Shown here one piece after another: positions 1-64,000 of a stretch of DNA of 64,000 nucleotides. Position 1 is the stretch's first letter. Each line of letters begins with the position of its first letter. The translations under genes were made by a program, and so were the position numbers. The notes beneath the pieces were generated by a model. The model made no database searches. It saw only the letters and a program-made list of their open reading frames with translations, and was not told the origin of the DNA. The stretch is from contig NC_019943.1 in assembly GCF_000327485.1 (NCBI RefSeq), positions 2,604,001 to 2,668,000 of the forward strand, written 5' to 3'. The DNA comes from Methanoregula formicica SMSP (GTDB taxonomy: Archaea; Halobacteriota; Methanomicrobia; Methanomicrobiales; Methanospirillaceae).

Positions 1-1
1 A

Positions 2-121
2 GCGGCAAAGCCGAAGTCCCCGCGTCCCGCAGGAAAAACGGAGAAGCCTACCGGTAAGAAGTCATTCGGAAGACCCGCCCGGAGACCGGACGACCGGGGC
101 AGGAAGAAGAGATACCATTAA
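2..121 (+). CDS. C-terminal tail of a truncated upstream gene, very basic
   Basis: This frame is open from the window edge to a TAA at 119-121 and encodes about 39 residues rich in Lys, Arg, Pro and Gly, ending GRKKRYH. The composition resembles the disordered basic tail of RNA-binding proteins such as DEAD-box helicases, but no domain is visible and no function can be assigned. It ends 35 bases before the tRNA gene. A second frame also stays open here for about 18 codons, so the choice of frame is an inference from composition. Confidence 0.45.
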   Translation, partial: AAKPKSPRPAGKTEKPTGKKSFGRPARRPDDRGRKKRYH

Positions 122-156
122 AAAAAGCCCCGGCTAACAAATAGGATACACTTTTT

Positions 157-240
157 GCTGAGGTAGTCTAGCGGTAGGGCGCAGGCCTGGAAAGCCTGTG
201 GTGCGAAAGTGCCTCGGGGGTTCAATTCCCCCCCTCAGCG
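157..240 (+). tRNA. tRNA-Ser (anticodon GGA)
   Basis: The acceptor stem GCTGAGG (157-163) pairs with CCTCAGC (233-239), followed by discriminator G240, which is typical of serine tRNAs. The anticodon stem CAGGC/GCCTG encloses a loop with GGA. The long variable arm (about 201-216) and the T arm with TTCAATT confirm a class II tRNA-Ser that reads UCC/UCU codons. No CCA is encoded. A T-rich tract (244-264) follows and probably terminates transcription; a G7/C6 hairpin lies just beyond at 278-296. Confidence 0.95.
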
Positions 241-416
241 CTTCTTTCATTTTTTTGTGATTTTCCATGGTTCAAACGGGGGGGTAGTCACCCCCCTCCC
301 CGCCATTTTCAAACCTGAAGGACAAGATCCCTACTCATCCCTGCCACTGAGGGTGGGGTGGGTACCCCTCCTGCATTTTTCCCGTACCGGGGCCCGTCAA
401 TAAACCTGCCGGAAAT

Positions 417-1130
417 TTATTGCTCATCCAGACAGTTTTTGGCAAAGAGATAATATTCCGGCACGATTTCAAAACCAAGGAAATGCCGGCCTTCCTCTTT
501 TGCCACCAGCGCCACGGTGCCGGAACCAAGAAAAGGGTCAAGGACCAGATCGCCGGGGTTGCTGGAGTACAACAGAATTTTCCGTACCAGTTCCCGGGGA
601 AGCTTGGTCGGGGTCTTCATCTTCCCCTTCCAGTACTCGCGGTTGATCACCCAGACATCCTCAGGATAATGGTCGATCTTGTTGAACGTGTACTGCTTCG
701 GGTCCTTTGCCACGAACAGGATATGGTAATGGCTGGTCACGTATTTCTTCTTCGTGAAGACACCGAACTGGTACTTCCAGATGAGATGGTTGACGGTAGT
801 AAGACCCGCTTCATCGATCCCTTCGAGGATGTCCCGGAGCCGGTTCCACCCGGAAAAGATGTACATGCTGCCGGCCGGAGAGAGAACACGGGCCGCTTCG
901 GCGATCCACTGGCGCGTGAACTCACCGTACTCTTCTTCCGGCACCTCGCGGTATCCCTCGAGAACATTGGATCCCTTCCGGTTGTAATTGAGCCTTTGCG
1001 CCCGGAAGTCGATGGCAAACGGGGGGTCGGTGACGATCAGATCGACCGTGCCATCCGGGATGCGGGGGAGAAGTTCGAGCGCGTCGCCCTGGTACAGGGT
1101 ATCCGGCCGGAATGCGCCGGGCTTCTTCAT
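417..1130 (-). CDS. DNA methyltransferase, N4-cytosine/N6-adenine type, beta-class order
   Basis: A 237-residue SAM-dependent DNA amino-methyltransferase. The catalytic motif TDPPF lies near residue 35 and the SAM-binding motif DPFLGSGT near residue 195. This order (motif IV first, motif I last, recognition region between) is that of beta-class enzymes such as those of restriction-modification systems. The start codon directly abuts the stop of iorB, so it is read as the last gene of an iorA-iorB-methyltransferase unit. No restriction endonuclease is adjacent, so it may be an orphan methylase. The target sequence cannot be read from the protein. Confidence 0.85.
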   Translation of the reverse strand: MKKPGAFRPDTLYQGDALELLPRIPDGTVDLIVTDPPFAIDFRAQRLNYNRKGSNVLEGYREVPEEEYGEFTRQWIAEAARVLSPAGSMYIFSGWNRLRDILEGIDEAGLTTVNHLIWKYQFGVFTKKKYVTSHYHILFVAKDPKQYTFNKIDHYPEDVWVINREYWKGKMKTPTKLPRELVRKILLYSSNPGDLVLDPFLGSGTVALVAKEEGRHFLGFEIVPEYYLFAKNCLDEQ

Positions 1131-1715
1131 TCAGCTCTTCCCGCCGGCGTCCCGCCCCATCTGGAAGGCCTTTGCATTGATCTCGATCGTCTTTTTCGGG
1201 ACCAGCCGCTTCACTGCTTCGAGCAGGTTCTCCGGTTTCAGCGGGATCCACCGGGAAGCCGCGCCCAGCATCACGACATTCTGGGAGAGCGGGCTCCCCG
1301 CCTCGGTTGCGATGCGGTCTGCCTCGATAAGGCAGAGGCCGTGTTTTTTGAGTGCGGCGATAATCTCATCCTCGGTCGGGGGAGTGAGTTTCTGGGTATA
1401 GACTGACGTCGGTATGACAAGGTTCCTGCTCACAACCGCAGTTCCCTCCTTTTTCAGGTAATGGGAGTACCGCAGCGCCTCCAGGAGGTCAAACGAGATC
1501 AGGAGGTCTGCCTGCCCCGGGGGAATGAGGGGGCCGTACAGCCCGTCGATGCGAATATGGCTCTCAACCGAACCGCCGCGCTGGGCCATGCCGTGGGTCT
1601 CCGCACCCTTGATGTGCCTTCCCTCGATGAGGCAGGCCTCGCCAAGGATATTGGATGCAAGGATCGTGCCCTGCCCGCCGATACCGACAATCAGGATGTC
1701 GAAGCTGCCGGTCAT
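1131..1715 (-). CDS. iorB: Indolepyruvate:ferredoxin oxidoreductase, beta subunit
   Basis: A 194-residue gamma-domain subunit of the 2-oxoacid:ferredoxin oxidoreductase family. The N-terminal glycine-rich GIGGQGT segment and GAETHGMAQRGG, the typical KGAxxxGxxxRGG-like region, are visible. With IorA it oxidatively decarboxylates aryl pyruvates to aryl-acetyl-CoA, or works in reverse to make aromatic amino acids in methanogens, using ferredoxin. The start overlaps the iorA stop in an ATGA, showing translational coupling. Length is normal for the family. Confidence 0.93.
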   Translation of the reverse strand: MTGSFDILIVGIGGQGTILASNILGEACLIEGRHIKGAETHGMAQRGGSVESHIRIDGLYGPLIPPGQADLLISFDLLEALRYSHYLKKEGTAVVSRNLVIPTSVYTQKLTPPTEDEIIAALKKHGLCLIEADRIATEAGSPLSQNVVMLGAASRWIPLKPENLLEAVKRLVPKKTIEINAKAFQMGRDAGGKS

Positions 1716-3481
1716 TTCTTTCTCTCCTTGCCAATCGCCCCGACAGGACAGAGCTGGGCGCAGACCGCACAGCCGCTGCAGAGATCATTGATCCGCGCTT
1801 TCTCATCGGCGAATTCTATCGCCGGGCAGCCGAACCGTACACAGGTCCCGCACCCGGTGCAGGCTTCGGTGTCGACCTCGTAACGCCCGCGCTTCACGCC
1901 CATGCGGCGGGCAGTGATGACGCACATCTGCTTGGCGATAATGACTTTGACGCCCTTCCTTTTCTTTGCCTCCGAGAGGACATTCACCATGCCGGTGACG
2001 TCGTACGGGTCAACGGTCTCGACAAAGGTCGCCCCGCAGGCCCGGCAGACCGCATCGAGCGAGATTGTCGGGGTCTCCACGCCGCACGCCGTCAGGCCGG
2101 TGTTCGGGTTCGGCTGGTGGCCGGTCATGGCCGTGATCCGATTGTCGAGGATGACGACAGTCATGTTCGCGCCATTGTAGACGGCGTTCATCAGGCCCTG
2201 GATCCCTGTGTGCAGGAACGTGGAGTCCCCGATCGTACAGACCACATCATGAGTCTCACCGGAGTGGGCGATCCCGCTGCCAACCGTTATTGACGCGCCC
2301 ATGCAGATGGTCGTGTCCACGGCCCCAAGCTGGAGGCCGAGGGTATAGCACCCGATGTCGCTAGGGTAAACTGCGTCGCGGAAGACCTTCTTTATTGCAT
2401 AGAAGGCCCCGCGGTGGAGGCAGCCCGCACAAAGGATCGGGGGGCGGACCGGCAGGTCCGTGACGGGCGCGGGCGCGGCAAGCGGGCTTTTTTTGAGGAT
2501 GCCTGCCTTCTCCATGATGGCCGCAACTGCCTGCGGCGATAACTCTCCTTCGTAGGGTGCATACCCGTTCTTCTTGCCAAATACCGGGACCGTGCCTGCC
2601 ACCTGCCGTACCGTCTCCTCGACTTCCGGTGCAAGTTCTTCGATAACCAGGACTCTTTCGTGTTTCCTGACGAAGTCACCGAGCCATTCCTCATCAATCG
2701 GGTATGCCCCGATCTTCATGAAAGAGACCCCTTCCGGCAGGAGTTCCTGCACATAGGTAGCCCCGATACCACTCGCGATGACCGCAGTCTTCCCGCGGAT
2801 CTCGTACCGGTTCAGGCCAAGGTCCACGAGCCGCTTCCGGATGGCGGGCTGCTTCTCGTTGAGCTTCTTGTGAAGTACGCGGGTATGGGCCGGAATCACG
2901 ACATATTGCCGTGGGTCTTTTTTGAACTCGCCCTTCCGTGTGCTCTTTGTCACAGGTCCGAGCCCCACATCACCCTTCGAGTGGCAGATGCGGGTCGTGG
3001 GACGGAAGATCACCGGAATACCAAACTCCTCGGAAAGGGCGAATGCCTCAGAGACCATGTCGTGCGCTTCCTGCACGCTCGCCGGGTCCAGGCAGGGCAC
3101 CCGCGCGAAGTGCGCATAGCACCGGGTGTCCTGCTCGTTCTGGGAACTGTGGGCGAACGGGTCGTCCGCGCTCAGGATGACAAGGCCCCCGGTCACACCA
3201 GTATAAGCGCTCGTCATCAGCGGATCGGCAGCAACATTCAGCCCCACATGCTTCATGGTGCAGATTGCGCGGACACCGCACCAAGCTGCGGCAAGCGCGT
3301 TCTCCAGCGCCACTTTCTCGTTCACCGACCATTCAAGGTAATACGGCCGTTCCGGCTGTGCCCGCAGCGTATCGATCACTTCGGACGAGGGCGTACCGGG
3401 GTAGCCGCAGACAAAGTCCACACCCGCTTCGAGACAGGCATGCGCTATTGCTTCATTCCCAAGGAGATACTTCCGTTCCAT
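1712..3481 (-). CDS. iorA: Indolepyruvate:ferredoxin oxidoreductase, alpha subunit
   Basis: A 589-residue subunit carrying thiamine diphosphate and iron-sulfur clusters. The N-terminal pyrimidine-binding part contains GYPGTPSSE, the central TPP-binding part contains GDSTFLHTG, and the C-terminus carries two ferredoxin-like motifs, CTGCGTCVRFGCP and CSGCAVCAQLCP, for two [4Fe-4S] clusters. It works with IorB in the cytoplasm on indolepyruvate and related aryl pyruvates. A T-rich TATA-like element on the minus strand (about 3510-3521) lies about 30 bases before the ATG, which suggests a very short leader. Length is normal for the family. Confidence 0.95.
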   Translation of the reverse strand: MERKYLLGNEAIAHACLEAGVDFVCGYPGTPSSEVIDTLRAQPERPYYLEWSVNEKVALENALAAAWCGVRAICTMKHVGLNVAADPLMTSAYTGVTGGLVILSADDPFAHSSQNEQDTRCYAHFARVPCLDPASVQEAHDMVSEAFALSEEFGIPVIFRPTTRICHSKGDVGLGPVTKSTRKGEFKKDPRQYVVIPAHTRVLHKKLNEKQPAIRKRLVDLGLNRYEIRGKTAVIASGIGATYVQELLPEGVSFMKIGAYPIDEEWLGDFVRKHERVLVIEELAPEVEETVRQVAGTVPVFGKKNGYAPYEGELSPQAVAAIMEKAGILKKSPLAAPAPVTDLPVRPPILCAGCLHRGAFYAIKKVFRDAVYPSDIGCYTLGLQLGAVDTTICMGASITVGSGIAHSGETHDVVCTIGDSTFLHTGIQGLMNAVYNGANMTVVILDNRITAMTGHQPNPNTGLTACGVETPTISLDAVCRACGATFVETVDPYDVTGMVNVLSEAKKRKGVKVIIAKQMCVITARRMGVKRGRYEVDTEACTGCGTCVRFGCPAIEFADEKARINDLCSGCAVCAQLCPVGAIGKERKK

Positions 3482-3577
3482 GATCCCAGTTCCGTATAAT
3501 TACCGTGGTCTTTTTACACATATCCCTATCTAAAGATCCCGGACAGGATCCGTTACCTGCGCTTGTGGATTCACAAC

Positions 3578-3586
3578 CTATAAAAA
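3578..3586 (+). promoter_or_regulatory. TATA box of the tRNA-Ile gene
   Basis: CTATAAAAA lies about 45 bases before the mature tRNA start. Transcription would begin near 3610, leaving a short 5' leader. Its fit to the archaeal TATA consensus and its place before a tRNA are the support. Confidence 0.55.
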
Positions 3587-3628
3587 CTCCGGTGGAGTAG
3601 TAATTAGGGTAAAATCCAACCAACTATC

Positions 3629-3702
3629 GGGCCCGTAGCATAGCCAGGTGGTGCGCCCGGCTGATAACCGGGAGGTCATGAGTTCGAATCTCATCGGGCC
3701 CA
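3629..3702 (+). tRNA. tRNA-Ile (anticodon GAT)
   Basis: Acceptor GGGCCCG (3629-3635) pairs with CGGGCCC (3695-3701), with discriminator A3702. The anticodon stem CCCGG/CCGGG holds a loop with GAT, and the T arm contains GTTCGAATC. It is 74 bases long without encoded CCA. Its acceptor stem is identical to that of the CAT-anticodon tRNA at 17846-17920. Confidence 0.95.
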
Positions 3703-3796
3703 TCGCATTTTCATTGTTTTTGCTAATTTTACAATACCTTCACAGCAACGAGACCTGATGGTCTTTTTCATTAGAATAAAAAAAAGGGGCGCAGGA

Positions 3797-4336
3797 TCAT
3801 TCCTGCTGTTTTTTGCCGAACACGTACCCGATGACAATCTCCAGCGAGGCAAGGAGCGCCTCCTCATTCTTAAGATAGTCATGCATTGCGCGGTACAGCA
3901 TGAACATGATGTCATAGCCGTAGACCTCGAGCGCCCTCTTTGCTGTGACGGGATTGAGGTAGGAGTCGGTCAAAAACCCGTCGAAACTGTACATCAGTTC
4001 GAAGAAATCCCCGTCCTCTGAGAGGACACAGAACTGGTCGACAACGGGCATTGAGGGGTTGTCGGGGCGGAACGCGGATGGCTGTTCGGACTTTCCGAGG
4101 ATGATCATCTTCTGGGAATAGTACTGGGGGTCGTAGATCTCCCCCTTGGTGTCCTGCTTGCCCTTCTTGAGCATGTTGAGGCCCACGATCTTCACCACCG
4201 GGATTGCCGATGTTGCCATATTTTGTAAGAGCCGGGCCTCGTTCTCCCGTATCGTTTCCGCCAGTGCCTTCTCGTTCTCCTGCAGTGCCTCAATCTTCTG
4301 CATGAGGGCGTCAAATCCCTTCTCGACATCGTCCAT
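3797..4336 (-). CDS. Hypothetical protein with N-terminal coiled coil
   Basis: A 179-residue soluble protein of unknown function. Residues 1-40 form a heptad-like helix (DVEKGFDALMQKIEAL, then ENEKALAETIRENEARL), suggesting an oligomerising coiled coil. The rest is a mixed globular region without metal-binding or catalytic motifs that I recognise. I chose the ATG at 4336 because GGGGAG lies nine bases upstream; an in-frame TTG two codons earlier is less likely. It stands alone, tail-on to the tRNA-Ile gene. Confidence 0.75.
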   Translation of the reverse strand: MDDVEKGFDALMQKIEALQENEKALAETIRENEARLLQNMATSAIPVVKIVGLNMLKKGKQDTKGEIYDPQYYSQKMIILGKSEQPSAFRPDNPSMPVVDQFCVLSEDGDFFELMYSFDGFLTDSYLNPVTAKRALEVYGYDIMFMLYRAMHDYLKNEEALLASLEIVIGYVFGKKQQE

Positions 4337-4431
4337 TCTCAAAAACTCCCCGTGTAACAGTCTGTATCAAAGATAAGAAGTGTTCATGCCCGAGCTATAA
4401 AACGACTCCTTTCCGGTACCCGGTCATCCCC

Positions 4432-4470
4432 ATGACAAAGGACATGCTGCAGGAAACGGTGAAAGGGTGA
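4432..4470 (+). CDS. Possible 12-residue leaderless mini-ORF
   Basis: A good TATA element (GCTATAAAAC, 4394-4403) sits about 30 bases before this ATG, the distance expected for a leaderless archaeal transcript. It encodes MTKDMLQETVKG and then stops. It lies just before the operator and promoter of the DtxR-type gene. It could equally be the untranslated start of a longer transcript; the only evidence is the promoter spacing. Confidence 0.2.
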   Translation: MTKDMLQETVKG

Positions 4471-4481
4471 CAACATGAAAT

Positions 4482-4500
4482 ATTTGGTATCCCCCCAAAC
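4482..4500. promoter_or_regulatory. Predicted operator of the DtxR-type regulator (site 1)
   Basis: Inverted repeat TTTGG-N7-CCAAA (4483-4499) directly before the TATA-like CTTTATC (4500-4506) of the regulator gene, whose ATG at 4532 would be leaderless. The same arms with the same 7-base spacer occur before cbiM (6735-6751). Binding here would block TBP/TFB access, so autoregulation is the simplest reading. This is an inference from matching geometry. Confidence 0.5.
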
Positions 4501-4531
4501 TTTATCCGCGATCACCGATAACCAAGGATAG

Positions 4532-4999
4532 ATGACACCGGTCGAAGGGCTCGAACTGGCCCCACGGAAGGTCGGGTTTCTCCGCTTCCTTTCAGAACGG
4601 GGCGGCAGTGCGCGGACAACGGAGATCGCCGCCCACTTTGGCGTTGATCCCTCCACGATAACCAAGATTATCGGGGATCTGGCAGAGACTGGATACCTGC
4701 ACCATACCCCCTACTATGGCGTAAGCTTGACCGATGAGGGGAAGCAGTACGCGCAATTCCTGGTGAAGCGTCACCGGATCTTAAGCCTCCTCCTTGTCAG
4801 GAACGGGCTCTCCCGCGAGGATGCATGCCGGGAGGTCTCCCGGTTCGAGAGTTTCATCTCCCGCAACGCAATCGACACCATGTGCCGGGCCATGGGCCAC
4901 CCGCAACTGGGCGCCTGCGGGGAGATCACCCATGATGATGGATGCTTGGCTGAGAATGCACGGCATGAACACGGGAAGAAACGGATCGTGCGCTCGTGA
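4532..4999 (+). CDS. DtxR-family metal-dependent transcriptional regulator
   Basis: A 155-residue regulator. Residues 15-70 form a winged helix (TTEIAAHFGVDPSTITKIIGDL); residues 75-140 resemble the metal-binding/dimerisation helices of DtxR proteins (RHRILSLLL, SRFESFIS, then ID-MCRAMGHP and CGEITHDDGC). It lacks the C-terminal SH3-like domain of the longest members. Its stop overlaps the GTG start of cbiQ, so it is co-transcribed with a nickel/cobalt transporter and probably senses the same metal. Which metal it binds cannot be told from sequence. Inverted repeats at 4483-4499 and 6735-6751 are its likely targets. Confidence 0.82.
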   Translation: MTPVEGLELAPRKVGFLRFLSERGGSARTTEIAAHFGVDPSTITKIIGDLAETGYLHHTPYYGVSLTDEGKQYAQFLVKRHRILSLLLVRNGLSREDACREVSRFESFISRNAIDTMCRAMGHPQLGACGEITHDDGCLAENARHEHGKKRIVRS

Positions 5000-5817
5000 G
5001 CCCGTCCATGATCGCAGAACACATCCCGGACCTCGACATCATCACCAGCTGCGCCGAACGGCAGGATTCGGTCTTCTCCCGGGCAAGTCCCTGGACCAAG
5101 CTCATCCTGCTCATCCTGATCGTCCTCACAATCACCATCACGAGCACCCTCCCTATCCTTTCCGCCCTGTACACCGTGATTTTCGTATCCTGCATTGCTG
5201 CCGGACTCCCCATGAGGAAGATCATTGCCTGGTACGCCATGCCCGTGATCTTTGTGCTCTCGCTTGTGGGGATCCTGGCGTGGACAGAGCCCGGCGTCCC
5301 GCTCTTCTCCATTCCTGTCGGAGGGTTTGTTCTCACGCTTACCGACCAGGGCATCATCCTTGTCGTTACCCTGCTCGTTAAGGCGCTCATCTCGGTCACG
5401 TTTTCGCTCTTCTTCCTCATGACCACGAAGTATGCCCACTTCTCGGCCATGGTTTCCCGCATCTTTCCTTCGCCGCTCGACCAGGTCTTCCTCCTTGCCT
5501 ACCGGTTCCTCTTCCTGACCCTTGCCATGGCCGCATCCCTCTTAAAGGCAGTCCGCTCACGGGGTGGGGGACTCATCCGATCCATCCGGGTCCAGGGGCG
5601 CCTCTTTGCCGGTATCTTCGGCCTTGTCTTCATCCGTTCCTTCGAGCGTGCTGAACGCGTCGAGAAAGCAATGGTGGCACGGGGATATAACGGGTCATTT
5701 TCCGCCCACACGAAGATACCCGGGCCGGGGATTGCCGGGTATGCGCTGATCTGCGCAGGATGTTCTGCAGTATTCCTGCTCGTCTGGATCTCCCCGCATG
5801 CGGCTGGAGGGTGGTGA
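4996..5817 (+). CDS. cbiQ: ECF-type nickel/cobalt transporter, transmembrane T component
   Basis: A 273-residue membrane protein with about five to six hydrophobic helices, starting at a GTG that overlaps the regulator's TGA. Two short cytoplasmic coupling signatures, VRSRGGG and MVARGYNG, match the paired Ala-Arg-Gly-type motifs by which T components engage their ATPases. It joins CbiO (ATPase) and CbiM/CbiN (substrate capture) into a group I energy-coupling-factor importer. An internal ATG at 5008 is an alternative start. Confidence 0.9.
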   Translation: MSPSMIAEHIPDLDIITSCAERQDSVFSRASPWTKLILLILIVLTITITSTLPILSALYTVIFVSCIAAGLPMRKIIAWYAMPVIFVLSLVGILAWTEPGVPLFSIPVGGFVLTLTDQGIILVVTLLVKALISVTFSLFFLMTTKYAHFSAMVSRIFPSPLDQVFLLAYRFLFLTLAMAASLLKAVRSRGGGLIRSIRVQGRLFAGIFGLVFIRSFERAERVEKAMVARGYNGSFSAHTKIPGPGIAGYALICAGCSAVFLLVWISPHAAGGW

Positions 5818-5820
5818 ACC

Positions 5821-6711
5821 ATGACAATCATGCGCCACGATCCCGACCACCTGCACTGCGAGCATGAGGATCCCTCGCGTGAACTGATCCACGTTGACTG
5901 CGCCAGTCATACGTATCCTGACGGGAGCGTTGGGATCCATGAGATGTGTTTCCATGTCTTAAAAGACGAGATCGTTGCCCTGTGCGGCCCCAACGGCTCG
6001 GGCAAATCCACGCTCATCGAGCACCTGAACGGCCTGCTCCTTCCCACAAAAGGCGATATCGTGATTAACGGCAGGTCGGTCACCCGCGGGGAACGCGAGG
6101 GCCTCTGGAAAGAGGTGGGGGTGATCTTCCAGCGTTCCGAGGACCAGTTGTTTGCACCAACGGTCCTTGACGATGTCATGTTCGGTCCGCTGAACCTGGG
6201 CATGGCACCGGAAGAAGCGAGAACGGCGGCGCTCGAAGCGCTTGAGGCAGTCGGTGCCGCAGAACTTGTGGGTAAGCTGCCCAATTACCTGAGCGGCGGG
6301 CAGAAGAGGCTTGTCTCGATAGCCGGGATCCTTGCCATGAAGCCGCGGATTATTGCCATGGACGAGCCGACCTCCGATCTGGATCCCGTCCACAGTGCCC
6401 GGATTGAACGTCTCATCGTGGAGCTGAAAACACGGTATGGCATCAGTGTCGTGATCGCCACTCACGACCTCGAACTCGCGGCACGGATCGCAGACCGCAT
6501 CTGCCTTGTCAGAAACGGGGCGGTCTTTGCAGAGGGGAGTCCGCGCGATGTGTTCTATGACTCCGATCTGATCCATGAGGCGGGGCTGAAACAGCCGGAT
6601 ACGGTCAAGACATGGCTTGAGTACTGCAGGTCACAGGGAGGGAAACGGGACGAGCGGCCTGTCACAAGGGTGGAACTGGTGCGGCTGCTCGGGACAGGTC
6701 CTGGCAGGTAA
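5821..6711 (+). CDS. cbiO: ECF-type nickel/cobalt transporter, ATP-binding subunit
   Basis: A 296-residue ABC ATPase. Visible motifs in order: Walker A GPNGSGKST (about residue 56), Q-loop FQRSEDQLF with the DQ typical of ECF ATPases, signature LSGGQKR, Walker B IIAMDEP with D-loop SDLDP, and switch His in ATHDLE. GGAGGGTGG before the ATG is a strong ribosome site. Only one ATPase gene is present, so the transporter probably uses a CbiO homodimer. An N-terminal His-rich stretch (MRHDPDHLHCEHE) could bind metal. Confidence 0.93.
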   Translation: MTIMRHDPDHLHCEHEDPSRELIHVDCASHTYPDGSVGIHEMCFHVLKDEIVALCGPNGSGKSTLIEHLNGLLLPTKGDIVINGRSVTRGEREGLWKEVGVIFQRSEDQLFAPTVLDDVMFGPLNLGMAPEEARTAALEALEAVGAAELVGKLPNYLSGGQKRLVSIAGILAMKPRIIAMDEPTSDLDPVHSARIERLIVELKTRYGISVVIATHDLELAARIADRICLVRNGAVFAEGSPRDVFYDSDLIHEAGLKQPDTVKTWLEYCRSQGGKRDERPVTRVELVRLLGTGPGR

Positions 6712-6733
6712 CCGGAATGTAAGGACCCGGAAA

Positions 6734-6752
6734 GTTTGGGGTGTTACCAAAC
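6734..6752. promoter_or_regulatory. Predicted operator before cbiM (site 2)
   Basis: GTTTGG (6734-6739) and CCAAAC (6747-6752) form an inverted repeat with a 7-base spacer, the same core and spacing as the site before the DtxR-type gene. A TATA-like GTTTTTAT (6763-6770) follows, so cbiM-cbiN has its own promoter under the same control. Confidence 0.5.
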
Positions 6753-6829
6753 ATTTCCTCATGTTTTTATGTTTCCCGGAATAATGGTTGATCAGACAGC
6801 ATCGTTCACCCGGGGAGGAGTGAGAAACC

Positions 6830-7480
6830 ATGGCACACATCCATCTCGAAGACGGGGCGTTCCCGCTCACCTGGGTCCTTGTCTGGTGGCTCCTTGCCCT
6901 TGCATGCATCGGGATTGCACTCTGGATCTTACGGTCTCAGGGGCGAAAGGATACCGGCAGGATCACCGTTGCCGCGTTTGTGACGGCAGCAGCCTTCGCG
7001 CTCTTCCAGGTCAATATCCCGCTCTTTGGCGGAGTCCACCTGAACCTGACACCCCTTGTCGGCATCCTTGCCGGGCCGGTGCTCGGTTCCCTCGTGATAC
7101 TGGTCATTAATATCCTCTCGGCAGCCATCGGCCACGGGGGATGGGGCCTTGTAGGGGCAAACGTGCTCGTGAACCTTGCCGAGGTTCTCATTGCATGGGC
7201 GGTCTTCCGGGGATCCCGCACGTTCATTCCCGATCTCTTCTCCCGGGCAGCGATTGCCACATTCGCCGGACTCTTCTGCGGCAACCTCATCATGATCGCG
7301 ATCATTTTGCTCTCCGGGGTCCAGGGGATAGCCCAGTCATCGGGACAGGTCCTTGCCGGCCTCTCTCTCATTGTCGCCGTGAACATGGGAGTGGCCGTGA
7401 TCGAGGCGCTCATCTCGGGACTCATTGTGCGATATATCGGGAATGTCCGGCCGGACCTTCTGGGAGAGCAGGGACGATGA
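6830..7480 (+). CDS. cbiM: ECF-type nickel/cobalt transporter, substrate-capture subunit
   Basis: A 216-residue CbiM/NikM protein with six to seven hydrophobic segments. The N-terminus reads MAHIHLEDG. If Met1 is removed, as normal before Ala, His becomes residue 2, the position that binds the metal together with the free amino end in NikM/CbiM proteins. The conserved VHLN loop follows near residue 70. GGGGAGGAG precedes the ATG. It forms a second cluster with cbiN, separated from cbiQ-cbiO by a 118-base promoter region. Nickel versus cobalt cannot be decided. Confidence 0.9.
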   Translation: MAHIHLEDGAFPLTWVLVWWLLALACIGIALWILRSQGRKDTGRITVAAFVTAAAFALFQVNIPLFGGVHLNLTPLVGILAGPVLGSLVILVINILSAAIGHGGWGLVGANVLVNLAEVLIAWAVFRGSRTFIPDLFSRAAIATFAGLFCGNLIMIAIILLSGVQGIAQSSGQVLAGLSLIVAVNMGVAVIEALISGLIVRYIGNVRPDLLGEQGR

Positions 7481-7761
7481 CAGGGCTTCTGGAAAAGCGG
7501 GGGCTGATTCTCTTCTGCTTGATCGCAGCCATCCTCCTTGCAGCCGCGATCCTGGCATTCCAGGCAACCGGGCCGCAGGGTATCGAGGAACGGTTCCATT
7601 CGGCCGCCGGCCTTTCTTTTGAGGAGCATGGGGAGGATGCAGGACACGGAGAGGACGGTGGTGCCGGGTTTGCTATCGAAGGCAACCCGCTGCTGTACGG
7701 GATACTTCTCTGTTGCCTTGCACTCGGCTGCGCTGCTCTTTACTATCATTACCGGATCTGA
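7477..7761 (+). CDS. CbiN/PDGLE-like small transporter subunit
   Basis: A 94-residue protein that starts in an ATGA overlap with cbiM. It has an N-terminal helix (residues 9-28), a His/Asp/Glu-rich extracellular loop (EEHGEDAGHGEDGG, about residues 50-63) and a C-terminal helix (residues 73-90). This layout, two helices around a loop facing outside, is that of CbiN/NikN-type accessory subunits. The acidic-His loop may concentrate metal ions. Its stop faces mtaB, 29 bases away. Confidence 0.8.
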   Translation: MTGLLEKRGLILFCLIAAILLAAAILAFQATGPQGIEERFHSAAGLSFEEHGEDAGHGEDGGAGFAIEGNPLLYGILLCCLALGCAALYYHYRI

Positions 7762-7790
7762 GCAGGCCACATTCCGGTGTGGACGTGCAG

Positions 7791-9047
7791 TCAGGTCACC
7801 CGCTCACCAATGAAAAAGTACTTCCGGTCTTTCCTGAGCACGGCATGCCCTTCATATCCCACCGGCAGGTCCTCATTGATGACGATGCCCTGGTAGGCCG
7901 GGGAACGGGCCATGACGGAACCTTCCCGGATCGTTTCCGTGACAATGAACGGGACCTCCCGCCCAAGCCAGGGCCGGTTTACCTCTGCATAGACCTGTTC
8001 GGAACAGGACAACATGATGCGGGAGCGATTCTTTTTGACGGAATCTAGGATGTCCTTTTCCTGCGAGAGGGGCGTGAAAGGCCGTTTCGAGTACCGGGTC
8101 ACGTTCACCTTGTTTGGCCGGAGGCGGCGGATGAGGTCGATCGAGGCGGAGAAGTCCTCCTCCGTTTCCCCGGGGAACCCGGCGATCATGTCGGTCATCA
8201 CCGTGATCTCCGGGTAGCGTTTCCTGAATGCGGCGATAATCCTGCAGAAGTCCCGGACCGTATACTGCCGGCCCATCCGTTCCAGGATGGTGTCGGATCC
8301 GGACTGTACCGGAAGGTGGAGGAATCGAAAGATCCTTTCTGCGGAGAAGGCATCAATGATCGCATCGAGATCGTCCATGACCGTTGCTGGATTCATCATC
8401 CCGACACGGATGCAGTAGCTCCCCGGGGGATCGCCAATATCGTTCAGCAGGCCGGCAAGGGACAGGCCGATATCCTTTCCATAGGAACTGACATCCTGGG
8501 CCGTCAGTTGGATCTCTGCTGCACCACACGCGGCATATGCTGCCACCTGCCTGCGGACCTCGTGCAGGGGAAAACTCCGGAGCGGGCCCCGTGCCTGCCG
8601 AGTGATACAATAGGTACAGGTGCCGTTGCACCCCTGTGCAAGCTGCACAATCCCCACACTGCCGGCGGCAACCGTGCCCACCCGGCGGTACCACTCCTGT
8701 ATTGCATCCGGTGCAATGAAACCGGGATCGCAGACCGAGAGGATAGCCTCCTTCTGGACCTGAGGCATGCAGCCTGTAACAAAGAGATCCCGGTCCCGCA
8801 GCGCCGAGAGCCTGCGAAGCATCCGCCGCTCTGTCGGCCCGACCACCGTGCAGGTATTGACGATGACAACGTCGGCATCATCCACAGAATCGGCAATACT
8901 GCAGCCCCGGTGTTTCAATACCTCGGTGAGTTTGGCCGTATCCCCGAAATTATACCGGCACCCGTAGGTTTCGATACAGACCCTCCGGTTGCAGAGCCCG
9001 GGCGGAAGGTTATCATAGTCACCGGATTGTGGTTCACCAGGTGCCAT
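7791..9047 (-). CDS. tRNA t6A37 methylthiotransferase (MtaB/CDKAL1 type)
   Basis: A 418-residue radical-SAM enzyme that adds a methylthio group to N6-threonylcarbamoyladenosine 37 of ANN-decoding tRNAs. The N-terminal UPF0004 domain has three cluster cysteines (TYGCRYN, NTCTV, TGCMPQ); the radical-SAM motif is CNGTCTYC; a TRAM-like domain ends the protein. I use the ATG at 9047; a GTG 11 codons earlier (9080) is possible but would crowd the divergent nadX promoter. Archaeal and eukaryotic members form one clade, which fits this assignment. Confidence 0.9.
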   Translation of the reverse strand: MAPGEPQSGDYDNLPPGLCNRRVCIETYGCRYNFGDTAKLTEVLKHRGCSIADSVDDADVVIVNTCTVVGPTERRMLRRLSALRDRDLFVTGCMPQVQKEAILSVCDPGFIAPDAIQEWYRRVGTVAAGSVGIVQLAQGCNGTCTYCITRQARGPLRSFPLHEVRRQVAAYAACGAAEIQLTAQDVSSYGKDIGLSLAGLLNDIGDPPGSYCIRVGMMNPATVMDDLDAIIDAFSAERIFRFLHLPVQSGSDTILERMGRQYTVRDFCRIIAAFRKRYPEITVMTDMIAGFPGETEEDFSASIDLIRRLRPNKVNVTRYSKRPFTPLSQEKDILDSVKKNRSRIMLSCSEQVYAEVNRPWLGREVPFIVTETIREGSVMARSPAYQGIVINEDLPVGYEGHAVLRKDRKYFFIGERVT

Positions 9048-9110
9048 CGTTTCGCCATATGATATTTCCGGACACAACACTTAACCGATTGCACCCGTAA
9101 CCTGTTTACC

Positions 9111-9869
9111 ATGTTACGGATCGGGCTGCTCGGCTGCGGCAACATCGGGCATATCATTGCACGCCATGCAGGCCGGTTCACGATCGTGGCAGTGTTTGAC
9201 CAGGTCCCCGATCGCGCCCGGGAGATCGAGGCAATTTCCGGTGCAACAGCGTACCGGGAATTCGATTCCTTTATCCAGGCTGGCTTTGACATCGTGGTCG
9301 AAGCCGCGTCAGTCAGCGCGGTCAAACGGCATGCGCCGGACGTGCTGGCTCACGGAAAAGACATGGTGATCATGAGCGTCGGCGCCCTGACCGACCCGGG
9401 CTTCCGGAACCTGATCCGGGCAAAGGCCCGCGAGAACGGCAGAAAAGTCTACATTCCGAGCGGGGCAATCTTCGGCCTCGACAACCTCAAGATCGGGAGG
9501 ATATCGACACTCAGAAAGCTCCTGCTCCGGACAACCAAGAGCCCTGCAGCGCTGGGAATCGAGGCGCACGAACGGCGGCAGATCTTTGCCGGGAAGGCCA
9601 ACGAGTGTATTAAATCCTTCCCGAAAAACGTCAATGTGTCGGTTGCCATGAGCCTTGCTGCCGGCATGGATGCCGATGTCGAACTCTTCGTTGATCCCGC
9701 GGTGGACCAGAACGTCCACGAACTCTTCATTGAAGGAGACTTCGGCGAGACCTATGTCCGCGTCACCAACATGCCCAGCCCCGACAACCCTGCAACCAGT
9801 TACCTTGCCGCCCTCTCCGTGCTCTCGCTCCTGGAGAAGATGGACGACCCGATCGTTGTCGGAACATAA
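9111..9869 (+). CDS. nadX: L-aspartate dehydrogenase (NAD biosynthesis)
   Basis: A 252-residue enzyme that converts L-aspartate to iminoaspartate with NAD(P)+, replacing the oxidase NadB in anaerobes. The N-terminal Rossmann motif is GLLGCGNIG; the catalytic C-terminal part contains GIEAHERRQIFAGKA and the conserved Asn/His region DPAVDQNVHEL. It lies 14 bases before nadC, so the two NAD genes form an operon; nadA is not in the window. Length matches archaeal aspartate dehydrogenases. Confidence 0.93.
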   Translation: MLRIGLLGCGNIGHIIARHAGRFTIVAVFDQVPDRAREIEAISGATAYREFDSFIQAGFDIVVEAASVSAVKRHAPDVLAHGKDMVIMSVGALTDPGFRNLIRAKARENGRKVYIPSGAIFGLDNLKIGRISTLRKLLLRTTKSPAALGIEAHERRQIFAGKANECIKSFPKNVNVSVAMSLAAGMDADVELFVDPAVDQNVHELFIEGDFGETYVRVTNMPSPDNPATSYLAALSVLSLLEKMDDPIVVGT

Positions 9870-9883
9870 GGGATGAAGATGGG

Positions 9884-10732
9884 ATGGGTATGACGGTTCT
9901 CGATGAATTGCTTGATTTCCTCAAAGAAGATACCCCTGCGGGCGATGTGACGTCAGAAGCGGTTATTCCCGATATCACCTGCACGGCCGCCATCCGCGCG
10001 GAACAGGATGGCACCCTTGCCGGGATAGAAGAGGCGACACTCCTCTTCACCCACTTTGGTATCGCGGTCACGAACGGAAAACGGGATGGTGACACGGTAA
10101 GAAGGGACGAGTCCGTTCTCACCTTTTCAGGAACTGCGAAAAACATCCTCCTTGTCGAGCGGACAGCGCTCAACATCCTCGGGCGGATGAGCGGTATTGC
10201 TACCCGCACGGCAGCCATGGCGGCAATCGTGAGACGCGTGAACCCGGCATGCCGGGTGGCCGGCACCCGGAAGACCTGCCCCGGCTTCCGGAGGTTTGAC
10301 AAGAAAGCCGTGCAGATCGGCGGGGGCGATCCCCACCGGATGAACCTGAGCGACGGGATCCTGATCAAGGACAACCACCTTGCTATCGTGCCTCTCGAAA
10401 AAGCCATCCATAAGGCCCGGGCGCACTCGGCGTACAAGAAGATCGAAGTCGAGGTTGAATCGGCCGCAGATGCCGTACGGGCTGCCCGGGCCGGCGCAGA
10501 TATCATCATGCTCGACAACATGATGCCGTTGCAGGTGCAGGAGACGCTTGCATCGCTTCAGGAAAACGGGGTACGGGACCGCGTTGTCATCGAGATCTCC
10601 GGGGGAATCGATGAGGAGACGCTTCCGAACTATGCGGCCTGCGGCGTAGATGTGATCAGCATGGGTTCGCTCACCCATAGCGTGCGGAACATCTCCTTCA
10701 GCCTTGAGATCCGACCGGTCACCACTGCCTGA
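9884..10732 (+). CDS. nadC: Nicotinate-nucleotide diphosphorylase (quinolinate phosphoribosyltransferase)
   Basis: A 282-residue type II phosphoribosyltransferase that makes nicotinate mononucleotide from quinolinate and PRPP. Key stretches are RKTCPGFR, the quinolinate-binding region QIGGGDPHRMNLSD, KDNHLA and the barrel motif IEVEVES, followed by ISGGID. Two in-frame ATGs (9884 and 9890) are equally usable. It is the second gene of the nadX-nadC operon. Confidence 0.95.
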   Translation: MGMTVLDELLDFLKEDTPAGDVTSEAVIPDITCTAAIRAEQDGTLAGIEEATLLFTHFGIAVTNGKRDGDTVRRDESVLTFSGTAKNILLVERTALNILGRMSGIATRTAAMAAIVRRVNPACRVAGTRKTCPGFRRFDKKAVQIGGGDPHRMNLSDGILIKDNHLAIVPLEKAIHKARAHSAYKKIEVEVESAADAVRAARAGADIIMLDNMMPLQVQETLASLQENGVRDRVVIEISGGIDEETLPNYAACGVDVISMGSLTHSVRNISFSLEIRPVTTA

Positions 10733-10826
10733 ACCGATCTTTTCCTTTTTTATTCCCTCACCCGTGAGATTCGGGAAAGAAACCATTATCTTGGGTCATC
10801 CCAAATGGGAGGTTGTTGAGGGAACA

Positions 10827-11417
10827 ATGCAGGAGAATGAGGTGTCACCCCCATTACCGGAACCAGCAGGGCCGGCCAGTGTGGAAGACCCGGAAGTGAT
10901 CGAAGAGCGGCGGAAGCGCCGCGTCCGCGGCCTGATTGCCCTGCTGAAGGATCCCAACCTGAATTTCCGCTGGCAGGCTGCGGAGATGCTCGGGCCCGAG
11001 CGCGATCCGGAAGCTGTCGGCCCGCTCATCGAAGCCCTGAAAGACCCGTATGTCGATGTCCAGTGGCTTGCCGCAAAGTCGCTGGGCCAGATTGGGGACA
11101 AACGGGCGCTGGAGCCCCTGCTGGAGGCATCGGCATCAGATAACAAATGGTTACGGGAAGGTGCTGCGTGGGGTCTTGGGAAACTGAAAGATCCCCGGGC
11201 TGTTGACCGCCTGATCGTTCTCCTCAAGGATATGAAGACCCGTGTCCGGAAAGTGGCAGCCTGGGCGCTGGGGGCAATCGGAGACAGGCGCGTCGTGCCC
11301 AACCTGACCGAATCCTTAGGCGATCCCGATGCGACAGTCCGCGAGGCTGCGCGAAATGCGCTACTCTCTATGGGTGCCGAGCCGCAGGAGCCGGCCGGGT
11401 CCCCGTCGCCATCATAA
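10827..11417 (+). CDS. HEAT-repeat (PBS-lyase type) protein
   Basis: A 196-residue alpha-solenoid protein. After a Pro/Glu-rich N-terminus, about five repeats of 31 residues follow, each with the pattern D-x2-R-x2-A-A-x2-L-G (for example NFRWQAAEMLG, DVQWLAAKSLG, RVRKVAAWALG, TVREAARNAL). Such proteins bind partner proteins; no catalytic residue is visible. I start at the ATG at 10827, which follows GGGAGG and GAGGG; upstream in-frame codons read through the promoter region (T-rich 10738-10751). No partner is suggested by the neighbours. Confidence 0.85.
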   Translation: MQENEVSPPLPEPAGPASVEDPEVIEERRKRRVRGLIALLKDPNLNFRWQAAEMLGPERDPEAVGPLIEALKDPYVDVQWLAAKSLGQIGDKRALEPLLEASASDNKWLREGAAWGLGKLKDPRAVDRLIVLLKDMKTRVRKVAAWALGAIGDRRVVPNLTESLGDPDATVREAARNALLSMGAEPQEPAGSPSPS

Positions 11418-11458
11418 CCATCACCTCCTTACGGGACGATCCACACGCTGTTTTCCTG

Positions 11459-11830
11459 TCAGGGGTGCGTCGTAATCCGAAGATCATCGGTATTGCTGAC
11501 CACGATCTCCTTGTTCCCCCGGTACGTCTCCACGATCCCAAATGCCCGTACCGTATCGTTCCGGTGTATCACGCGCCCCTGAGCGACAGGTGCCGGAACA
11601 AAGATGGTGGTATTTGCCACGAGAAGGGTGAGATGCCCGCCATTTTCAATAAGGTTCACCCTGCTGACAGTCCCCTCGATGACAACCAGTTCGCCGTCCG
11701 GCGAGTCACCAGAGAACGGCCGGGCGAACGGCTCTTTCCCGATAAGGGTCAGGGCACTGTTTGCCGTGATGACGACAACCGCCACCCCCACAAGCAGGAG
11801 AAGGGCGATGCGTTCCTGGCGCATGAACAT
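11459..11830 (-). CDS. Membrane-anchored OB-fold-like small protein
   Basis: A 123-residue protein with one N-terminal membrane helix (residues 8-30) and a beta-rich domain (EGTVSRVNLIENGGHLTLLVANTTIFVP, in two parts) ending in NKEIVVSNTDDLRI, which resembles the OB fold of nucleic-acid-binding tRNA/helicase type. The domain would face outside the cell, so it probably does not bind nucleic acid. It is divergent from the small regulator at 11902 and shares its promoter region. Confidence 0.7.
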   Translation of the reverse strand: MFMRQERIALLLLVGVAVVVITANSALTLIGKEPFARPFSGDSPDGELVVIEGTVSRVNLIENGGHLTLLVANTTIFVPAPVAQGRVIHRNDTVRAFGIVETYRGNKEIVVSNTDDLRITTHP

Positions 11831-11845
11831 GGACTATCGTATAAA

Positions 11846-11894
11846 AATTATTGTATAAATAACCGACAAGTTGATATGTTAACAGTGTTAACAT
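11846..11894. promoter_or_regulatory. Bidirectional TATA region with a perfect 9-bp inverted repeat
   Basis: TTGTATAAATAA (11851-11862) reads as a TATA box on both strands, about 26 bases from the minus-strand ATG at 11830 and from the likely plus-strand start near 11885. A perfect inverted repeat ATGTTAACA-G-TGTTAACAT (11876-11894) covers that plus start site, seven bases before the ATG of the HTH gene. This is the geometry of a self-repressing operator. Confidence 0.6.
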
Positions 11895-11901
11895 CACTCA
11901 C

Positions 11902-12147
11902 ATGCAACCAGCAACACTACCACCATCCTCGAAGACGGTGCTCCAGATCCTGGATGCCGGCGGTTCGATGACCCACAAGGACATTGTCCAGCAGAGTCGC
12001 CTTGCACCGCGGACCGTCCGGTATGCGTTAAAGAAACTCAAGGAGCGCGGCCTCATCATCGAGAAGTTCAACTTCCGGGATGCCCGCCAGATCATCTACC
12101 AGAACAGGTCATCCTACGTGGAAAAGCCCCAGAGTGCATTTGCATGA
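11902..12147 (+). CDS. Small winged-helix transcriptional regulator
   Basis: An 81-residue single-domain regulator. Residues 10-70 form a MarR/GntR-like winged helix, with helix-turn-helix THKDIVQQSRLAPRTVRYAL and a basic wing (FNFRDARQIIY). No effector-binding domain is present. It overlaps the next regulator in an ATGA, so both are made together. The palindrome at 11876-11894 is its probable operator. Confidence 0.8.
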   Translation: MQPATLPPSSKTVLQILDAGGSMTHKDIVQQSRLAPRTVRYALKKLKERGLIIEKFNFRDARQIIYQNRSSYVEKPQSAFA

Positions 12148-12458
12148 CCAAGCACTGCTGTACCCTGATGCACTGCGACACCATGGTCAGGAACCTTTTG
12201 CCCCCCATGCGGGCCGAGATGGTCTTCCGCCTGGTGCAGAAGCAGGGACTGAGCCAGAGCGACGCGGCAAAAAAACTTGGTGTCACGAGAGCGGCAGTCT
12301 CCCAGTACATGAGCAGGAAGCGGGGTGCAGGAGAGGTCGAGATCTCCTCAGAACTTGACCTGATGATCGACCGCTGGGCTCTTGCCGTTGTTACGGGTGA
12401 GAGCGACATCAATCTCTGTGATGTATGCCAGTGTGCCAAACAGAAGACCCCGTTCTGA
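12144..12458 (+). CDS. XRE/Fis-like regulator with N- and C-terminal cysteine motifs
   Basis: A 104-residue regulator resembling archaeal COG2522 proteins. The central helix-turn-helix reads LSQSDAAKKLGVTRAAVSQY. The N-terminus has HCC and HC (residues 4-11) and the C-terminus has LCDVCQCAK, giving six cysteines that could hold zinc or an iron-sulfur cluster and make binding redox- or metal-dependent. The start is fixed by the ATGA overlap with the upstream regulator. The ligand is unknown. Confidence 0.78.
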   Translation: MTKHCCTLMHCDTMVRNLLPPMRAEMVFRLVQKQGLSQSDAAKKLGVTRAAVSQYMSRKRGAGEVEISSELDLMIDRWALAVVTGESDINLCDVCQCAKQKTPF

Positions 12459-12505
12459 CCTTTTCTCATCAAACAATTCCGGGATAGTTCTCCGGCAACT
12501 CAGGA

Positions 12506-14176
12506 TTACGTCCTCCTGCGATAGTACCCGTATCCCAGCAGGGCAGCAACAACCAGCAGCGCTATTATAAATTTTGCATAATCCGTTCCAGGACCGGGTG
12601 TCTTTACGCCCGGGTTCCAGTCCTCTTCGAACACGGACGTAAAATACTCTGCAACACCGGGATGGTCGATGATTACACCGGCCTCCCGGTTGAAATTCGG
12701 GGAGTTGCTGTTCCAGTTGACACTGCTGACCAGAACCTTTCTGCCGTCGACAATGACCCCTTTGTTGTGGATCTTCGCAAGACGGCTTATTTCCAGGTCT
12801 GCCAGCCGGGCTTCGAGCGGGAGGTGTTCGGCCGTGGCAATGCGGTTGATGATTTCTACCATCTCGTCATTGTCATTTTTTCCTTCGGTATTGTACCAAT
12901 AGGAGTCCAGAAGGACCCGCACTGTGACCCCGCGGCGTGAGGCATCGATTGCCGCAGCGAGATAAGGGTTCAACGTGAACCGGGTCTCGTTGGTGATATA
13001 GGCTTCCTCGATATCGATGCTCTTCTCTGCAGAGGCGATCAGTGCCGTCACCTGGCTGCTGGTGTCGGGCGCAAGGACAGGGCTGACGGTTGCACCGGTA
13101 AACGTCTGCGGGTGAAATACCGGTGTGTGCGTCTCCGTGGAGATGACTTCTCGCCGTCCGGGCCCGCCGGAATAAGGGACAACAGATGGGCTCCGCAAGT
13201 CCTCCTGGAAAACCGTGGCGAAATATCCTGCCATGGCAGGATCGTGCACGACAACGCCCCACCCCCGGTTGCCCGAGATCCCTTCCGGTGCAAATCCGTT
13301 GTACTTGAAATTCTCACTCACGACAAGGACCGTTGTCCGGTCGATGACAACATACTTGGCATGATCATACCGGTAGGGAGCATGTGCGGTCCCGGACGAC
13401 ACCATTGCATACACAGGGATCCCGCTCCGGTTCAGGTCCCACAGCGCTGCTTTCTCTTCTTCACCGATACCCCCGACCGGCCCTCCTTCAACGAGAACCG
13501 TTACCGTGACACCACGCGCCCGGGCGCGTGCCAGCGCATCCGCCATGGCCGGGCTCGAAAACTCGTATACATTGAGCAGGATCTCCCCGGATGCGTTGCC
13601 GATCACCGACAGGAAGGCCTCATCGGAACAATCCGGGGAGACGAACGCCGTTACGGTCACGTCAGAGAAATCTGCTGGGAGGAAGCGGGACTGCCCGAGC
13701 ATGAGCGGGCGCGGATCCCATATTCCTCTCTCAAGAAAATGCACCTGCCCTTCGCGTGCCGCAACATCACGGGGCCAGGATACCTGCTGAATGAGAGTTC
13801 CCCGGTCGTATACCATGAGCGAGTCGTTGGCATTGGCCATGCGCAGGGATTTGCTGCTGATCACGTCCGGAACCACATCCGACGAATCCTGCCACTCATA
13901 TGCCGGCAACCTCCCGTGGCTCTGGAGAAATGCAGTCCCGTTCCGTGCAATGGTCAGGGTACCAGCGATGGAACTGCCCGGGGGAAAGGAAAAACCGCTC
14001 TTTCCATCGGATACCGTGATCGCGTCCAGCGGGCCGTACCCCGAGAGAACAAGATACTCGTCGGGGTCACCTGCAAGGTAGGGATCCGGGCAGAACTCGG
14101 TGATCAGGACCGTCCCTGCTGCACCGGCTGTTGCAGGAATGACAAGAAGAACCATGAGGAGGAGGAGACAACGCAT
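12506..14176 (-). CDS. Secreted phospholipase D-family protein, membrane anchored
   Basis: A 556-residue protein. A signal peptide (residues 1-20) is followed by a lamin-tail-like beta domain (VLITEFCPDPYLAGDPDEYL), then two PLD half-sites: HAKYVVIDRTTVLVVSENF and HNKGVIVDGRKVLVSSVNWN, each an HxK(x)4D motif that together form the active site. A C-terminal helix with basic tail (IIALLVVAALLGYGYYRRRT) anchors it outside the membrane. It could cleave phosphodiesters in lipids or extracellular DNA; the substrate is unknown. ATG 14176 gives a good signal peptide; a TTG seven codons earlier is less likely. Confidence 0.87.
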   Translation of the reverse strand: MRCLLLLMVLLVIPATAGAAGTVLITEFCPDPYLAGDPDEYLVLSGYGPLDAITVSDGKSGFSFPPGSSIAGTLTIARNGTAFLQSHGRLPAYEWQDSSDVVPDVISSKSLRMANANDSLMVYDRGTLIQQVSWPRDVAAREGQVHFLERGIWDPRPLMLGQSRFLPADFSDVTVTAFVSPDCSDEAFLSVIGNASGEILLNVYEFSSPAMADALARARARGVTVTVLVEGGPVGGIGEEEKAALWDLNRSGIPVYAMVSSGTAHAPYRYDHAKYVVIDRTTVLVVSENFKYNGFAPEGISGNRGWGVVVHDPAMAGYFATVFQEDLRSPSVVPYSGGPGRREVISTETHTPVFHPQTFTGATVSPVLAPDTSSQVTALIASAEKSIDIEEAYITNETRFTLNPYLAAAIDASRRGVTVRVLLDSYWYNTEGKNDNDEMVEIINRIATAEHLPLEARLADLEISRLAKIHNKGVIVDGRKVLVSSVNWNSNSPNFNREAGVIIDHPGVAEYFTSVFEEDWNPGVKTPGPGTDYAKFIIALLVVAALLGYGYYRRRT

Positions 14177-14240
14177 AGATGAAGTGTTGCGTGTCAACTA
14201 ACTTATATTGTGTGAAATATTTTTCTTTGGGGATGGTTAG

Positions 14241-14855
14241 ATGGTGCCTACACCGAAAAGAGAGAACAGAAGACCGCTGGTCGTGAAATTCGGAGGGAGC
14301 CTGTACGACAGCGTCCCATCGCTCATTCCCGTGCTCTCTGTATCCCCGCGCCCGCTCCTCATTGTCCCGGGAGGGGGGCCCTTTGCCAATGTGGTTCGGC
14401 AGGCAGGTCTCGACGACGAAATGGCACACTGGGAGGCAATCGCTGCAATGGACCGGTATGGAGAGTACGTGGCGTCATTTGGCCTGCCCGTCACAGAACA
14501 GCCTGTCCCGCCCGAAACGCCGACGGTCTTCCTTCCGCTGCGCTGCCTGAAAGAGCGCGACCCCCTGCCTCACTCCTGGGACGTCACCTCGGATACGATT
14601 GCCGCGTGGATTGCCGCAGAGCTCGGCCTCGACCTCATCCTTCTCAAATCTGTGGATGGGATCCCTTCAGGACTCGGGGTTCTCGATCAAGTGAGCGCGG
14701 TGGTGGAGACCGATGTTGTCGACCCGCTGTTCATCCCCTTTGTAATAAAAAATAAGGTCGAGACCTTCATCCTGAACGGGAGACACCCGGATCTCCTTGC
14801 AGGATTCCTCCGCGGCGAACCGGTATGGGGGACACAGATCAGTACAACCTTTTAA
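14241..14855 (+). CDS. Amino-acid-kinase-family enzyme, probable MfnE (methanofuran biosynthesis)
   Basis: A 204-residue kinase with VVKFGGSLYDS (phosphate loop), IVPGGGPFANVVR, HSWDVTSDTIAAW and LLKSVDGIPS, the ordered motifs of the aspartate/uridylate kinase fold. In methanogens a short member of this family, MfnE, phosphorylates 5-(aminomethyl)-3-furanmethanol phosphate on the way to methanofuran, and length and motifs fit that member better than a UMP or aspartate kinase. The substrate is an inference. It is followed 44 bases later by a zinc-ribbon gene. Confidence 0.72.
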   Translation: MVPTPKRENRRPLVVKFGGSLYDSVPSLIPVLSVSPRPLLIVPGGGPFANVVRQAGLDDEMAHWEAIAAMDRYGEYVASFGLPVTEQPVPPETPTVFLPLRCLKERDPLPHSWDVTSDTIAAWIAAELGLDLILLKSVDGIPSGLGVLDQVSAVVETDVVDPLFIPFVIKNKVETFILNGRHPDLLAGFLRGEPVWGTQISTTF

Positions 14856-14899
14856 AGGTTCCAAAAGAGATACTATAGGAATCCCTGGAGGAGCCAAAC

Positions 14900-15061
14900 A
14901 TGTCAGATAAGAAGTGTACGTCCTGCAATGCCCCGCTTGCAGATGAGGGCGCAACAGAATTCGGTTGCCCCGCGTGCGGTGTCGAGATCAGCCGGTGCTA
15001 CCGGTGCCGGGAGCAGAGCATCCCCTATACCTGCCCCAAGTGCGGATTCGGGGGACCGTAA
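14900..15061 (+). CDS. Small double zinc-ribbon protein
   Basis: A 53-residue protein with four CxxC pairs (CTSC, CPAC, CYRC, CPKC) that form two zinc ribbons, as in archaeal zinc-finger proteins of the HVO_2753 type. It lies three bases before the aEF1-beta gene, a pairing common in euryarchaea, which hints at a translation-linked role. Start ATG follows GGAGGAGCC. Its biochemical activity is unknown. Confidence 0.88.
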   Translation: MSDKKCTSCNAPLADEGATEFGCPACGVEISRCYRCREQSIPYTCPKCGFGGP

Positions 15062-15064
15062 GTC

Positions 15065-15322
15065 ATGGGCAGTGTCGCAGTCATCATGCGGGTCATGCCC
15101 GAGTCACCTGAGGTCAACCTCGATGAGCTCAAGAAAGCGCTGAAGGAGAAGCTCCCCGGCATCCAGGATGTCAAGGAAGAGCCCATCGGTTTTGGCTTGA
15201 AGGCCATCAAGTTCGCCGCCATTGTCAACGATGCCGGTGGCGAGACAGACATGCTCGAAAAGACGATCGGTGCTATTCCCGGCGTCGAACGGGCAGAGAT
15301 TATCGAAGTAACCCTGACATAA
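15065..15322 (+). CDS. ef1b: Translation elongation factor 1-beta (aEF1B)
   Basis: An 85-residue nucleotide-exchange factor that recharges aEF1A with GTP during elongation. It has the compact alpha-beta fold of archaeal EF1-beta: VAVIMRVMPESPEVNLDEL at the start, KEEPIGFGLKAIKF in the middle and a C-terminal strand IIEVTL. Length is normal. It is co-transcribed with the zinc-ribbon gene upstream. Confidence 0.93.
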   Translation: MGSVAVIMRVMPESPEVNLDELKKALKEKLPGIQDVKEEPIGFGLKAIKFAAIVNDAGGETDMLEKTIGAIPGVERAEIIEVTLT

Positions 15323-15350
15323 CACGTCAGCCGGGTTTCTTTTTTTCGTT

Positions 15351-16307
15351 TTATTGCCGTTCCTGTTCCAGCGTTTTAATAACTGAATCGGTACTTGCGC
15401 GGATCTTTTCCACGGAATCGCGGAACGCGATCACTTCCGATTCGTCAAGCCGGATGGTGATGGGAAACACGCCCTGACGGTTGACACGGGCAGGCACCCC
15501 GATACAGATGTTGCCGATGCAGTGGACTTCCCTGTGGATGAAGGCAGAGACAGTGAGGATCCTGTTCTCGTCAAGCAGGATTGTCCGCACGAGGGTTGCG
15601 ATCGCTTCTCCCGGGCCGTAAACGGTTGAACCCTTGTTCTGGATAATGCGGTGACCGCTGCATTTCACGGATTCGATGAAATCCTTGACCGGTAAGTGCG
15701 AGAACTCCGGCAGGTTCGAGATCTTGATACCGCCGATGGTGGTCGCAGACCAGAGGGGGACAAGGCTGTCGCCGTGCTCGCCGATGATACGGGTATGCAC
15801 CTCGCTGACATGGACATGGAAGTAAGATGCAATCAGGGCCTTCAAACGCATCGAGTCAAGGTGGGTGCCAAGGCCGAAGACCTGGTGGGGCTTTAACATC
15901 GAAAACCGCAGGGCAACGCTGGTCATCACGTCGACCGGGTTGGTAACCACAAAGAGCTTGGTGTCCGGGGCGACCTTGCCGATGGTTTCTGCTATCGGTG
16001 CCACGATCCGTGCATTTTCCAGCGCCAGGTCGAGCCGGTCCTGCCCCGCTTTCCGGGGAACGCCGGCAAGGATAACGACAATATCCGAACCGGCAGCATC
16101 GTGCAAGTCGGTTGTCCAAGTGACACGGATGTCCGTGCCCCGTGCAGCGAACGAGTCCATCAGGTCCTGGGTTATTCCCATTAAGAGGGCTTCGCGCCCG
16201 GGCCTGCCATGGAGCAGGATCTCGTCGATGTGCGGGATCGATGAGATGGCATGTGCTGCAAACATCCCGACATTGCCTGTTGCGCCGACAATGGTCACCT
16301 TAACCAT
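15351..16307 (-). CDS. mdh: Malate dehydrogenase (LDH/MDH family)
   Basis: A 318-residue NAD(P)-dependent enzyme for malate-oxaloacetate exchange. The Rossmann motif is VGATGNVG; strand 2 ends in HGRPGRE instead of the acidic residue that favours NAD, as in methanogen enzymes able to use NADP. Catalytic residues appear as DRLDLALENARI, TNPVDVMT, HLDSMRLK and GEHGDSLVPLWS with the His. The gene lies just downstream of the SRP RNA on the same strand, which may supply its transcript. Confidence 0.9.
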   Translation of the reverse strand: MVKVTIVGATGNVGMFAAHAISSIPHIDEILLHGRPGREALLMGITQDLMDSFAARGTDIRVTWTTDLHDAAGSDIVVILAGVPRKAGQDRLDLALENARIVAPIAETIGKVAPDTKLFVVTNPVDVMTSVALRFSMLKPHQVFGLGTHLDSMRLKALIASYFHVHVSEVHTRIIGEHGDSLVPLWSATTIGGIKISNLPEFSHLPVKDFIESVKCSGHRIIQNKGSTVYGPGEAIATLVRTILLDENRILTVSAFIHREVHCIGNICIGVPARVNRQGVFPITIRLDESEVIAFRDSVEKIRASTDSVIKTLEQERQ

Positions 16308-16320
16308 GATAATCGTAAGA

Positions 16321-16631
16321 GTGGGGACATGTTCTCGGTCGACTGTACGTTTCTGCGTTCACCAAAGCGTTCATCCTCCGCCCCGTTACCCCATGGGCGC
16401 CGGATGTCTGCGGTTAGTCTGCTCCCTTCCGGGCCTGAACCGGTCCCCGCAGCAACAGGTCGCCATTCCCTCCGGAATTTTGAACACTGTCCATCGACCT
16501 CATGGGACGAGGTTTCAACGTCAGAACACACAGGCTCCCGCAGGCCGTTGCAGCCTCGGTCAAACTTCGCCCCCCGCGTACCGACGGTTTCGGGTAACAA
16601 GTGACGCCGAGCCACCCGGGCTAGTCCCCAT
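16321..16631 (-). ncRNA. 7S RNA of the signal recognition particle
   Basis: Read on the minus strand, the segment TTCAGGCCCGGAAGGGAGCA (about 16443-16424) is the conserved helix 8 loop region bound by SRP54. The ends pair as archaeal helix 1: TGGGGAC at 16630-16624 with GTCCCCA at 16328-16322. The 5' domain shows GGGTGGCTCGGCGTC, bound by SRP19 and forming helices 3-4. Total length of about 310 bases is normal. CCTTTATTGG at 16659-16650 is a TATA box at the right distance. Exact ends may be off by a few bases. Confidence 0.88.
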
Positions 16632-16704
16632 ATACTTTTGTACACCGGCCAATAAAGGCTTGTTACTCCAAGCGCGATTGCGAGAACCAAAACGCGGTTT
16701 CCCG

Positions 16705-17736
16705 TCACGGGATGAAGACCTCTCCCCCGGCCCGGTCCAGCCATTCTTTCCGGATCTTCGCGGTTGCAGCCGCATCCTTCTTCTCGAACAGGTCCAGTGC
16801 TGTCAGGGGCACAAGTCCGGGCGCGAGAATGCGCGGAAGCTCGCGGAAATCCCCCTGGTAGACTTCGATGACCTGATCACCTTCCGTCTCGGCGATCTTC
16901 ACCGGCTCTTTCACCACCGGGTGTTTTGCCATGTCCTCGACCTGCTCGAAGATCCGGATGCGGCCGACAAAGAGGTACTCCCGGTTCACCTCGAGGTTGA
17001 ACGCGGACCAGAACGCCGACGCGTACCAGGCATCGTTCATCACCACCCGGGGAACGCCCAGGCAGGCTGCCGTGAGGCCGAGGGTCCCGACACCGGAACA
17101 GGCATCAATGAAGTACGGCACCGGCGGGCTCCCCACGCGCTGCTGCACGGAGCGGATCTTCGGGTAACCGGCCCGCGGGAACTCGATATGGACAAGCGAC
17201 TGCTGCTTGTACATGACAAGCGGGCCGGTTGCAAGGGGAAAGACATCGGCCCGCACATCGCACCCGGCAAGGAGCTCGTAGACCCGGGGCACCGTGTTCC
17301 CGTCAGCGGCAGCAAGCCCCGGCACAAAATCGCCCGTCCTGACAACGCCGCGCAGCTCGGGGACTTCCCGCATGAGCCGTTCCGCGGTCTTCTTTGTCAC
17401 GCGGGAGGAGAGGAGGACCAGCGATTTTTCGGGAAGGAACGGCGGCCGGTCCATCGCAAACCCGGGGTGGATAAGCGGCGACCCTGCTGCGATGAGCGGG
17501 TCGGTCTTTTTGAGGTCGCCTTCCTCCACCATTACCACCCAGATATGGGCAAAGACCTCATCGATGAACCGCTTCCCGCAGGAACAAGGTTCGCCATAGT
17601 CCATGGATGGCAGGGGGAGGCGCTTGTCCAACATGCGGATGCTGCATTCCGCGCAGGGAAGAAAAACCGTGGGGAGCGTTGAGAGGATGTCCCGCGCGGA
17701 CTTCACGCAGTCGCTTGCGCACACGGGACACTTCAT
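16705..17736 (-). CDS. SAM-dependent methyltransferase-like protein with zinc-binding N-terminus
   Basis: A 343-residue protein of unknown substrate. The N-terminus has zinc-type cysteine pairs (CPVC, CAEC, then CSCGKRF), and residues 215-260 carry a class I SAM-binding motif FIDACSGVGTLGLTAA followed by MNDAW. The arrangement suggests an RNA- or protein-modifying methyltransferase, but no NPPY-type catalytic motif is clear. I chose ATG 17736; an in-frame TTG ten codons earlier is weaker. It may share a transcript with the tRNAs upstream. Confidence 0.7.
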   Translation of the reverse strand: MKCPVCASDCVKSARDILSTLPTVFLPCAECSIRMLDKRLPLPSMDYGEPCSCGKRFIDEVFAHIWVVMVEEGDLKKTDPLIAAGSPLIHPGFAMDRPPFLPEKSLVLLSSRVTKKTAERLMREVPELRGVVRTGDFVPGLAAADGNTVPRVYELLAGCDVRADVFPLATGPLVMYKQQSLVHIEFPRAGYPKIRSVQQRVGSPPVPYFIDACSGVGTLGLTAACLGVPRVVMNDAWYASAFWSAFNLEVNREYLFVGRIRIFEQVEDMAKHPVVKEPVKIAETEGDQVIEVYQGDFRELPRILAPGLVPLTALDLFEKKDAAATAKIRKEWLDRAGGEVFIP

Positions 17737-17845
17737 GGTGCTTTCTATCAAAGTCCCGGAATACAAAGGTTTTCATATCGTATTCCACAAAAAACACCCC
17801 GGCAGGAAACAGCCGTATAGGACAAGGAAGAGAAAAACCGGGCAG

Positions 17846-17920
17846 TGGGCCCGAAGGGATTCGAACCCATGACCGCCCGGTTATGAGCCGGGCGCTCTAA
17901 CCGGACTGAGCTACGGGCCC
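17846..17920 (-). tRNA. tRNA with CAT anticodon (Ile2 or Met)
   Basis: Read on the minus strand: acceptor GGGCCCG (17920-17914) with CGGGCCC, discriminator A at 17846, anticodon stem CCCGG/CCGGG around a loop with CAT, and T arm GGGTTCGAATCCC. Archaeal elongator tRNA-Met usually begins GCCGGGG. This acceptor is instead identical to that of the window's tRNA-Ile(GAT), so it is more likely tRNA-Ile2, whose C34 is modified to agmatidine to read AUA. Initiator identity is unlikely for the same reason. Confidence 0.9.
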
Positions 17921-17924
17921 CAAG

Positions 17925-17997
17925 CGCCCCCCACAGGGCTCGAACCTGTGACATTCGGATTAACAGTCCGACACTCTACCAACTGAGTTAGGGAGGC
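17925..17997 (-). tRNA. tRNA-Asn (anticodon GTT)
   Basis: Minus strand: acceptor GCCTCCC (17997-17991) pairs with GGGGGGC, discriminator G at 17925, anticodon stem TCGGA/TCCGA around GTT, and T arm CAGGTTCGAGCCCTG. It lies four bases before the CAT-anticodon tRNA, so both are cut from one precursor. A TATA element TTTAAAAGT on the minus strand (18043-18035) precedes it. Confidence 0.95.
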
Positions 17998-18106
17998 ACG
18001 CGTCTTCGCGTCCTAATAGATTCTTTCTGAGTACTTTTAAAGGTAACTATAAGGTCGTAGGACCGGAGATCCGGCAGGAGCAAGCCAGAGATTACTCCCA
18101 TCCTGC

Positions 18107-18394
18107 TCATTCCTCGCGTTTCATCGATTCGATCAGCCGGATCAGGTCGTCAAGGTCCTCGTTCAAGTGGGTAAAGAGTTCAACGGTCCGGGCCGTTGCC
18201 ACGGCACCCTCCGGAGATGCGCGGATATATCCCAGCTGTTCCAACACATGGAGGGAATACCGGATGCGGTGCGAAGGTTCCCGTAACAGTTCGGAGAGCT
18301 TCATGATCCCTATCGGCTGGTGATCCGCCACGGCACGGGCAACCTCAAGATGGCGGCTGATCAGTTCGACCTCGTCCTTCATCTTCTCAAGCAT
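18107..18394 (-). CDS. Small winged-helix DNA-binding protein
   Basis: A 95-residue predicted regulator. Residues 25-70 read as a winged helix (GIMKLSELLREPSHRIRYSL, then VLEQLGYI) and the C-terminal helix (LNEDLDDLIRLIESMKREE) could dimerise. There is no ligand domain. It lies 29 bases from the membrane-protein gene on the same strand and may be co-transcribed with it. Targets are unknown. Confidence 0.7.
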   Translation of the reverse strand: MLEKMKDEVELISRHLEVARAVADHQPIGIMKLSELLREPSHRIRYSLHVLEQLGYIRASPEGAVATARTVELFTHLNEDLDDLIRLIESMKREE

Positions 18395-18423
18395 CTTCCC
18401 TCACCCATCCTCAATGGTCCGGC

Positions 18424-18690
18424 TTACTCCGGCTTATCCACATCTTCCTTTTTCTCTGGTTGCTGATGAAGCCATGCCTTCGTCAGCTGGTACCGCTTCC
18501 GGAAATCCAGGGAGAGGAGCGCTGCAACAATCAGCATGACAGCTATCAGGGGCAGGCGGTAGGTTTCAAGACGTTGCGGCAGGAGGAAGAAGAAGAGGAC
18601 AGATACGGCGACAAGGAGAATGATGATGTTCAGCTCTACGGCAAGGTGATAAAACTTCCACCGGAACTGGTCTTTCGCATTCTGGTCCAT
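18424..18690 (-). CDS. Two-helix membrane protein, hypothetical
   Basis: An 88-residue protein with two membrane helices (about residues 17-37 and 45-61) and a charged C-terminal tail (QQPEKKEDVDKPE). No family motif is recognised. It is divergent from the M24 peptidase gene at 18752. Confidence 0.7.
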   Translation of the reverse strand: MDQNAKDQFRWKFYHLAVELNIIILLVAVSVLFFFLLPQRLETYRLPLIAVMLIVAALLSLDFRKRYQLTKAWLHQQPEKKEDVDKPE

Positions 18691-18751
18691 CGCAACAATT
18701 GTGCTTCCGGAATAAAAGTACTTGACGTTTCACCGCACATATTCCGGGCAG

Positions 18752-19879
18752 ATGGATCCACTTTCCGAGGCAATCAGGAAGAGCGGGGCGGATGCGTACG
18801 TGATGTATGCCAGCTCGCGCGACGCGGACATGCGCTACATGACGAAGTTTGTGACAAGCGACCCGTTCGTCTTTTTCCGGAAATCCGGGGGGAAAGATAC
18901 GATCATCATCTCCCAGATGGAAGTCGGGCGCGCGTCCCGCGAATCGCCTGCGGCAGTGATGACACGGGCCGAAGCGCACCTGCCGGAGATCTTAAAAAAA
19001 GAGAAAGACCCGCTCCGCGCAACAGCGAAAATGATTGCCGGGCAGGCCGGAAAGAAGATCCTCGTCCCCCCCCAGTTCCCGGTCGGGCTAGCCCGTGCAC
19101 TGGAGAAATACTGCACCGTGATCGTAGATTCCGGGACGATCCTGTCCATGCGGGCAGAGAAGTCACATGCCGAGATCGCCGCAATGCGCCGCGTCCAGAA
19201 GGTGACCGAGACTGCGCTCGGTCTCGGCGTTGAGCTGATCCGGAAGGCCACGGTTAAGAAAGGGATCCTTTCCCTTAAGGGCAAGCCCCTGACCTCGGAA
19301 GATATCCGCTTCGTCATGCACACCCATCTTCTGTCCTGCGGTTGCACAGCAGTTGACACCATCGTTGCGTGCGGCGGGGACACAGCAATCCCGCATGCCA
19401 CCGGCACCGGACCCCTGCGGGCAGACGAGCCGATCATCATCGACCTCTTCCCGGTCGAGGAGGCGAGCGGCTATTACGCTGATATGACCCGCACGGTGGT
19501 CAAGGGCGAACCCTCGAACGAGATCCGGGAGATGTACGATGTCCTGTGCGAGGCAAAACACCTCGCGACATCGCTGATAAAACCGGGCGTGCCGGGGGCT
19601 GATGTCTACCAGGCAGTCGTGGACTTCTTTAAAGACCACAGGTACGAGAGCGATACCCGGGGATTCACCCACAACCTCGGGCATGGCGTGGGATTGCAGG
19701 TGCACGAGCTGCCGACCGTGGGACCGGCAGGAACGGAGCTGAGTGCCGGGAACGTGATCACCATCGAGCCGGGCCTGTACTATCCCGGCACCGGCGGAGT
19801 CCGGCTTGAGGACATGGGAGCCGTCACTGCAAAGGGCTTCTCCAATTTCACGCACTTCTCCGAGGAGCTGGTCCTGTGA
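18752..19879 (+). CDS. Xaa-Pro aminopeptidase-like M24 metallopeptidase
   Basis: A 375-residue peptidase with an N-terminal creatinase-like domain (residues 1-130) and a C-terminal pita-bread domain. Metal ligands and active-site motifs are visible in order: HATGTGP, DLFPVEEASGYYADMTR with two Asp, GHGVGLQVHE, IEPGLYY and VRLEDMGAV with two Glu. It would remove N-terminal residues before proline. ATAAAAGT at 18712-18719 with the ATG at 18752 suggests a short leader. It is coupled to map by a GTGA overlap. Confidence 0.88.
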   Translation: MDPLSEAIRKSGADAYVMYASSRDADMRYMTKFVTSDPFVFFRKSGGKDTIIISQMEVGRASRESPAAVMTRAEAHLPEILKKEKDPLRATAKMIAGQAGKKILVPPQFPVGLARALEKYCTVIVDSGTILSMRAEKSHAEIAAMRRVQKVTETALGLGVELIRKATVKKGILSLKGKPLTSEDIRFVMHTHLLSCGCTAVDTIVACGGDTAIPHATGTGPLRADEPIIIDLFPVEEASGYYADMTRTVVKGEPSNEIREMYDVLCEAKHLATSLIKPGVPGADVYQAVVDFFKDHRYESDTRGFTHNLGHGVGLQVHELPTVGPAGTELSAGNVITIEPGLYYPGTGGVRLEDMGAVTAKGFSNFTHFSEELVL

Positions 19880-20751
19880 AGGACGACATCCTGGAGAACT
19901 ACCGGACTGCCGGTTCCCTTGCATCGCGGATCCTCCGCGAAGGTGCGCAGGGGATCCGGGTTGGGGCATCCTACCTCGATCTTGTCGAATCCATTGAGGC
20001 GCGGGTGAAAAACGAGGGGGCAGCGCTTGCATTTCCGCTCAACCTCTCCTTGAACGAGGACGCTGCGCACGACACGGCTTCCCCGGGCGATGAACGGGTC
20101 TTCCATAAGGGGGACGTGGCCAAGCTCGACCTCGGGGTGCAGATCGACGGCTACATTGCCGACACCGCTGTGACGGTCGACCTCGGGAACAACTCGCTGC
20201 TGCTCGACGCATCGAAGGAAGCCCTTGAAGCAGCGATCCGGGCAATAAAACCCGGTGTGCATGCCGGGACACTGGGGGCCGCCATCCAGCAGGAGATCGA
20301 GAGGAGAGGGTATCGCCCCGTTTCCAACCTCACCGGCCACGGGCTGGGCCAGTACGTCCAGCACGGCCCTCCGACCATTCCCAATGTCGGTACGGGTGGG
20401 GGGACCGTGATTGAAGAAGGCATGGTCTTTGCCATCGAGCCGTTCGCGACAACGGGAAGTGGTCGCGTAGGGGAGAAATCACGGGCAGAGATCTATTCCC
20501 AGATCTCAAATCGCCCCGTACGCATTCCGGCAGGCCGCACCATCCTTGAAAAGATCCGGGACCGCAGGGGGCTGCCATTTTCCCGCCGCTGGCTCTTGGA
20601 GAAGAAACTCGATCTCGCCCTTCCCGCGCTTGTGCGATCGGGGACGCTCCATGTCTACCCGGTCCTTGCCGACATCCCCGGCTCCCTTGTCTCCCAGCAC
20701 GAGCACACGGTCATTGTGACCAGCGATGGCTGTCTGGTGACAACCCGGTAA
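19876..20751 (+). CDS. map: Methionine aminopeptidase, type II
   Basis: A 291-residue enzyme that removes the initiator Met from new proteins. Metal-binding residues appear as DLGVQIDGYIADTAV (two Asp), GHGLGQYVQHG (His), AIEPFAT (Glu) and HEHTVIV (Glu), and the helical insert of type II enzymes lies between about residues 205 and 265. It starts with GTG overlapping the TGA of the preceding peptidase gene. Confidence 0.94.
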   Translation: MKDDILENYRTAGSLASRILREGAQGIRVGASYLDLVESIEARVKNEGAALAFPLNLSLNEDAAHDTASPGDERVFHKGDVAKLDLGVQIDGYIADTAVTVDLGNNSLLLDASKEALEAAIRAIKPGVHAGTLGAAIQQEIERRGYRPVSNLTGHGLGQYVQHGPPTIPNVGTGGGTVIEEGMVFAIEPFATTGSGRVGEKSRAEIYSQISNRPVRIPAGRTILEKIRDRRGLPFSRRWLLEKKLDLALPALVRSGTLHVYPVLADIPGSLVSQHEHTVIVTSDGCLVTTR

Positions 20752-20805
20752 GAGACCGACAAGAAACCTTATGCATGCCGGCGCCGATTAATTAAGGTTA
20801 CAGCC

Positions 20806-22080
20806 ATGTCCGGAGACTCTGACACCCTGCGTATCATGGAGATCGTGCTGACCGCCGAGATCTTCAACCAGAACCCCGAACTTGACATCAACGACATCAC
20901 GCCCCTCTGCCGCGATGTCTTTGGTGCCACCGGTTCCGAGATCAAGCGCCCGGTCTATGTCAGCGACGGGCTGATCAAGCGTGCCCTCTCCATTGCCGAC
21001 GCCCACACGAAACTTGTGGCAAATCCCTTCATCTCGTACGAGGAGTTCGGCCAGCGGCTCAAGATCACGGCCCTCGAACCGGCCGGGCAGTGGTTCCTCA
21101 AGCAGGGGGGCAAGCCGTTCCTCGAAAAGAACCCGGCGCTTGCCTTCTATTTCGAGAAGATAGGCGGGTCCAACGGGGTGTCCTATAAGGACGTGCGGAA
21201 GGTAAATCCCCCGTTCGAAGACACCAAGGCCCACCTGGATGCACGGATCTCCAGACTCATCAGCGAGGACGAGAAACTCCGGGGAGCGCTTGACCTCGTC
21301 ATCCTTAGCGCCCCGGACGAGATCGAACAGCATATCGACGACCTGGTCTGCACGGACGACCAGATCGCTATCATCAACAAGATCCAGCACGCTCTCGACC
21401 ACCGCGACTTCCTCCACCGGCACCGGATCTACGAGATCGGCAAGCTCCTCTTTGTCGGGCCGCCCGGCACCGGCAAGACCTCGCTTGCCCTTGCCATGTC
21501 CCGCACCATGCACATGCCGGTCCTCGAAGTCCGCCTCTCGATGGTCACCTCGCAGTACCTTGGCGAGACCTCGAAGAACATCGACCGCATCTTCGACCTG
21601 GCCAAGCAGCTCGCCCCAGCGATCCTGTTTGTCGACGAGTTCGACTTCGTGGCAAAGAGCCGCACCACCGACGACCATGGCGCCATGAAGCGGGCGGTCA
21701 ACTCCCTCTTAAAGAACATCGACCGGATCAACTTGATCCGGAACGGCGTCCTCCTGATCGGTGCAACGAACCACCCCCAGCTGCTGGACGAAGCCGCCTG
21801 GCGGCGTTTCGACGAGGTAGTGGAGTTCTCCCTTCCTGATGAGGGGATGCGGAAAGACATATTGAAAAAGGTTACCTCAACGCTCCACTGCACTGTCGAT
21901 TACGCAGCCCTTGCAAAGAAGACAGAAAGATTCTCCGGTTCAGACCTCCGCATGATGATCAAGGAGGCAATCCTCTCGGCGCTCATGGACAAGAGGAACG
22001 ATATCCGGGAGAGCGATATCGAAAAGGGCATCACCATGGTGCGGAACCGCGAGGCGATCCGGCACCAGAACTGGTTATAA
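20806..22080 (+). CDS. AAA+ ATPase, proteasome/Cdc48-like core, unknown substrate
   Basis: A 424-residue protein with one AAA+ module. The first 190 residues lack a known domain. Walker A is GPPGTGKTS (near residue 222), Walker B is ILFVDEFD, sensor 1 is GATNHPQ, and the arginine finger lies in DEAAWRRFDEV. The C-terminal helical lid contains SGSDLRMMIKEAI. It may remodel or unfold proteins. One base separates it from the MBL-fold gene, so the two are co-transcribed. Confidence 0.85.
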   Translation: MSGDSDTLRIMEIVLTAEIFNQNPELDINDITPLCRDVFGATGSEIKRPVYVSDGLIKRALSIADAHTKLVANPFISYEEFGQRLKITALEPAGQWFLKQGGKPFLEKNPALAFYFEKIGGSNGVSYKDVRKVNPPFEDTKAHLDARISRLISEDEKLRGALDLVILSAPDEIEQHIDDLVCTDDQIAIINKIQHALDHRDFLHRHRIYEIGKLLFVGPPGTGKTSLALAMSRTMHMPVLEVRLSMVTSQYLGETSKNIDRIFDLAKQLAPAILFVDEFDFVAKSRTTDDHGAMKRAVNSLLKNIDRINLIRNGVLLIGATNHPQLLDEAAWRRFDEVVEFSLPDEGMRKDILKKVTSTLHCTVDYAALAKKTERFSGSDLRMMIKEAILSALMDKRNDIRESDIEKGITMVRNREAIRHQNWL

Positions 22081-22081
22081 T

Positions 22082-22804
22082 ATGAAGATTACGCTTCTTG
22101 GCACCGGTGACGCAGTCGGCACTCCCCGTATCGGGTGCAACTGCCTCCAGTGCACCCATGCGCACCGGACCGGTGCGACACGCCTCCGCACATCGCTGTT
22201 GATCGAGAACGGGGGAAAGCACCTCCTTGTCGATTCCTCGCCGGACTTACGACAGCAGCTCCTGCGCTGCGGTTCGCCGCATATCGATGCCGTCATCTGG
22301 ACCCACGGGCACTATGACCACTTCATGGGCTTTGGCGAGTTCTACCGTGTCCAGCAGATCCCCCCGGTCTATGCCGCACCACAGGTCCTCTCGTACTGTA
22401 AGGAATTCTTCCGGTTCCTGAATTTCCCGACGTTCCCGGTCGATCCCTACATCCCGTTTACCCTGTTCGGGATCACGATCACCCCCTTCATGGTCAAACA
22501 CCCCCCGGCATTCACCACCGGGATGCTCTTTGAGACCGGGACCTCGCGGGTGGGGTTCACTTCGGACACCAACCGGGAGATACCGGAAAAGAGCCTCGAC
22601 CTTCTTTCCGGCCTGGACCTTTTACTGCTCGATGCTCTCGCCCCGTCCCACTACAGCATAGCAAAGCACATGAACTATCTCGATGCCTGTACGCTGGCGG
22701 GCGAACTGGCCCCCAAAGAATTCCGGTGCATGCACCTAAGCCACCATATCCCCTGGGACCTCCCGCACACGGCAAAGGACGGGGATACATTCACCTTCCC
22801 GTAA
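22082..22804 (+). CDS. MBL-fold metal-dependent hydrolase (PhnP-like)
   Basis: A 240-residue metallo-beta-lactamase-fold enzyme. Zinc ligands appear as THGHYDH (near residue 79), MVKHPP, TSDTN and LSHHIP. An N-terminal cysteine pair (GCNCLQC) resembles the structural zinc site of the PhnP group, which hydrolyses cyclic phosphodiesters. The real substrate is unknown. It follows the AAA+ gene directly. Confidence 0.83.
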   Translation: MKITLLGTGDAVGTPRIGCNCLQCTHAHRTGATRLRTSLLIENGGKHLLVDSSPDLRQQLLRCGSPHIDAVIWTHGHYDHFMGFGEFYRVQQIPPVYAAPQVLSYCKEFFRFLNFPTFPVDPYIPFTLFGITITPFMVKHPPAFTTGMLFETGTSRVGFTSDTNREIPEKSLDLLSGLDLLLLDALAPSHYSIAKHMNYLDACTLAGELAPKEFRCMHLSHHIPWDLPHTAKDGDTFTFP

Positions 22805-22872
22805 CCGTCCTTTTAGAAGGGCGATCCGCTAACCCATACCTTAATAGTTTACAGGTGCCCAAACATAGGTGC

Positions 22873-23148
22873 ATGATTGTAAAAGTACTCGCGCTCGAGA
22901 AGGACAAGGTGCGGCTCATCATCCAGGGGGAGGGGCACACGTTCATGAACGCCCTTGTTGAGGAGATCTTAAGCGATCCCGACGTTGACGTCGCCCGCTA
23001 TACCATCGAGTTCCAGTTCTCGGACCCGGAACTGCTCGTCACGACAAAGAACAAGAAGAACCCCCTTCCCATCATCAGGAAAGCCTGCAAGCGGATCACC
23101 GGCCACTGCGACGAGATCCTCAAGGGCATCAAGAAGACGAAGGCATAA
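22873..23148 (+). CDS. rpoL: RNA polymerase subunit Rpo11 (L)
   Basis: A 91-residue subunit that pairs with Rpo3 to seed RNA polymerase assembly. GEGHTFMNALVEEILSDPDV is the family's dimerisation core and the C-terminal helix is basic. The ATG at 22873 follows a TATA-like CCTTAATAG (about 22838-22846) by about 30 bases, so the message is probably leaderless. Length is normal. Confidence 0.94.
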   Translation: MIVKVLALEKDKVRLIIQGEGHTFMNALVEEILSDPDVDVARYTIEFQFSDPELLVTTKNKKNPLPIIRKACKRITGHCDEILKGIKKTKA

Positions 23149-23273
23149 AAACCGGGTCCTTCCGGAATACTTTTTTCCCGTTACGATTCGTTGATCTTCC
23201 GCTGTTTCCGGCCCTTGCCGACAACAATGGCAGAAAGGAAGAGACATCAGTAAAAAAGGTATTGGCCGAAGGT

Positions 23274-23888
23274 TTATTCTGCCCGTTCGGTAAAGACAAT
23301 AGACCCCGAGATACGGGAGATCCTGATCTTTACTTTCTGGCCGGGTTTGGAATTTGCCACGTACATGATATACCGGCCCATCTTGACAACCCCGTCGCCC
23401 CGCTTCGAGACAGACTGGATCTCGACGTCCATGACCTGCCCCTCTTCGAGGTTCTCCGAGACCGGTTCGGTCCGGGCCTTCCGCTTCCGTATCGGGCGGT
23501 GGCTCCCGCAGGCATCGCACCGGAGGAGCGTCACCCGGTCGTCCTTGACGAGCCGGGTATCCGGCTTGCCGCACTCGGAACAGATCACGAAGTCATCGAC
23601 ATAACTCTTGAAGATGGCCTTGATGAGCTGGATCTCGAACTTGCCGTTGAAAATCGCCCGGTTCCCATCGATCTTGCCGCTGGTCCCGAGTTCGCCGAGC
23701 AAAAACTTCATCAGGTGGTCGGGATCCCGGCGGACCTTCCCGACGATGTCAGCGAAGTTTTCAAGAACGGTCGTCTTGCCTTCCACATAGGCCTTTGCCT
23801 CGGGGACAACAAACCGCTCCGAGGACTCGGTCTTCTCCGTGATGGAGGAGTATGCCTTTTTGAGGAGTTTTTCGTACGGGTCCGTCAT
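23274..23888 (-). CDS. Translation initiation factor aIF2, beta subunit, with C-terminal TRAM domain
   Basis: A 204-residue protein. Residues 1-135 are the usual aIF2-beta: N-terminal helix, alpha-beta core ([20 protein letters not shown]) and a zinc ribbon (CSECGKPD and CDACGSH). Residues 145-204 add a TRAM-like beta barrel ([20 protein letters not shown] then [15 protein letters not shown]). Known aIF2-beta proteins are about 140 residues, so the TRAM is an extra RNA-binding module. aIF2 brings initiator tRNA to the ribosome. Confidence 0.92.
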
Positions 23889-24007
23889 AGTGTATATAGA
23901 AAGGCGATGGCGGACAAAAAGGCTTTCTCAAATGAAAAAGGAGGTCAGCCGGCCGGCCCGCTGTGACCTGCCCTCATTCCCGGGTGCCGGCACCGGACGG
24001 CTGAAGT

Positions 24008-24493
24008 TCAGGCCGAGGGGAGGTCCTTGACCAGTGTCTCGATCAGTTCGCGGGTCTTCTTCTCGTTCTCGATATCCTTCTGGTGGATGCCGCTATTCCC
24101 CACGCATTTCATGCCACGTGCCTCGATCCACTTCTGGAAGACCTCGGCCGTCTGCCCGGGCTTTCCCCCGTGGGTGCAGAACGCCGTTGCGCGCTTACCC
24201 TCGCATCCCTTCAGCGTGTCGATAGCCGCATGGATCGCGGGCGTTGGCTTGAAGGCCCAGACCGGCGAGCCGAACACCAGCTGGTCATAGCCCGAGACAT
24301 CGATGGATCCGGGTTCGACAACGGTCGTCTCCTCCCCGCGGGCCATCTTGCACCGGACCAGAAATCCGGTCAGCCTGCCGTATTCCGTCCTGTCGGTCAC
24401 CTCGACCAGTTGCCCCCGGCAGGCCTCCGCGATATGCTGGGCCACGTGGCGGGTGTTGCCGCTCTCGCTATGGTAGATGATGCAGACGTTCAT
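24008..24493 (-). CDS. Flavodoxin-family protein
   Basis: A 161-residue FMN-binding protein. The phosphate loop is YHSESGNTRHVAQ (residues 7-19), followed by the conserved FGSPVWAFKPTPAI and FCTHGGKPGQT that flank the flavin. It could carry electrons or reduce quinone-like substrates. Length is normal for a short flavodoxin. It stands alone. Confidence 0.87.
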   Translation of the reverse strand: MNVCIIYHSESGNTRHVAQHIAEACRGQLVEVTDRTEYGRLTGFLVRCKMARGEETTVVEPGSIDVSGYDQLVFGSPVWAFKPTPAIHAAIDTLKGCEGKRATAFCTHGGKPGQTAEVFQKWIEARGMKCVGNSGIHQKDIENEKKTRELIETLVKDLPSA

Positions 24494-24622
24494 TGTGGTA
24501 GTATTGGGATCGCCACAAGAAAAAGCATCGATATGTTCGTTGGAAATGTCGGGATGGGAAAAAGAGCGAAGAGGATTATTTTTTGAACCCCAAGGGAACG
24601 CGCAAGCGTTCTCCGAGGGGAG

Positions 24623-24653
24623 AAAAAAGTAATTTCGTGAGAAATCACTTTTT
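24623..24653. terminator. Hairpin with A/T-rich arms at the end of ilvC
   Basis: AAAAAAGTAATTTC (24623-24636) and GAAATCACTTTTT (24641-24653) form a stem of about twelve pairs with one mismatch and a GTGA loop. It includes the ilvC stop codon and has T/A runs usable in both directions. A second hairpin, GAACGC-GCAA-GCGTTC (24596-24611), lies just beyond. Confidence 0.5.
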
Positions 24654-25634
24654 GAACTGGGGCATCATGCCCCGGACTTCCTTTCCTACTTCCTCAATGA
24701 GGTGCTCTTCATCCGCTTTGGTAAGGGCATTGAACATCGGGCGGTTGACCATGTTCTCGAGCATCCACTCGCGGGCGAACTGGCCGGTCTGGATCTCTTC
24801 GAGGATCTCCTGCATTGCCTCGTAGGCCTCGGGGCCGATGACACGGGGACCGCGGGTGAGGTCGCCGTACTGCGCAGTGTTACTGATGTACTTGCGCATG
24901 TTGGTGAGCCCGCCCTCGTAGATGAGGTCAACGATGAGCTTGGTCTCGTGGAGCACTTCAAGGTAGGCCATCTCCGGGGAGTACCCGGCATCGACCAGCG
25001 TCTCGAACCCGGCCTTGATAAGGGAGGTCATCCCGCCGCAGAGGACGGCCTGCTCACCGAAGAGATCGGTTTCAGTTTCTTCGCGGAAGCTGGTTTCGAG
25101 AACTACGGCGCGGGTTGCGCCGATACCCTTCGCGTATGCGAGCGCGATCTTGTGCGCCTTGCCGGTGTGGTCCTGCTGGACGGCGATGAGCGCGGGAACT
25201 CCCTTGCCCTCCTCGTACTGGCGGCGGACCATGAAACCCGGGCCCTTGGGCGCGACCATGATGACATCAACATTTGCGGGGGGCACGATCTGGCCGAAGT
25301 GGATGTTGAACCCGTGGGAGAACATGAGGCACTTGTTTTCCGCAAGGTGAGGCAGGATCTCGCTTCTGAACACTGCACCCTGGTGCTCGTCCGGAAGAAG
25401 GATCTGAATGATGTCTGCCGCCTTGACCGCATCGGCGACCTTCATCACTTTCATGCCATCCTTCGTTGCGGCGTCCCAGCTCCTGCCGGGGCGCAGGCCG
25501 ATGACAACGTCGAGCCCGCTGTCCCGTAAGTTCAGCGACTGCCCTCTGCCCTGCGACCCGTAGCCGATCACGGCGATCTTCTTGCCTTTTAAAACGCCGA
25601 GGTCAGCATCTGCCTCATAATATTTTTTCATCAT
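24645..25634 (-). CDS. ilvC: Ketol-acid reductoisomerase
   Basis: A 329-residue class I enzyme of valine, leucine and isoleucine synthesis. The NADPH-binding motif is [13 protein letters not shown] with phosphate-binding RPGRSW; magnesium ligands lie in [12 protein letters not shown] (Asp, Glu) and [16 protein letters not shown] (Glu). The ATG at 25634 is followed immediately by a second ATG; upstream codons are non-ATG. The other ilv genes are not nearby. Confidence 0.95.
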
Positions 25635-25725
25635 AGATGATCCCTTTGATATCAGCAACAAAGCACATAAATATTATATGAAAAAACTAAAGAGACACAC
25701 GAAAATTTTATGGATGCGATGACCT

Positions 25726-26721
25726 ATTAGCCGCAAAGCATCAGATCAGACCCCTGACAAAGCATTTACCCGTGAACTGCCGGATATCCAGGCCTCTTCG
25801 CCCGATGTCCGGATCAACCTTACGAGAGTTGGAGTAAAGAACGTCAAAAAACTCGTTGAAGTGCACCGCACCGGAAAGCGCCCGGTCATCTTCATCTCCA
25901 ACTTCGATGTCTACGTCGACCTCCCCGGGAGCCTCAAGGGAGCGAACCTCTCGCGCAACTTCGAGGTGATCGACGAGGTCCTCCAGCAGGCAATTGACGG
26001 GGACGTCAACCAGATCGAACAGCTCTGCAGCGTTGTTGCCCGGAAACTCCTCGACCGTCATGAGTACGCAGACCGAACGGAAGTCCTGATGCGCAGCGAG
26101 TTCATGGTCAAGCGCGAGACCCCGATCAGCAAGACTGCCTGCCATGAGGTCGTCAAGGTACATGCCCGGGCAATCGCCCGGCGAACGTTCCGCGCACCGA
26201 TCGTGAGAAAGAGCATCGGTGCCGAGGTCACCGGCATGACGGCCTGCCCCTGCGCACAGAACATCATGAAGGAGCGGGCGATGCGGGTCCTCGAAGGCAT
26301 CGACGTCCCCAAGGACAAGATCGATGCGTTCTTCGCGGAAGTCCCGATGGCCACCCACAACCAGCGCGGCAAGGGTTTCCTGTGTATCGAAACCGATGAC
26401 GACCAGCATGTTGACCTTGAGCGGGTCATCCACATCTTAAAGGAGTCCATGAGCAGCGGGATCTACGAACTCTTAAAACGCGGCGATGAAGGAGCCGTTG
26501 TTCTGGCCGCGCACAAAAATCCCCGGTTCGTGGAGGACTGCGTACGGGAGATGGCACGAAAAGTTCTGGCTGAATTCGAGTACCTGAGCGGGGATTCCGT
26601 GGTCACGATCAAGCAGACCAACGAGGAGAGTATCCACCAGCACGATGCCTATGCCGAACGAAAAGCCACGATTGCCGAATTGGTCGATGAATTGAACGGC
26701 GAACGGCACGAGAGCGGTTAA
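25726..26721 (+). CDS. mptA: GTP cyclohydrolase MptA (methanopterin synthesis), start unclear
   Basis: An iron-dependent GTP cyclohydrolase of the FolE2/MptA family that makes 7,8-dihydroneopterin 2',3'-cyclic phosphate for methanopterin. Recognised parts are SPDVRINLTRVGVKNVKKLV at the N-terminus, GMTACPCAQN, PMATHNQRGKG and ESIHQHDAYAER. The frame is open from after a TGA at 25720-25722, but has no ATG, GTG or TTG before the conserved N-terminus. Candidates are ATT 25726 (used here) and CTG 25777; GTG 25861 would remove about 40 conserved residues. An ATG at 25710 is out of frame after six codons. Confidence 0.88.
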   Translation: MSRKASDQTPDKAFTRELPDIQASSPDVRINLTRVGVKNVKKLVEVHRTGKRPVIFISNFDVYVDLPGSLKGANLSRNFEVIDEVLQQAIDGDVNQIEQLCSVVARKLLDRHEYADRTEVLMRSEFMVKRETPISKTACHEVVKVHARAIARRTFRAPIVRKSIGAEVTGMTACPCAQNIMKERAMRVLEGIDVPKDKIDAFFAEVPMATHNQRGKGFLCIETDDDQHVDLERVIHILKESMSSGIYELLKRGDEGAVVLAAHKNPRFVEDCVREMARKVLAEFEYLSGDSVVTIKQTNEESIHQHDAYAERKATIAELVDELNGERHESG

Positions 26722-26769
26722 AAACTGTAAAATCCTTTTAAAATAATTACAAAGTTAAAAAATTTGCAT

Positions 26770-27013
26770 TTATTTTCGCGTTCGTCTTACTTTTTCGTCG
26801 AATATTCCGGAACTCCCTTTTTTTGGCACATGCGGCGAAAATAACGCAGGTTTATGCTTTTTTCCGGCGGGAACACATTTCATAAAGATTATAAAACGGA
26901 TGGATCAAGATAGAGATGAACGTACTTTGTACGCTCACCAATCTCTAGAGATGAGAGATGTATAGAGTTAATTTTGTACAGAAATTAGAACAACATAACA
27001 TGAGGCGATAATA
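26770..27013 (+). promoter_or_regulatory. frh operon promoter and structured leader
   Basis: The 292-base gap before frhA is AT-rich. A widely spaced inverted repeat TTATTTTCGC (26770-26779) / GCGAAAATAA (26835-26844) lies upstream of the TATA box TTATAAAA (26889-26896). Transcription should start near 26921, leaving a leader of about 93 bases that begins with hairpin CGTAC-TTT-GTACG (26921-26933) and contains the perfect palindrome ATCTCTAGAGAT (26941-26952). GAGGCG (27002-27007) is the ribosome site. Confidence 0.55.
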
Positions 27014-28381
27014 TTGTCGAAAGTTGTAGAGATTTCCCCAACCACAAGACATGAGGGACACTCCAAGCTGGTGCTCAAGGTCAACGACCAGGGCATCATC
27101 GAGACCGGCAACTGGTGTTCCATCACCCCGGTCCGTGGAGTCGAGAAGCTTGCCGTGGGCAAGACCCCCGAGCAGGTCCCCAAGATTGCATCCCGTGTCT
27201 GCGGTATCTGTCCGATTGCCCACAACCTCGCGGCTACCGAAGCAATGGAAGCATCCATCAAGTGCGAGATCCCGAAGGACGCACTGATGCTCCGTCACAT
27301 TCTCCAGCTCGCAAACCGGTGTCACAGCATTGCACTGCACGACATCCTGATCCTGCCCGACCTTTACATCCCGGGCACCGAGACCAAGATCAACCCGTTC
27401 ACGGCAGAGGAGCCCGTCCGCTCCGTTGCAAAGCGCATCCAGCGCCTCCGTGAGATCGGCCAGACCATCGGCCAGATCGCGGCCGGTGACTGCATCCACC
27501 CGCGGAACACCCGCGTCGGTGGTATGTACCGCAATGTCTCGGAACAGGCTAAGACCAAGATGTACGACCTTGCAAAGGAAGGACTTGTCCTTGCCCACCA
27601 GCAGGCAGACTTCATGATCGCAGTCCTGCGCAACTACCAGGCCCGCGAGCATGTCGATGTCGGCGGCATGAAGGTCCCGCTCCCCAAGACCCTCGGTTAC
27701 CACAACCAGGGCTACCTTGCAACCCATGCATTCTACGGATCCTCGAGCCTCGACGAGTGCCCCTCCTGGGACATCCGCCGGTTCAAGGAAGTCCGCCCGT
27801 GGGACTGGTATATGGGTGAGATGACTGTCGACCTCGAGGAGCCCCGCTACCCGATCGGCGGAACAACCAAGGTGGGAACCAAGGTCAACCCGCAGATGGA
27901 GGCCTGCACCGGCATCCCGATGTACGACGGCCAGCCCGTTGAAGTTGGCCCCCGCGCCCGTCTCGTCACCTACAAGAACTTTGACGAGAAGGGTACCGTT
28001 GCCCAGAACATTGCCCGTGAGATGGAGTACCAGGACTGCTTCTACGAGATGATCGACTGCCTTGACGAGCTCAACCCTGCCGGTAAGGTCGTTGCAGACT
28101 ACATCCCCGACGGCGACGGCACCCTCGGCTGGGCATCCAACGAGGCACCCCGTGGAACCGATGTCCACCTTGCACGCGTCAAGGACTGGAAGGTCCAGTA
28201 CTTCAGCATGCTCGTCCCGACCACCTGGAACTTTGCGACCTGCAGTGCAGCCCTCCGTGGCGCACCCTGGCAGCTCGCCGAGGTCATCATGCGCGGGTAC
28301 GACCCGTGTGTCTCATGTGCAACCCACATGATCGTTCTGGACGAAGAAAACAAGGTAGTGGCTCAGAAGCTCATCCAGTGA
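27014..28381 (+). CDS. frhA: F420-reducing [NiFe]-hydrogenase, large subunit
   Basis: A 455-residue catalytic subunit that binds the Ni-Fe site. Ligands are RVCGICP near residue 60 and DPCVSCATH near the C-terminus; the 17 residues after that His form the tail removed by FrhD once nickel is inserted. All four ligands are Cys, with no selenocysteine codon. The complex moves electrons from H2 to coenzyme F420. The start is a TTG with GAGGCG upstream. Codon use is strongly biased to C-ending codons, as expected for high expression. Confidence 0.95.
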   Translation: MSKVVEISPTTRHEGHSKLVLKVNDQGIIETGNWCSITPVRGVEKLAVGKTPEQVPKIASRVCGICPIAHNLAATEAMEASIKCEIPKDALMLRHILQLANRCHSIALHDILILPDLYIPGTETKINPFTAEEPVRSVAKRIQRLREIGQTIGQIAAGDCIHPRNTRVGGMYRNVSEQAKTKMYDLAKEGLVLAHQQADFMIAVLRNYQAREHVDVGGMKVPLPKTLGYHNQGYLATHAFYGSSSLDECPSWDIRRFKEVRPWDWYMGEMTVDLEEPRYPIGGTTKVGTKVNPQMEACTGIPMYDGQPVEVGPRARLVTYKNFDEKGTVAQNIAREMEYQDCFYEMIDCLDELNPAGKVVADYIPDGDGTLGWASNEAPRGTDVHLARVKDWKVQYFSMLVPTTWNFATCSAALRGAPWQLAEVIMRGYDPCVSCATHMIVLDEENKVVAQKLIQ

Positions 28382-28391
28382 GTTGCACCTG

Positions 28392-28922
28392 ATGCTGTAT
28401 TCGGAGATCGTAATCGTGGGGTGCGGAAACCCCCTGTTCGGCGATGACGGCTTCGGCCCCGCTGTGATCGAGGAGATGGAGAAGCTCACACTTCCCGACA
28501 ATGTAACAATACTGGACGGTGGCGCTGGCGCCCCGCACTTTATTTTTAATTTCCTCGACCCTGAAGTGACGAAGAAGCTTATCGTTGTCGATATTGCCGA
28601 TTTCAATGCACCACCCGGATCGGTATCGAAGATGTCCGGTAAGGAACTCAAGCCGGGCGCCTACGTGGACCCCCATTCCTGGGACGGTGTCGACCAGCTC
28701 TGCCGTATCAAAGACGAGATTGATACGACCGTTGTCCTCTGCCAGCCGGCAAAGGCCATCAAGAAGGGAGATGCCGAGGTCGAGATGGGTCTTTCAGATG
28801 AGGTCCAGAGCGCGATCCCGAAAGCAATCCAGGTAGTACTCGCTGAAATTGGAGTGGATTATGGGACTACTATCAATCTTCAAGAAGAAGGACGCGAGCG
28901 CAGAGCCGCAAAAGCCCGCTAG
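28392..28922 (+). CDS. frhD: F420-hydrogenase maturation protease
   Basis: A 176-residue nickel-dependent endopeptidase of the HycI/HupD family that trims the FrhA tail. The N-terminal GCGNPLFGDDGFGPAV carries the conserved metal-binding Asp, with further motifs LDGGAGAPHF, VVDIADF and DPHSWDG. I use ATG 28392; a TTG three codons earlier is possible. Its last 62 bases overlap frhG in another frame if frhG starts at 28861. Confidence 0.92.
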   Translation: MLYSEIVIVGCGNPLFGDDGFGPAVIEEMEKLTLPDNVTILDGGAGAPHFIFNFLDPEVTKKLIVVDIADFNAPPGSVSKMSGKELKPGAYVDPHSWDGVDQLCRIKDEIDTTVVLCQPAKAIKKGDAEVEMGLSDEVQSAIPKAIQVVLAEIGVDYGTTINLQEEGRERRAAKAR

Positions 28923-29724
28923 CGTAGCATCAAAACCAGCAGAAACTAAAAAGGAGGTTAAGCCTGTGGCAGACAAGATTACATTAGGCTACACCCACCT
29001 CAGTGGGTGCACTGGTTGTACTGTAGCATTAGCAGACAACTATGCCGGATTATTAACACTCCTCGACAAGTATGTCGACCTGAAGTATATGCCGACACTT
29101 GCAGACGCAAGGCACATCCAGAAGGTCGATGTCTCGTTCGTCGAGGGTTCAGTCTGTATTAACGACAAACTCGCAGTGCAGGAGATCAAGGAGACCCGTG
29201 AGAAGTCAGCAATCGTTGTCGCCCTCGGCGGCTGCGCCTGCTACGGCAACATCACCCGGTTCTCCCGTGGCGGCCAGCAGAACCAGCCCGCCCACGAGGC
29301 ATACCTGCCGATCGGCGACCTGATCAAGGTCGACGTGTTCATCCCCGGATGCGCACCGACCCCCCAGATGATCCGGAACGTCGCGGTCATGGCATACCTG
29401 CTCCTCAAGGGAACCAAGGAACAGAAGGACCTCGCAACGGCATTCCTGACCCCGCTGATGAAACTCACGGAGAAGAACGAGGCATGCTTCTGCGAACTGA
29501 TGACCCAGGTCATCAACCAGGGCCTGTGCATGGGTTGCGGAACCTGTGCGGCAGCCTGCCCGGTCAATGCAATCACGATGGAGTACGGCAAGCCCCAGGG
29601 CGAGCGCGACCTGTGCATCAAGTGCGGCGCGTGCTACAGCCAGTGCCCGCGGAGCTTCTTCAGCTTCGACGTGGTTGAGAACTACGAGGCGATCAACGAG
29701 GCCATTATGGCGGCACTCCAGTGA
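28861..29724 (+). CDS. frhG: F420-reducing hydrogenase, iron-sulfur small subunit
   Basis: A 287-residue electron-transfer subunit. The proximal cluster motif is SGCTGCTVALAD, with later Cys in GGCACYGN and PGCAPTP; two ferredoxin motifs follow, CMGCGTCAAACPV and CIKCGACYSQCP. It passes electrons from FrhA to FrhB. From ATG 28861 the protein begins with a Lys/Ala/Pro linker (MGLLSIFKKKD...), overlapping frhD. A GTG at 28966 with AAAGGAGGT seven bases before it could instead start a 252-residue form at VADKITLGY. Confidence 0.94.
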   Translation: MGLLSIFKKKDASAEPQKPASVASKPAETKKEVKPVADKITLGYTHLSGCTGCTVALADNYAGLLTLLDKYVDLKYMPTLADARHIQKVDVSFVEGSVCINDKLAVQEIKETREKSAIVVALGGCACYGNITRFSRGGQQNQPAHEAYLPIGDLIKVDVFIPGCAPTPQMIRNVAVMAYLLLKGTKEQKDLATAFLTPLMKLTEKNEACFCELMTQVINQGLCMGCGTCAAACPVNAITMEYGKPQGERDLCIKCGACYSQCPRSFFSFDVVENYEAINEAIMAALQ

Positions 29725-29735
29725 AGGTGATTAAC

Positions 29736-30662
29736 ATGGGAGCAGAACTCGGTAAATACAAATCAGTCGTCTCAGCCCGGAGCACCGACAAGGAGCTTCT
29801 CAAGCACGCCCAGGATGGCGGTATCGTTACCTCACTCTTTGCCTATGCACTCGAAGAGGGCATCATCGACGGCGCCATCGTTGCAGCAAGCAAGGAATTC
29901 GCAGCAAAGAACCCCTCCAAGGTCATGCTCGACAACTCGAACTTCGACATGATCGAGCCCTGGAGACCCATCCCGGCGATCGTCAACACCAAGGCTGAGC
30001 TGCTTGCAGCAGCAGGTACCAAGTACAACATCAGCCCGAACGTTGCACTCTTAAAGGAGGCAACCCGTGCATTCGGCCTGGACAAGATCGGTATCGTCGG
30101 CACCCCGTGCCAGATGCAGGCTGTCCGGAAGGCCCAGCTCTACCCGATCGGGTTCAGGGATGTCGGCGCAAGCATCGCCCTCGCGGTAGGTATCTTCTGC
30201 ATGGAGAACTTCCCCTACCAGAGCATCCTCCAGCTCGTGGAAGACCACGCTGCGATGAAGCTCGAGTCCGTCAAGAAGATGGAGATCGGCAAGGGCAAGT
30301 TCTGGGTATACGGCAAGCGCGGACAGGTCGTCCAGCTTCCGCTCAAGGTGACCCACAAGTACGAGCAGCCCGGCTGCCACGTCTGCCTTGACTATGTTGC
30401 AAACCTCGGTGACATCTCCACCGGCTCTGTCGGCAGCCCCGACGGCTGGAGCACCGTCTTTGTCAGGTCCAAGATCGGTGACTCGGTCTGGGCCAAGGCA
30501 ATGGCAGCAGGCGTCTTCGAGACCCAGCCCATCGAGAAGGTCAAGCCCGGCCTTGAACTCGTGACCAAGCTCGCCAACGAGAAGATCACGAAGAACAAGG
30601 CAACCCTCGAGGCTCGCAAGACCTTCGGTGTCGGCAAGGCACTCAGGAACCCCTACATCTAA
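29736..30662 (+). CDS. frhB: F420-reducing hydrogenase, F420-binding flavoprotein subunit
   Basis: A 308-residue subunit with FAD and a [4Fe-4S] cluster that reduces F420. The N-terminal DGGIVTSLFAYALEEG, GTPCQMQAVRKA, and the later PGCHVCLDY and CMENFPY segments fit the FrhB/FdhB family. I use ATG 29736, preceded by GAAGGTGA; an in-frame GTG five codons earlier overlaps the frhG stop. Structured hairpins begin 18 bases after the stop. Confidence 0.94.
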   Translation: MGAELGKYKSVVSARSTDKELLKHAQDGGIVTSLFAYALEEGIIDGAIVAASKEFAAKNPSKVMLDNSNFDMIEPWRPIPAIVNTKAELLAAAGTKYNISPNVALLKEATRAFGLDKIGIVGTPCQMQAVRKAQLYPIGFRDVGASIALAVGIFCMENFPYQSILQLVEDHAAMKLESVKKMEIGKGKFWVYGKRGQVVQLPLKVTHKYEQPGCHVCLDYVANLGDISTGSVGSPDGWSTVFVRSKIGDSVWAKAMAAGVFETQPIEKVKPGLELVTKLANEKITKNKATLEARKTFGVGKALRNPYI

Positions 30663-30679
30663 ATTTTTTCTTTTAACGT

Positions 30680-30723
30680 GGGTTCAAAGAACCCGAGTCA
30701 TGAGAAGATTCATCAGAATCTTC
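30680..30723 (+). repeat. Dispersed two-hairpin element (copy D), after frhB
   Basis: GGGTTC-AAA-GAACCC (30680-30694), nine bases (GAGTCATGA), then GAAGATTC-ATCA-GAATCTTC (30704-30723) followed by GAACC. The same order and spacing, with different but still paired stems, recur at 54101-54144, 54741-54787 and 54978-55026. The frame GAGAAGA-stem-TCTTCGA is shared by all copies. Its position suggests a 3' end or mRNA-stabilising role for the frh message, but this is inferred. Confidence 0.7.
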
Positions 30724-30779
30724 GAACCGTGTGAAGGTCATCAGGCCCGAATCTGGTATTGACACCATTTCTTGAAGAT

Positions 30780-31592
30780 TTATTCACGCGCGGCATATGA
30801 TCTCGCGCACCGTTCTTCCGGATCGATTTGGGTAAGGCGATCCTTTTTCAGGGAGGGCCACGCTGTGAGAACGATCCCATCTAAACCGGGAATTCCGATA
30901 AGATTCATGAAACTAGTATCTATATCTAGATAATTTCCATTGGATTTCCGCACCCGGAATCCAAACGGCAGGCCGGTTTTTTTCCCGCTGCATACCTGAT
31001 CGAATGCAGAGAGTGCCGATGCACGATCATCCGGATGAATAAGATCCCCGAAGTGTTGCCCGACGAAGAACCGATCCGGATACCCGAGAATATCTGTTGT
31101 TGATGGGGAATTGTAGATAACCCGGCCCTGGTTGTTATAGAAAACAACAAAATCCGATGCATTCTGGATCTCCCGGAAGAGCCGGATCGCGATCTCTGCC
31201 AGAGCCTTCTGTGCCAAGTACCGTTCAACTGCTTTTATTATGGTATGCGACAACTCCGCAAACATGACTTTCGGATTGCCGCCTTTCCGGAGATAAGAAT
31301 CCGCCCCACTTTCAAAAGCCGCCATCGCCAGTTCATCACGATCCTTACCGGAAAACATGATAACCGGAAGTAACGGATATCTGCTACGGATGAGCCGCAG
31401 GAATTCGATCCCATCCATAACAGGCATCTGGCAATCGGATATGACGGCATCATATTCCTGATGTCTGAACATATCCAGCGCCTGGCGGGCAGATGTTGCA
31501 GTATCGACATGGATCTCCCCAGTCTCCTCAAGGTACAGTTTTGTGAGATCCAGCAGACCCGAATCGTCGTCAACATAAAGAACTGAGATCAT
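30780..31592 (-). CDS. Response regulator with PAS domain
   Basis: A 270-residue two-domain protein. The receiver domain (residues 1-120) has VLYVDDD, the phospho-accepting Asp in VISDCQMPVMDG, MFSG and the Lys in YLRKGG. A PAS domain (about 140-250) follows, with NNQGRVIYNSPS and FVGQHFGDLIHPDDR. There is no output or kinase domain, so it probably relays signals by partner binding. ATG 31592 gives the standard receiver start; an in-frame codon six earlier is weaker. Confidence 0.87.
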   Translation of the reverse strand: MISVLYVDDDSGLLDLTKLYLEETGEIHVDTATSARQALDMFRHQEYDAVISDCQMPVMDGIEFLRLIRSRYPLLPVIMFSGKDRDELAMAAFESGADSYLRKGGNPKVMFAELSHTIIKAVERYLAQKALAEIAIRLFREIQNASDFVVFYNNQGRVIYNSPSTTDILGYPDRFFVGQHFGDLIHPDDRASALSAFDQVCSGKKTGLPFGFRVRKSNGNYLDIDTSFMNLIGIPGLDGIVLTAWPSLKKDRLTQIDPEERCARSYAARE

Positions 31593-31824
31593 CCTGGTAC
31601 CCGCCCGCATCTGTTTCAGGATGACATTTCCACCAGCAACTCCAAAGCCGTTTTGTGCGGGACTTGATAGTTAATAACAGATCGTTGCCCTGTACGGATT
31701 GCGTTAAAAATATTTCAGCAAATTTCATATTACAAGAAAATTCAAGATTATATAATAAAAAGTTTCTCTAAAGGTTCATAAGAATTACAAAAAGAATTAA
31801 CATATCCATTGCATTCTTACATGA

Positions 31825-32082
31825 ATGCCGCCGATTCAAGGCAAACCAAAAGAACAAATATCGTATAAGTGTCCCCATGACCTGCTACTGAAGATCAACA
31901 CGGCAATTGAGATGGGAGAATTCGCCTCGCGTAATGATCTCATTACTGCGGCATTGCGCACTTTTTTTGAGAGCCACCCTGCCGACGTGAAGCCCCAGAT
32001 CGCTGAATGGCTGAATTCCAATGAGGGGAAGGAATACCTGACCTGCCTGATCAATGATATTCTGGACTCACGGGAAAGGTGA
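31825..32082 (+). CDS. Small ribbon-helix-helix-like protein
   Basis: An 85-residue protein. ISYKCPHDLLLKINTAIEMG followed by EFASRNDLITAALRTFFE has the strand-helix-helix pattern of archaeal ribbon-helix-helix regulators. A TATA element lies at 31748-31760, giving a short leader. The gap 31611-31824 upstream is AT-rich and holds nothing else that I recognise. No toxin gene is adjacent. Confidence 0.65.
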   Translation: MPPIQGKPKEQISYKCPHDLLLKINTAIEMGEFASRNDLITAALRTFFESHPADVKPQIAEWLNSNEGKEYLTCLINDILDSRER

Positions 32083-32141
32083 GGTTGTAAAAAACCTACA
32101 AGAGAGATTACATCAGTTCAAGAAGGTCTCCTCACATTGGT

Positions 32142-32534
32142 TTACTTTGGATTATTTGAGTTTCTATGAGGAGATCTGTGGATCGGGCACCCGGGCTGAT
32201 CTTTGCCGCCCCGTTCCGAGACCCAGACCAGTATCGGGATAAGGTACTCGCGGAACTGCCAGCCATCAGGAGTGAGCGAGTACTTCACACTGGGGGGTGA
32301 GGTCGCAAGAATGCGTTTGTGCACGAGCCCTGTCCCTTCCAGGCTCTTCAGTGTATCAGACAGGGGCTTGGGGCTGATGCTGCCAAGCTCCTTTTTCAGT
32401 TCATTGAATCCCTTTTCGCCCTCATTGCCAAGGATTGCGATGATGAGGAGCGCCCACTTCTTTGCCAGGACATCGAGGAGGCCTGATAGTGGGCAGAAAC
32501 AGATGTCGGTATGGTCGGGCTGCGATTTCCTCAT
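32142..32534 (-). CDS. HxlR-family transcriptional regulator
   Basis: A 130-residue regulator. The family core is CPLSGLLDVLAKKWALLIIA, then GFNELKKELGSISPKPLSDTLKSLE and the wing. Cysteines near the N-terminus (CFCPL) and one in the C-terminal tail (GCPIHRS) could sense metals, oxidants or thiols. It is divergent from a cation efflux gene, which it probably controls through the repeats in the shared promoter. Confidence 0.87.
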   Translation of the reverse strand: MRKSQPDHTDICFCPLSGLLDVLAKKWALLIIAILGNEGEKGFNELKKELGSISPKPLSDTLKSLEGTGLVHKRILATSPPSVKYSLTPDGWQFREYLIPILVWVSERGGKDQPGCPIHRSPHRNSNNPK

Positions 32535-32536
32535 GA

Positions 32537-32597
32537 ATACTACCTATCTCTCACGGAACGTTTCTGCTCATTAACTATTAAATTGATACTACCTATC
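32537..32597. promoter_or_regulatory. Paired 12-base direct repeats between hxlR-type gene and efflux gene
   Basis: ATACTACCTATC occurs at 32537-32548, two bases from the start codon of the HxlR gene, and again at 32586-32597, one base before the start codon of the efflux gene. The second copy with its preceding base reads GATA-CTACC-TATC, a short inverted repeat able to bind a dimer. One copy per divergent gene suggests joint control by the HxlR regulator. Confidence 0.5.
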
Positions 32598-32598
32598 G

Positions 32599-33510
32599 AT
32601 GCACGACCACCCCCATGAGGAAGAGTACTGCCACAGGGGCCCCCTGCCCAAACGGTCGCTCCTCATTGCCATCGGCCTCACCGCAACGATCTTCTTCGCC
32701 GAGGTTGCCGGGGGGCTTCTCTCAGGATCCCTTGCCCTGCTCGGTGACGCAGCACACATGCTCCAGGATGTGGCGGCGCTCCTTCTCTCGCTTGGGGCCA
32801 TCGTCATCGCCGAGCGGCTGCCCACGCCATCGCGAACATTCGGTTACCACCGCGTGGAGATCGGGGTTGCCGTGGTGAACGGGTTCGCTCTCATTCTCGT
32901 GAGCGCCCTGATCATCCGGGAGGCCTACGAGCGGTTTCTCCACCCACAGCCCATCGACAGCGGGATCATGCTCGGCGTTGCGGTGATTGGCCTTGCCGCC
33001 AATGTCGTCTCGATGTATTTCCTGCACGGGAGCCATGACCTGAACGTGAAGAGCGCGTTCCTCCACGTGCTCGCCGACACCATCTCCTCGGTTGCCGTGA
33101 TAGCGGCTGCCCTGTGGATCGCCTTCACCGGCCAGACCCTTGCCGATCCCATCCTCAGTATCGCGATCTCCCTCCTTATCCTGGTATCGTCATTCTCGCT
33201 CCTGCGGGAATCCTTCTCCATCCTCCTCCAGTTCGCGCCGCGGGGGATCGATATGGATGAGGTGATCTGGGAGATGGAATCCGTGCCGGGCGTTGATGGC
33301 GTTCACAACGTCCATCTCTGGAGTCTCTGTTCGAACATCAATGTGCTCGACGCCCACGTGTACTCCTGCGAGACTGATGTGCGCCGGCTGGATGGGATCA
33401 AAGCGGAGATAAAACACCGGCTGGAGAGGTTCCGGATCAAGCATTCGACGCTGGAGTTCGAGTGCCGCGAGTGTGAGGATTGCCGGCTGGTGCGGGAGCT
33501 GAGAGACTGA
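32599..33510 (+). CDS. Cation diffusion facilitator (metal efflux)
   Basis: A 303-residue CDF transporter with six membrane helices and a C-terminal cytoplasmic domain. Metal-site residues appear in LLGDAAHMLQD (helix 2) and FLHVLADTISS (helix 5), the HxxxD motifs of zinc-type CDFs. The N-terminus (MHDHPHEEEYCH) and C-terminus (CRECEDC) add metal-binding side chains. It exports Zn2+ or similar ions. The start is adjacent to a putative HxlR site. Confidence 0.92.
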   Translation: MHDHPHEEEYCHRGPLPKRSLLIAIGLTATIFFAEVAGGLLSGSLALLGDAAHMLQDVAALLLSLGAIVIAERLPTPSRTFGYHRVEIGVAVVNGFALILVSALIIREAYERFLHPQPIDSGIMLGVAVIGLAANVVSMYFLHGSHDLNVKSAFLHVLADTISSVAVIAAALWIAFTGQTLADPILSIAISLLILVSSFSLLRESFSILLQFAPRGIDMDEVIWEMESVPGVDGVHNVHLWSLCSNINVLDAHVYSCETDVRRLDGIKAEIKHRLERFRIKHSTLEFECRECEDCRLVRELRD

Positions 33511-33593
33511 CCTCTTGCTCCGGCATACCTTCGCAAGAGGATTGTGGCCAACCGTAGTTGTTCAGAAGAAATTGTTGAGAGGGTTGTTGAGGA

Positions 33594-34667
33594 TCACGGG
33601 TTGCATCCAAATGATCCGGCTTGCTGCCCATTGTACCATTTCTCCTTCAACCACAGCGCCACGTTGACAAGCCCGATCAGTACCGGCACCTCAACAAGCG
33701 GGCCGATGACGGTGGCAAACGCTGCCGGAGATGCAATGCCAAAGACCGCGATGGCGACCGCGATGGCGAGTTCGAAGTTGTTGGACGCAGCAGTGAACGA
33801 GAGCGACGCGGACTTCCCGTAGTCAACGCCGAGGCGCCAGGACATCCAGAAACTGGCAAAGAACATGATGACGAAGTAGATGAGCAGCGGGATCGCGACC
33901 CGGACCACGTCAAGCGGGACATTCACGATATACTCGCCCTTGAGTGAGAACATGACAATGATGGTGAAGAGCAGGGCGATAAGCGTGACGGGCGAGATCT
34001 TCGGGATGAAGGACTGCTCGTACCATTCCTTCGACTTCACGCGGAGCAGGGCGTACCGCGTTATCATTCCGGCAAGGAACGGGATGCCGAGGTAGATGAA
34101 GACGCTGGTCGCGATCTGAAGGATCGTGATGTTCACCGCAGATCCAGCTCCGATACCGAGCAAGGGGGGCAGGTATGTGATGAAGAACCAGGCATACACC
34201 GAGTAGAAGAAGACCTGAAAGAGTGAGTTGAGCCCCACGATCGTTGCGCAGTACTCACAGTCGCCCCCGGCAAGGTCGTTCCAGACTATGACCATCGCGA
34301 TGCACCGGGCGATCCCGACAAGGATCAGGCCGTACATGAAGAGCGGCTGGTCACGGAGGAAGACCACGGCAAGGACGAACATCAGGACCGGGCCCACGAC
34401 CCAGTTCTGGACAACCGAGAGGCCAAGGACCTTTGTGTCCCGGAAGACATTCCTGAGTTCCTCGTACTTCACCTTCGCGAGCGGCGGGTACATCATGAGG
34501 ATGAGCCCGATGGCAATCGGGATCGACGTTGTCCCCACCGAGAGGCCGGTGATCATCGCGGGAACCCCGGGCGAGAAGTAGCCGATAGCGATACCGACCG
34601 CCATTGCGAGAAAGATCCAGACTGTCAGGTAGCGGTCAAGAAATGCGAGTTGTTTTATTGTTGTCAT
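33594..34667 (-). CDS. acr3: Arsenite efflux permease Acr3
   Basis: A 357-residue BASS-family permease with ten helices. The essential cysteine is in [14 protein letters not shown] and the partner Glu in [16 protein letters not shown], as in Acr3; it exports arsenite by proton exchange. It is the last gene of the island transcribed from 38313. ATG 34667 gives the family start ([15 protein letters not shown]); a GTG at 34679 overlaps the previous stop. Confidence 0.93.
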
Positions 34668-34675
34668 GGTTTGGT

Positions 34676-35122
34676 TCACTCCCCGGTTTTCAGGATAGTT
34701 TCAAGAATGTCTGCCGCATCCCTTACCATGGCCGGGCATTTCGTGACGAAAATTTCCTCATCCCGCGCCTGCGCATACTCCTCCGGGTTGCTCAGGTTGT
34801 ACCCGAGCAGCTCCGTGCAGTTGATGGACCCGTTCTTCTTCGTGAACTCAGCGATGAACGCCTGTGTCAGCGCCCGCGTCTTCCCGGTCGCTGCGTCGTC
34901 ACCTTCCACGCACTTGCCGTACTTCAGACCGATGACCATGATCGCGCCGGAGACCACCCCGCAGATGTTCCCGGTCTTCGATATCCCGGCCCCGAATCCG
35001 CAGGCAATCTTCTTTGCCGTATCCGGATCAAGCCCCAGTTCCCCGGAGAACGCGGAGAAGACTGAGGCCGAGCAGGTGAACCTCTTCAGGAACAAGCGGT
35101 GTGCATCATCGGCTTTGGACAT
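34676..35122 (-). CDS. C_GCAxxG_C_C family redox protein
   Basis: A 148-residue helical protein of the family named for its cysteine pattern. [30 protein letters not shown] and KYGKCVEG carry conserved positions, with CTELLGY and KCPAMV later. Members are thought to be redox-active or metal-binding; no reaction is established. It overlaps acr3, and its place in an arsenic island suggests a thiol or metalloid role. Confidence 0.82.
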
Positions 35123-35168
35123 GTCACTTCTCCGGAATATTGTCCCGGTATTGCATTATAAAGACGCC

Positions 35169-35855
35169 TCACCGGGCCATCCGCTCTTCGATAACGTTCT
35201 CAAGGCCTTCGACAAATGCCTTCACTCCTTCACTGGCTTTTGGGTTTACGGCATTCACCGACCGCACCAGCTCCCGGATATGGAAAAGCCCCGAAACTTC
35301 CTTGTCGCAGGTCTTCCCGAGCCGGGGAGCCCGGCAGAAGTGGCAGATCCGAAGACCGTAGTGCCGGAGCTGTTCTTCGCTGATCTGTGTCCCGGGCAGT
35401 TCCGCGCTTGCCGCAACGGTAGAGCCACAGGGAGATCCCCGAAGTACCCTGACAGTATCGATTGTTCCGTCGTCACGGATTTTCACATCGAACTGCGGCT
35501 TCCCGAATACCTTTGCGAACTCGTTAATCTCTGGTACCCAGGTATTGTCCTCAAGCGAACACATGGTCGGTGGTGCAATGATATCTTCGTTGATCGCCTT
35601 TGCCTGCCGGAGGAACCCGGGGCCGAAACTGACGCCAAGGATAACCGGCTTTTTCTTCCCGATGACCGCGAGCGCGACATCCGGGTGGCGGACATAGGAG
35701 ATGTAGAGATCGCACTCCGGAAGGGCGAGTTCGATATCATCGGCAATCGGGCTCTGGATGAAAGGCGCCGGTATCCATTCCGTGGGGAACTTCTCTTTTA
35801 TGATCTCGAATGCCCGGTCGCCAAACTTCCCATCGCTTACAATACCGATCTTCAC
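35169..35855 (-). CDS. DUF166-family protein
   Basis: A 228-residue protein of a family found mainly in methanogens. The N-terminal MKIGIVSDGKFGDRAFEII looks nucleotide-binding; the second half holds Cys residues in RGSPCGSTVAA and ICHFCRAPRLGKTC, which could bind a cluster or metal. Function is unknown. It lies within the arsenic island, 11 bases from the permease gene. Confidence 0.8.
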   Translation of the reverse strand: MKIGIVSDGKFGDRAFEIIKEKFPTEWIPAPFIQSPIADDIELALPECDLYISYVRHPDVALAVIGKKKPVILGVSFGPGFLRQAKAINEDIIAPPTMCSLEDNTWVPEINEFAKVFGKPQFDVKIRDDGTIDTVRVLRGSPCGSTVAASAELPGTQISEEQLRHYGLRICHFCRAPRLGKTCDKEVSGLFHIRELVRSVNAVNPKASEGVKAFVEGLENVIEERMAR

Positions 35856-35866
35856 AGATATTCACC

Positions 35867-36955
35867 TCACCCCGCAAATGAACCGTAGATCAACCCGGCA
35901 ATCGTGCAGAAGAACACGATCAGCAGCACATAGGCGATGGTCTGCTTTGTCCCCATGAACTTCCGGACCACGAGGATGCTTGGCAGGGAGATGACCGGGT
36001 CCGCGAGCACGTACGCAAGCAGCGGCCCCTTTGCCATACCGAGGTCAAGGAACATCTTTGCCATCGGTACCTCAACGAGTGTCGGGAAGTACATGAAGGT
36101 CCCGAAAAGCACGGCGATCAGGTTAGCCATGACCGTATTATCACCAAGATACAGGCCGAGGAAGTCCTTCGGCAGCAGGGCGCTGATAATCCCGGCGGCG
36201 AAGATGCCGATGAAGAGCAGGGGGAAGATCTTCTTCATGAATGACCAGGTCTCCTCCAGCCATGCCTTCTGCTCATCCTTCGAGAACCATTTCCGTGCCT
36301 CGATCACGATCAGGAGGATGAGGAACGGGAGGAGGAGGAACCGGAGCGGGATGCCGATAAGACGGTTCTCCATGAAGATCGCCCAGGTGCCGGCGAAGAG
36401 GATAGCAACCAGTGTCGCGATAAACAGGACAACGTGCTTCTGGCTCTTCCCGCTCTCCGGTATATCGGCCGGACCGCACGCGCAGGCAATGGGGGCCGGC
36501 GCCGATGTGGTCGTTTCGGAAAAGAGCTTCGAGATGATCAGCCCGATCATGATGGCGAACGTGACGGAGAGGACGATACGGGCGATGGCAAAGTCAGCCC
36601 CGATCACGCTCCAGGTGAATGCAACGGCGAGGATATTGGTTGCCGGAGCCGTGTAAAGAAAGGCGATGGCCGGCCCGATACCCGCACCTTTCTTCTTGAT
36701 CCCGGCAAAGAGCGGGAGGATTGTGCAGGAGCAGACCGCGAGGAGGAGCCCCCCGATGACCGCGACCGGGTATGCCTTGTATGCCGGCGACTTTTCTCCA
36801 AGATACTTCGTGATCGCGTCCTTGTTCAGCAGGGCATTGATTGCGCCTGCGATGAAGAACGCGGGGATGAGGCAGGTGAGGACGTGCGCCGAGAGATAAT
36901 CGACAAGTGCCGCGATTCCCCCGGTAACACCGGTCAGGATCAGGTCTTCGTACAC
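35867..36955 (-). CDS. ArsP-like permease (UPF0718/DUF318)
   Basis: A 362-residue permease with eight to ten helices. The paired CSCTILPLFAGI and FPTLVEVPMAKMFLDLGM segments are family marks; a cytoplasmic Cys-rich loop (ACACGP) lies mid-way. ArsP members export trivalent organoarsenicals, which would complement the arsenite pump Acr3 downstream. The substrate here is inferred from context. It overlaps the preceding small Cys-rich gene by 16 bases. Confidence 0.85.
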   Translation of the reverse strand: MYEDLILTGVTGGIAALVDYLSAHVLTCLIPAFFIAGAINALLNKDAITKYLGEKSPAYKAYPVAVIGGLLLAVCSCTILPLFAGIKKKGAGIGPAIAFLYTAPATNILAVAFTWSVIGADFAIARIVLSVTFAIMIGLIISKLFSETTTSAPAPIACACGPADIPESGKSQKHVVLFIATLVAILFAGTWAIFMENRLIGIPLRFLLLPFLILLIVIEARKWFSKDEQKAWLEETWSFMKKIFPLLFIGIFAAGIISALLPKDFLGLYLGDNTVMANLIAVLFGTFMYFPTLVEVPMAKMFLDLGMAKGPLLAYVLADPVISLPSILVVRKFMGTKQTIAYVLLIVFFCTIAGLIYGSFAG

Positions 36956-37302
36956 GATGTGATGCTCCCATTGTCCAGGATCGCCCTGACAACTTTTTCG
37001 ATCTCCTCGAACCGGACTTCGGCCATACCATTCTTCTCAATCCCCAGTTCGGTGGCGATGATGTGGATATCCGGTTCAAGGCCTGCAGCGGAGAGTTTTT
37101 TGGTTGCACAACAATCCGTACACCCGTCGATGACGATGAGACGGTCAGATCCAGCCGCCTCTGTCCGCAGGGATTCTGCAGACTGCTTGCAGTTCATGCA
37201 CTGGAACATTCCCGGCTTTCGCTGCATCACGATCATCCCGGCCTGTGTCGTGAGTTTTCCGGTATTGGATACGCCGGAACAGGTTACCAGTGCAGATGTC
37301 AT
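36940..37302 (-). CDS. DGC-motif putative zinc-binding protein 2
   Basis: A 120-residue protein. VTCSGVSNTGKLTTQAG near the start and VIDGCTDCCATKKL in the middle show the Asp-Gly-Cys pattern that names the family; CMNCKQ adds another cysteine pair. The fold and function are unproven. It is one of two or three DGC genes in this island. The start is the ATG at 37302; upstream in-frame codons lie in the gene gap. Confidence 0.8.
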   Translation of the reverse strand: MTSALVTCSGVSNTGKLTTQAGMIVMQRKPGMFQCMNCKQSAESLRTEAAGSDRLIVIDGCTDCCATKKLSAAGLEPDIHIIATELGIEKNGMAEVRFEEIEKVVRAILDNGSITSCTKT

Positions 37303-37316
37303 GATCTCCCCCTCCG

Positions 37317-37781
37317 TTAACAGGTCCCGCTGCACCCGCAGCCGCACCCGTTCTCCTCCCCACCGGACTTCTTATCGGAAGGTACGACATTCTTTACGCG
37401 CCCCTCGCCCTTCCAGCAGGCGGAAACAACCTTCTCGATGTCTCCATCGGTGTAATTCTTCGAAGGGCCCTTTGCGATTCCCATCTCGGTCAGGACCAGG
37501 TGCTGGCCCGCAGCAACACCCTGTGCCCCGGCAATCTTCTTTGCGCAGAGCATCGGGCAGCCGTCAAGGACAACGACTTCATCCGCACTGAGGGTATTCG
37601 CAATCAGGTTCTCTGCACCGATCCCGAGCAGGGCAAGGCAGGCGATGCTGCCATACCCCTCTTCGGTCAGCTGCAGCGCTGCAAGGTTTGTCAATTCTCC
37701 GACATTCGCCTGTCCCGCACAGGGAAAGATGATCCGCTTCGGTTCGTTCGCCCCGCAGGAGCAGGTTGGTTTCCCGGTCAT
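37317..37781 (-). CDS. DGC-motif putative zinc-binding protein 1
   Basis: A 154-residue protein. FPCAGQANVGELTNLAAL and VVLDGCPMLCAKK match the DGC family; an N-terminal TCSCGA and a C-terminal Cys/Gly tail (GCGCGCSGTC) could bind several metal or metalloid ions. Four bases separate it from the thioredoxin-like gene. Its role in arsenic handling is inferred from position. Confidence 0.82.
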   Translation of the reverse strand: MTGKPTCSCGANEPKRIIFPCAGQANVGELTNLAALQLTEEGYGSIACLALLGIGAENLIANTLSADEVVVLDGCPMLCAKKIAGAQGVAAGQHLVLTEMGIAKGPSKNYTDGDIEKVVSACWKGEGRVKNVVPSDKKSGGEENGCGCGCSGTC

Positions 37782-37785
37782 GGTA

Positions 37786-38040
37786 TCACTCCATCAGCAT
37801 TTTCTTGATCTCGTTCACATCAGGAACCCGGCCTTCCGCCCGCACTTCGCCATTGATGAAAAGCGCTGGTGTCATCATCACGCCCCGGTCAACGATCACG
37901 TCGATGTCATCGACCTTGATGACCTCTGCGTTCATCTTCAGTTCATCCACTGCCTGTTCAGCATTCGAAAGGAGCCGCTTGCATTTCGCGCAGCCGGTCC
38001 CGAGCACTTCAATTTTTGTCATGGTCTTTTTCACCGTCAT
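37786..38040 (-). CDS. Thioredoxin-like redox-active disulfide protein
   Basis: An 84-residue mini-thioredoxin. The active site is GTGCAKCKRL (CxxC), with the cis-Pro region VMMTPALFINGEV. Such proteins reduce disulfides and may supply electrons for arsenate reduction. A second ATG at 38022 is also possible. It lies between the small helical gene and DGC protein 1. Confidence 0.87.
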   Translation of the reverse strand: MTVKKTMTKIEVLGTGCAKCKRLLSNAEQAVDELKMNAEVIKVDDIDVIVDRGVMMTPALFINGEVRAEGRVPDVNEIKKMLME

Positions 38041-38043
38041 TGT

Positions 38044-38313
38044 TCATTGTTCGTTCTTTTTAGTCACGTTCCTGTACTCTTCCATGAGTGCTTCGGCGTA
38101 GTGGTTCTCGACCGCGGGCGGGACGTAGTTGTACACATTCACCCGTTTCATGAGCGCCTCGCGAATCGCGGTCTCGCTGGTCAGGCCCTCTGCCCTGACA
38201 GCGGCAATGCTCTGATCAAGCATCGTGATCCCGGTCATGATGCCGTTGATCTTCACCTGACGGATTCGCCGGAGAGCATCCGCAGCGCAGCACGGTTTGT
38301 CTTCGTTTTCCAT
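38044..38313 (-). CDS. Small helical protein at the head of the arsenic island
   Basis: An 89-residue mostly helical protein with a Cys pair near the N-terminus (KPCCAAD) and no membrane segment. GIMTGITMLDQSIAAVRAEG and YAEALMEEY are the most regular parts. I do not recognise its function. It is the first gene of the operon, 27 bases from an ArsR-type operator. Confidence 0.72.
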   Translation of the reverse strand: MENEDKPCCAADALRRIRQVKINGIMTGITMLDQSIAAVRAEGLTSETAIREALMKRVNVYNYVPPAVENHYAEALMEEYRNVTKKNEQ

Positions 38314-38340
38314 CTCCGTTGCTCCGGAACATATTCCGAT

Positions 38341-38412
38341 ATTTCAAATTTTGTTGAAATAGCATGCACAGGGCAAGGTTATATATCTTGTTATTTCAGA
38401 TTATTTTGAAAT
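38341..38412. promoter_or_regulatory. Two matching 20-base ArsR-type operators around a TATA box
   Basis: ATTTCAAATTTTGTTGAAAT (38341-38360) and ATTTCAGATTATTTTGAAAT (38393-38412) share arms ATTTCA/TGAAAT and length. The first lies 28 bases before the divergent operon; the second overlaps the arsR start codon. A TATA element (about 38380-38387) lies between, placing the arsR transcript start at its ATG. Confidence 0.7.
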
Positions 38413-38821
38413 GAAACGTGTGACCGCATCCTGCTGCAGTCCGAAACGGAGGAGTGCTCCTGATTATGAAGAGATGGAGATCCCCGAGCAGATCCAGAAA
38501 GATCTCGAAGCGTGCGGAGGTTTTGAAGCGCTCACCAGGAGCATTCCCGCGCGATCGGAACTCGAAGAAGAGGCCAGGATCCATCACGCGCTCGCTGACC
38601 CGCTCCGCCTTACGATTCTCTATCTCATCAGGGATCAGCCGCTCTGCGTTTGCGTCATTAACCGGTTCATGCGCCTGGCAAACTCCAAGCTGTCCTATCA
38701 TCTCACGATCTTAAAGGAAAGCGGCCTGATCGAAGGCGAAAGCCACGGGAACTGGATCATTTATTCCATCACCGGACGCGGGCGCCGGTTGATGCAATGC
38801 ACAGAGAACGCGGGAAAATAA
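38411..38821 (+). CDS. arsR: ArsR-family transcriptional repressor
   Basis: A 136-residue repressor. The winged helix contains DPLRLTILYLIRDQPLCVCVINRFM and SKLSYHLTILKESGLI. The Cys pair CVC at the start of the DNA-recognition region matches the ELCVCDL-type arsenite site of ArsR; an N-terminal CC adds possible ligands. Binding of As(III) would release DNA. It probably controls itself and the divergent island 38313-33594 via the paired operators. Confidence 0.92.
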   Translation: MKRVTASCCSPKRRSAPDYEEMEIPEQIQKDLEACGGFEALTRSIPARSELEEEARIHHALADPLRLTILYLIRDQPLCVCVINRFMRLANSKLSYHLTILKESGLIEGESHGNWIIYSITGRGRRLMQCTENAGK

Positions 38822-38885
38822 AAAAAAATTTTGCAGGAATCAGTTCACGGCACCGGCAATCGTTCTGAGAACCGGAATTTTCTTC

Positions 38886-39030
38886 TCATCGATCTTGTAG
38901 ATCTTGTGGTTCGAGCAGTTTCATGAGCCGGTTCAGTTCTTCAACACGGGATCCCGTGATCTCAGCCTTCTCCTGCGCGAGTTCGTCCTCCCAGTCGCTC
39001 CGGAGGGGGCAGTCGGCAGGGCAGCAGCGG
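38886..39030 (-). other. Coding-like fragment without a clear start
   Basis: Read on the minus strand, codons from about 39030 to the TGA at 38886 give a plausible charged C-terminal helix region (CPADCPLRSDWEDELAQEKA, then ITGSRVEELNRLMKLLEPQ). No start codon is near; open codons further upstream run antisense to the DGC fragment at 39013-39423. This may be the remnant of a small gene broken by rearrangement. Confidence 0.35.
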
Positions 39031-39423
39031 GCAGCAAACCTGGTGGCCCACCGGCTCAGAGCGGACTCCACCGTACGGATCTGCCTGGGCGGGGCCTTCA
39101 CGAAAGATACCGGCCAGCGGAACCTCGTGCGCCGGGCGGAGAGGGTCATCGCCATCGAAGGGTGCTTCATCAACTGTTCGTCGCGGATGATGCAGGGCGT
39201 CCTGCCGGACCTGAAGCCGGAGATCGTCCGGGCCGATCTCATCTACAATCTCGACCTGCCGTTCGGGATCGATGAGGTGCCGGATGAGATGTTCACCATC
39301 TATGCCCACCAGATAGCGGAGCAGGTGGTCAGGAACTACCTGAGCGGATCCCCGGCATCGAATCCCTGCAAGAGTCCCGGGTGCGGGAGATGGGGGACTG
39401 AGTTGGGCGGGTTATCGTCGTAA
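39013..39423 (+). pseudogene. DGC-type protein, 5' end missing
   Basis: The plus frame from about 39013 shows a recognisable DGC-like protein: GQSAGQQRAANLVAHRL, then VIAIEGCFINCSSRMM, ending near CKSPGCGRWG. Upstream of 39013 the frame turns Ser-rich and unlike the family, and the only possible start nearby is GTG 39043, inside the conserved part. It therefore looks truncated at its 5' end, next to the minus-strand fragment at 38886-39030. Confidence 0.45.
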
Positions 39424-39717
39424 ACACGGGATCTTCCCGCGAGTCAGACTGCCCAAAACAAAATCCATTTTAATCGTTCCGTTTTCGAATCAGAGGCCAT
39501 TTTGGAGAATCGGTTTCCGTAGGATCGCACTTTTTGGCGAATTGGAGTACAGCGATTTGGAACGGGAGGGTTTTTGGAGATATTTCCCCCTACAGAGGCT
39601 GATATTGCCCCGGAAAAATGACAGTATAGGAACTCCCGGTTTGAGGATCTGGCTGGGATCGGGAGAGTGAGGGTGCAGGGCACTGGTGGATCCCATTTCC
39701 CTGAATCAGTATGTCCA
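39424..39717. other. Gap between DGC fragment and CRISPR array
   Basis: No gene, promoter or further repeat copy is recognisable in these 294 bases. It is the distal (old) flank of the array. Confidence 0.5.
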
Positions 39718-42700
39718 ATTTCAATCCACACTCCCGCAGGGGGAGTGCCACATTTTAGGGAATTGTTGCAGGCGTTGATCAACATTTCAATCCACACCCC
39801 TGCTAAGGGAGTGACCACGCGATCAGGTAATTCATAATCGGCCCGATAATATTTCAATCCACACTCCCGCGAAGGGAGTGACTTATGGCGGTCGTTCATG
39901 TGACGAGTGCCGAAGATTTCAACCCACACTCCCGCGAAGGGAGTGACTATTTTTTCAAATCTGTTGCGTGTAGATCCGGGGATTTCAACCCACACTCCCG
40001 CGAAGGGAGTGACTCGATTCTCGGGGCATGGTCAGGGAAGTGGGGAATTTCAACCCACACTCCCGCGAAGGGAGTGACTTCACCGATCCGCCATACGTCA
40101 AGGAGCTCTATATTTCAACCCACACTCCCGCGAAGGGAGTGACCACCGTCCTTCTCTCCCATCACGACAAGCGCCTGATTTCAACCCACACTCCCGCGAA
40201 GGGAGTGACTCCGGAATACAGCACAGTGCCCCCGGTACTATCCATTTCAACCCACACTCCCGCGAAGGGAGTGACTAGGAGATGACCCTAGAATATGGGC
40301 TTTTGATATTTCAACCCACACTCCCGCGAAGGGAGTGACTTCAGGAGTCGTTCCCGTACCGGCAGGTTTGTTCAATTTCAACCCACACTCCCGCGAAGGG
40401 AGTGACTGTCGAGCCACGACCGGACCAACAGGTAACCCGTATTTCAACCCACACTCCCGCGAAGGGAGTGACTTGCATCGCCCTTTGTTTCAATGGCGAT
40501 GGAATATTTCAACCCACACTCCCGCGAAGGGAGTGACGCTATTCGTGAACCACCTTTTATTGATGGACCAATTTCAACCCACACTCCCGCGAAGGGAGTG
40601 ACTGCCCCGCTCGTCAATGACCATCCCGTTGGAAAATTTCAACCCACACTCCCGCGAAGGGAGTGACTCCTGGTTTGACCGCAGTTTATCGTATTCTGGA
40701 AATTTCAACCCACACTCCCGCGAAGGGAGTGACTGCAAATGGCAGAGTATACCGAAAGATCGATGCAATTTCAACCCACACTCCCGCGAAGGGAGTGACT
40801 TCTTTCAAGCAGGGGATTTTATGGAGCTCTGTATTTCAACCCACACTCCCGCGAAGGGAGTGACTCAGCATGTCGGGGAGTTCCAGTTCAACCTCATAAT
40901 TTCAACCCACACTCCCGCGAAGGGAGTGACCTTTCGCTTCCGTGGATCTCAACTTCCCGAGGCATATTTCAACCCACACTCCCGCGAAGGGAGTGACGAA
41001 AAAATGTGTATGTGCATAATGGGTACTCTGTATTTCAACCCACACTCCCGCGAAGGGAGTGACCGCCTTTGTGTACATCGCGAACCCGAAAGAATCATGA
41101 TTTCAACCCACACTCCCGCGAAGGGAGTGACTATTTTTTAACCTTCACCGTTACGCGATCGCGGAATTTCAACCCACACTCCCGCGAAGGGAGTGACATT
41201 TTCAGGAGATGAAAGTACATGGTTAACGTAAAATTTCAACCCACACTCCCGCGAAGGGAGTGACAGATATAGATAATAAATCTGCACAATGAATTAAAAT
41301 TTCAACCCACACTCCCGCGAAGGGAGTGACTCATCAATCATAATATCACCCAAACATATTACAATTTCAACCCACACTCCCGCGAAGGGAGTGACCCTTC
41401 GACGGGATGCAGTCCGGTGTCGTGTATATTTCAACCCACACTCCCGCGAAGGGAGTGACGGATCAACCTTTCCCCCGCAAAGCCTGCAGCGGATTTCAAC
41501 CCACACTCCCGCGAAGGGAGTGACTTTTGATCACAGAGATATTTTTTAGACATCTGGAATTTCAACCCACACTCCCGCGAAGGGAGTGACTTCGTATGGT
41601 GGGGATGGCTTGTCATGCCGATAATTTCAACCCACACTCCCGCGAAGGGAGTGACCCCCATCGCAGTTTTCATCCCGGTCGCAAACTCTATTTCAACCCA
41701 CACTCCCGCGAAGGGAGTGACTCAGATGGACCGCCCCCTCCAATTGACGTAATAATTTCAACCCACACTCCCGCGAAGGGAGTGACGCATTACCCGCCCC
41801 GGAGAGGTTCGAGCTCGATATTTCAACCCACACTCCCGCGAAGGGAGTGACAGGTCCGGCCCCATCGTCCGGGCCGCATTCGTCCGATTTCAACCCACAC
41901 TCCCGCGAAGGGAGTGACGTTTCAGATCCCAGATCCGTTCATAGACTTTCGATTTCAACCCACACTCCCGCGAAGGGAGTGACGGATTGCTGCGAAGGGT
42001 GCCTTGAAAGAGTGCAGATTTCAACCCACACTCCCGCGAAGGGAGTGACGCCGTACGTGCCCGCCATGTACATCAGGAGCTTATTTCAACCCACACTCCC
42101 GCGAAGGGAGTGACTATGCGTCCCTGATCTTTTTCTTGTATCCTCCCTATTTCAACCCACACTCCCGCGAAGGGAGTGACCGCTTTCCTCGGTGGAATGC
42201 GGAAAAGGATGTGTATTTCAACCCACACTCCCGCGAAGGGAGTGACTCCACATATTGTCTGGTGTACTCATGGGAGATTATTTCAACCCACACTCCCGCG
42301 AAGGGAGTGACCCATTTTGCACACCTGTCTTTTGTTCGTCGATCAATTTCAACCCACACTCCCGCGAAGGGAGTGACTTTGCCAGCACCCGGGCCACGTC
42401 TGCATCTCGCAATTTCAACCCACACTCCCGCGAAGGGAGTGACTTGGCATTACTCCCGATTCAAATAACATTATCAAATTTCAACCCACACTCCCGCGAA
42501 GGGAGTGACCTGCAATGTTTCAAAGGTTGTTAGCCTTATGCAATTTCAACCCACACTCCCGCGAAGGGAGTGACATTGCGCTTTGCATCTCCCTGTATGC
42601 TACACTTTATTTCAACCCACACTCCCGCGAAGGGAGTGACTTAACGGTTTAGTAGATGCAACGCTATCTGTAATTTCAACCCACACTCCCGCGAAGGGAG

Positions 42701-44491
42701 TGACCTTTTTACTGGTTGTCATGACAATCTTTGTAATCAGATTTCAACCCACACTCCCGCGAAGGGAGTGACTTAAATATGTTGTACTAGAATCAATCTC
42801 TATAATTTCAACCCACACTCCCGCGAAGGGAGTGACCAGTGTTTCAAAGCTCTGGATCGTGCCGTGGAAGAATTTCAACCCACACTCCCGCGAAGGGAGT
42901 GACCTGCAATGTTTCAAAGGTTGTTAGCCTTACGCAATTTCAACCCACACTCCCGCGAAGGGAGTGACGTTACCATTCTTTTTCATCTCCTGCTCTAATA
43001 TAAATTTCAACCCACACTCCCGCGAAGGGAGTGACTTGCGATCATGCAGATTAACGCCTGCGCTGCAATATTTCAACCCACACTCCCGCGAAGGGAGTGA
43101 CTGAAGTGGTGGATGGATTCCACCGGACCCGCGTTGATTTCAACCCACACTCCCGCGAAGGGAGTGACATGGTGACGGCATTTATTGCACCATTCACGGT
43201 ATTTCAACCCACACTCCCGCGAAGGGAGTGACTTCCGGGGAATCGCGGATGCCTTTGCGGATCAATGGGGATTTCAACCCACACTCCCGCGAAGGGAGTG
43301 ACTAATACAAAACCACTTCATTATCTGTCTAAAATTATTTCAACCCACACTCCCGCGAAGGGAGTGACTCGGTGGTCTGTTGACCGGATCAAGGATGGTA
43401 AGCGATTTCAACCCACACTCCCGCGAAGGGAGTGACGTCTCTTTTGTTGACCGTATATCTACCACAAAAATTTCAACCCACACTCCCGCGAAGGGAGTGA
43501 CCGGGACCACCAGCGTTGCATCGCGCCGGTAATCAAAATTTCAACCCACACTCCCGCGAAGGGAGTGACGCTCCGAGATCGCGTTGCTGATCGTGGAGAT
43601 GCTATTTCAACCCACACTCCCGCGAAGGGAGTGACGAAAAGGAGGGAGAGGAGGAAGCGGCAGAAACAGAGTATTTCAACCCACACTCCCGCGAAGGGAG
43701 TGACTCACTCCTGCACAGCAGGCGTTGGTTATCGAACTATTTCAACCCACACTCCCGCGAAGGGAGTGACTTAGATGGGCAATTGTATTCACCCGTTCCG
43801 GATATTTCAACCCACACTCCCGCGAAGGGAGTGACGCGTTCCTGAAGACGGGGCCGCATGTCCTGACGGATTTCAACCCACACTCCCGCGAAGGGAGTGA
43901 CGGGGATCCTTGAGCGACTCGCTCCGACCTTGATAATTTCAACCCACACTCCCGCGAAGGGAGTGACTCCCTTGATAGGGTGCGAGTGGACCGGGTTGTA
44001 TATTTCAACCCACACTCCCGCGAAGGGAGTGACTACTATTGCAAGTATCCGTTTTACATCCATGAATTTCAACCCACACTCCCGCGAAGGGAGTGACTTG
44101 ATGAGCTCGGGATGTGATCTGGATGTTCATCGATTTCAACCCACACTCCCGCGAAGGGAGTGACGTAAAGTTTACTGTTTACGCGCAATCCCATTAAGAT
44201 TTCAACCCACACTCCCGCGAAGGGAGTGACTATTACGCTGAATACAGGGATTGGAGGGCAAAGATTTCAACCCACACTCCCGCGAAGGGAGTGACTTAGG
44301 TTCTAAATTTGTTGCTGTATAATTTCCAATTTCAACCCACACTCCCGCGAAGGGAGTGACTTTATCTATCGGTTAAATGGTGTGCAACATGGTATTTCAA
44401 CCCACACTCCCGCGAAGGGAGTGACTTTTACGTTTCCCTGGTTTTTAACCCTTAAATTTATTTCAACCCACACTCCCGCGAAGGGAGTGAC
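39718..44491 (-). CRISPR. Type I-C CRISPR array, 73 repeats
   Basis: I count 73 repeats of 32 bases and 72 spacers of about 32-37 bases. In the transcribed (minus) sense each repeat starts GTCACTCCCTTCGCGGGAGT, whose ACTCCC/GGGAGT arms form a hairpin, and ends GTGGGTTGAAAT, the I-C pattern. The three repeats at the left end (39718, 39784, 39851) read GTGGATTGAAAT, and the first two are degenerate, so the left end is oldest and the leader is at the right, next to cas2. Spacers at 42510-42542 and 42904-42936 differ by one base. Confidence 0.98.
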
Positions 44492-44721
44492 TGTAAAATA
44501 CTCGTTAAGTGTTCATGAAGAAATACCTGATGTATGTGCAGTAAATGAGAAATCCCCGAATAATAACAATTGGATTTTCCTTTACGTATTTTTTCGATAA
44601 ATCCTTAGATAGTTCAAAGTCCTTTCAAATCTTGCGGGGGATGGGAATCAAATAAATAGAAAACCGGAAAAATTTCCGCGAACCTTCGGGGAGAACCATG
44701 ATCGCTTCCGGTTCGCACGCA
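44492..44721 (-). promoter_or_regulatory. CRISPR leader
   Basis: 230 AT-rich bases between cas2 and the newest repeat (44460-44491). A TATA-like TTTATTTG on the minus strand lies near 44660. The side with uniform repeats and the cas1-cas2 genes marks this as the place where new spacers enter and precursor crRNA starts. Confidence 0.7.
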
Positions 44722-45012
44722 TCACGTTACCAGGAGGCCCTCGGGATCATATCCGGTATTGCTCCCGAGATGTTCGACCCGGTTCTTCCAGTTGGCGCCG
44801 AGAAAATAAAACCGGACACTGTCCCGTTCCTTATCGATTATTCCTGCCAGGGAGTGTTTAAGCTTTGCAAACTGTGCCGGATCAACGAGACATTCGAACA
44901 CCGAGTTCTGGACCCGCTGACCATAATTCACGCATTCCCGGGCAACGTGTCGAAGTCTTCGCCGACCTTCGGGCGTTTCCGTGTTGACATCATACGTAAC
45001 CAGGACCATCAT
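44722..45012 (-). CDS. cas2: CRISPR adaptation nuclease Cas2
   Basis: A 96-residue ferredoxin-fold protein. The start MMVLVTYDVNTE has the conserved Asp, and GQRVQNSVFECLVD is the family's second strand region. It bridges two Cas1 dimers during spacer insertion. It is the last gene of the cas operon, facing the leader. Confidence 0.96.
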   Translation of the reverse strand: MMVLVTYDVNTETPEGRRRLRHVARECVNYGQRVQNSVFECLVDPAQFAKLKHSLAGIIDKERDSVRFYFLGANWKNRVEHLGSNTGYDPEGLLVT

Positions 45013-45022
45013 GTGTGCAACC

Positions 45023-46054
45023 TCAGTTCATGAAGAAGGGCGGGTACCCCTCAATATCGCCGCGTAAATATCTCGCCATTAAGAGACTCTGCGTGTAGGG
45101 AAGAAGACCGATCTGGATCTTTTCATCAATATATGGATGAGTAATTTCGTCCTGCTTTCGTTTCTGCCATGCGGCGAGCACAGCCTTGCGACCCTTATCG
45201 GTCAGGATGATCCCTCCGCCTTCCTTTTTCAGGAAATCCTCTCCGCAAACCTGTTGCAGGTTCACAAGATTCAGCGCAAGCCGGTCTGCGATGAACGGCC
45301 GGAGCTCTTCCATCATGTCCAGTGCGAGGCTGGCCCGGCCGGGCCGGTCGGTGTGGAAGAAACCGACATAGGGATCGAGTCCCACCGTTTCCAGCGCAGA
45401 TTCCACATCATGGGCGAGGAGTGTGTACAGGAACGACAGGAGTGCGTTCATGTTGTCCCGGGGAGGCCGGCGGTTTCTGTCGTGAAGGAAGAAATCATTC
45501 TTCTGCTTCAGGATCAGTTCATCAAAGACATCGAAATAGAACTTCGCGCAGTTCCCTTCGATGCCACGGAGCGTATCAGCATCCTTACAGGTTTCAATTT
45601 TTATCAGGTTTTCAATGAGAAGATTGTCAGCAGCCCGGATCTTTTCGCATCCGATTACTGTACCATGGTCACGGAGACTGCGCCCGAGAACGGTCCGGCA
45701 GTTCACGATCTTTGCCGTGATAAGACATTTCGCAATAGCAAGAGATACTTCCGGATTGTCGGCAATGCGGTACTGAGTGCGCCGTAATAGAACATTGCCC
45801 CGGACCCTGCCGTTTACCCGGCCCTGGAATCTCCCGTGGGGTGTCAGGAAGGATAGCCCGACATTATGCTCCGAACATAACTGCATCAGGTGCGGGCTTG
45901 CACCCATATACCCGAAGCAGACAATTCCTTCAAGGTTGTGTACGGGGATCCTGAACGTCTCCGCGCTGCCGACTTTGATAATAACATTTTCTCCGTCACG
46001 GTGAAGATAGGATTCCGGAGTTGTTACGTAGAGGGTATTGAGCAGTTTTCTCAT
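45023..46054 (-). CDS. cas1: CRISPR integrase Cas1 (type I-C)
   Basis: A 343-residue integrase that inserts spacers. Metal ligands are the Glu in LRGIEGNCAKFYF, the His in VGFFHTDRPGRASLALDMME and the following acidic residues. The N-terminal beta domain begins MRKLLNTLYVTTPESYL, typical of I-C. Ten bases separate it from cas2. Confidence 0.96.
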   Translation of the reverse strand: MRKLLNTLYVTTPESYLHRDGENVIIKVGSAETFRIPVHNLEGIVCFGYMGASPHLMQLCSEHNVGLSFLTPHGRFQGRVNGRVRGNVLLRRTQYRIADNPEVSLAIAKCLITAKIVNCRTVLGRSLRDHGTVIGCEKIRAADNLLIENLIKIETCKDADTLRGIEGNCAKFYFDVFDELILKQKNDFFLHDRNRRPPRDNMNALLSFLYTLLAHDVESALETVGLDPYVGFFHTDRPGRASLALDMMEELRPFIADRLALNLVNLQQVCGEDFLKKEGGGIILTDKGRKAVLAAWQKRKQDEITHPYIDEKIQIGLLPYTQSLLMARYLRGDIEGYPPFFMN

Positions 46055-46103
46055 AGGGAAATTCCTGTCCGGATTGATCGAAAACCCGGACGATCATCGA
46101 TAA

Positions 46104-46790
46104 TCAGGTATCGGGAATGCATGCCTCCCGGATATGGCTCCCGATGTAATTCCGGACAGAACTTTTTTTCTTCGTCAGTCTCGGGACACAGACATCAACA
46201 AGCGAACACAGGGTGCAGTGTTTCCCGGGTTCTGCCGGGGGTGTGATTCCATTCCGAAAGACTGTATGCATCTCCTCCGCCAGCGCTTGCACTATGCTCC
46301 GGAGATCATCAGTAATTGCAATCCGCTGCCTCCGTCGGATCTCGTTGTAATAGAGATCCGCTTCGTCAATCCGGACTCCGAACATTTCCTCAACGCACAT
46401 GACCTGTGCGCAGAGCTGAACCTCATCGCGTTCATCGATCTTCGGTTTGCCCCGTTTGTATTCAACCGGCCTCATGATCCACCGGCCCTCAAAGCCGGAT
46501 ACAGGAACTCCATTATCTGACCGGGTGTACTCGATCACATCCGCAATGCCGGTAAGTCCGAGCTCGTATGAGACAAGGGGAAATGCCCGTGAGATGATAA
46601 CATCTCCCCGCGACTCGTTGAGGAACGGGTCATCGACCCGCTCGTGAACAAAGTGTCCCTCCTGCGTGCGGAGGTTGTCCTGCCACTGTTGTTCGACATG
46701 GATCAGCGCCCACTGCCGTTTGCAGAAGCGGAAGTGCTGGATACCTGATAGCAGGAGCAACTCGTCTTCGGTATAGCGCTTGTCGCTCAT
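46104..46790 (-). CDS. cas4: CRISPR-associated exonuclease Cas4
   Basis: A 228-residue RecB-like nuclease with an iron-sulfur cluster that trims prespacers and selects the PAM. One cluster Cys is in FRFCKRQWALIHVEQQW, three more in CTLCSLVDVC. The nuclease core has PVEYKRGKPK (Glu, Lys) and DEVQLCAQVMC. Its start overlaps the cas7 stop. Confidence 0.93.
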   Translation of the reverse strand: MSDKRYTEDELLLLSGIQHFRFCKRQWALIHVEQQWQDNLRTQEGHFVHERVDDPFLNESRGDVIISRAFPLVSYELGLTGIADVIEYTRSDNGVPVSGFEGRWIMRPVEYKRGKPKIDERDEVQLCAQVMCVEEMFGVRIDEADLYYNEIRRRQRIAITDDLRSIVQALAEEMHTVFRNGITPPAEPGKHCTLCSLVDVCVPRLTKKKSSVRNYIGSHIREACIPDT

Positions 46791-47634
46791 AACTTTTCTA
46801 TGATTGTCACTCCTTTCGGCACATCTTTGTCAATCGTAACCTTGTAGTCCTTGAATGATCGCGGCGGGAGATCTTTTCCAAGCCGTTCGATTTTCACTTT
46901 GTCGAACAGGACATGGGACTGGCAGCAGCCAAGCTCGCTGTCGTGTTTAAAGACGATCAGCTTCCTTGCCGAAAGTTTTCCGCGTGAAGCCGAATGGTCA
47001 TGCTCGAACATGTTGACGAGGCTCTCCCAGAGTAGGGCGAGATCGTCTTCGGAGAATCCGGTTGTCTTCTTCGCAAGGTGCGCGGAGACATAGCCCTCAG
47101 CCCGGTACAGGCCGTAGGGTACGATCTGTTTTTTACCCATGGTCTGGCCCTTATCGGCATCTTTGACATTTGCCACCGCCTGACGGGTGATTGTAACCTC
47201 CTGCTGGAAGATCGGGTCCTGACTCCGGGCAAAGGTGAGCTGGACTGGTCCACGGACCTGTCCGCAATTCACTTCGAGTGCCATGACTGCACCGAATGCG
47301 CGAATATCGAAGAAATTCTTGCACATGAATTTCGCGAGCTCATCGTCTTTGGGTTTCTTGGAATCCGGTTTCCTTTTCAGAGCAGCATAGGCTTTCGTGT
47401 GCTGTTCGTTGAGAACAACACCATCTTTCACGTAGATGTCATACCCTTCATTTCCGGTTTTCACCATATCCACATAATCGCGGATCTTCCGTTTCAGGCA
47501 GACATCAGTCACGATACCATAACCGGTCTGCGGATCAACCCGTGGCATGTTTCCCATGTCCGGGTCGCCGTTCGGATTCCCGTTCTCAACATCGAATAGC
47601 AATACGAATTCATACCTGCTCTTGATCACTTCGC

Positions 47635-47638
<4 letters not shown>
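46787..47638 (-). CDS. cas7: Cascade backbone protein Cas7 (Csd2, type I-C)
   Basis: A 283-residue RAMP-fold protein that coats the crRNA. FDVENGNPNGDPDMGNMPR near the start and GPVQLTFARSQDPIFQQEV are hallmarks of Csd2. Several copies form the filament of the I-C effector. It overlaps both neighbouring cas genes by four bases. Confidence 0.95.
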
Positions 47639-52377
<4,739 letters not shown>

Positions 52378-52458
52378 CAAAATTCAATGCGAAGGATGTT
52401 CGAAGTGTGTCTGCCAGTCTCAACATTTTATTTTTTTGCTATTTTAGATATCAAAATA

Positions 52459-52490
52459 TCACACCATAAATATGTTGATTTGTGGTGTGA
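52459..52490. promoter_or_regulatory. Large palindrome upstream of cas3
   Basis: Arms TCACACCA (52459-52466) and TGGTGTGA (52483-52490) extend inward through one G-T and four A-T pairs to a 6-base loop. A T/A-rich TATA-like tract (about 52425-52433) lies between it and cas3. It could be the operator of the cas operon or of the divergent regulator gene at 52652. Confidence 0.5.
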
Positions 52491-52611
52491 AAGTGAATTT
52501 TTAAAAAAAAACAACCCCTGATAACGAGTATTAGAAATCATTCAGGTCCATATATTTTCATATCACTCACATGTCCCTGATTTATTTCCATACCCTCCCA
52601 CTTTAAACTTT

Positions 52612-52634
52612 AAGTAAATAACAAAGTAAATAAC
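52612..52634 (+). promoter_or_regulatory. Tandem 11-base repeats before the small regulator operon
   Basis: AAGTAAATAAC occurs at 52612-52622 and 52624-52634, a 12-base period, ending 17 bases before the start codon of the winged-helix gene. The AT-rich copies overlap the probable promoter, as expected for an autoregulator site. Confidence 0.5.
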
Positions 52635-52651
52635 CCGGGCCGCCGACCGGT

Positions 52652-53005
52652 ATGAATAGAACACGGGAGTGGGACTTGGTGCCAAACGATATCCTCACTA
52701 TCCTGGATGAATCCGGGGGGCTCAACGCGAAAGTCTTCTCGCTCGTGCGGCTGAAACTGCTCGCGAGCCTCTCGGTGCTCGGGCCGGACGGGGCAACCTA
52801 CCGCGAACTCCGGGCGGCGCTCGACATCAGCGACGGTGTGCTGTATGCCAACCTGAATGTCCTGAAAGAGATGGGATACCTTGCTTCGGAAAAGATCGTC
52901 TCCGAGGGAAAAGAACTCGAACTCTATACCATCACGCCCGAGGGCTTAGGCGAATGGGAGAGGATCCGAACCTGGCTGTGCAGGTTCCTCCACTGTGGTG
53001 CATGA
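52652..53005 (+). CDS. Winged-helix transcriptional regulator (HTH_34-like)
   Basis: A 117-residue protein. Residues 30-105 form a winged helix: VRLKLLASLSVLGPDGATYREL, ISDGVLYANLNVLKEMGYL and a C-terminal helix. No ligand domain is present. It overlaps the next gene in ATGA. The tandem repeats upstream suggest it controls its own operon. Confidence 0.8.
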   Translation: MNRTREWDLVPNDILTILDESGGLNAKVFSLVRLKLLASLSVLGPDGATYRELRAALDISDGVLYANLNVLKEMGYLASEKIVSEGKELELYTITPEGLGEWERIRTWLCRFLHCGA

Positions 53006-53538
53006 TTATGGAAAAACGGAAAAAAGTCATTGCATTCTATAAAGAACTCGGCTTCAATCCGGATATCGGACAGTTCGACGACCGGCTCATTGCCCAGAAA
53101 CTCGTCTGCCTGCTTGAACTCAAAGGCATCGACCTCGGGTACCCATGCAGCCTGTCTGTCCGTGGACCCTACTCGCCGGACCTGACGAAAGATTTGTTCG
53201 CTCATACCCGCGAATTCGAGAACCACGAGACCGGCACACGGCTGAATGCGGCCGAGAAAGCGATCGCCGCGGACCTTGGCAGGATCTTCGGCTTGAAACC
53301 CGTGCCGCTCGAAGTGGGAGCGACCTATGGGTTCTATGCGCTCCGGTACCAGAGCAGCCCGCTCGAAGCCCTGAGGCAGGTCAAAGAACTCAAACCGTTC
53401 TATTCCGAGGCGCAGATCGCGCTCGGCGTCTCGAAGGCAAAGGAGTTCCTGTTCAAGCCGACGCCAAAGGATCTCCAGGATCTGAAGCGGGAGACGGGGA
53501 TCTGGCAGAGGGCCGCACTCAAATCCCTGGGGCATTGA
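53002..53538 (+). CDS. Panacea/YwgA-like protein, possible antitoxin
   Basis: A 178-residue protein. RLIAQKLVCLLELKGIDLGY followed by SLSVRGPYSPDLTKDLF resembles the DUF4065 (Panacea) and YwgA families, whose members include antitoxins that neutralise diverse toxins. A truncated MazF/PemK-like gene follows four bases later, which supports that idea. The family match is by eye only. The start is fixed by the ATGA overlap with the regulator. Confidence 0.6.
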   Translation: MIMEKRKKVIAFYKELGFNPDIGQFDDRLIAQKLVCLLELKGIDLGYPCSLSVRGPYSPDLTKDLFAHTREFENHETGTRLNAAEKAIAADLGRIFGLKPVPLEVGATYGFYALRYQSSPLEALRQVKELKPFYSEAQIALGVSKAKEFLFKPTPKDLQDLKRETGIWQRAALKSLGH

Positions 53539-53542
53539 TCGG

Positions 53543-53707
53543 ATGAAGAACGGCGATATCTGGCTCGTGGATCTCACCGATGCGAAAGGGCACGAGCAGC
53601 GGGGGATGCGCCCTGCGATCATTATAGGGAGCGCCAACGGCCTTGTCGTGGTTGTCCCGCTGACGAGCAGCACCGGCTCGCAATCGCGGCGCTCATCCGG
53701 GACCTGA
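53543..53707 (+). pseudogene. MazF/PemK-like toxin, truncated
   Basis: 54 codons: MKNGDIWLVDLTDAKGHEQR, then GMRPAIIIG and VVVVPLTSS, the first strands and conserved Gly/Arg/Pro/Thr-Ser positions of MazF-type endoribonucleases. After PLTSS the sequence turns basic and stops, whereas MazF proteins run to about 110 residues. Half of the fold is missing, so the toxin is probably inactive. Confidence 0.6.
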
Positions 53708-54050
53708 TGGGCCTGGATTAATCATTTTTCCGATAGGCATTCTCCGGTCAGTACCAGATGCAATCCCCGGCATTAACCAAATCCATTTAACATTTTTGCG
53801 CACCTCAATTCCAAGCCATCGTGCCCCGATTATCCTATATCCCGCGCAAATCTCTCCATTTTCTCGTTTCAAAATTTATTCATCCAAGCACATACCCTAT
53901 CAGGTTCTACTATTGTATGTCAAAGGGGCCCCGATGACCCGGAGAACAGAACCAACGTTTCTCCTCTGGCGGTGAAGGCTGCGCAATCCTTCACCGGAAA
54001 CCGGACCGACTTCAGAACAATAGAGAGGAGTGAAAGGATCCAAGGAGTTC
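53708..54050. other. Gap with weak hairpins upstream of the unknown cassette
   Basis: No gene is visible. AAATTTATT near 53871-53880 could be a TATA box, giving a long leader for the gene at 54177. GGGGCCCC (53925-53932) and a hairpin CGGTGAAGG/CCTTCACCG (53970-53996) are present. A hairpin of weaker form lies at 53941-53964. Confidence 0.4.
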
Positions 54051-54144
54051 GAAGAACCCTGACGGGTTCTTCTCTTCCATTGGGTTCTGATGAATTCGAG
54101 ACCTTCATGAGAAGGTTGAGAATGAGAAGAGCCGCAGGCTCTTC
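54051..54144 (+). repeat. Multi-hairpin unit, copy C
   Basis: Four hairpins in order: GAAGAACCC-TGAC-GGGTTCTTC (54051-54072), nine bases, GGGTTC-TGAT-GAATTC (54082-54097, with G-T pairs), then ACCTTC-ATGA-GAAGGT (54101-54116), nine bases, GAAGAGCC-GCA-GGCTCTTC (54126-54144) followed by GAACC. It ends 32 bases before the gene at 54177 and precedes its ribosome site AAGGAGGA. The order is a rotation of copies A and B. Confidence 0.7.
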
Positions 54145-54176
54145 GAACCAGTCAGAAAAAAAGGAGGAATTACAAA

Positions 54177-54680
54177 ATGGCAGATTTCGTACAGAAAACC
54201 GTAGTAAAGTCGGCGGTCCGCAAGCTCGCGGCCCCGATAGAGAATGTGGCAGCGTTCAACACGATCATCCAGTCGGTCATCACCGACAACCCGTTTGCCT
54301 GCTCAGCCTATGAGAGCGCCGGTGTCAACCACGCACCGGTCGAGAAGACCCGGGAAGCCTACGTGGCAAAGATCGCGTACCAGAACAACGATGCAAACGT
54401 TGTCGGAACGGACTCAGCGAAGTTCACCACGATCGCCGGGTTCAATGCCGGCGCAACCGCGCTCCTGAGCAACACGGACCTTGCTACCGCCCACGGGGGC
54501 ACAGCAGTCCGGGACACCCCGAAAGAGACCTACTCGGCGACCCTGAAGTGCCACGACGCCGGCGGGGAGATCTACATGGTCACGTTCACCCGCGAATCGG
54601 TCAGCATCACCTCGTACTCGGACGACGCGATCCGGACCCGGGTCGAGACCTGGGCGGACTCGGTGGCGGCTCTCGCGTAA
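54177..54680 (+). CDS. Unrecognised soluble protein, codon use of a highly expressed gene
   Basis: A 167-residue protein rich in Ala, Thr and Val, without signal peptide or membrane helix, with two Cys. It starts MADFVQKTVVKSAVRKLAAP and ends in a helix (RTRVETWADSVAAL). Almost all synonymous choices are C-ending, and AAAGGAGGA precedes the ATG, so strong expression is likely, as for a structural or surface-layer-type protein. I do not recognise the family. Multi-hairpin units flank it on both sides. Confidence 0.75.
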   Translation: MADFVQKTVVKSAVRKLAAPIENVAAFNTIIQSVITDNPFACSAYESAGVNHAPVEKTREAYVAKIAYQNNDANVVGTDSAKFTTIAGFNAGATALLSNTDLATAHGGTAVRDTPKETYSATLKCHDAGGEIYMVTFTRESVSITSYSDDAIRTRVETWADSVAALA

Positions 54681-54740
54681 ACGGTGTTCACGCGTAAGGA
54701 AAAGTCCGTAAGAGATTAAGCTCCCCCCTTGCGCCTCCGA

Positions 54741-54845
54741 CTGGTTTGAAAAACCAGGAGGATGAGAAGAACGCGGATGCGTTCTTCGAAAGCCCTGACT
54801 CGAAGAACCTTGCAGGTTCTTCTCGTGTCTCGGGTCTGAAGACCC
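54741..54845 (+). repeat. Multi-hairpin unit, copy A
   Basis: Order: CTGGTTT-GAA-AAACCAG (54741-54757), 8 bases, GAAGAACGC-GGAT-GCGTTCTTC (54766-54787), 14 bases, GAAGAACCT-TGC-AGGTTCTTC (54802-54822), 9 bases, GGGTC-TGAA-GACCC (54832-54845). A C5/G5 hairpin follows (54852-54865). It begins 60 bases after the preceding gene. Confidence 0.75.
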
Positions 54846-54977
54846 TCAACACCCCCCGGAGGGGGACGGGGCGCATTGCGATGCCCCTGCATTACCCGTA
54901 CAGGAAACTCTCGTAAATCCGGTAACAGGTAATACAGCACCATCGCCACCGGGGGGTGCCCACGCGGCGGGGTCCGA

Positions 54978-55080
54978 GAGGTTCGCAAGAACCTCGCGGA
55001 GGAGAAGAATTGCGGAGCGATTCTTCGACGCGGAAGTCGAAGAGCCTTCGGCTCTTCTCCTGTCTCGGGTCTGATGACCC
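54978..55080 (+). repeat. Multi-hairpin unit, copy B
   Basis: Same order as copy A: GAGGTTC-GCAA-GAACCTC (54978-54995), 8 bases, GAAGAATTGC-GGA-GCGATTCTTC (55004-55026), 12 bases, GAAGAGCC-TTC-GGCTCTTC (55039-55057), 9 bases, GGGTC-TGAT-GACCC (55067-55080). Most stem bases differ from copy A, yet pairing is kept. It ends 58 bases before the gene at 55139. Confidence 0.75.
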
Positions 55081-55138
55081 TCGACACCCCCGGGAGCGTC
55101 AAATCCCTCCCCGGTTTTTTTCTCGGAGCCACAGCAGT

Positions 55139-55300
55139 ATGGAAACAGAAATCCTCGGGCTCGTCCTCGGCGTTGTCCTTCCCCTCTATCCCATCCTGTT
55201 CATGATCCACCAGCGGATCGGCAGGTACGATGAGATTGTTGAGGAGTTCAAACGGCTGAGGGACGAGCACGAACGAATAAAGGAGGAATATCATGATTAA
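55139..55300 (+). CDS. Small one-helix membrane protein with coiled tail
   Basis: A 53-residue protein: a membrane helix (residues 5-23) followed by a charged helix (RYDEIVEEFKRLRDEHERIK) that could form a coiled coil. The layout resembles small phage or plasmid accessory proteins, but no family is recognised. It overlaps the next gene by eight bases. Confidence 0.65.
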   Translation: METEILGLVLGVVLPLYPILFMIHQRIGRYDEIVEEFKRLRDEHERIKEEYHD

Positions 55301-55772
55301 TGAGAACAAACCGGTCGCAACCGTGACCGGCCTGTACCGGGGAACCTTCTCCGGTCTTGAACCGCTGACGAAAGACACACCGCTCACGCTCGATGAAGTC
55401 CGGCGCAACCCGGTCTTCTACGAGCTCGAACTGGACCCGGACGAAGAGGACACGGACCTGATCGTTGACATCATCTACGACAACATGTCCCCGATGCGCC
55501 TGCAGGACCTCTTCCGGGGATCGGACATCCCTAAAGGTGTCCGCTTCTGGCCGGACTGGTTCGACATCCCACCATACCAGAAGATGCTGGACATGGACGG
55601 CCACCGGGTCTATCCCCGGGCCCCGGGCATCCACACGGTACGAATCAGGACAGCCCGCCGGAAGATCACCCAGCGCGGAAAGAAGCGGGACTTCTCCCCG
55701 GAAAACCACGGGTACATCAGCCCGGTCTACGAGTTTGCGATTGCAGCGGACACGAGTGAAAACCGGGAGTGA
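55293..55772 (+). CDS. Unrecognised 159-residue protein
   Basis: A soluble protein with an acidic middle (ELDPDEEDTDLIVDIIYD) and a basic later part (IRTARRKITQRGKKRDF). No motif is recognised and no Cys is present. AAAGGAGGAATATC gives it a strong ribosome site inside the preceding gene. It is linked by TGATG to a 13-codon ORF. Confidence 0.7.
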   Translation: MINENKPVATVTGLYRGTFSGLEPLTKDTPLTLDEVRRNPVFYELELDPDEEDTDLIVDIIYDNMSPMRLQDLFRGSDIPKGVRFWPDWFDIPPYQKMLDMDGHRVYPRAPGIHTVRIRTARRKITQRGKKRDFSPENHGYISPVYEFAIAADTSENRE

Positions 55773-55813
55773 TGGCAGTGAAGGGCTACGAATACCGGAT
55801 TTTTAAGGAATGA
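55772..55813 (+). CDS. Possible 13-residue coupled mini-ORF
   Basis: It encodes MAVKGYEYRIFKE. Its ATG shares the last base of the previous stop (TGATG), and its TGA lies inside the start of the next gene (ATGA). It fills exactly the gap between two genes, which suggests that it is translated to couple them, or that it is a real micropeptide. GGGAG lies three bases before its ATG. Confidence 0.4.
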   Translation: MAVKGYEYRIFKE

Positions 55814-56400
55814 AGATGTTCGAGTCAGAGGTGCAGACCCGGGCCGCGATCTGCGGTACCGGACTCCTGCCTGCCCTCATTTTTCTCTTCGCCCACCTGC
55901 CTCTGATCCTTATGGTCATACCGGTTGCAATCCTCTTTCTCGGCATTGCCGCTGACCCGGAGGAGACGCACGCGGTCTGGTACGGGATGCTGTCCGTACT
56001 CGGGATCTTCGATCTCGCTTCGTTAACGGACCGGGAGAAAGAGAACTACCGGGAGAAACGGCATTACTTCTGGTTCGGCGAGGTTGCGATGGCAGCAGTG
56101 CTGGCCGGTACTTTCGCGGTGCCGGCCGGGATCTTCCTTGCCGGAAAAGCAGAGATCACGCTTGCGTTCATCGGAGCAGCCGTGGTGTTCCTGCCGTTGT
56201 TCGTTTTCCTGCCGAAGCTGATCCAGCGAACAAGAAAAGCGGATGTCGATTCAGTAGTCGACGCGTTCGGGAAGAACGAGCAGGTAAAGAAGGTGTTCTG
56301 GGCTGTGTTTGCTGCGGTGTTCGGGCTGGTGCTGACAAAGATCCTGGACCCGGCAACGGCACGGCAGATTATTGGGATCATCACATCAATCGTGTTGTGA
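55810..56400 (+). CDS. Multi-helix membrane protein, unknown
   Basis: A 196-residue protein with about five membrane helices (near residues 13-30, 33-50, 90-110, 117-137 and 163-180) and a cytoplasmic charged loop (TDREKENYREKRHY). No transporter motif is seen. The start at 55810 is supported by the ATGA overlap with the mini-ORF; ATG 55816 is an alternative with better ribosome-site spacing. It is the last gene of the unknown cassette. Confidence 0.7.
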   Translation: MKMFESEVQTRAAICGTGLLPALIFLFAHLPLILMVIPVAILFLGIAADPEETHAVWYGMLSVLGIFDLASLTDREKENYREKRHYFWFGEVAMAAVLAGTFAVPAGIFLAGKAEITLAFIGAAVVFLPLFVFLPKLIQRTRKADVDSVVDAFGKNEQVKKVFWAVFAAVFGLVLTKILDPATARQIIGIITSIVL

Positions 56401-56530
56401 CATCCCGGGTTTTCATGGAACGACGAAACAGGTCAGGATCAGAATGTTGATTTAGTACGATCCTTTTCATGAGGATATCGACAAATTGGCAGAGAGAATT
56501 GAAATTCCCGCCCGCAGAATCCCACGTATA

Positions 56531-58528
56531 TCAGTGGACATCTCCCGGCCGGAACAGCAGCGACATCCGCGTGATGTCCGCGGGAGCGCCCAGGACAACG
56601 ACATCGTCCCCGGGCCATATATTTGTCTCACCGGAAGGATTAGCCAGGATCTCTTTCTGGCGGCGTATTGCGAGGATGGATACTCCGTAATCGCGACGGA
56701 TATTGAGCTGCGACAGAGTCTTGCCGGCAACCGGTGAATCCGGTGATACGTTCAGGATTGTGATATCCACGTCAGGAATGTTCTGCCGGAGATCGGACAG
56801 GTCGGTGCCGGACCCTGCCTGCTCCCGCAGGACCTGGTAGGTATCTGCCCGGATATCACGAATCACGTTCTCGACGGTCCCCTTCGGGACCAGGTATTTT
56901 TTGAGCACCCGGGAAAAGATCTCGACCGAAGTTTCAAAATCTTCCGGGATCACTTCGTCAGCACCAAGATCCCGGAGAACATTCACTTCGGGAAGGAACT
57001 GGGTCCGGACAATGATCCAGAGCCGGGGATTCATGGAACGGGCGATCCGGGTAATGATTCGTGTCGAGAGCGGATCGTTGACCGCCACAACAAGAAGCCG
57101 GGCCTGTTCGATCCGTGCATGGGTCAGGATAGCCTCATTGGTGGCGTCCCCGAAAAAGATCGGTTCCCCCTTCCTCCGCTCCTGTTCAACGGTCTCCGGG
57201 TTCATGTCGATGATGATGTACGGGATGTTGCCGATCCTCGCTACCTTTGCAAGATGCCGTCCGTTGAGGCCATACCCCACGATCACGGTATGATCCGAGA
57301 GGGCAGGCACGTCCCGGCCTTCCGGCTCGGGAAGATTACATCCCGCACGCAGCCGCTTCCCGAGTGGCAAACGGCAGACATGGTCGGCAACCTGCGGGCC
57401 GGCGGCGATGATAAACGGGGTCAGCGCCATGGTGATGACAGTGACAGCAAGGAAAGCCTGGCCGCTTGTCCCGGGAAAAAGACCATATTCCTTCCCGGGC
57501 ACGGAGAGCACGAACGCAAATTCGCCGATATTGCACAGGGCAAGCCCGGCAAGAACCGAGGTCCGGAGGGACTGGCCGATGGCAAGCGTGCTCCCCGCTG
57601 CAATGACCATCTTGAGGAGAAGGACACCGATCACGAGAACGATGATAAGAACGGGATTTTCAAGCACGAACCAGAGGTTGAGCAGCATCCCGACTGAGAT
57701 GAAGAAGAAACTCGTGAACATGTCCCGGAACGGCACGATGCTGACGAATGCCTGGTGGAAATATTCCGATTCCGACAGGGTCAGCCCTGCCAGGAATGCA
57801 CCGAGCGCGAGCGACAAACCCAGTTTCGATGACAGGAAGGTGATGACAAAGCAGACGAGAATGATGCTCAACAGGAAGATCTCCGTGTTCCGCACCGAGA
57901 CAATACGGGGCATGACACGGGGAAGTACCCATGCCGCGACAGCAAAAACCAGTGCCAGGAGGAGGACAAGGGTAAGGCCAAGGTTCAGCACGGCTCCGGT
58001 CAGGTCCGCTTCGTGCCCCGCAAGGATGGGAAGGGCGATCAGCATCGGGACCGTCATGATGTCCTGGTAGAGCGAGATCCCGAGCGTTGATCGGGCATAG
58101 GGTGTATTTACTTCCGCCCGGTCCTGGAATATCTTCAGCGTGATGGTCGTGCTGCTGTGGCAGATTAAAAGCCCGAAGAAGAGGGCGATGGCGGCGGGGA
58201 TACTGAAAATGACCATGATGGCATACACGGCAAGGATCGTCAGTACGACCTGGAGCGTCCCGGCAACCAGCACGATCTTCTTCATCTCAAAGAGGGTCTT
58301 GAACGAGAACTGCATGCCGATGGTGAAGAGCAGGAAAATGATACCGATCTCCGCGAGAGCATCGACCATCTGGGGATCCCGGACCAGGCCGAGACCATAC
58401 GGCCCGGCGATCATGCCGGTGACAAGAAATCCGACAACGCCGGGGATCTTCATGCGGGTCCCGACGGCAATCACGAATATGGCAAGGGCAAGGATGACGA
58501 TAGTATCGAGGATGAATGATGTAATCAT
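56531..58528 (-). CDS. KefB-type monovalent cation:proton antiporter with TrkA domains
   Basis: A 665-residue CPA2 antiporter. Twelve or so membrane helices (residues 1-385) include the ion-site region FLAGLTLSES; a TrkA-N domain follows (TVIVGYGLNGRHLAKVA, NAD-binding, near residue 415) and a TrkA-C domain ends the protein (VDITILNVSPDSPVAG). It exchanges K+ or Na+ for H+ and is gated by nucleotides. Length is normal. It is monocistronic. Confidence 0.92.
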   Translation of the reverse strand: MITSFILDTIVILALAIFVIAVGTRMKIPGVVGFLVTGMIAGPYGLGLVRDPQMVDALAEIGIIFLLFTIGMQFSFKTLFEMKKIVLVAGTLQVVLTILAVYAIMVIFSIPAAIALFFGLLICHSSTTITLKIFQDRAEVNTPYARSTLGISLYQDIMTVPMLIALPILAGHEADLTGAVLNLGLTLVLLLALVFAVAAWVLPRVMPRIVSVRNTEIFLLSIILVCFVITFLSSKLGLSLALGAFLAGLTLSESEYFHQAFVSIVPFRDMFTSFFFISVGMLLNLWFVLENPVLIIVLVIGVLLLKMVIAAGSTLAIGQSLRTSVLAGLALCNIGEFAFVLSVPGKEYGLFPGTSGQAFLAVTVITMALTPFIIAAGPQVADHVCRLPLGKRLRAGCNLPEPEGRDVPALSDHTVIVGYGLNGRHLAKVARIGNIPYIIIDMNPETVEQERRKGEPIFFGDATNEAILTHARIEQARLLVVAVNDPLSTRIITRIARSMNPRLWIIVRTQFLPEVNVLRDLGADEVIPEDFETSVEIFSRVLKKYLVPKGTVENVIRDIRADTYQVLREQAGSGTDLSDLRQNIPDVDITILNVSPDSPVAGKTLSQLNIRRDYGVSILAIRRQKEILANPSGETNIWPGDDVVVLGAPADITRMSLLFRPGDVH

Positions 58529-58619
58529 GGGGCAGGCCTCAGGCTGGCTGGGGAAACGTGTTCAGAAGCACCGGCATGAACCGGCTTTTCAGTGGACGGC
58601 TGGGGAGGCATAGCCGGTT

Positions 58620-58814
58620 TCAGAGACTCGCGCGACGGCGATCGGCCCTGTATTCATGAACTGCGATGACCAGTGTATAAAGATCAATGAAAAGAGCAAT
58701 ACAAAAGATTGTCGTAGCAAGTATCAACCCTTCTTTCTGGGCGATAAACAAGATCACAAAGTTCAGGCTGATGAGAAACGCTATGAGGGCCACAACGGCA
58801 ATTATTGCGGGCAT
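58620..58814 (-). CDS. Two-helix small membrane protein
   Basis: A 64-residue hydrophobic protein with two helices (about 3-26 and 30-51) and a basic tail (YRADRRRASL). Nothing identifies its function. It lies 92 bases before the antiporter gene on the same strand. Confidence 0.6.
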   Translation of the reverse strand: MPAIIAVVALIAFLISLNFVILFIAQKEGLILATTIFCIALFIDLYTLVIAVHEYRADRRRASL

Positions 58815-58928
58815 ACATGTGTCCTTCTTCTCAAATTATAATACGTTTTCGATGATGCAAACGTAATATATGATGATTTCTGGTTTTTGGGCCTGCTCGC
58901 CCCGCATGCCGCTCCCGCAAAATACCCC

Positions 58929-60449
58929 TCATTTCCGCTCTTCCAGCACCATGGAAAATTCCGTTCCCCTGCTGCGGTCAAGGCCGATCGTGCCTTTCAT
59001 CTGCTCCACGATTGAGAAGACCATGCGGAGTCCCAGCGACCGGGTGTCGCGCCAGTTCAGGTCACGCGGCATCCCCACCCCGTCATCGCGGAAAACGATG
59101 GAAATATTCCGGTCCTGCCTGCGGACCCTGATGAAGATCTCCCCCGTGTCCCTGTCCGGGAATGCATGTTTCAGTGCATTCGACATCAGCTCATTGAGAA
59201 TCAGGCCGATGGGAATTGCGGTATTCACTCCAAGCGTGATACCGGGGATGTCGGTTCGCAGAATAACCTCCCTTCCTTTTTGACGGTAAAATTCAAGCAG
59301 GTTTTTCCCGAGGGTTTTCACATAGAGGTCGAGATCGATGTTGGCGATTTCCGGGGACTGGTATACTATTTCGTGGACAAGGGCCATCGCTTTTATCCGG
59401 TTCTGGCTCTCCTGCAGGGCATTGAGGACATTGTCATCGCGAATATATTTTGACTGGAGCGCGAGAAGATCGTGGACGGTGTGCAGGTTGTTCTTCACGC
59501 GCTGCCGGACCTCGCGGAGCAGCTGCTCCTGCAGTGCCCGCGATCGTTTCAGATCCTTTTCGGCAGCAAGGCGCAAATCCCGTTCGCCCTTCAGAACGGG
59601 ATCGGCGACATTCAGGGTTTCGGGCGCTCTGATTCCGCAGTTATCCCTGAGCCGGTCATCAGCGATCTTCCGGGCGATACCATTCTCCAGAAGGCGAACA
59701 AGACCCCTGAGGAGGGAGTTCTCCTCTGCCAGAAACGGTGCGCTATTTGCGTCGGCCCATTCCCCGGTATATGAGACTTCGACAGATCCGGCCCATTCCC
59801 CGTCAACGAAAAGCGGGAAGTTCTGGTTCCAGATCGAGCGCTGGAATCCCGGCGTACTAAATTCCGCCCCTCTGAACATGATATGAGCACGTGTAAATTT
59901 TGGATGCTGGTAACCCGATGGAATGAGATCGACTGTCTCTTTCAGCATCCCCTCAAGGGATATTTCCGGCGCATTAACGATTTCCGTCAGTTTGTACAGG
60001 CAGGCCAGCTCCTTGACCCGTTCCCCAAGGACAACGGTCTGCCGCTGTAGTGCCCGGGTCGCCCGGTACTTGTCCACGGCAACCCGGATCTTCTGGGCGA
60101 GTTCCGTGAACTGCGGAAGGGGAGCCCCGCCTTTCTGGAGATAGGCCTCAGCACCATTGTTGATTGCCTCGATCACGACCTCTTCGCGGCCCCGGCCGGT
60201 AAAGAGAATGAACGGCGTGTCCGGATACTGTTGCCGTACATACTTCAGGAACTCGATCCCGTTCGTTCCCGGCATCTGGTAGTCTGAGACAATCACATCA
60301 AAGGGCTTGTTAATGAGCATAGCCTTGGCATCAGCAACGGATTCGGCCGTATTTACTGTGAAATCGCCCAGAGTTTCGAGGAATTGCCTGCCAATCTCGA
60401 GCAGATCGGGCTCGTCATCAACGTACAGTATCGGGATCTTTTCAGGCAT
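58929..60449 (-). CDS. Response regulator-histidine kinase, phospho-acceptor His absent
   Basis: A 506-residue hybrid. The N-terminal receiver has LYVDDEPD and the Asp in IVSDYQMPGTNG; a middle sensor-like region follows (about 140-270). The kinase part is of HisKA_2 type: N box NELMSNALKHAF, G1 DDGVGMP and G2 SLGLRMV are intact. The segment that usually reads HHRVKNNL here reads RQRVKNNL (codons at 59502-59507), so the normal phospho-accepting His is missing. ATG 60449 is used; a TTG lies three codons upstream. Confidence 0.9.
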   Translation of the reverse strand: MPEKIPILYVDDEPDLLEIGRQFLETLGDFTVNTAESVADAKAMLINKPFDVIVSDYQMPGTNGIEFLKYVRQQYPDTPFILFTGRGREEVVIEAINNGAEAYLQKGGAPLPQFTELAQKIRVAVDKYRATRALQRQTVVLGERVKELACLYKLTEIVNAPEISLEGMLKETVDLIPSGYQHPKFTRAHIMFRGAEFSTPGFQRSIWNQNFPLFVDGEWAGSVEVSYTGEWADANSAPFLAEENSLLRGLVRLLENGIARKIADDRLRDNCGIRAPETLNVADPVLKGERDLRLAAEKDLKRSRALQEQLLREVRQRVKNNLHTVHDLLALQSKYIRDDNVLNALQESQNRIKAMALVHEIVYQSPEIANIDLDLYVKTLGKNLLEFYRQKGREVILRTDIPGITLGVNTAIPIGLILNELMSNALKHAFPDRDTGEIFIRVRRQDRNISIVFRDDGVGMPRDLNWRDTRSLGLRMVFSIVEQMKGTIGLDRSRGTEFSMVLEERK

Positions 60450-60565
60450 GTTCAGCAACCATGACCGGAAGGGTGATCGTCATGAAATCGGTTCCATGGA
60501 TGTATCCTCTTGTATTCCAGATATTTATACCAGCACTGCCGGGAATTCGCACTGGTATCCTGCCC

Positions 60566-62095
60566 TCAGGGAACCGGTCCGTCGCGGTTCTTCTGCAGTT
60601 TCAGGTCGGGCCGGCACCGCAGGGCGTAATTGTCGGACTGGATGTCCATGCCGTTGACCGGGAACCGCATGATATTCCTGATTCCCCCCGCTGTCGAGAA
60701 GTTCCGCATGTCCTTCCCGTACGCGATGAGGGAGTCGATAAAGATCGGCTCGTCGATCTCGCCCTCCTCTTTCACGTAAATAAGCCGGTGAACGGAGTAC
60801 AGGCCAAGGACGAAAGCAAGCACGAAGAAGAAGTCCCAGTGCTGGAGATGGAAGGTGGGGATGATGATCGCAAATCCCGGGCTCTTCCAGCTCAGGTTCC
60901 ACGCAAGTTCGCATTCAGCCAGGTGATCGACAAAGAATCCTCCGATAATCGGAGCGATGCCGGCAGCAAGTGCCGTGAATATGCTGATGCCGGCCAGGTA
61001 CGACGTAGCGGACCCTTTCGGCGCCAGTTTCAGGCCGATGTTCCCGGCAGCAAGTGTGACTCCTGCCGTTGAGAGCCCCATGATGATATGGATGATGACC
61101 AAAAGCGGCATGGTCAGGAAATGCGGCTCGGGAAAGTTCGTGAAGGTCAGGGCGAGGAAACAGAGGACGAATAACGGCCCGGCTACTTTGAGTACCGATT
61201 TGTTGCTGAACCGATCGGCGATGGTCCCCCAGAGCGGGAGTGACAGGATACTTGTGAGCTGGCTGACGATGGACAGGACAATGATGGTCGTGATGTCGAG
61301 CGACAGGCGTTTGAGCAGGTACACGGTCAGGAACGGTGCGGCAAGGTTGACGGCAAAGCTCCAGAGGGCAAGAAAGATGATCAGGTTCCGGAAATTGATA
61401 TCCTCATACCATGCGGTAAGCCTTCGCCGCAGGGGGACGTCATGCCGTATGATCATCATCGGTTCCGGGGTCCTGACGAGAAAATACGTCCCGGCAAGGC
61501 CGATGAGACTGCCGACAAGGAAGATCACGGCGTATCCCGTAACCGCTGTCCCCCCTCCGCCATTCTGCCAGTGATCGAGGAAATATCCGGCGCCGAGGCT
61601 GAGCACGATAGCGGCCGCAAACGAGAGCGCCATCCGGCGGGAGAAATACATGCCGAGGATCTGTTCCGGGATTAGGTCGCGCATCCAGGATTTCCAACCG
61701 CAGTGTTTCACCGAGGATATGCACGAGTACACGATGAGGAGAAGTACCAGGCAGACGATCCCCGCCTGCGGTGAGAGTAGGAACGGGATGAGGGCGACGA
61801 AGATCCAGAGCCCGCGTGATGCCAGGGAGGTGATGACCGTAACAAGACGGCGATTTCGCACCTTCTCAATGAGGCTCACTGCCGGGATCTGGACCAGCTC
61901 GGCGAGCGGGGGGATTGCAGCAAGGAGGCCGATCACGACGTTGGATGCGCCGAGTTCAAGGGCAAACGCGATGAGGAAGATGCCGCTTGTGAGCGTAGCG
62001 AATGCATGCGTGGTAAGCCCATCAAAAATGATATTGGATAAGCCGCGCTCAATCTCGTCCGGTGTAAGCTCGGGAGACGGGCGGAGCGACAGCAT
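60566..62095 (-). CDS. Major facilitator superfamily transporter
   Basis: A 509-residue transporter with about twelve helices. Between helices 2 and 3 the loop reads EKVRNRRLVTVI, and mid-protein WGTIADRFSNKSVLKV matches the MFS loop motif G-x3-D-R. An unusual C-terminal extension (about 70 residues, FIDSLIAYGKDMRNFS) is soluble. The substrate is unknown. ATG 62095 is used; upstream in-frame codons encode a Gly/Pro-rich stretch. Confidence 0.87.
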   Translation of the reverse strand: MLSLRPSPELTPDEIERGLSNIIFDGLTTHAFATLTSGIFLIAFALELGASNVVIGLLAAIPPLAELVQIPAVSLIEKVRNRRLVTVITSLASRGLWIFVALIPFLLSPQAGIVCLVLLLIVYSCISSVKHCGWKSWMRDLIPEQILGMYFSRRMALSFAAAIVLSLGAGYFLDHWQNGGGGTAVTGYAVIFLVGSLIGLAGTYFLVRTPEPMMIIRHDVPLRRRLTAWYEDINFRNLIIFLALWSFAVNLAAPFLTVYLLKRLSLDITTIIVLSIVSQLTSILSLPLWGTIADRFSNKSVLKVAGPLFVLCFLALTFTNFPEPHFLTMPLLVIIHIIMGLSTAGVTLAAGNIGLKLAPKGSATSYLAGISIFTALAAGIAPIIGGFFVDHLAECELAWNLSWKSPGFAIIIPTFHLQHWDFFFVLAFVLGLYSVHRLIYVKEEGEIDEPIFIDSLIAYGKDMRNFSTAGGIRNIMRFPVNGMDIQSDNYALRCRPDLKLQKNRDGPVP

Positions 62096-62280
62096 GCGAC
62101 ATTCAGTCCCGTGGGATGGTATTCCAGAACTGCCGGGACCTCCCTCCGGCAGATGCAACTGGAAATTTGTTCACGGTCTATCAATATATGTGGATCGGAA
62201 CGAGAAGAGAATGTTGATATAGATTTATCCAATATTTCTTGATCATCGTCCTCGTATGGATGACACCATTAGGCGAGTGA

Positions 62281-62883
62281 ATGGCACTTTTCATAATCAG
62301 CCCTGAATTGTATGCATGGGTGATTCTGCCCCTGCTGATCTTTCTGGCCCGCGTCTGTGATGTTACGATGGAGACGGTACGCATCGTTTTCATTTCAAAA
62401 GGGATCCGTCTCCTTGCCACAGTGATCGCGTTCTTCGAGATCGTGATCTGGCTGCTGGCGGCCGGGGTTGTGATGAACGATCTTGCCAATATCGCAAACT
62501 TCCTCGCGTTCGCGCTGGGGTTTGCGATGGGGACCTACGTCGGGCTCGTTGTTGAAGAACGGTTATCCCTCGGCATGGTTATCCTCCGGATTGTCACAGC
62601 CGATGAATCCCGCGATGCAATCGTATCCTCTCTCCAGTCTGAGAACCATGGAGTGACCTGTATCGAAGCCGAGGGCTCCCGGGGATCCGTGACGATGATC
62701 CTCTCGCTCGTCCAGCGGTCGGAGATCTCCCGTATCACGGGCCGCATCGACCGGATCAATCCGAAGGCGTTCTTCTCTATCGAGGATGTGCGGTACGTGA
62801 ACGAAGGGGTGTTCCGGCCCCGGGACTTTCGGTCCTTTTTGGGAATGGTGCACACCCTTGCCGGCCAGGGCCGGAAGAAATAA
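62281..62883 (+). CDS. UPF0316-family membrane protein (DUF5698 + DUF2179)
   Basis: A 200-residue protein. Three helices (about 10-30, 43-63 and 70-90) include FLARVCDVTMETVRIVFISK and LAFALGFAMGTYVGLVVEE, the family signature; the C-terminal cytoplasmic domain (110-185) is a DUF2179 fold. Its biochemical role is unknown. It is divergent from the MFS gene. Confidence 0.88.
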   Translation: MALFIISPELYAWVILPLLIFLARVCDVTMETVRIVFISKGIRLLATVIAFFEIVIWLLAAGVVMNDLANIANFLAFALGFAMGTYVGLVVEERLSLGMVILRIVTADESRDAIVSSLQSENHGVTCIEAEGSRGSVTMILSLVQRSEISRITGRIDRINPKAFFSIEDVRYVNEGVFRPRDFRSFLGMVHTLAGQGRKK

Positions 62884-63143
62884 TAACGGACGTGCAATTG
62901 ACTAAAGAAGGCCGGGCATATCGCGATCTGCAGCCATAAAACTGATGGTATGATCTCATACCAGCCGGTTTTCAGGCCGCTTTAAAAAAACAGTTCCGGG
63001 TATACGGATGCAAAAAACCATCAGGAAAACGCCTGCGATGCCAGGTTCGCAGGAAAGACCGGGACACCGGAGGATGAGACCGCCATAACCGGCATTCCGG
63101 GTGAAAAGTGTACCGGGAGAAAGGGGAGATTATTCCAATCACG

Positions 63144-63368
63144 TTACCCGATGCGGGATGAACGTGCGTTCCGCCTTTGCAGCAGCTGTACGAACTGCGG
63201 GTTTCGCGGACATTCGTACGGGTTGATCCCATGCGCCGGGTCCCATTTCCCCTCCATCGGGTTGAACCGGGCCGGGCACGGTATTTCCTCAACGTGCGGC
63301 GAATGGATTCCCGGGACCATCCGTCTTAAGATGTGTTCACAACCCGTGCAGAATACATGAATACTCAT
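63144..63368 (-). CDS. Small Cys-containing protein, uncertain
   Basis: From ATG 63368 this frame gives 74 residues: MSIHVFCTGCEHILRRM, then PCPARFNPMEGKWDPAHG and ECPRNPQFVQLLQRRN. Four Cys (two in CTGC) could bind zinc. AGGTC seven bases upstream supports the start; ATGs at 63374 and 63401 are alternatives. An opposing frame (63151-63360) is also open but less protein-like. Confidence 0.5.
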   Translation of the reverse strand: MSIHVFCTGCEHILRRMVPGIHSPHVEEIPCPARFNPMEGKWDPAHGINPYECPRNPQFVQLLQRRNARSSRIG

Positions 63369-63837
63369 CGTCATGACCTGTAGTGCATGTTCGTCGGGCA
63401 TTACCTGGCAGCGTATCCGGGCAATGGTTATGGAAGCTGAATACTGCCCTTTGCCAGAAGACCGTATTACCAAAAAAGAGGAGGAGGGTTTATGGAATAG
63501 CTGAAAATGTAAACGGGACTTGCATTATTTCGATGATGGACTGGAGATCGTTTGAAGTGTAATTATCTTTCAGATTGATCCGGTTTGAGCCATTACACAA
63601 TAGTATACCCGAACTCATCGCATCACTCCGGATTCGGAGTGGGGCAGACAACAATAAGTAGTTTCGGGGGGGGCGCAGGGGTGCGGTGGTGATGTGGTGC
63701 CTGCCGGGACATCCCTCTCAGGCTTTTGAAGGGGCATGGTTCGTGCAGCAGGGCCTGAAACGTCGGTAGGTTTATATGATGGGGGAGACATGTATGTATT
63801 ATAATAGATTTAAACACCGTACGCTCTGCCAGAGCCG
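63369..63837. other. Gap without clear gene
   Basis: No coding frame or RNA is convincing. A TATA-like GGTTTATATG lies at 63768-63777 and an AT-rich tract at 63796-63813, which would serve a transcript beginning near 63800 and entering the last ORF of the window. Confidence 0.4.
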
Positions 63838-64000
63838 GTGAGATGTTCCCCCTTCGTGGGTGACCGGCCGGCCCCGGAAACCGGATCGCGGGGAGTCACA
63901 CCTTACAGGGACGGATACACCCGGTATGAACAGCGCAGGATCGATTGCCGGCAGCCTGATGAGAAGCGCGGGCCTACAGCGGCCTGGTACAGGTATACAG
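63838..64000 (+). CDS. Possible partial gene at the window end
   Basis: From GTG 63838 a frame stays open to the end, with residues such as RDGYTRYEQRRIDC and TAAWYRY. No ribosome site is clear. A second frame from ATG 63926 (MNSAGSIAGS) is also open. The GC-rich stretch could instead be a structured leader. I cannot choose, and no family is recognised. Confidence 0.25.
   Translation, partial: MRCSPFVGDRPAPETGSRGVTPYRDGYTRYEQRRIDCRQPDEKRGPTAAWYRYT

Follow-up and report, generated by a model that had tools for sequence, protein, structure and literature searches.

What are the four genes that lie between hairpin-rich repeats, next to Cas3, in this methanogen genome? A sequence-only reading of the locus had taken them for a linked set of no recognisable family and had offered a viral remnant, a cell-surface assembly or a defence system near CRISPR as answers. 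We pursued the question in the window, by which we mean the whole analysed stretch of 64,000 nucleotides (2604001-2668000 of a host genome consisting of a single contig of 2,820,858 bases), and in related genomes. The comparison of loci indicates that the four genes, here called A, B, C and D, form a real, conserved, lineage-specific chromosomal operon that exists in multiple copies. Tentatively, and with a confidence that falls a little short of even, we take this operon to be co-regulated and to supply an abundant soluble protein (A) together with a membrane complex, probably for envelope or stress maintenance, and not to be the remnant of a virus.

Gene content and distribution of the operon

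All four open reading frames are confirmed on the + strand, and dN/dS values of 0.13-0.50 point to purifying selection on each. In the ORF list, gene A (54177..54680) encodes a soluble protein of 167 aa, and gene B (55139..55300) one of 53 aa, whose hydrophobicity suggests a single transmembrane helix, strong at about residues 5-23 and followed by a charged helical tail. Gene C (55293..55772; 159 aa) carries a conserved FWPDWF stretch. The product of gene D (55810..56400; 196 aa) has about four to six segments hydrophobic enough to mark it as a membrane protein; the alignment of D relatives suggests that its conserved start is probably the MFE at 55816, two codons downstream, which would give 194 aa. 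A sequence scan detected no hydrophobic signal or membrane segment in A and C. The description of B, C and D as an overlapping chain holds for B and C, which overlap by 8 nt in the window copy, but not for C and D, which are 37 nt apart, or 43 nt with the D start at 55816; overlap of C and D is present in some relatives, e.g. at locus L065. Likewise, gene A had been called highly codon-optimised, but its adaptation is moderate, at the 91st percentile among 103 genes (CAI reference set of 13 ribosomal-protein genes), and C stands higher, at the 96th, with D at the 38th. The values for A and C are consistent with good expression and are nothing exceptional.

Scans of A, B, C and D against Pfam, PHROGs and NCBIfam gave zero matches above threshold, so that the four proteins indeed lack a recognisable family. 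When PDB sequences were searched with the A, C and D profiles, only weak, unrelated matches came up, and the RNA family search of the window region returned none.

Methanoregula and its near relatives carry the A-B-C-D operon at some 40 distinct loci, with 1-6 copies per genome. After removal of duplicates, C lies downstream of A with order and strand kept, as A-B-C(-D), at 42 of the 92 distinct A loci, and the neighbourhoods thus bear out the linked set: no homologue of known function turned up, and the genes are not scattered, although A also occurs alone. Since the A-B gap is short in many relatives (66-142 nt, against 462 nt in the window copy, where hairpin repeats have widened it), the comparison assigns gene A to the same operon as B-C-D. 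The host genome holds three A-B-C-D copies (in the window, at 2.30 Mb and at 2.39 Mb) besides decayed ones, and A with a broken D at 0.92 Mb; it has seven A-like genes altogether.

Gene A is the more widespread component. It is present in 54 of 60 relatives, in 1-10 copies each, and nearly all intact copies have a length of exactly 167 aa. Close relatives recovered by search belong to Methanoregula and other Methanomicrobiales; alone, the gene is found throughout that order, to which it is confined in the phylum sample. Gene C was detected in 34 of 232 Methanomicrobiales genomes, all of one family, and in one genus only of the phylum-wide sample. Because most of the Methanomicrobiales have A unaccompanied by B-C-D, coupling is not obligatory. 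Lone A genes appear in the A tree both among ABCD-type ones and in separate clades, and the same tree contains orthologous copies across sister species (window copy and L073, L053 and L074, L055 and L106), with conserved flanks. As the copies have such orthologues, the tree argues that their multiplicity is inherited. Between loci the flanks vary; some include defence and mobile-region genes, without a consistent partner, and a search around the loci for a further conserved neighbour found none besides A-D.

Leader palindrome and hairpin repeats

Upstream of gene A lies a palindromic leader element (53918..53940, + strand) of the form TGTC-AAA-GGGGCCCC-GA-TGAC. The leaders of A genes generally consist of a GC palindrome flanked by short complementary arms, the commonest form being TGTC-AAA-GGGGCCCC/GGGCGCCC/GGGCCC-...-GACA, with GCCC-AA-GGGCCC-AA-GGGC also seen. 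The exact leader core occurs twice in the host genome, each time upstream of an A gene. In the hairpin test, 71 of 93 upstream regions fit, as compared with 32% of random windows. Exact complementarity of the distal arm was found in 36 of 51 cases, where shuffling gave a mean of 28 and at most 33. The palindrome itself is clear, and this common element of A genes may act either in DNA, as an operator close to the transcription start, or in RNA, as a 5'-UTR element. At three loci outside Methanoregula (L145, L149 and L151), the stem of the A leader flanks a loop with CCCGGG directly 5' of the ribosome site; such a self-complementary loop could permit RNA-RNA pairing between molecules.

The hairpin units noted around the cassette are real dispersed repeats. 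Of the 57 genome matches to this stretch, most fall within the A-B interval, where hairpin-rich repeats are inserted at 54723..55110 (+ strand); further units lie at 54041..54150 (+ strand), between the leader and the start codon of A. Where such repeats are present, they occupy these same two intervals, and compact loci are devoid of the leader-A units. Hairpin repeats also occur at two other sites of the genome (L006 and L007), which match over about 185 nt at 91-92%, and A genes of other genomes have comparable units in their 5' leaders. At L055:8217-8465, a D relative has apparently received a hairpin unit (SKNSCKFFSSSNCTSRNSSDLE) by in-frame insertion; palindromic elements insert similarly in frame in Rickettsia.

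Predicted folds and a possible role

Structure prediction, which had been proposed for each of the four proteins, was carried out for A and C. The AlphaFold2 model of A, built with 77 aligned sequences, is confident (pLDDT 93.3, pTM 0.83) and of mixed alpha/beta type, and a Foldseek search against the PDB and viral models gave no match with E below 1e-3. A faint but reproducible connection leads from residues 65-103 to the UPF0339/DUF1508 (YegP) proteins. The PF07411 (DUF1508) profile, with a cut-off of 22 bits, yields low-score matches in 10 of the 77 A members and reaches 24.7 bits in one divergent homologue and 19.4 in another, with no Pfam match to it in the A of the window. When 31 genomes were searched for DUF1508, five matches emerged. 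Three were strong, at roughly 60 bits and above; the other two were weaker, and each of these falls in frame within an A homologue, at identical residue positions. A small DUF1508 model scored 10 of the 96 A proteins above every one of the 1,920 shuffled decoys, in most cases at residues 65-103. The same residues were aligned in a profile comparison of ABCD-type A with DUF1508, not significantly, at a probability of 1.9% and with one of 40 column shuffles scoring higher. In the model they form a strand-strand-helix with an NG...S..Y...GI..V pattern, and the order of these elements locally fits the UPF0339 fold; a further strand-strand-strand-helix is found at the C-terminal end, and YegP can be a tandem repeat. 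At 167 aa, however, A has an extra N-terminal part, and a UPF0339 structure is absent from its best 50 Foldseek matches. These similarities suggest that A is a probable distant variant of UPF0339, the link being weak for ABCD-type A. For both E. coli and Haloferax, YegP genes have been reported to be stress-induced (PMC9501238, PMC12175516); our literature search on archaeal UPF0339 found nothing.

The AlphaFold model of C is beta-rich (pLDDT 89.2), and we predict an immunoglobulin-like beta sandwich. Its best Foldseek match in the PDB is the carbohydrate-binding domain of Wzt (E 3.6e-4, prob 1.0), followed by RhoGDI and other Ig-like sandwiches. C shares the general fold of the Wzt domain but differs from it in having neither sequence similarity nor fusion to an ABC ATPase, and the TM-score is only 0.42.

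How might these components work together? We hypothesize that each of the several A-B-C-D sites in a genome is transcribed from a palindrome-bearing promoter; as the promoters share the palindromic element, the copies at all sites would be able to respond together. A would be a soluble product made in quantity and bearing a UPF0339/YegP-like unit, D and B would provide a membrane scaffold with the charged tail of B facing inside, and the Ig-like domain of C would bind a ligand or partner and so link A to the scaffold. The formation of the complex, its orientation and the common regulation are all three inferred. Because B and D look membrane-bound and neither A nor C shows a hydrophobic signal or a membrane-spanning stretch, a complex at the inner face of the membrane is likelier than an exported cell-surface assembly. 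By analogy, the operon probably serves envelope or stress maintenance. The more specific proposal of an undescribed lineage-specific system, in which a palindrome-marked multicopy regulon yields an abundant soluble protein of new fold together with a B/C/D membrane complex for a methanogen-specific envelope function, is conceivable but in our estimate rather doubtful.

The Methanomicrobiales are a major methane-producing group, and A is a widely repeated, uncharacterised family of this order that is unnamed in every library searched. Its fixed length, multiple copies, well-adapted codons and own shared regulatory element suggest that A is likely important to the cells, and with operon and leader now defined, the question can be put to the test.

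Spread, defence or virus

Could A-B-C-D instead be a selfish or semi-mobile module, copied to new sites and decaying thereafter? The several scattered copies per genome with differing flanks, the decayed AD and D-only loci, and the many D fragments with a common 3' end and variable start points would agree with such a history, but no transposase, integrase or reverse transcriptase was seen to accompany the unit among the flanking genes, nor is any recombinase common to them. The copies are moreover old, at least one being syntenic between species; the genes are held by purifying selection; and the DNA similarity of paralogues usually runs from within or close to the A gene to the vicinity of the D stop, with no obvious shared termini. 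On balance, we consider spread of this kind unlikely.

Still less probable is a defence module with A or C as the sensor of an infection signal and D and B as the membrane effector. Small membrane proteins beside a soluble Ig-like domain recall how certain cyclic-nucleotide systems are laid out. Foldseek matches C moderately well to the AGS-C domain of a Pycsar cyclase, likewise Ig-like (prob 0.94, E 0.019), and B weakly matches the S_4TM effector (E 0.01-0.19). The latter match, however, covers one helix region and lies far under the cut-off, D shows no S_4TM match, and the operon is without a nucleotide cyclase or nuclease, with no CBASS or Pycsar cyclase next to an effector within A-B-C-D. 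In the PADLOC scan of the four proteins, B matched weakly and below threshold (E 0.01), and A, C and D had no match. Some flanks carry defence genes, but the 119 flanking proteins include no consistent defence partner, and the operon is multicopy in most genomes of the genus, unlike sporadic defence systems. Nor is the CRISPR neighbour conserved: Cas3 adjoins the window copy, whereas the orthologous sister-species locus keeps the cassette and its flanks without a match to the Cas3 region. Conserved linkage, as expected of CRISPR-associated accessory genes, is thus not seen.

A viral or provirus remnant with structural proteins is highly improbable, for although A is rigidly constant in length and predicted to be highly ordered, as capsid proteins can be, four scans of 2.9 million viral contigs and tblastn against phage genomes found no relatives, the fold search of viral proteins gave no significant match, and inheritance is largely vertical.

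The preferred reading thus remains that of a chromosomal operon, whose surroundings show some features of their own. At 53543-53707, just 5' of the cassette, Pfam identifies a 54-aa truncated gene of a PemK/MazF-like toxin (E 1.4e-11). A convergent antiporter-like gene follows at 56531-58528; since the sister species has no such gene between the cassette and the flank, it was either gained in this genome or lost there. Many partial D copies were recorded in G030, G019, G022, G001, G012, G023 and the genome itself (L056-L058, L170-L189). Hitchhiking with one neighbour gene was rejected for these fragments, as the genes downstream of them differ. They keep the C-terminus and vary in start, several beginning near 213 nt before the stop, and many are about 80-95% identical to the full D; they look like 5'-truncated copies or the products of decay from one side.
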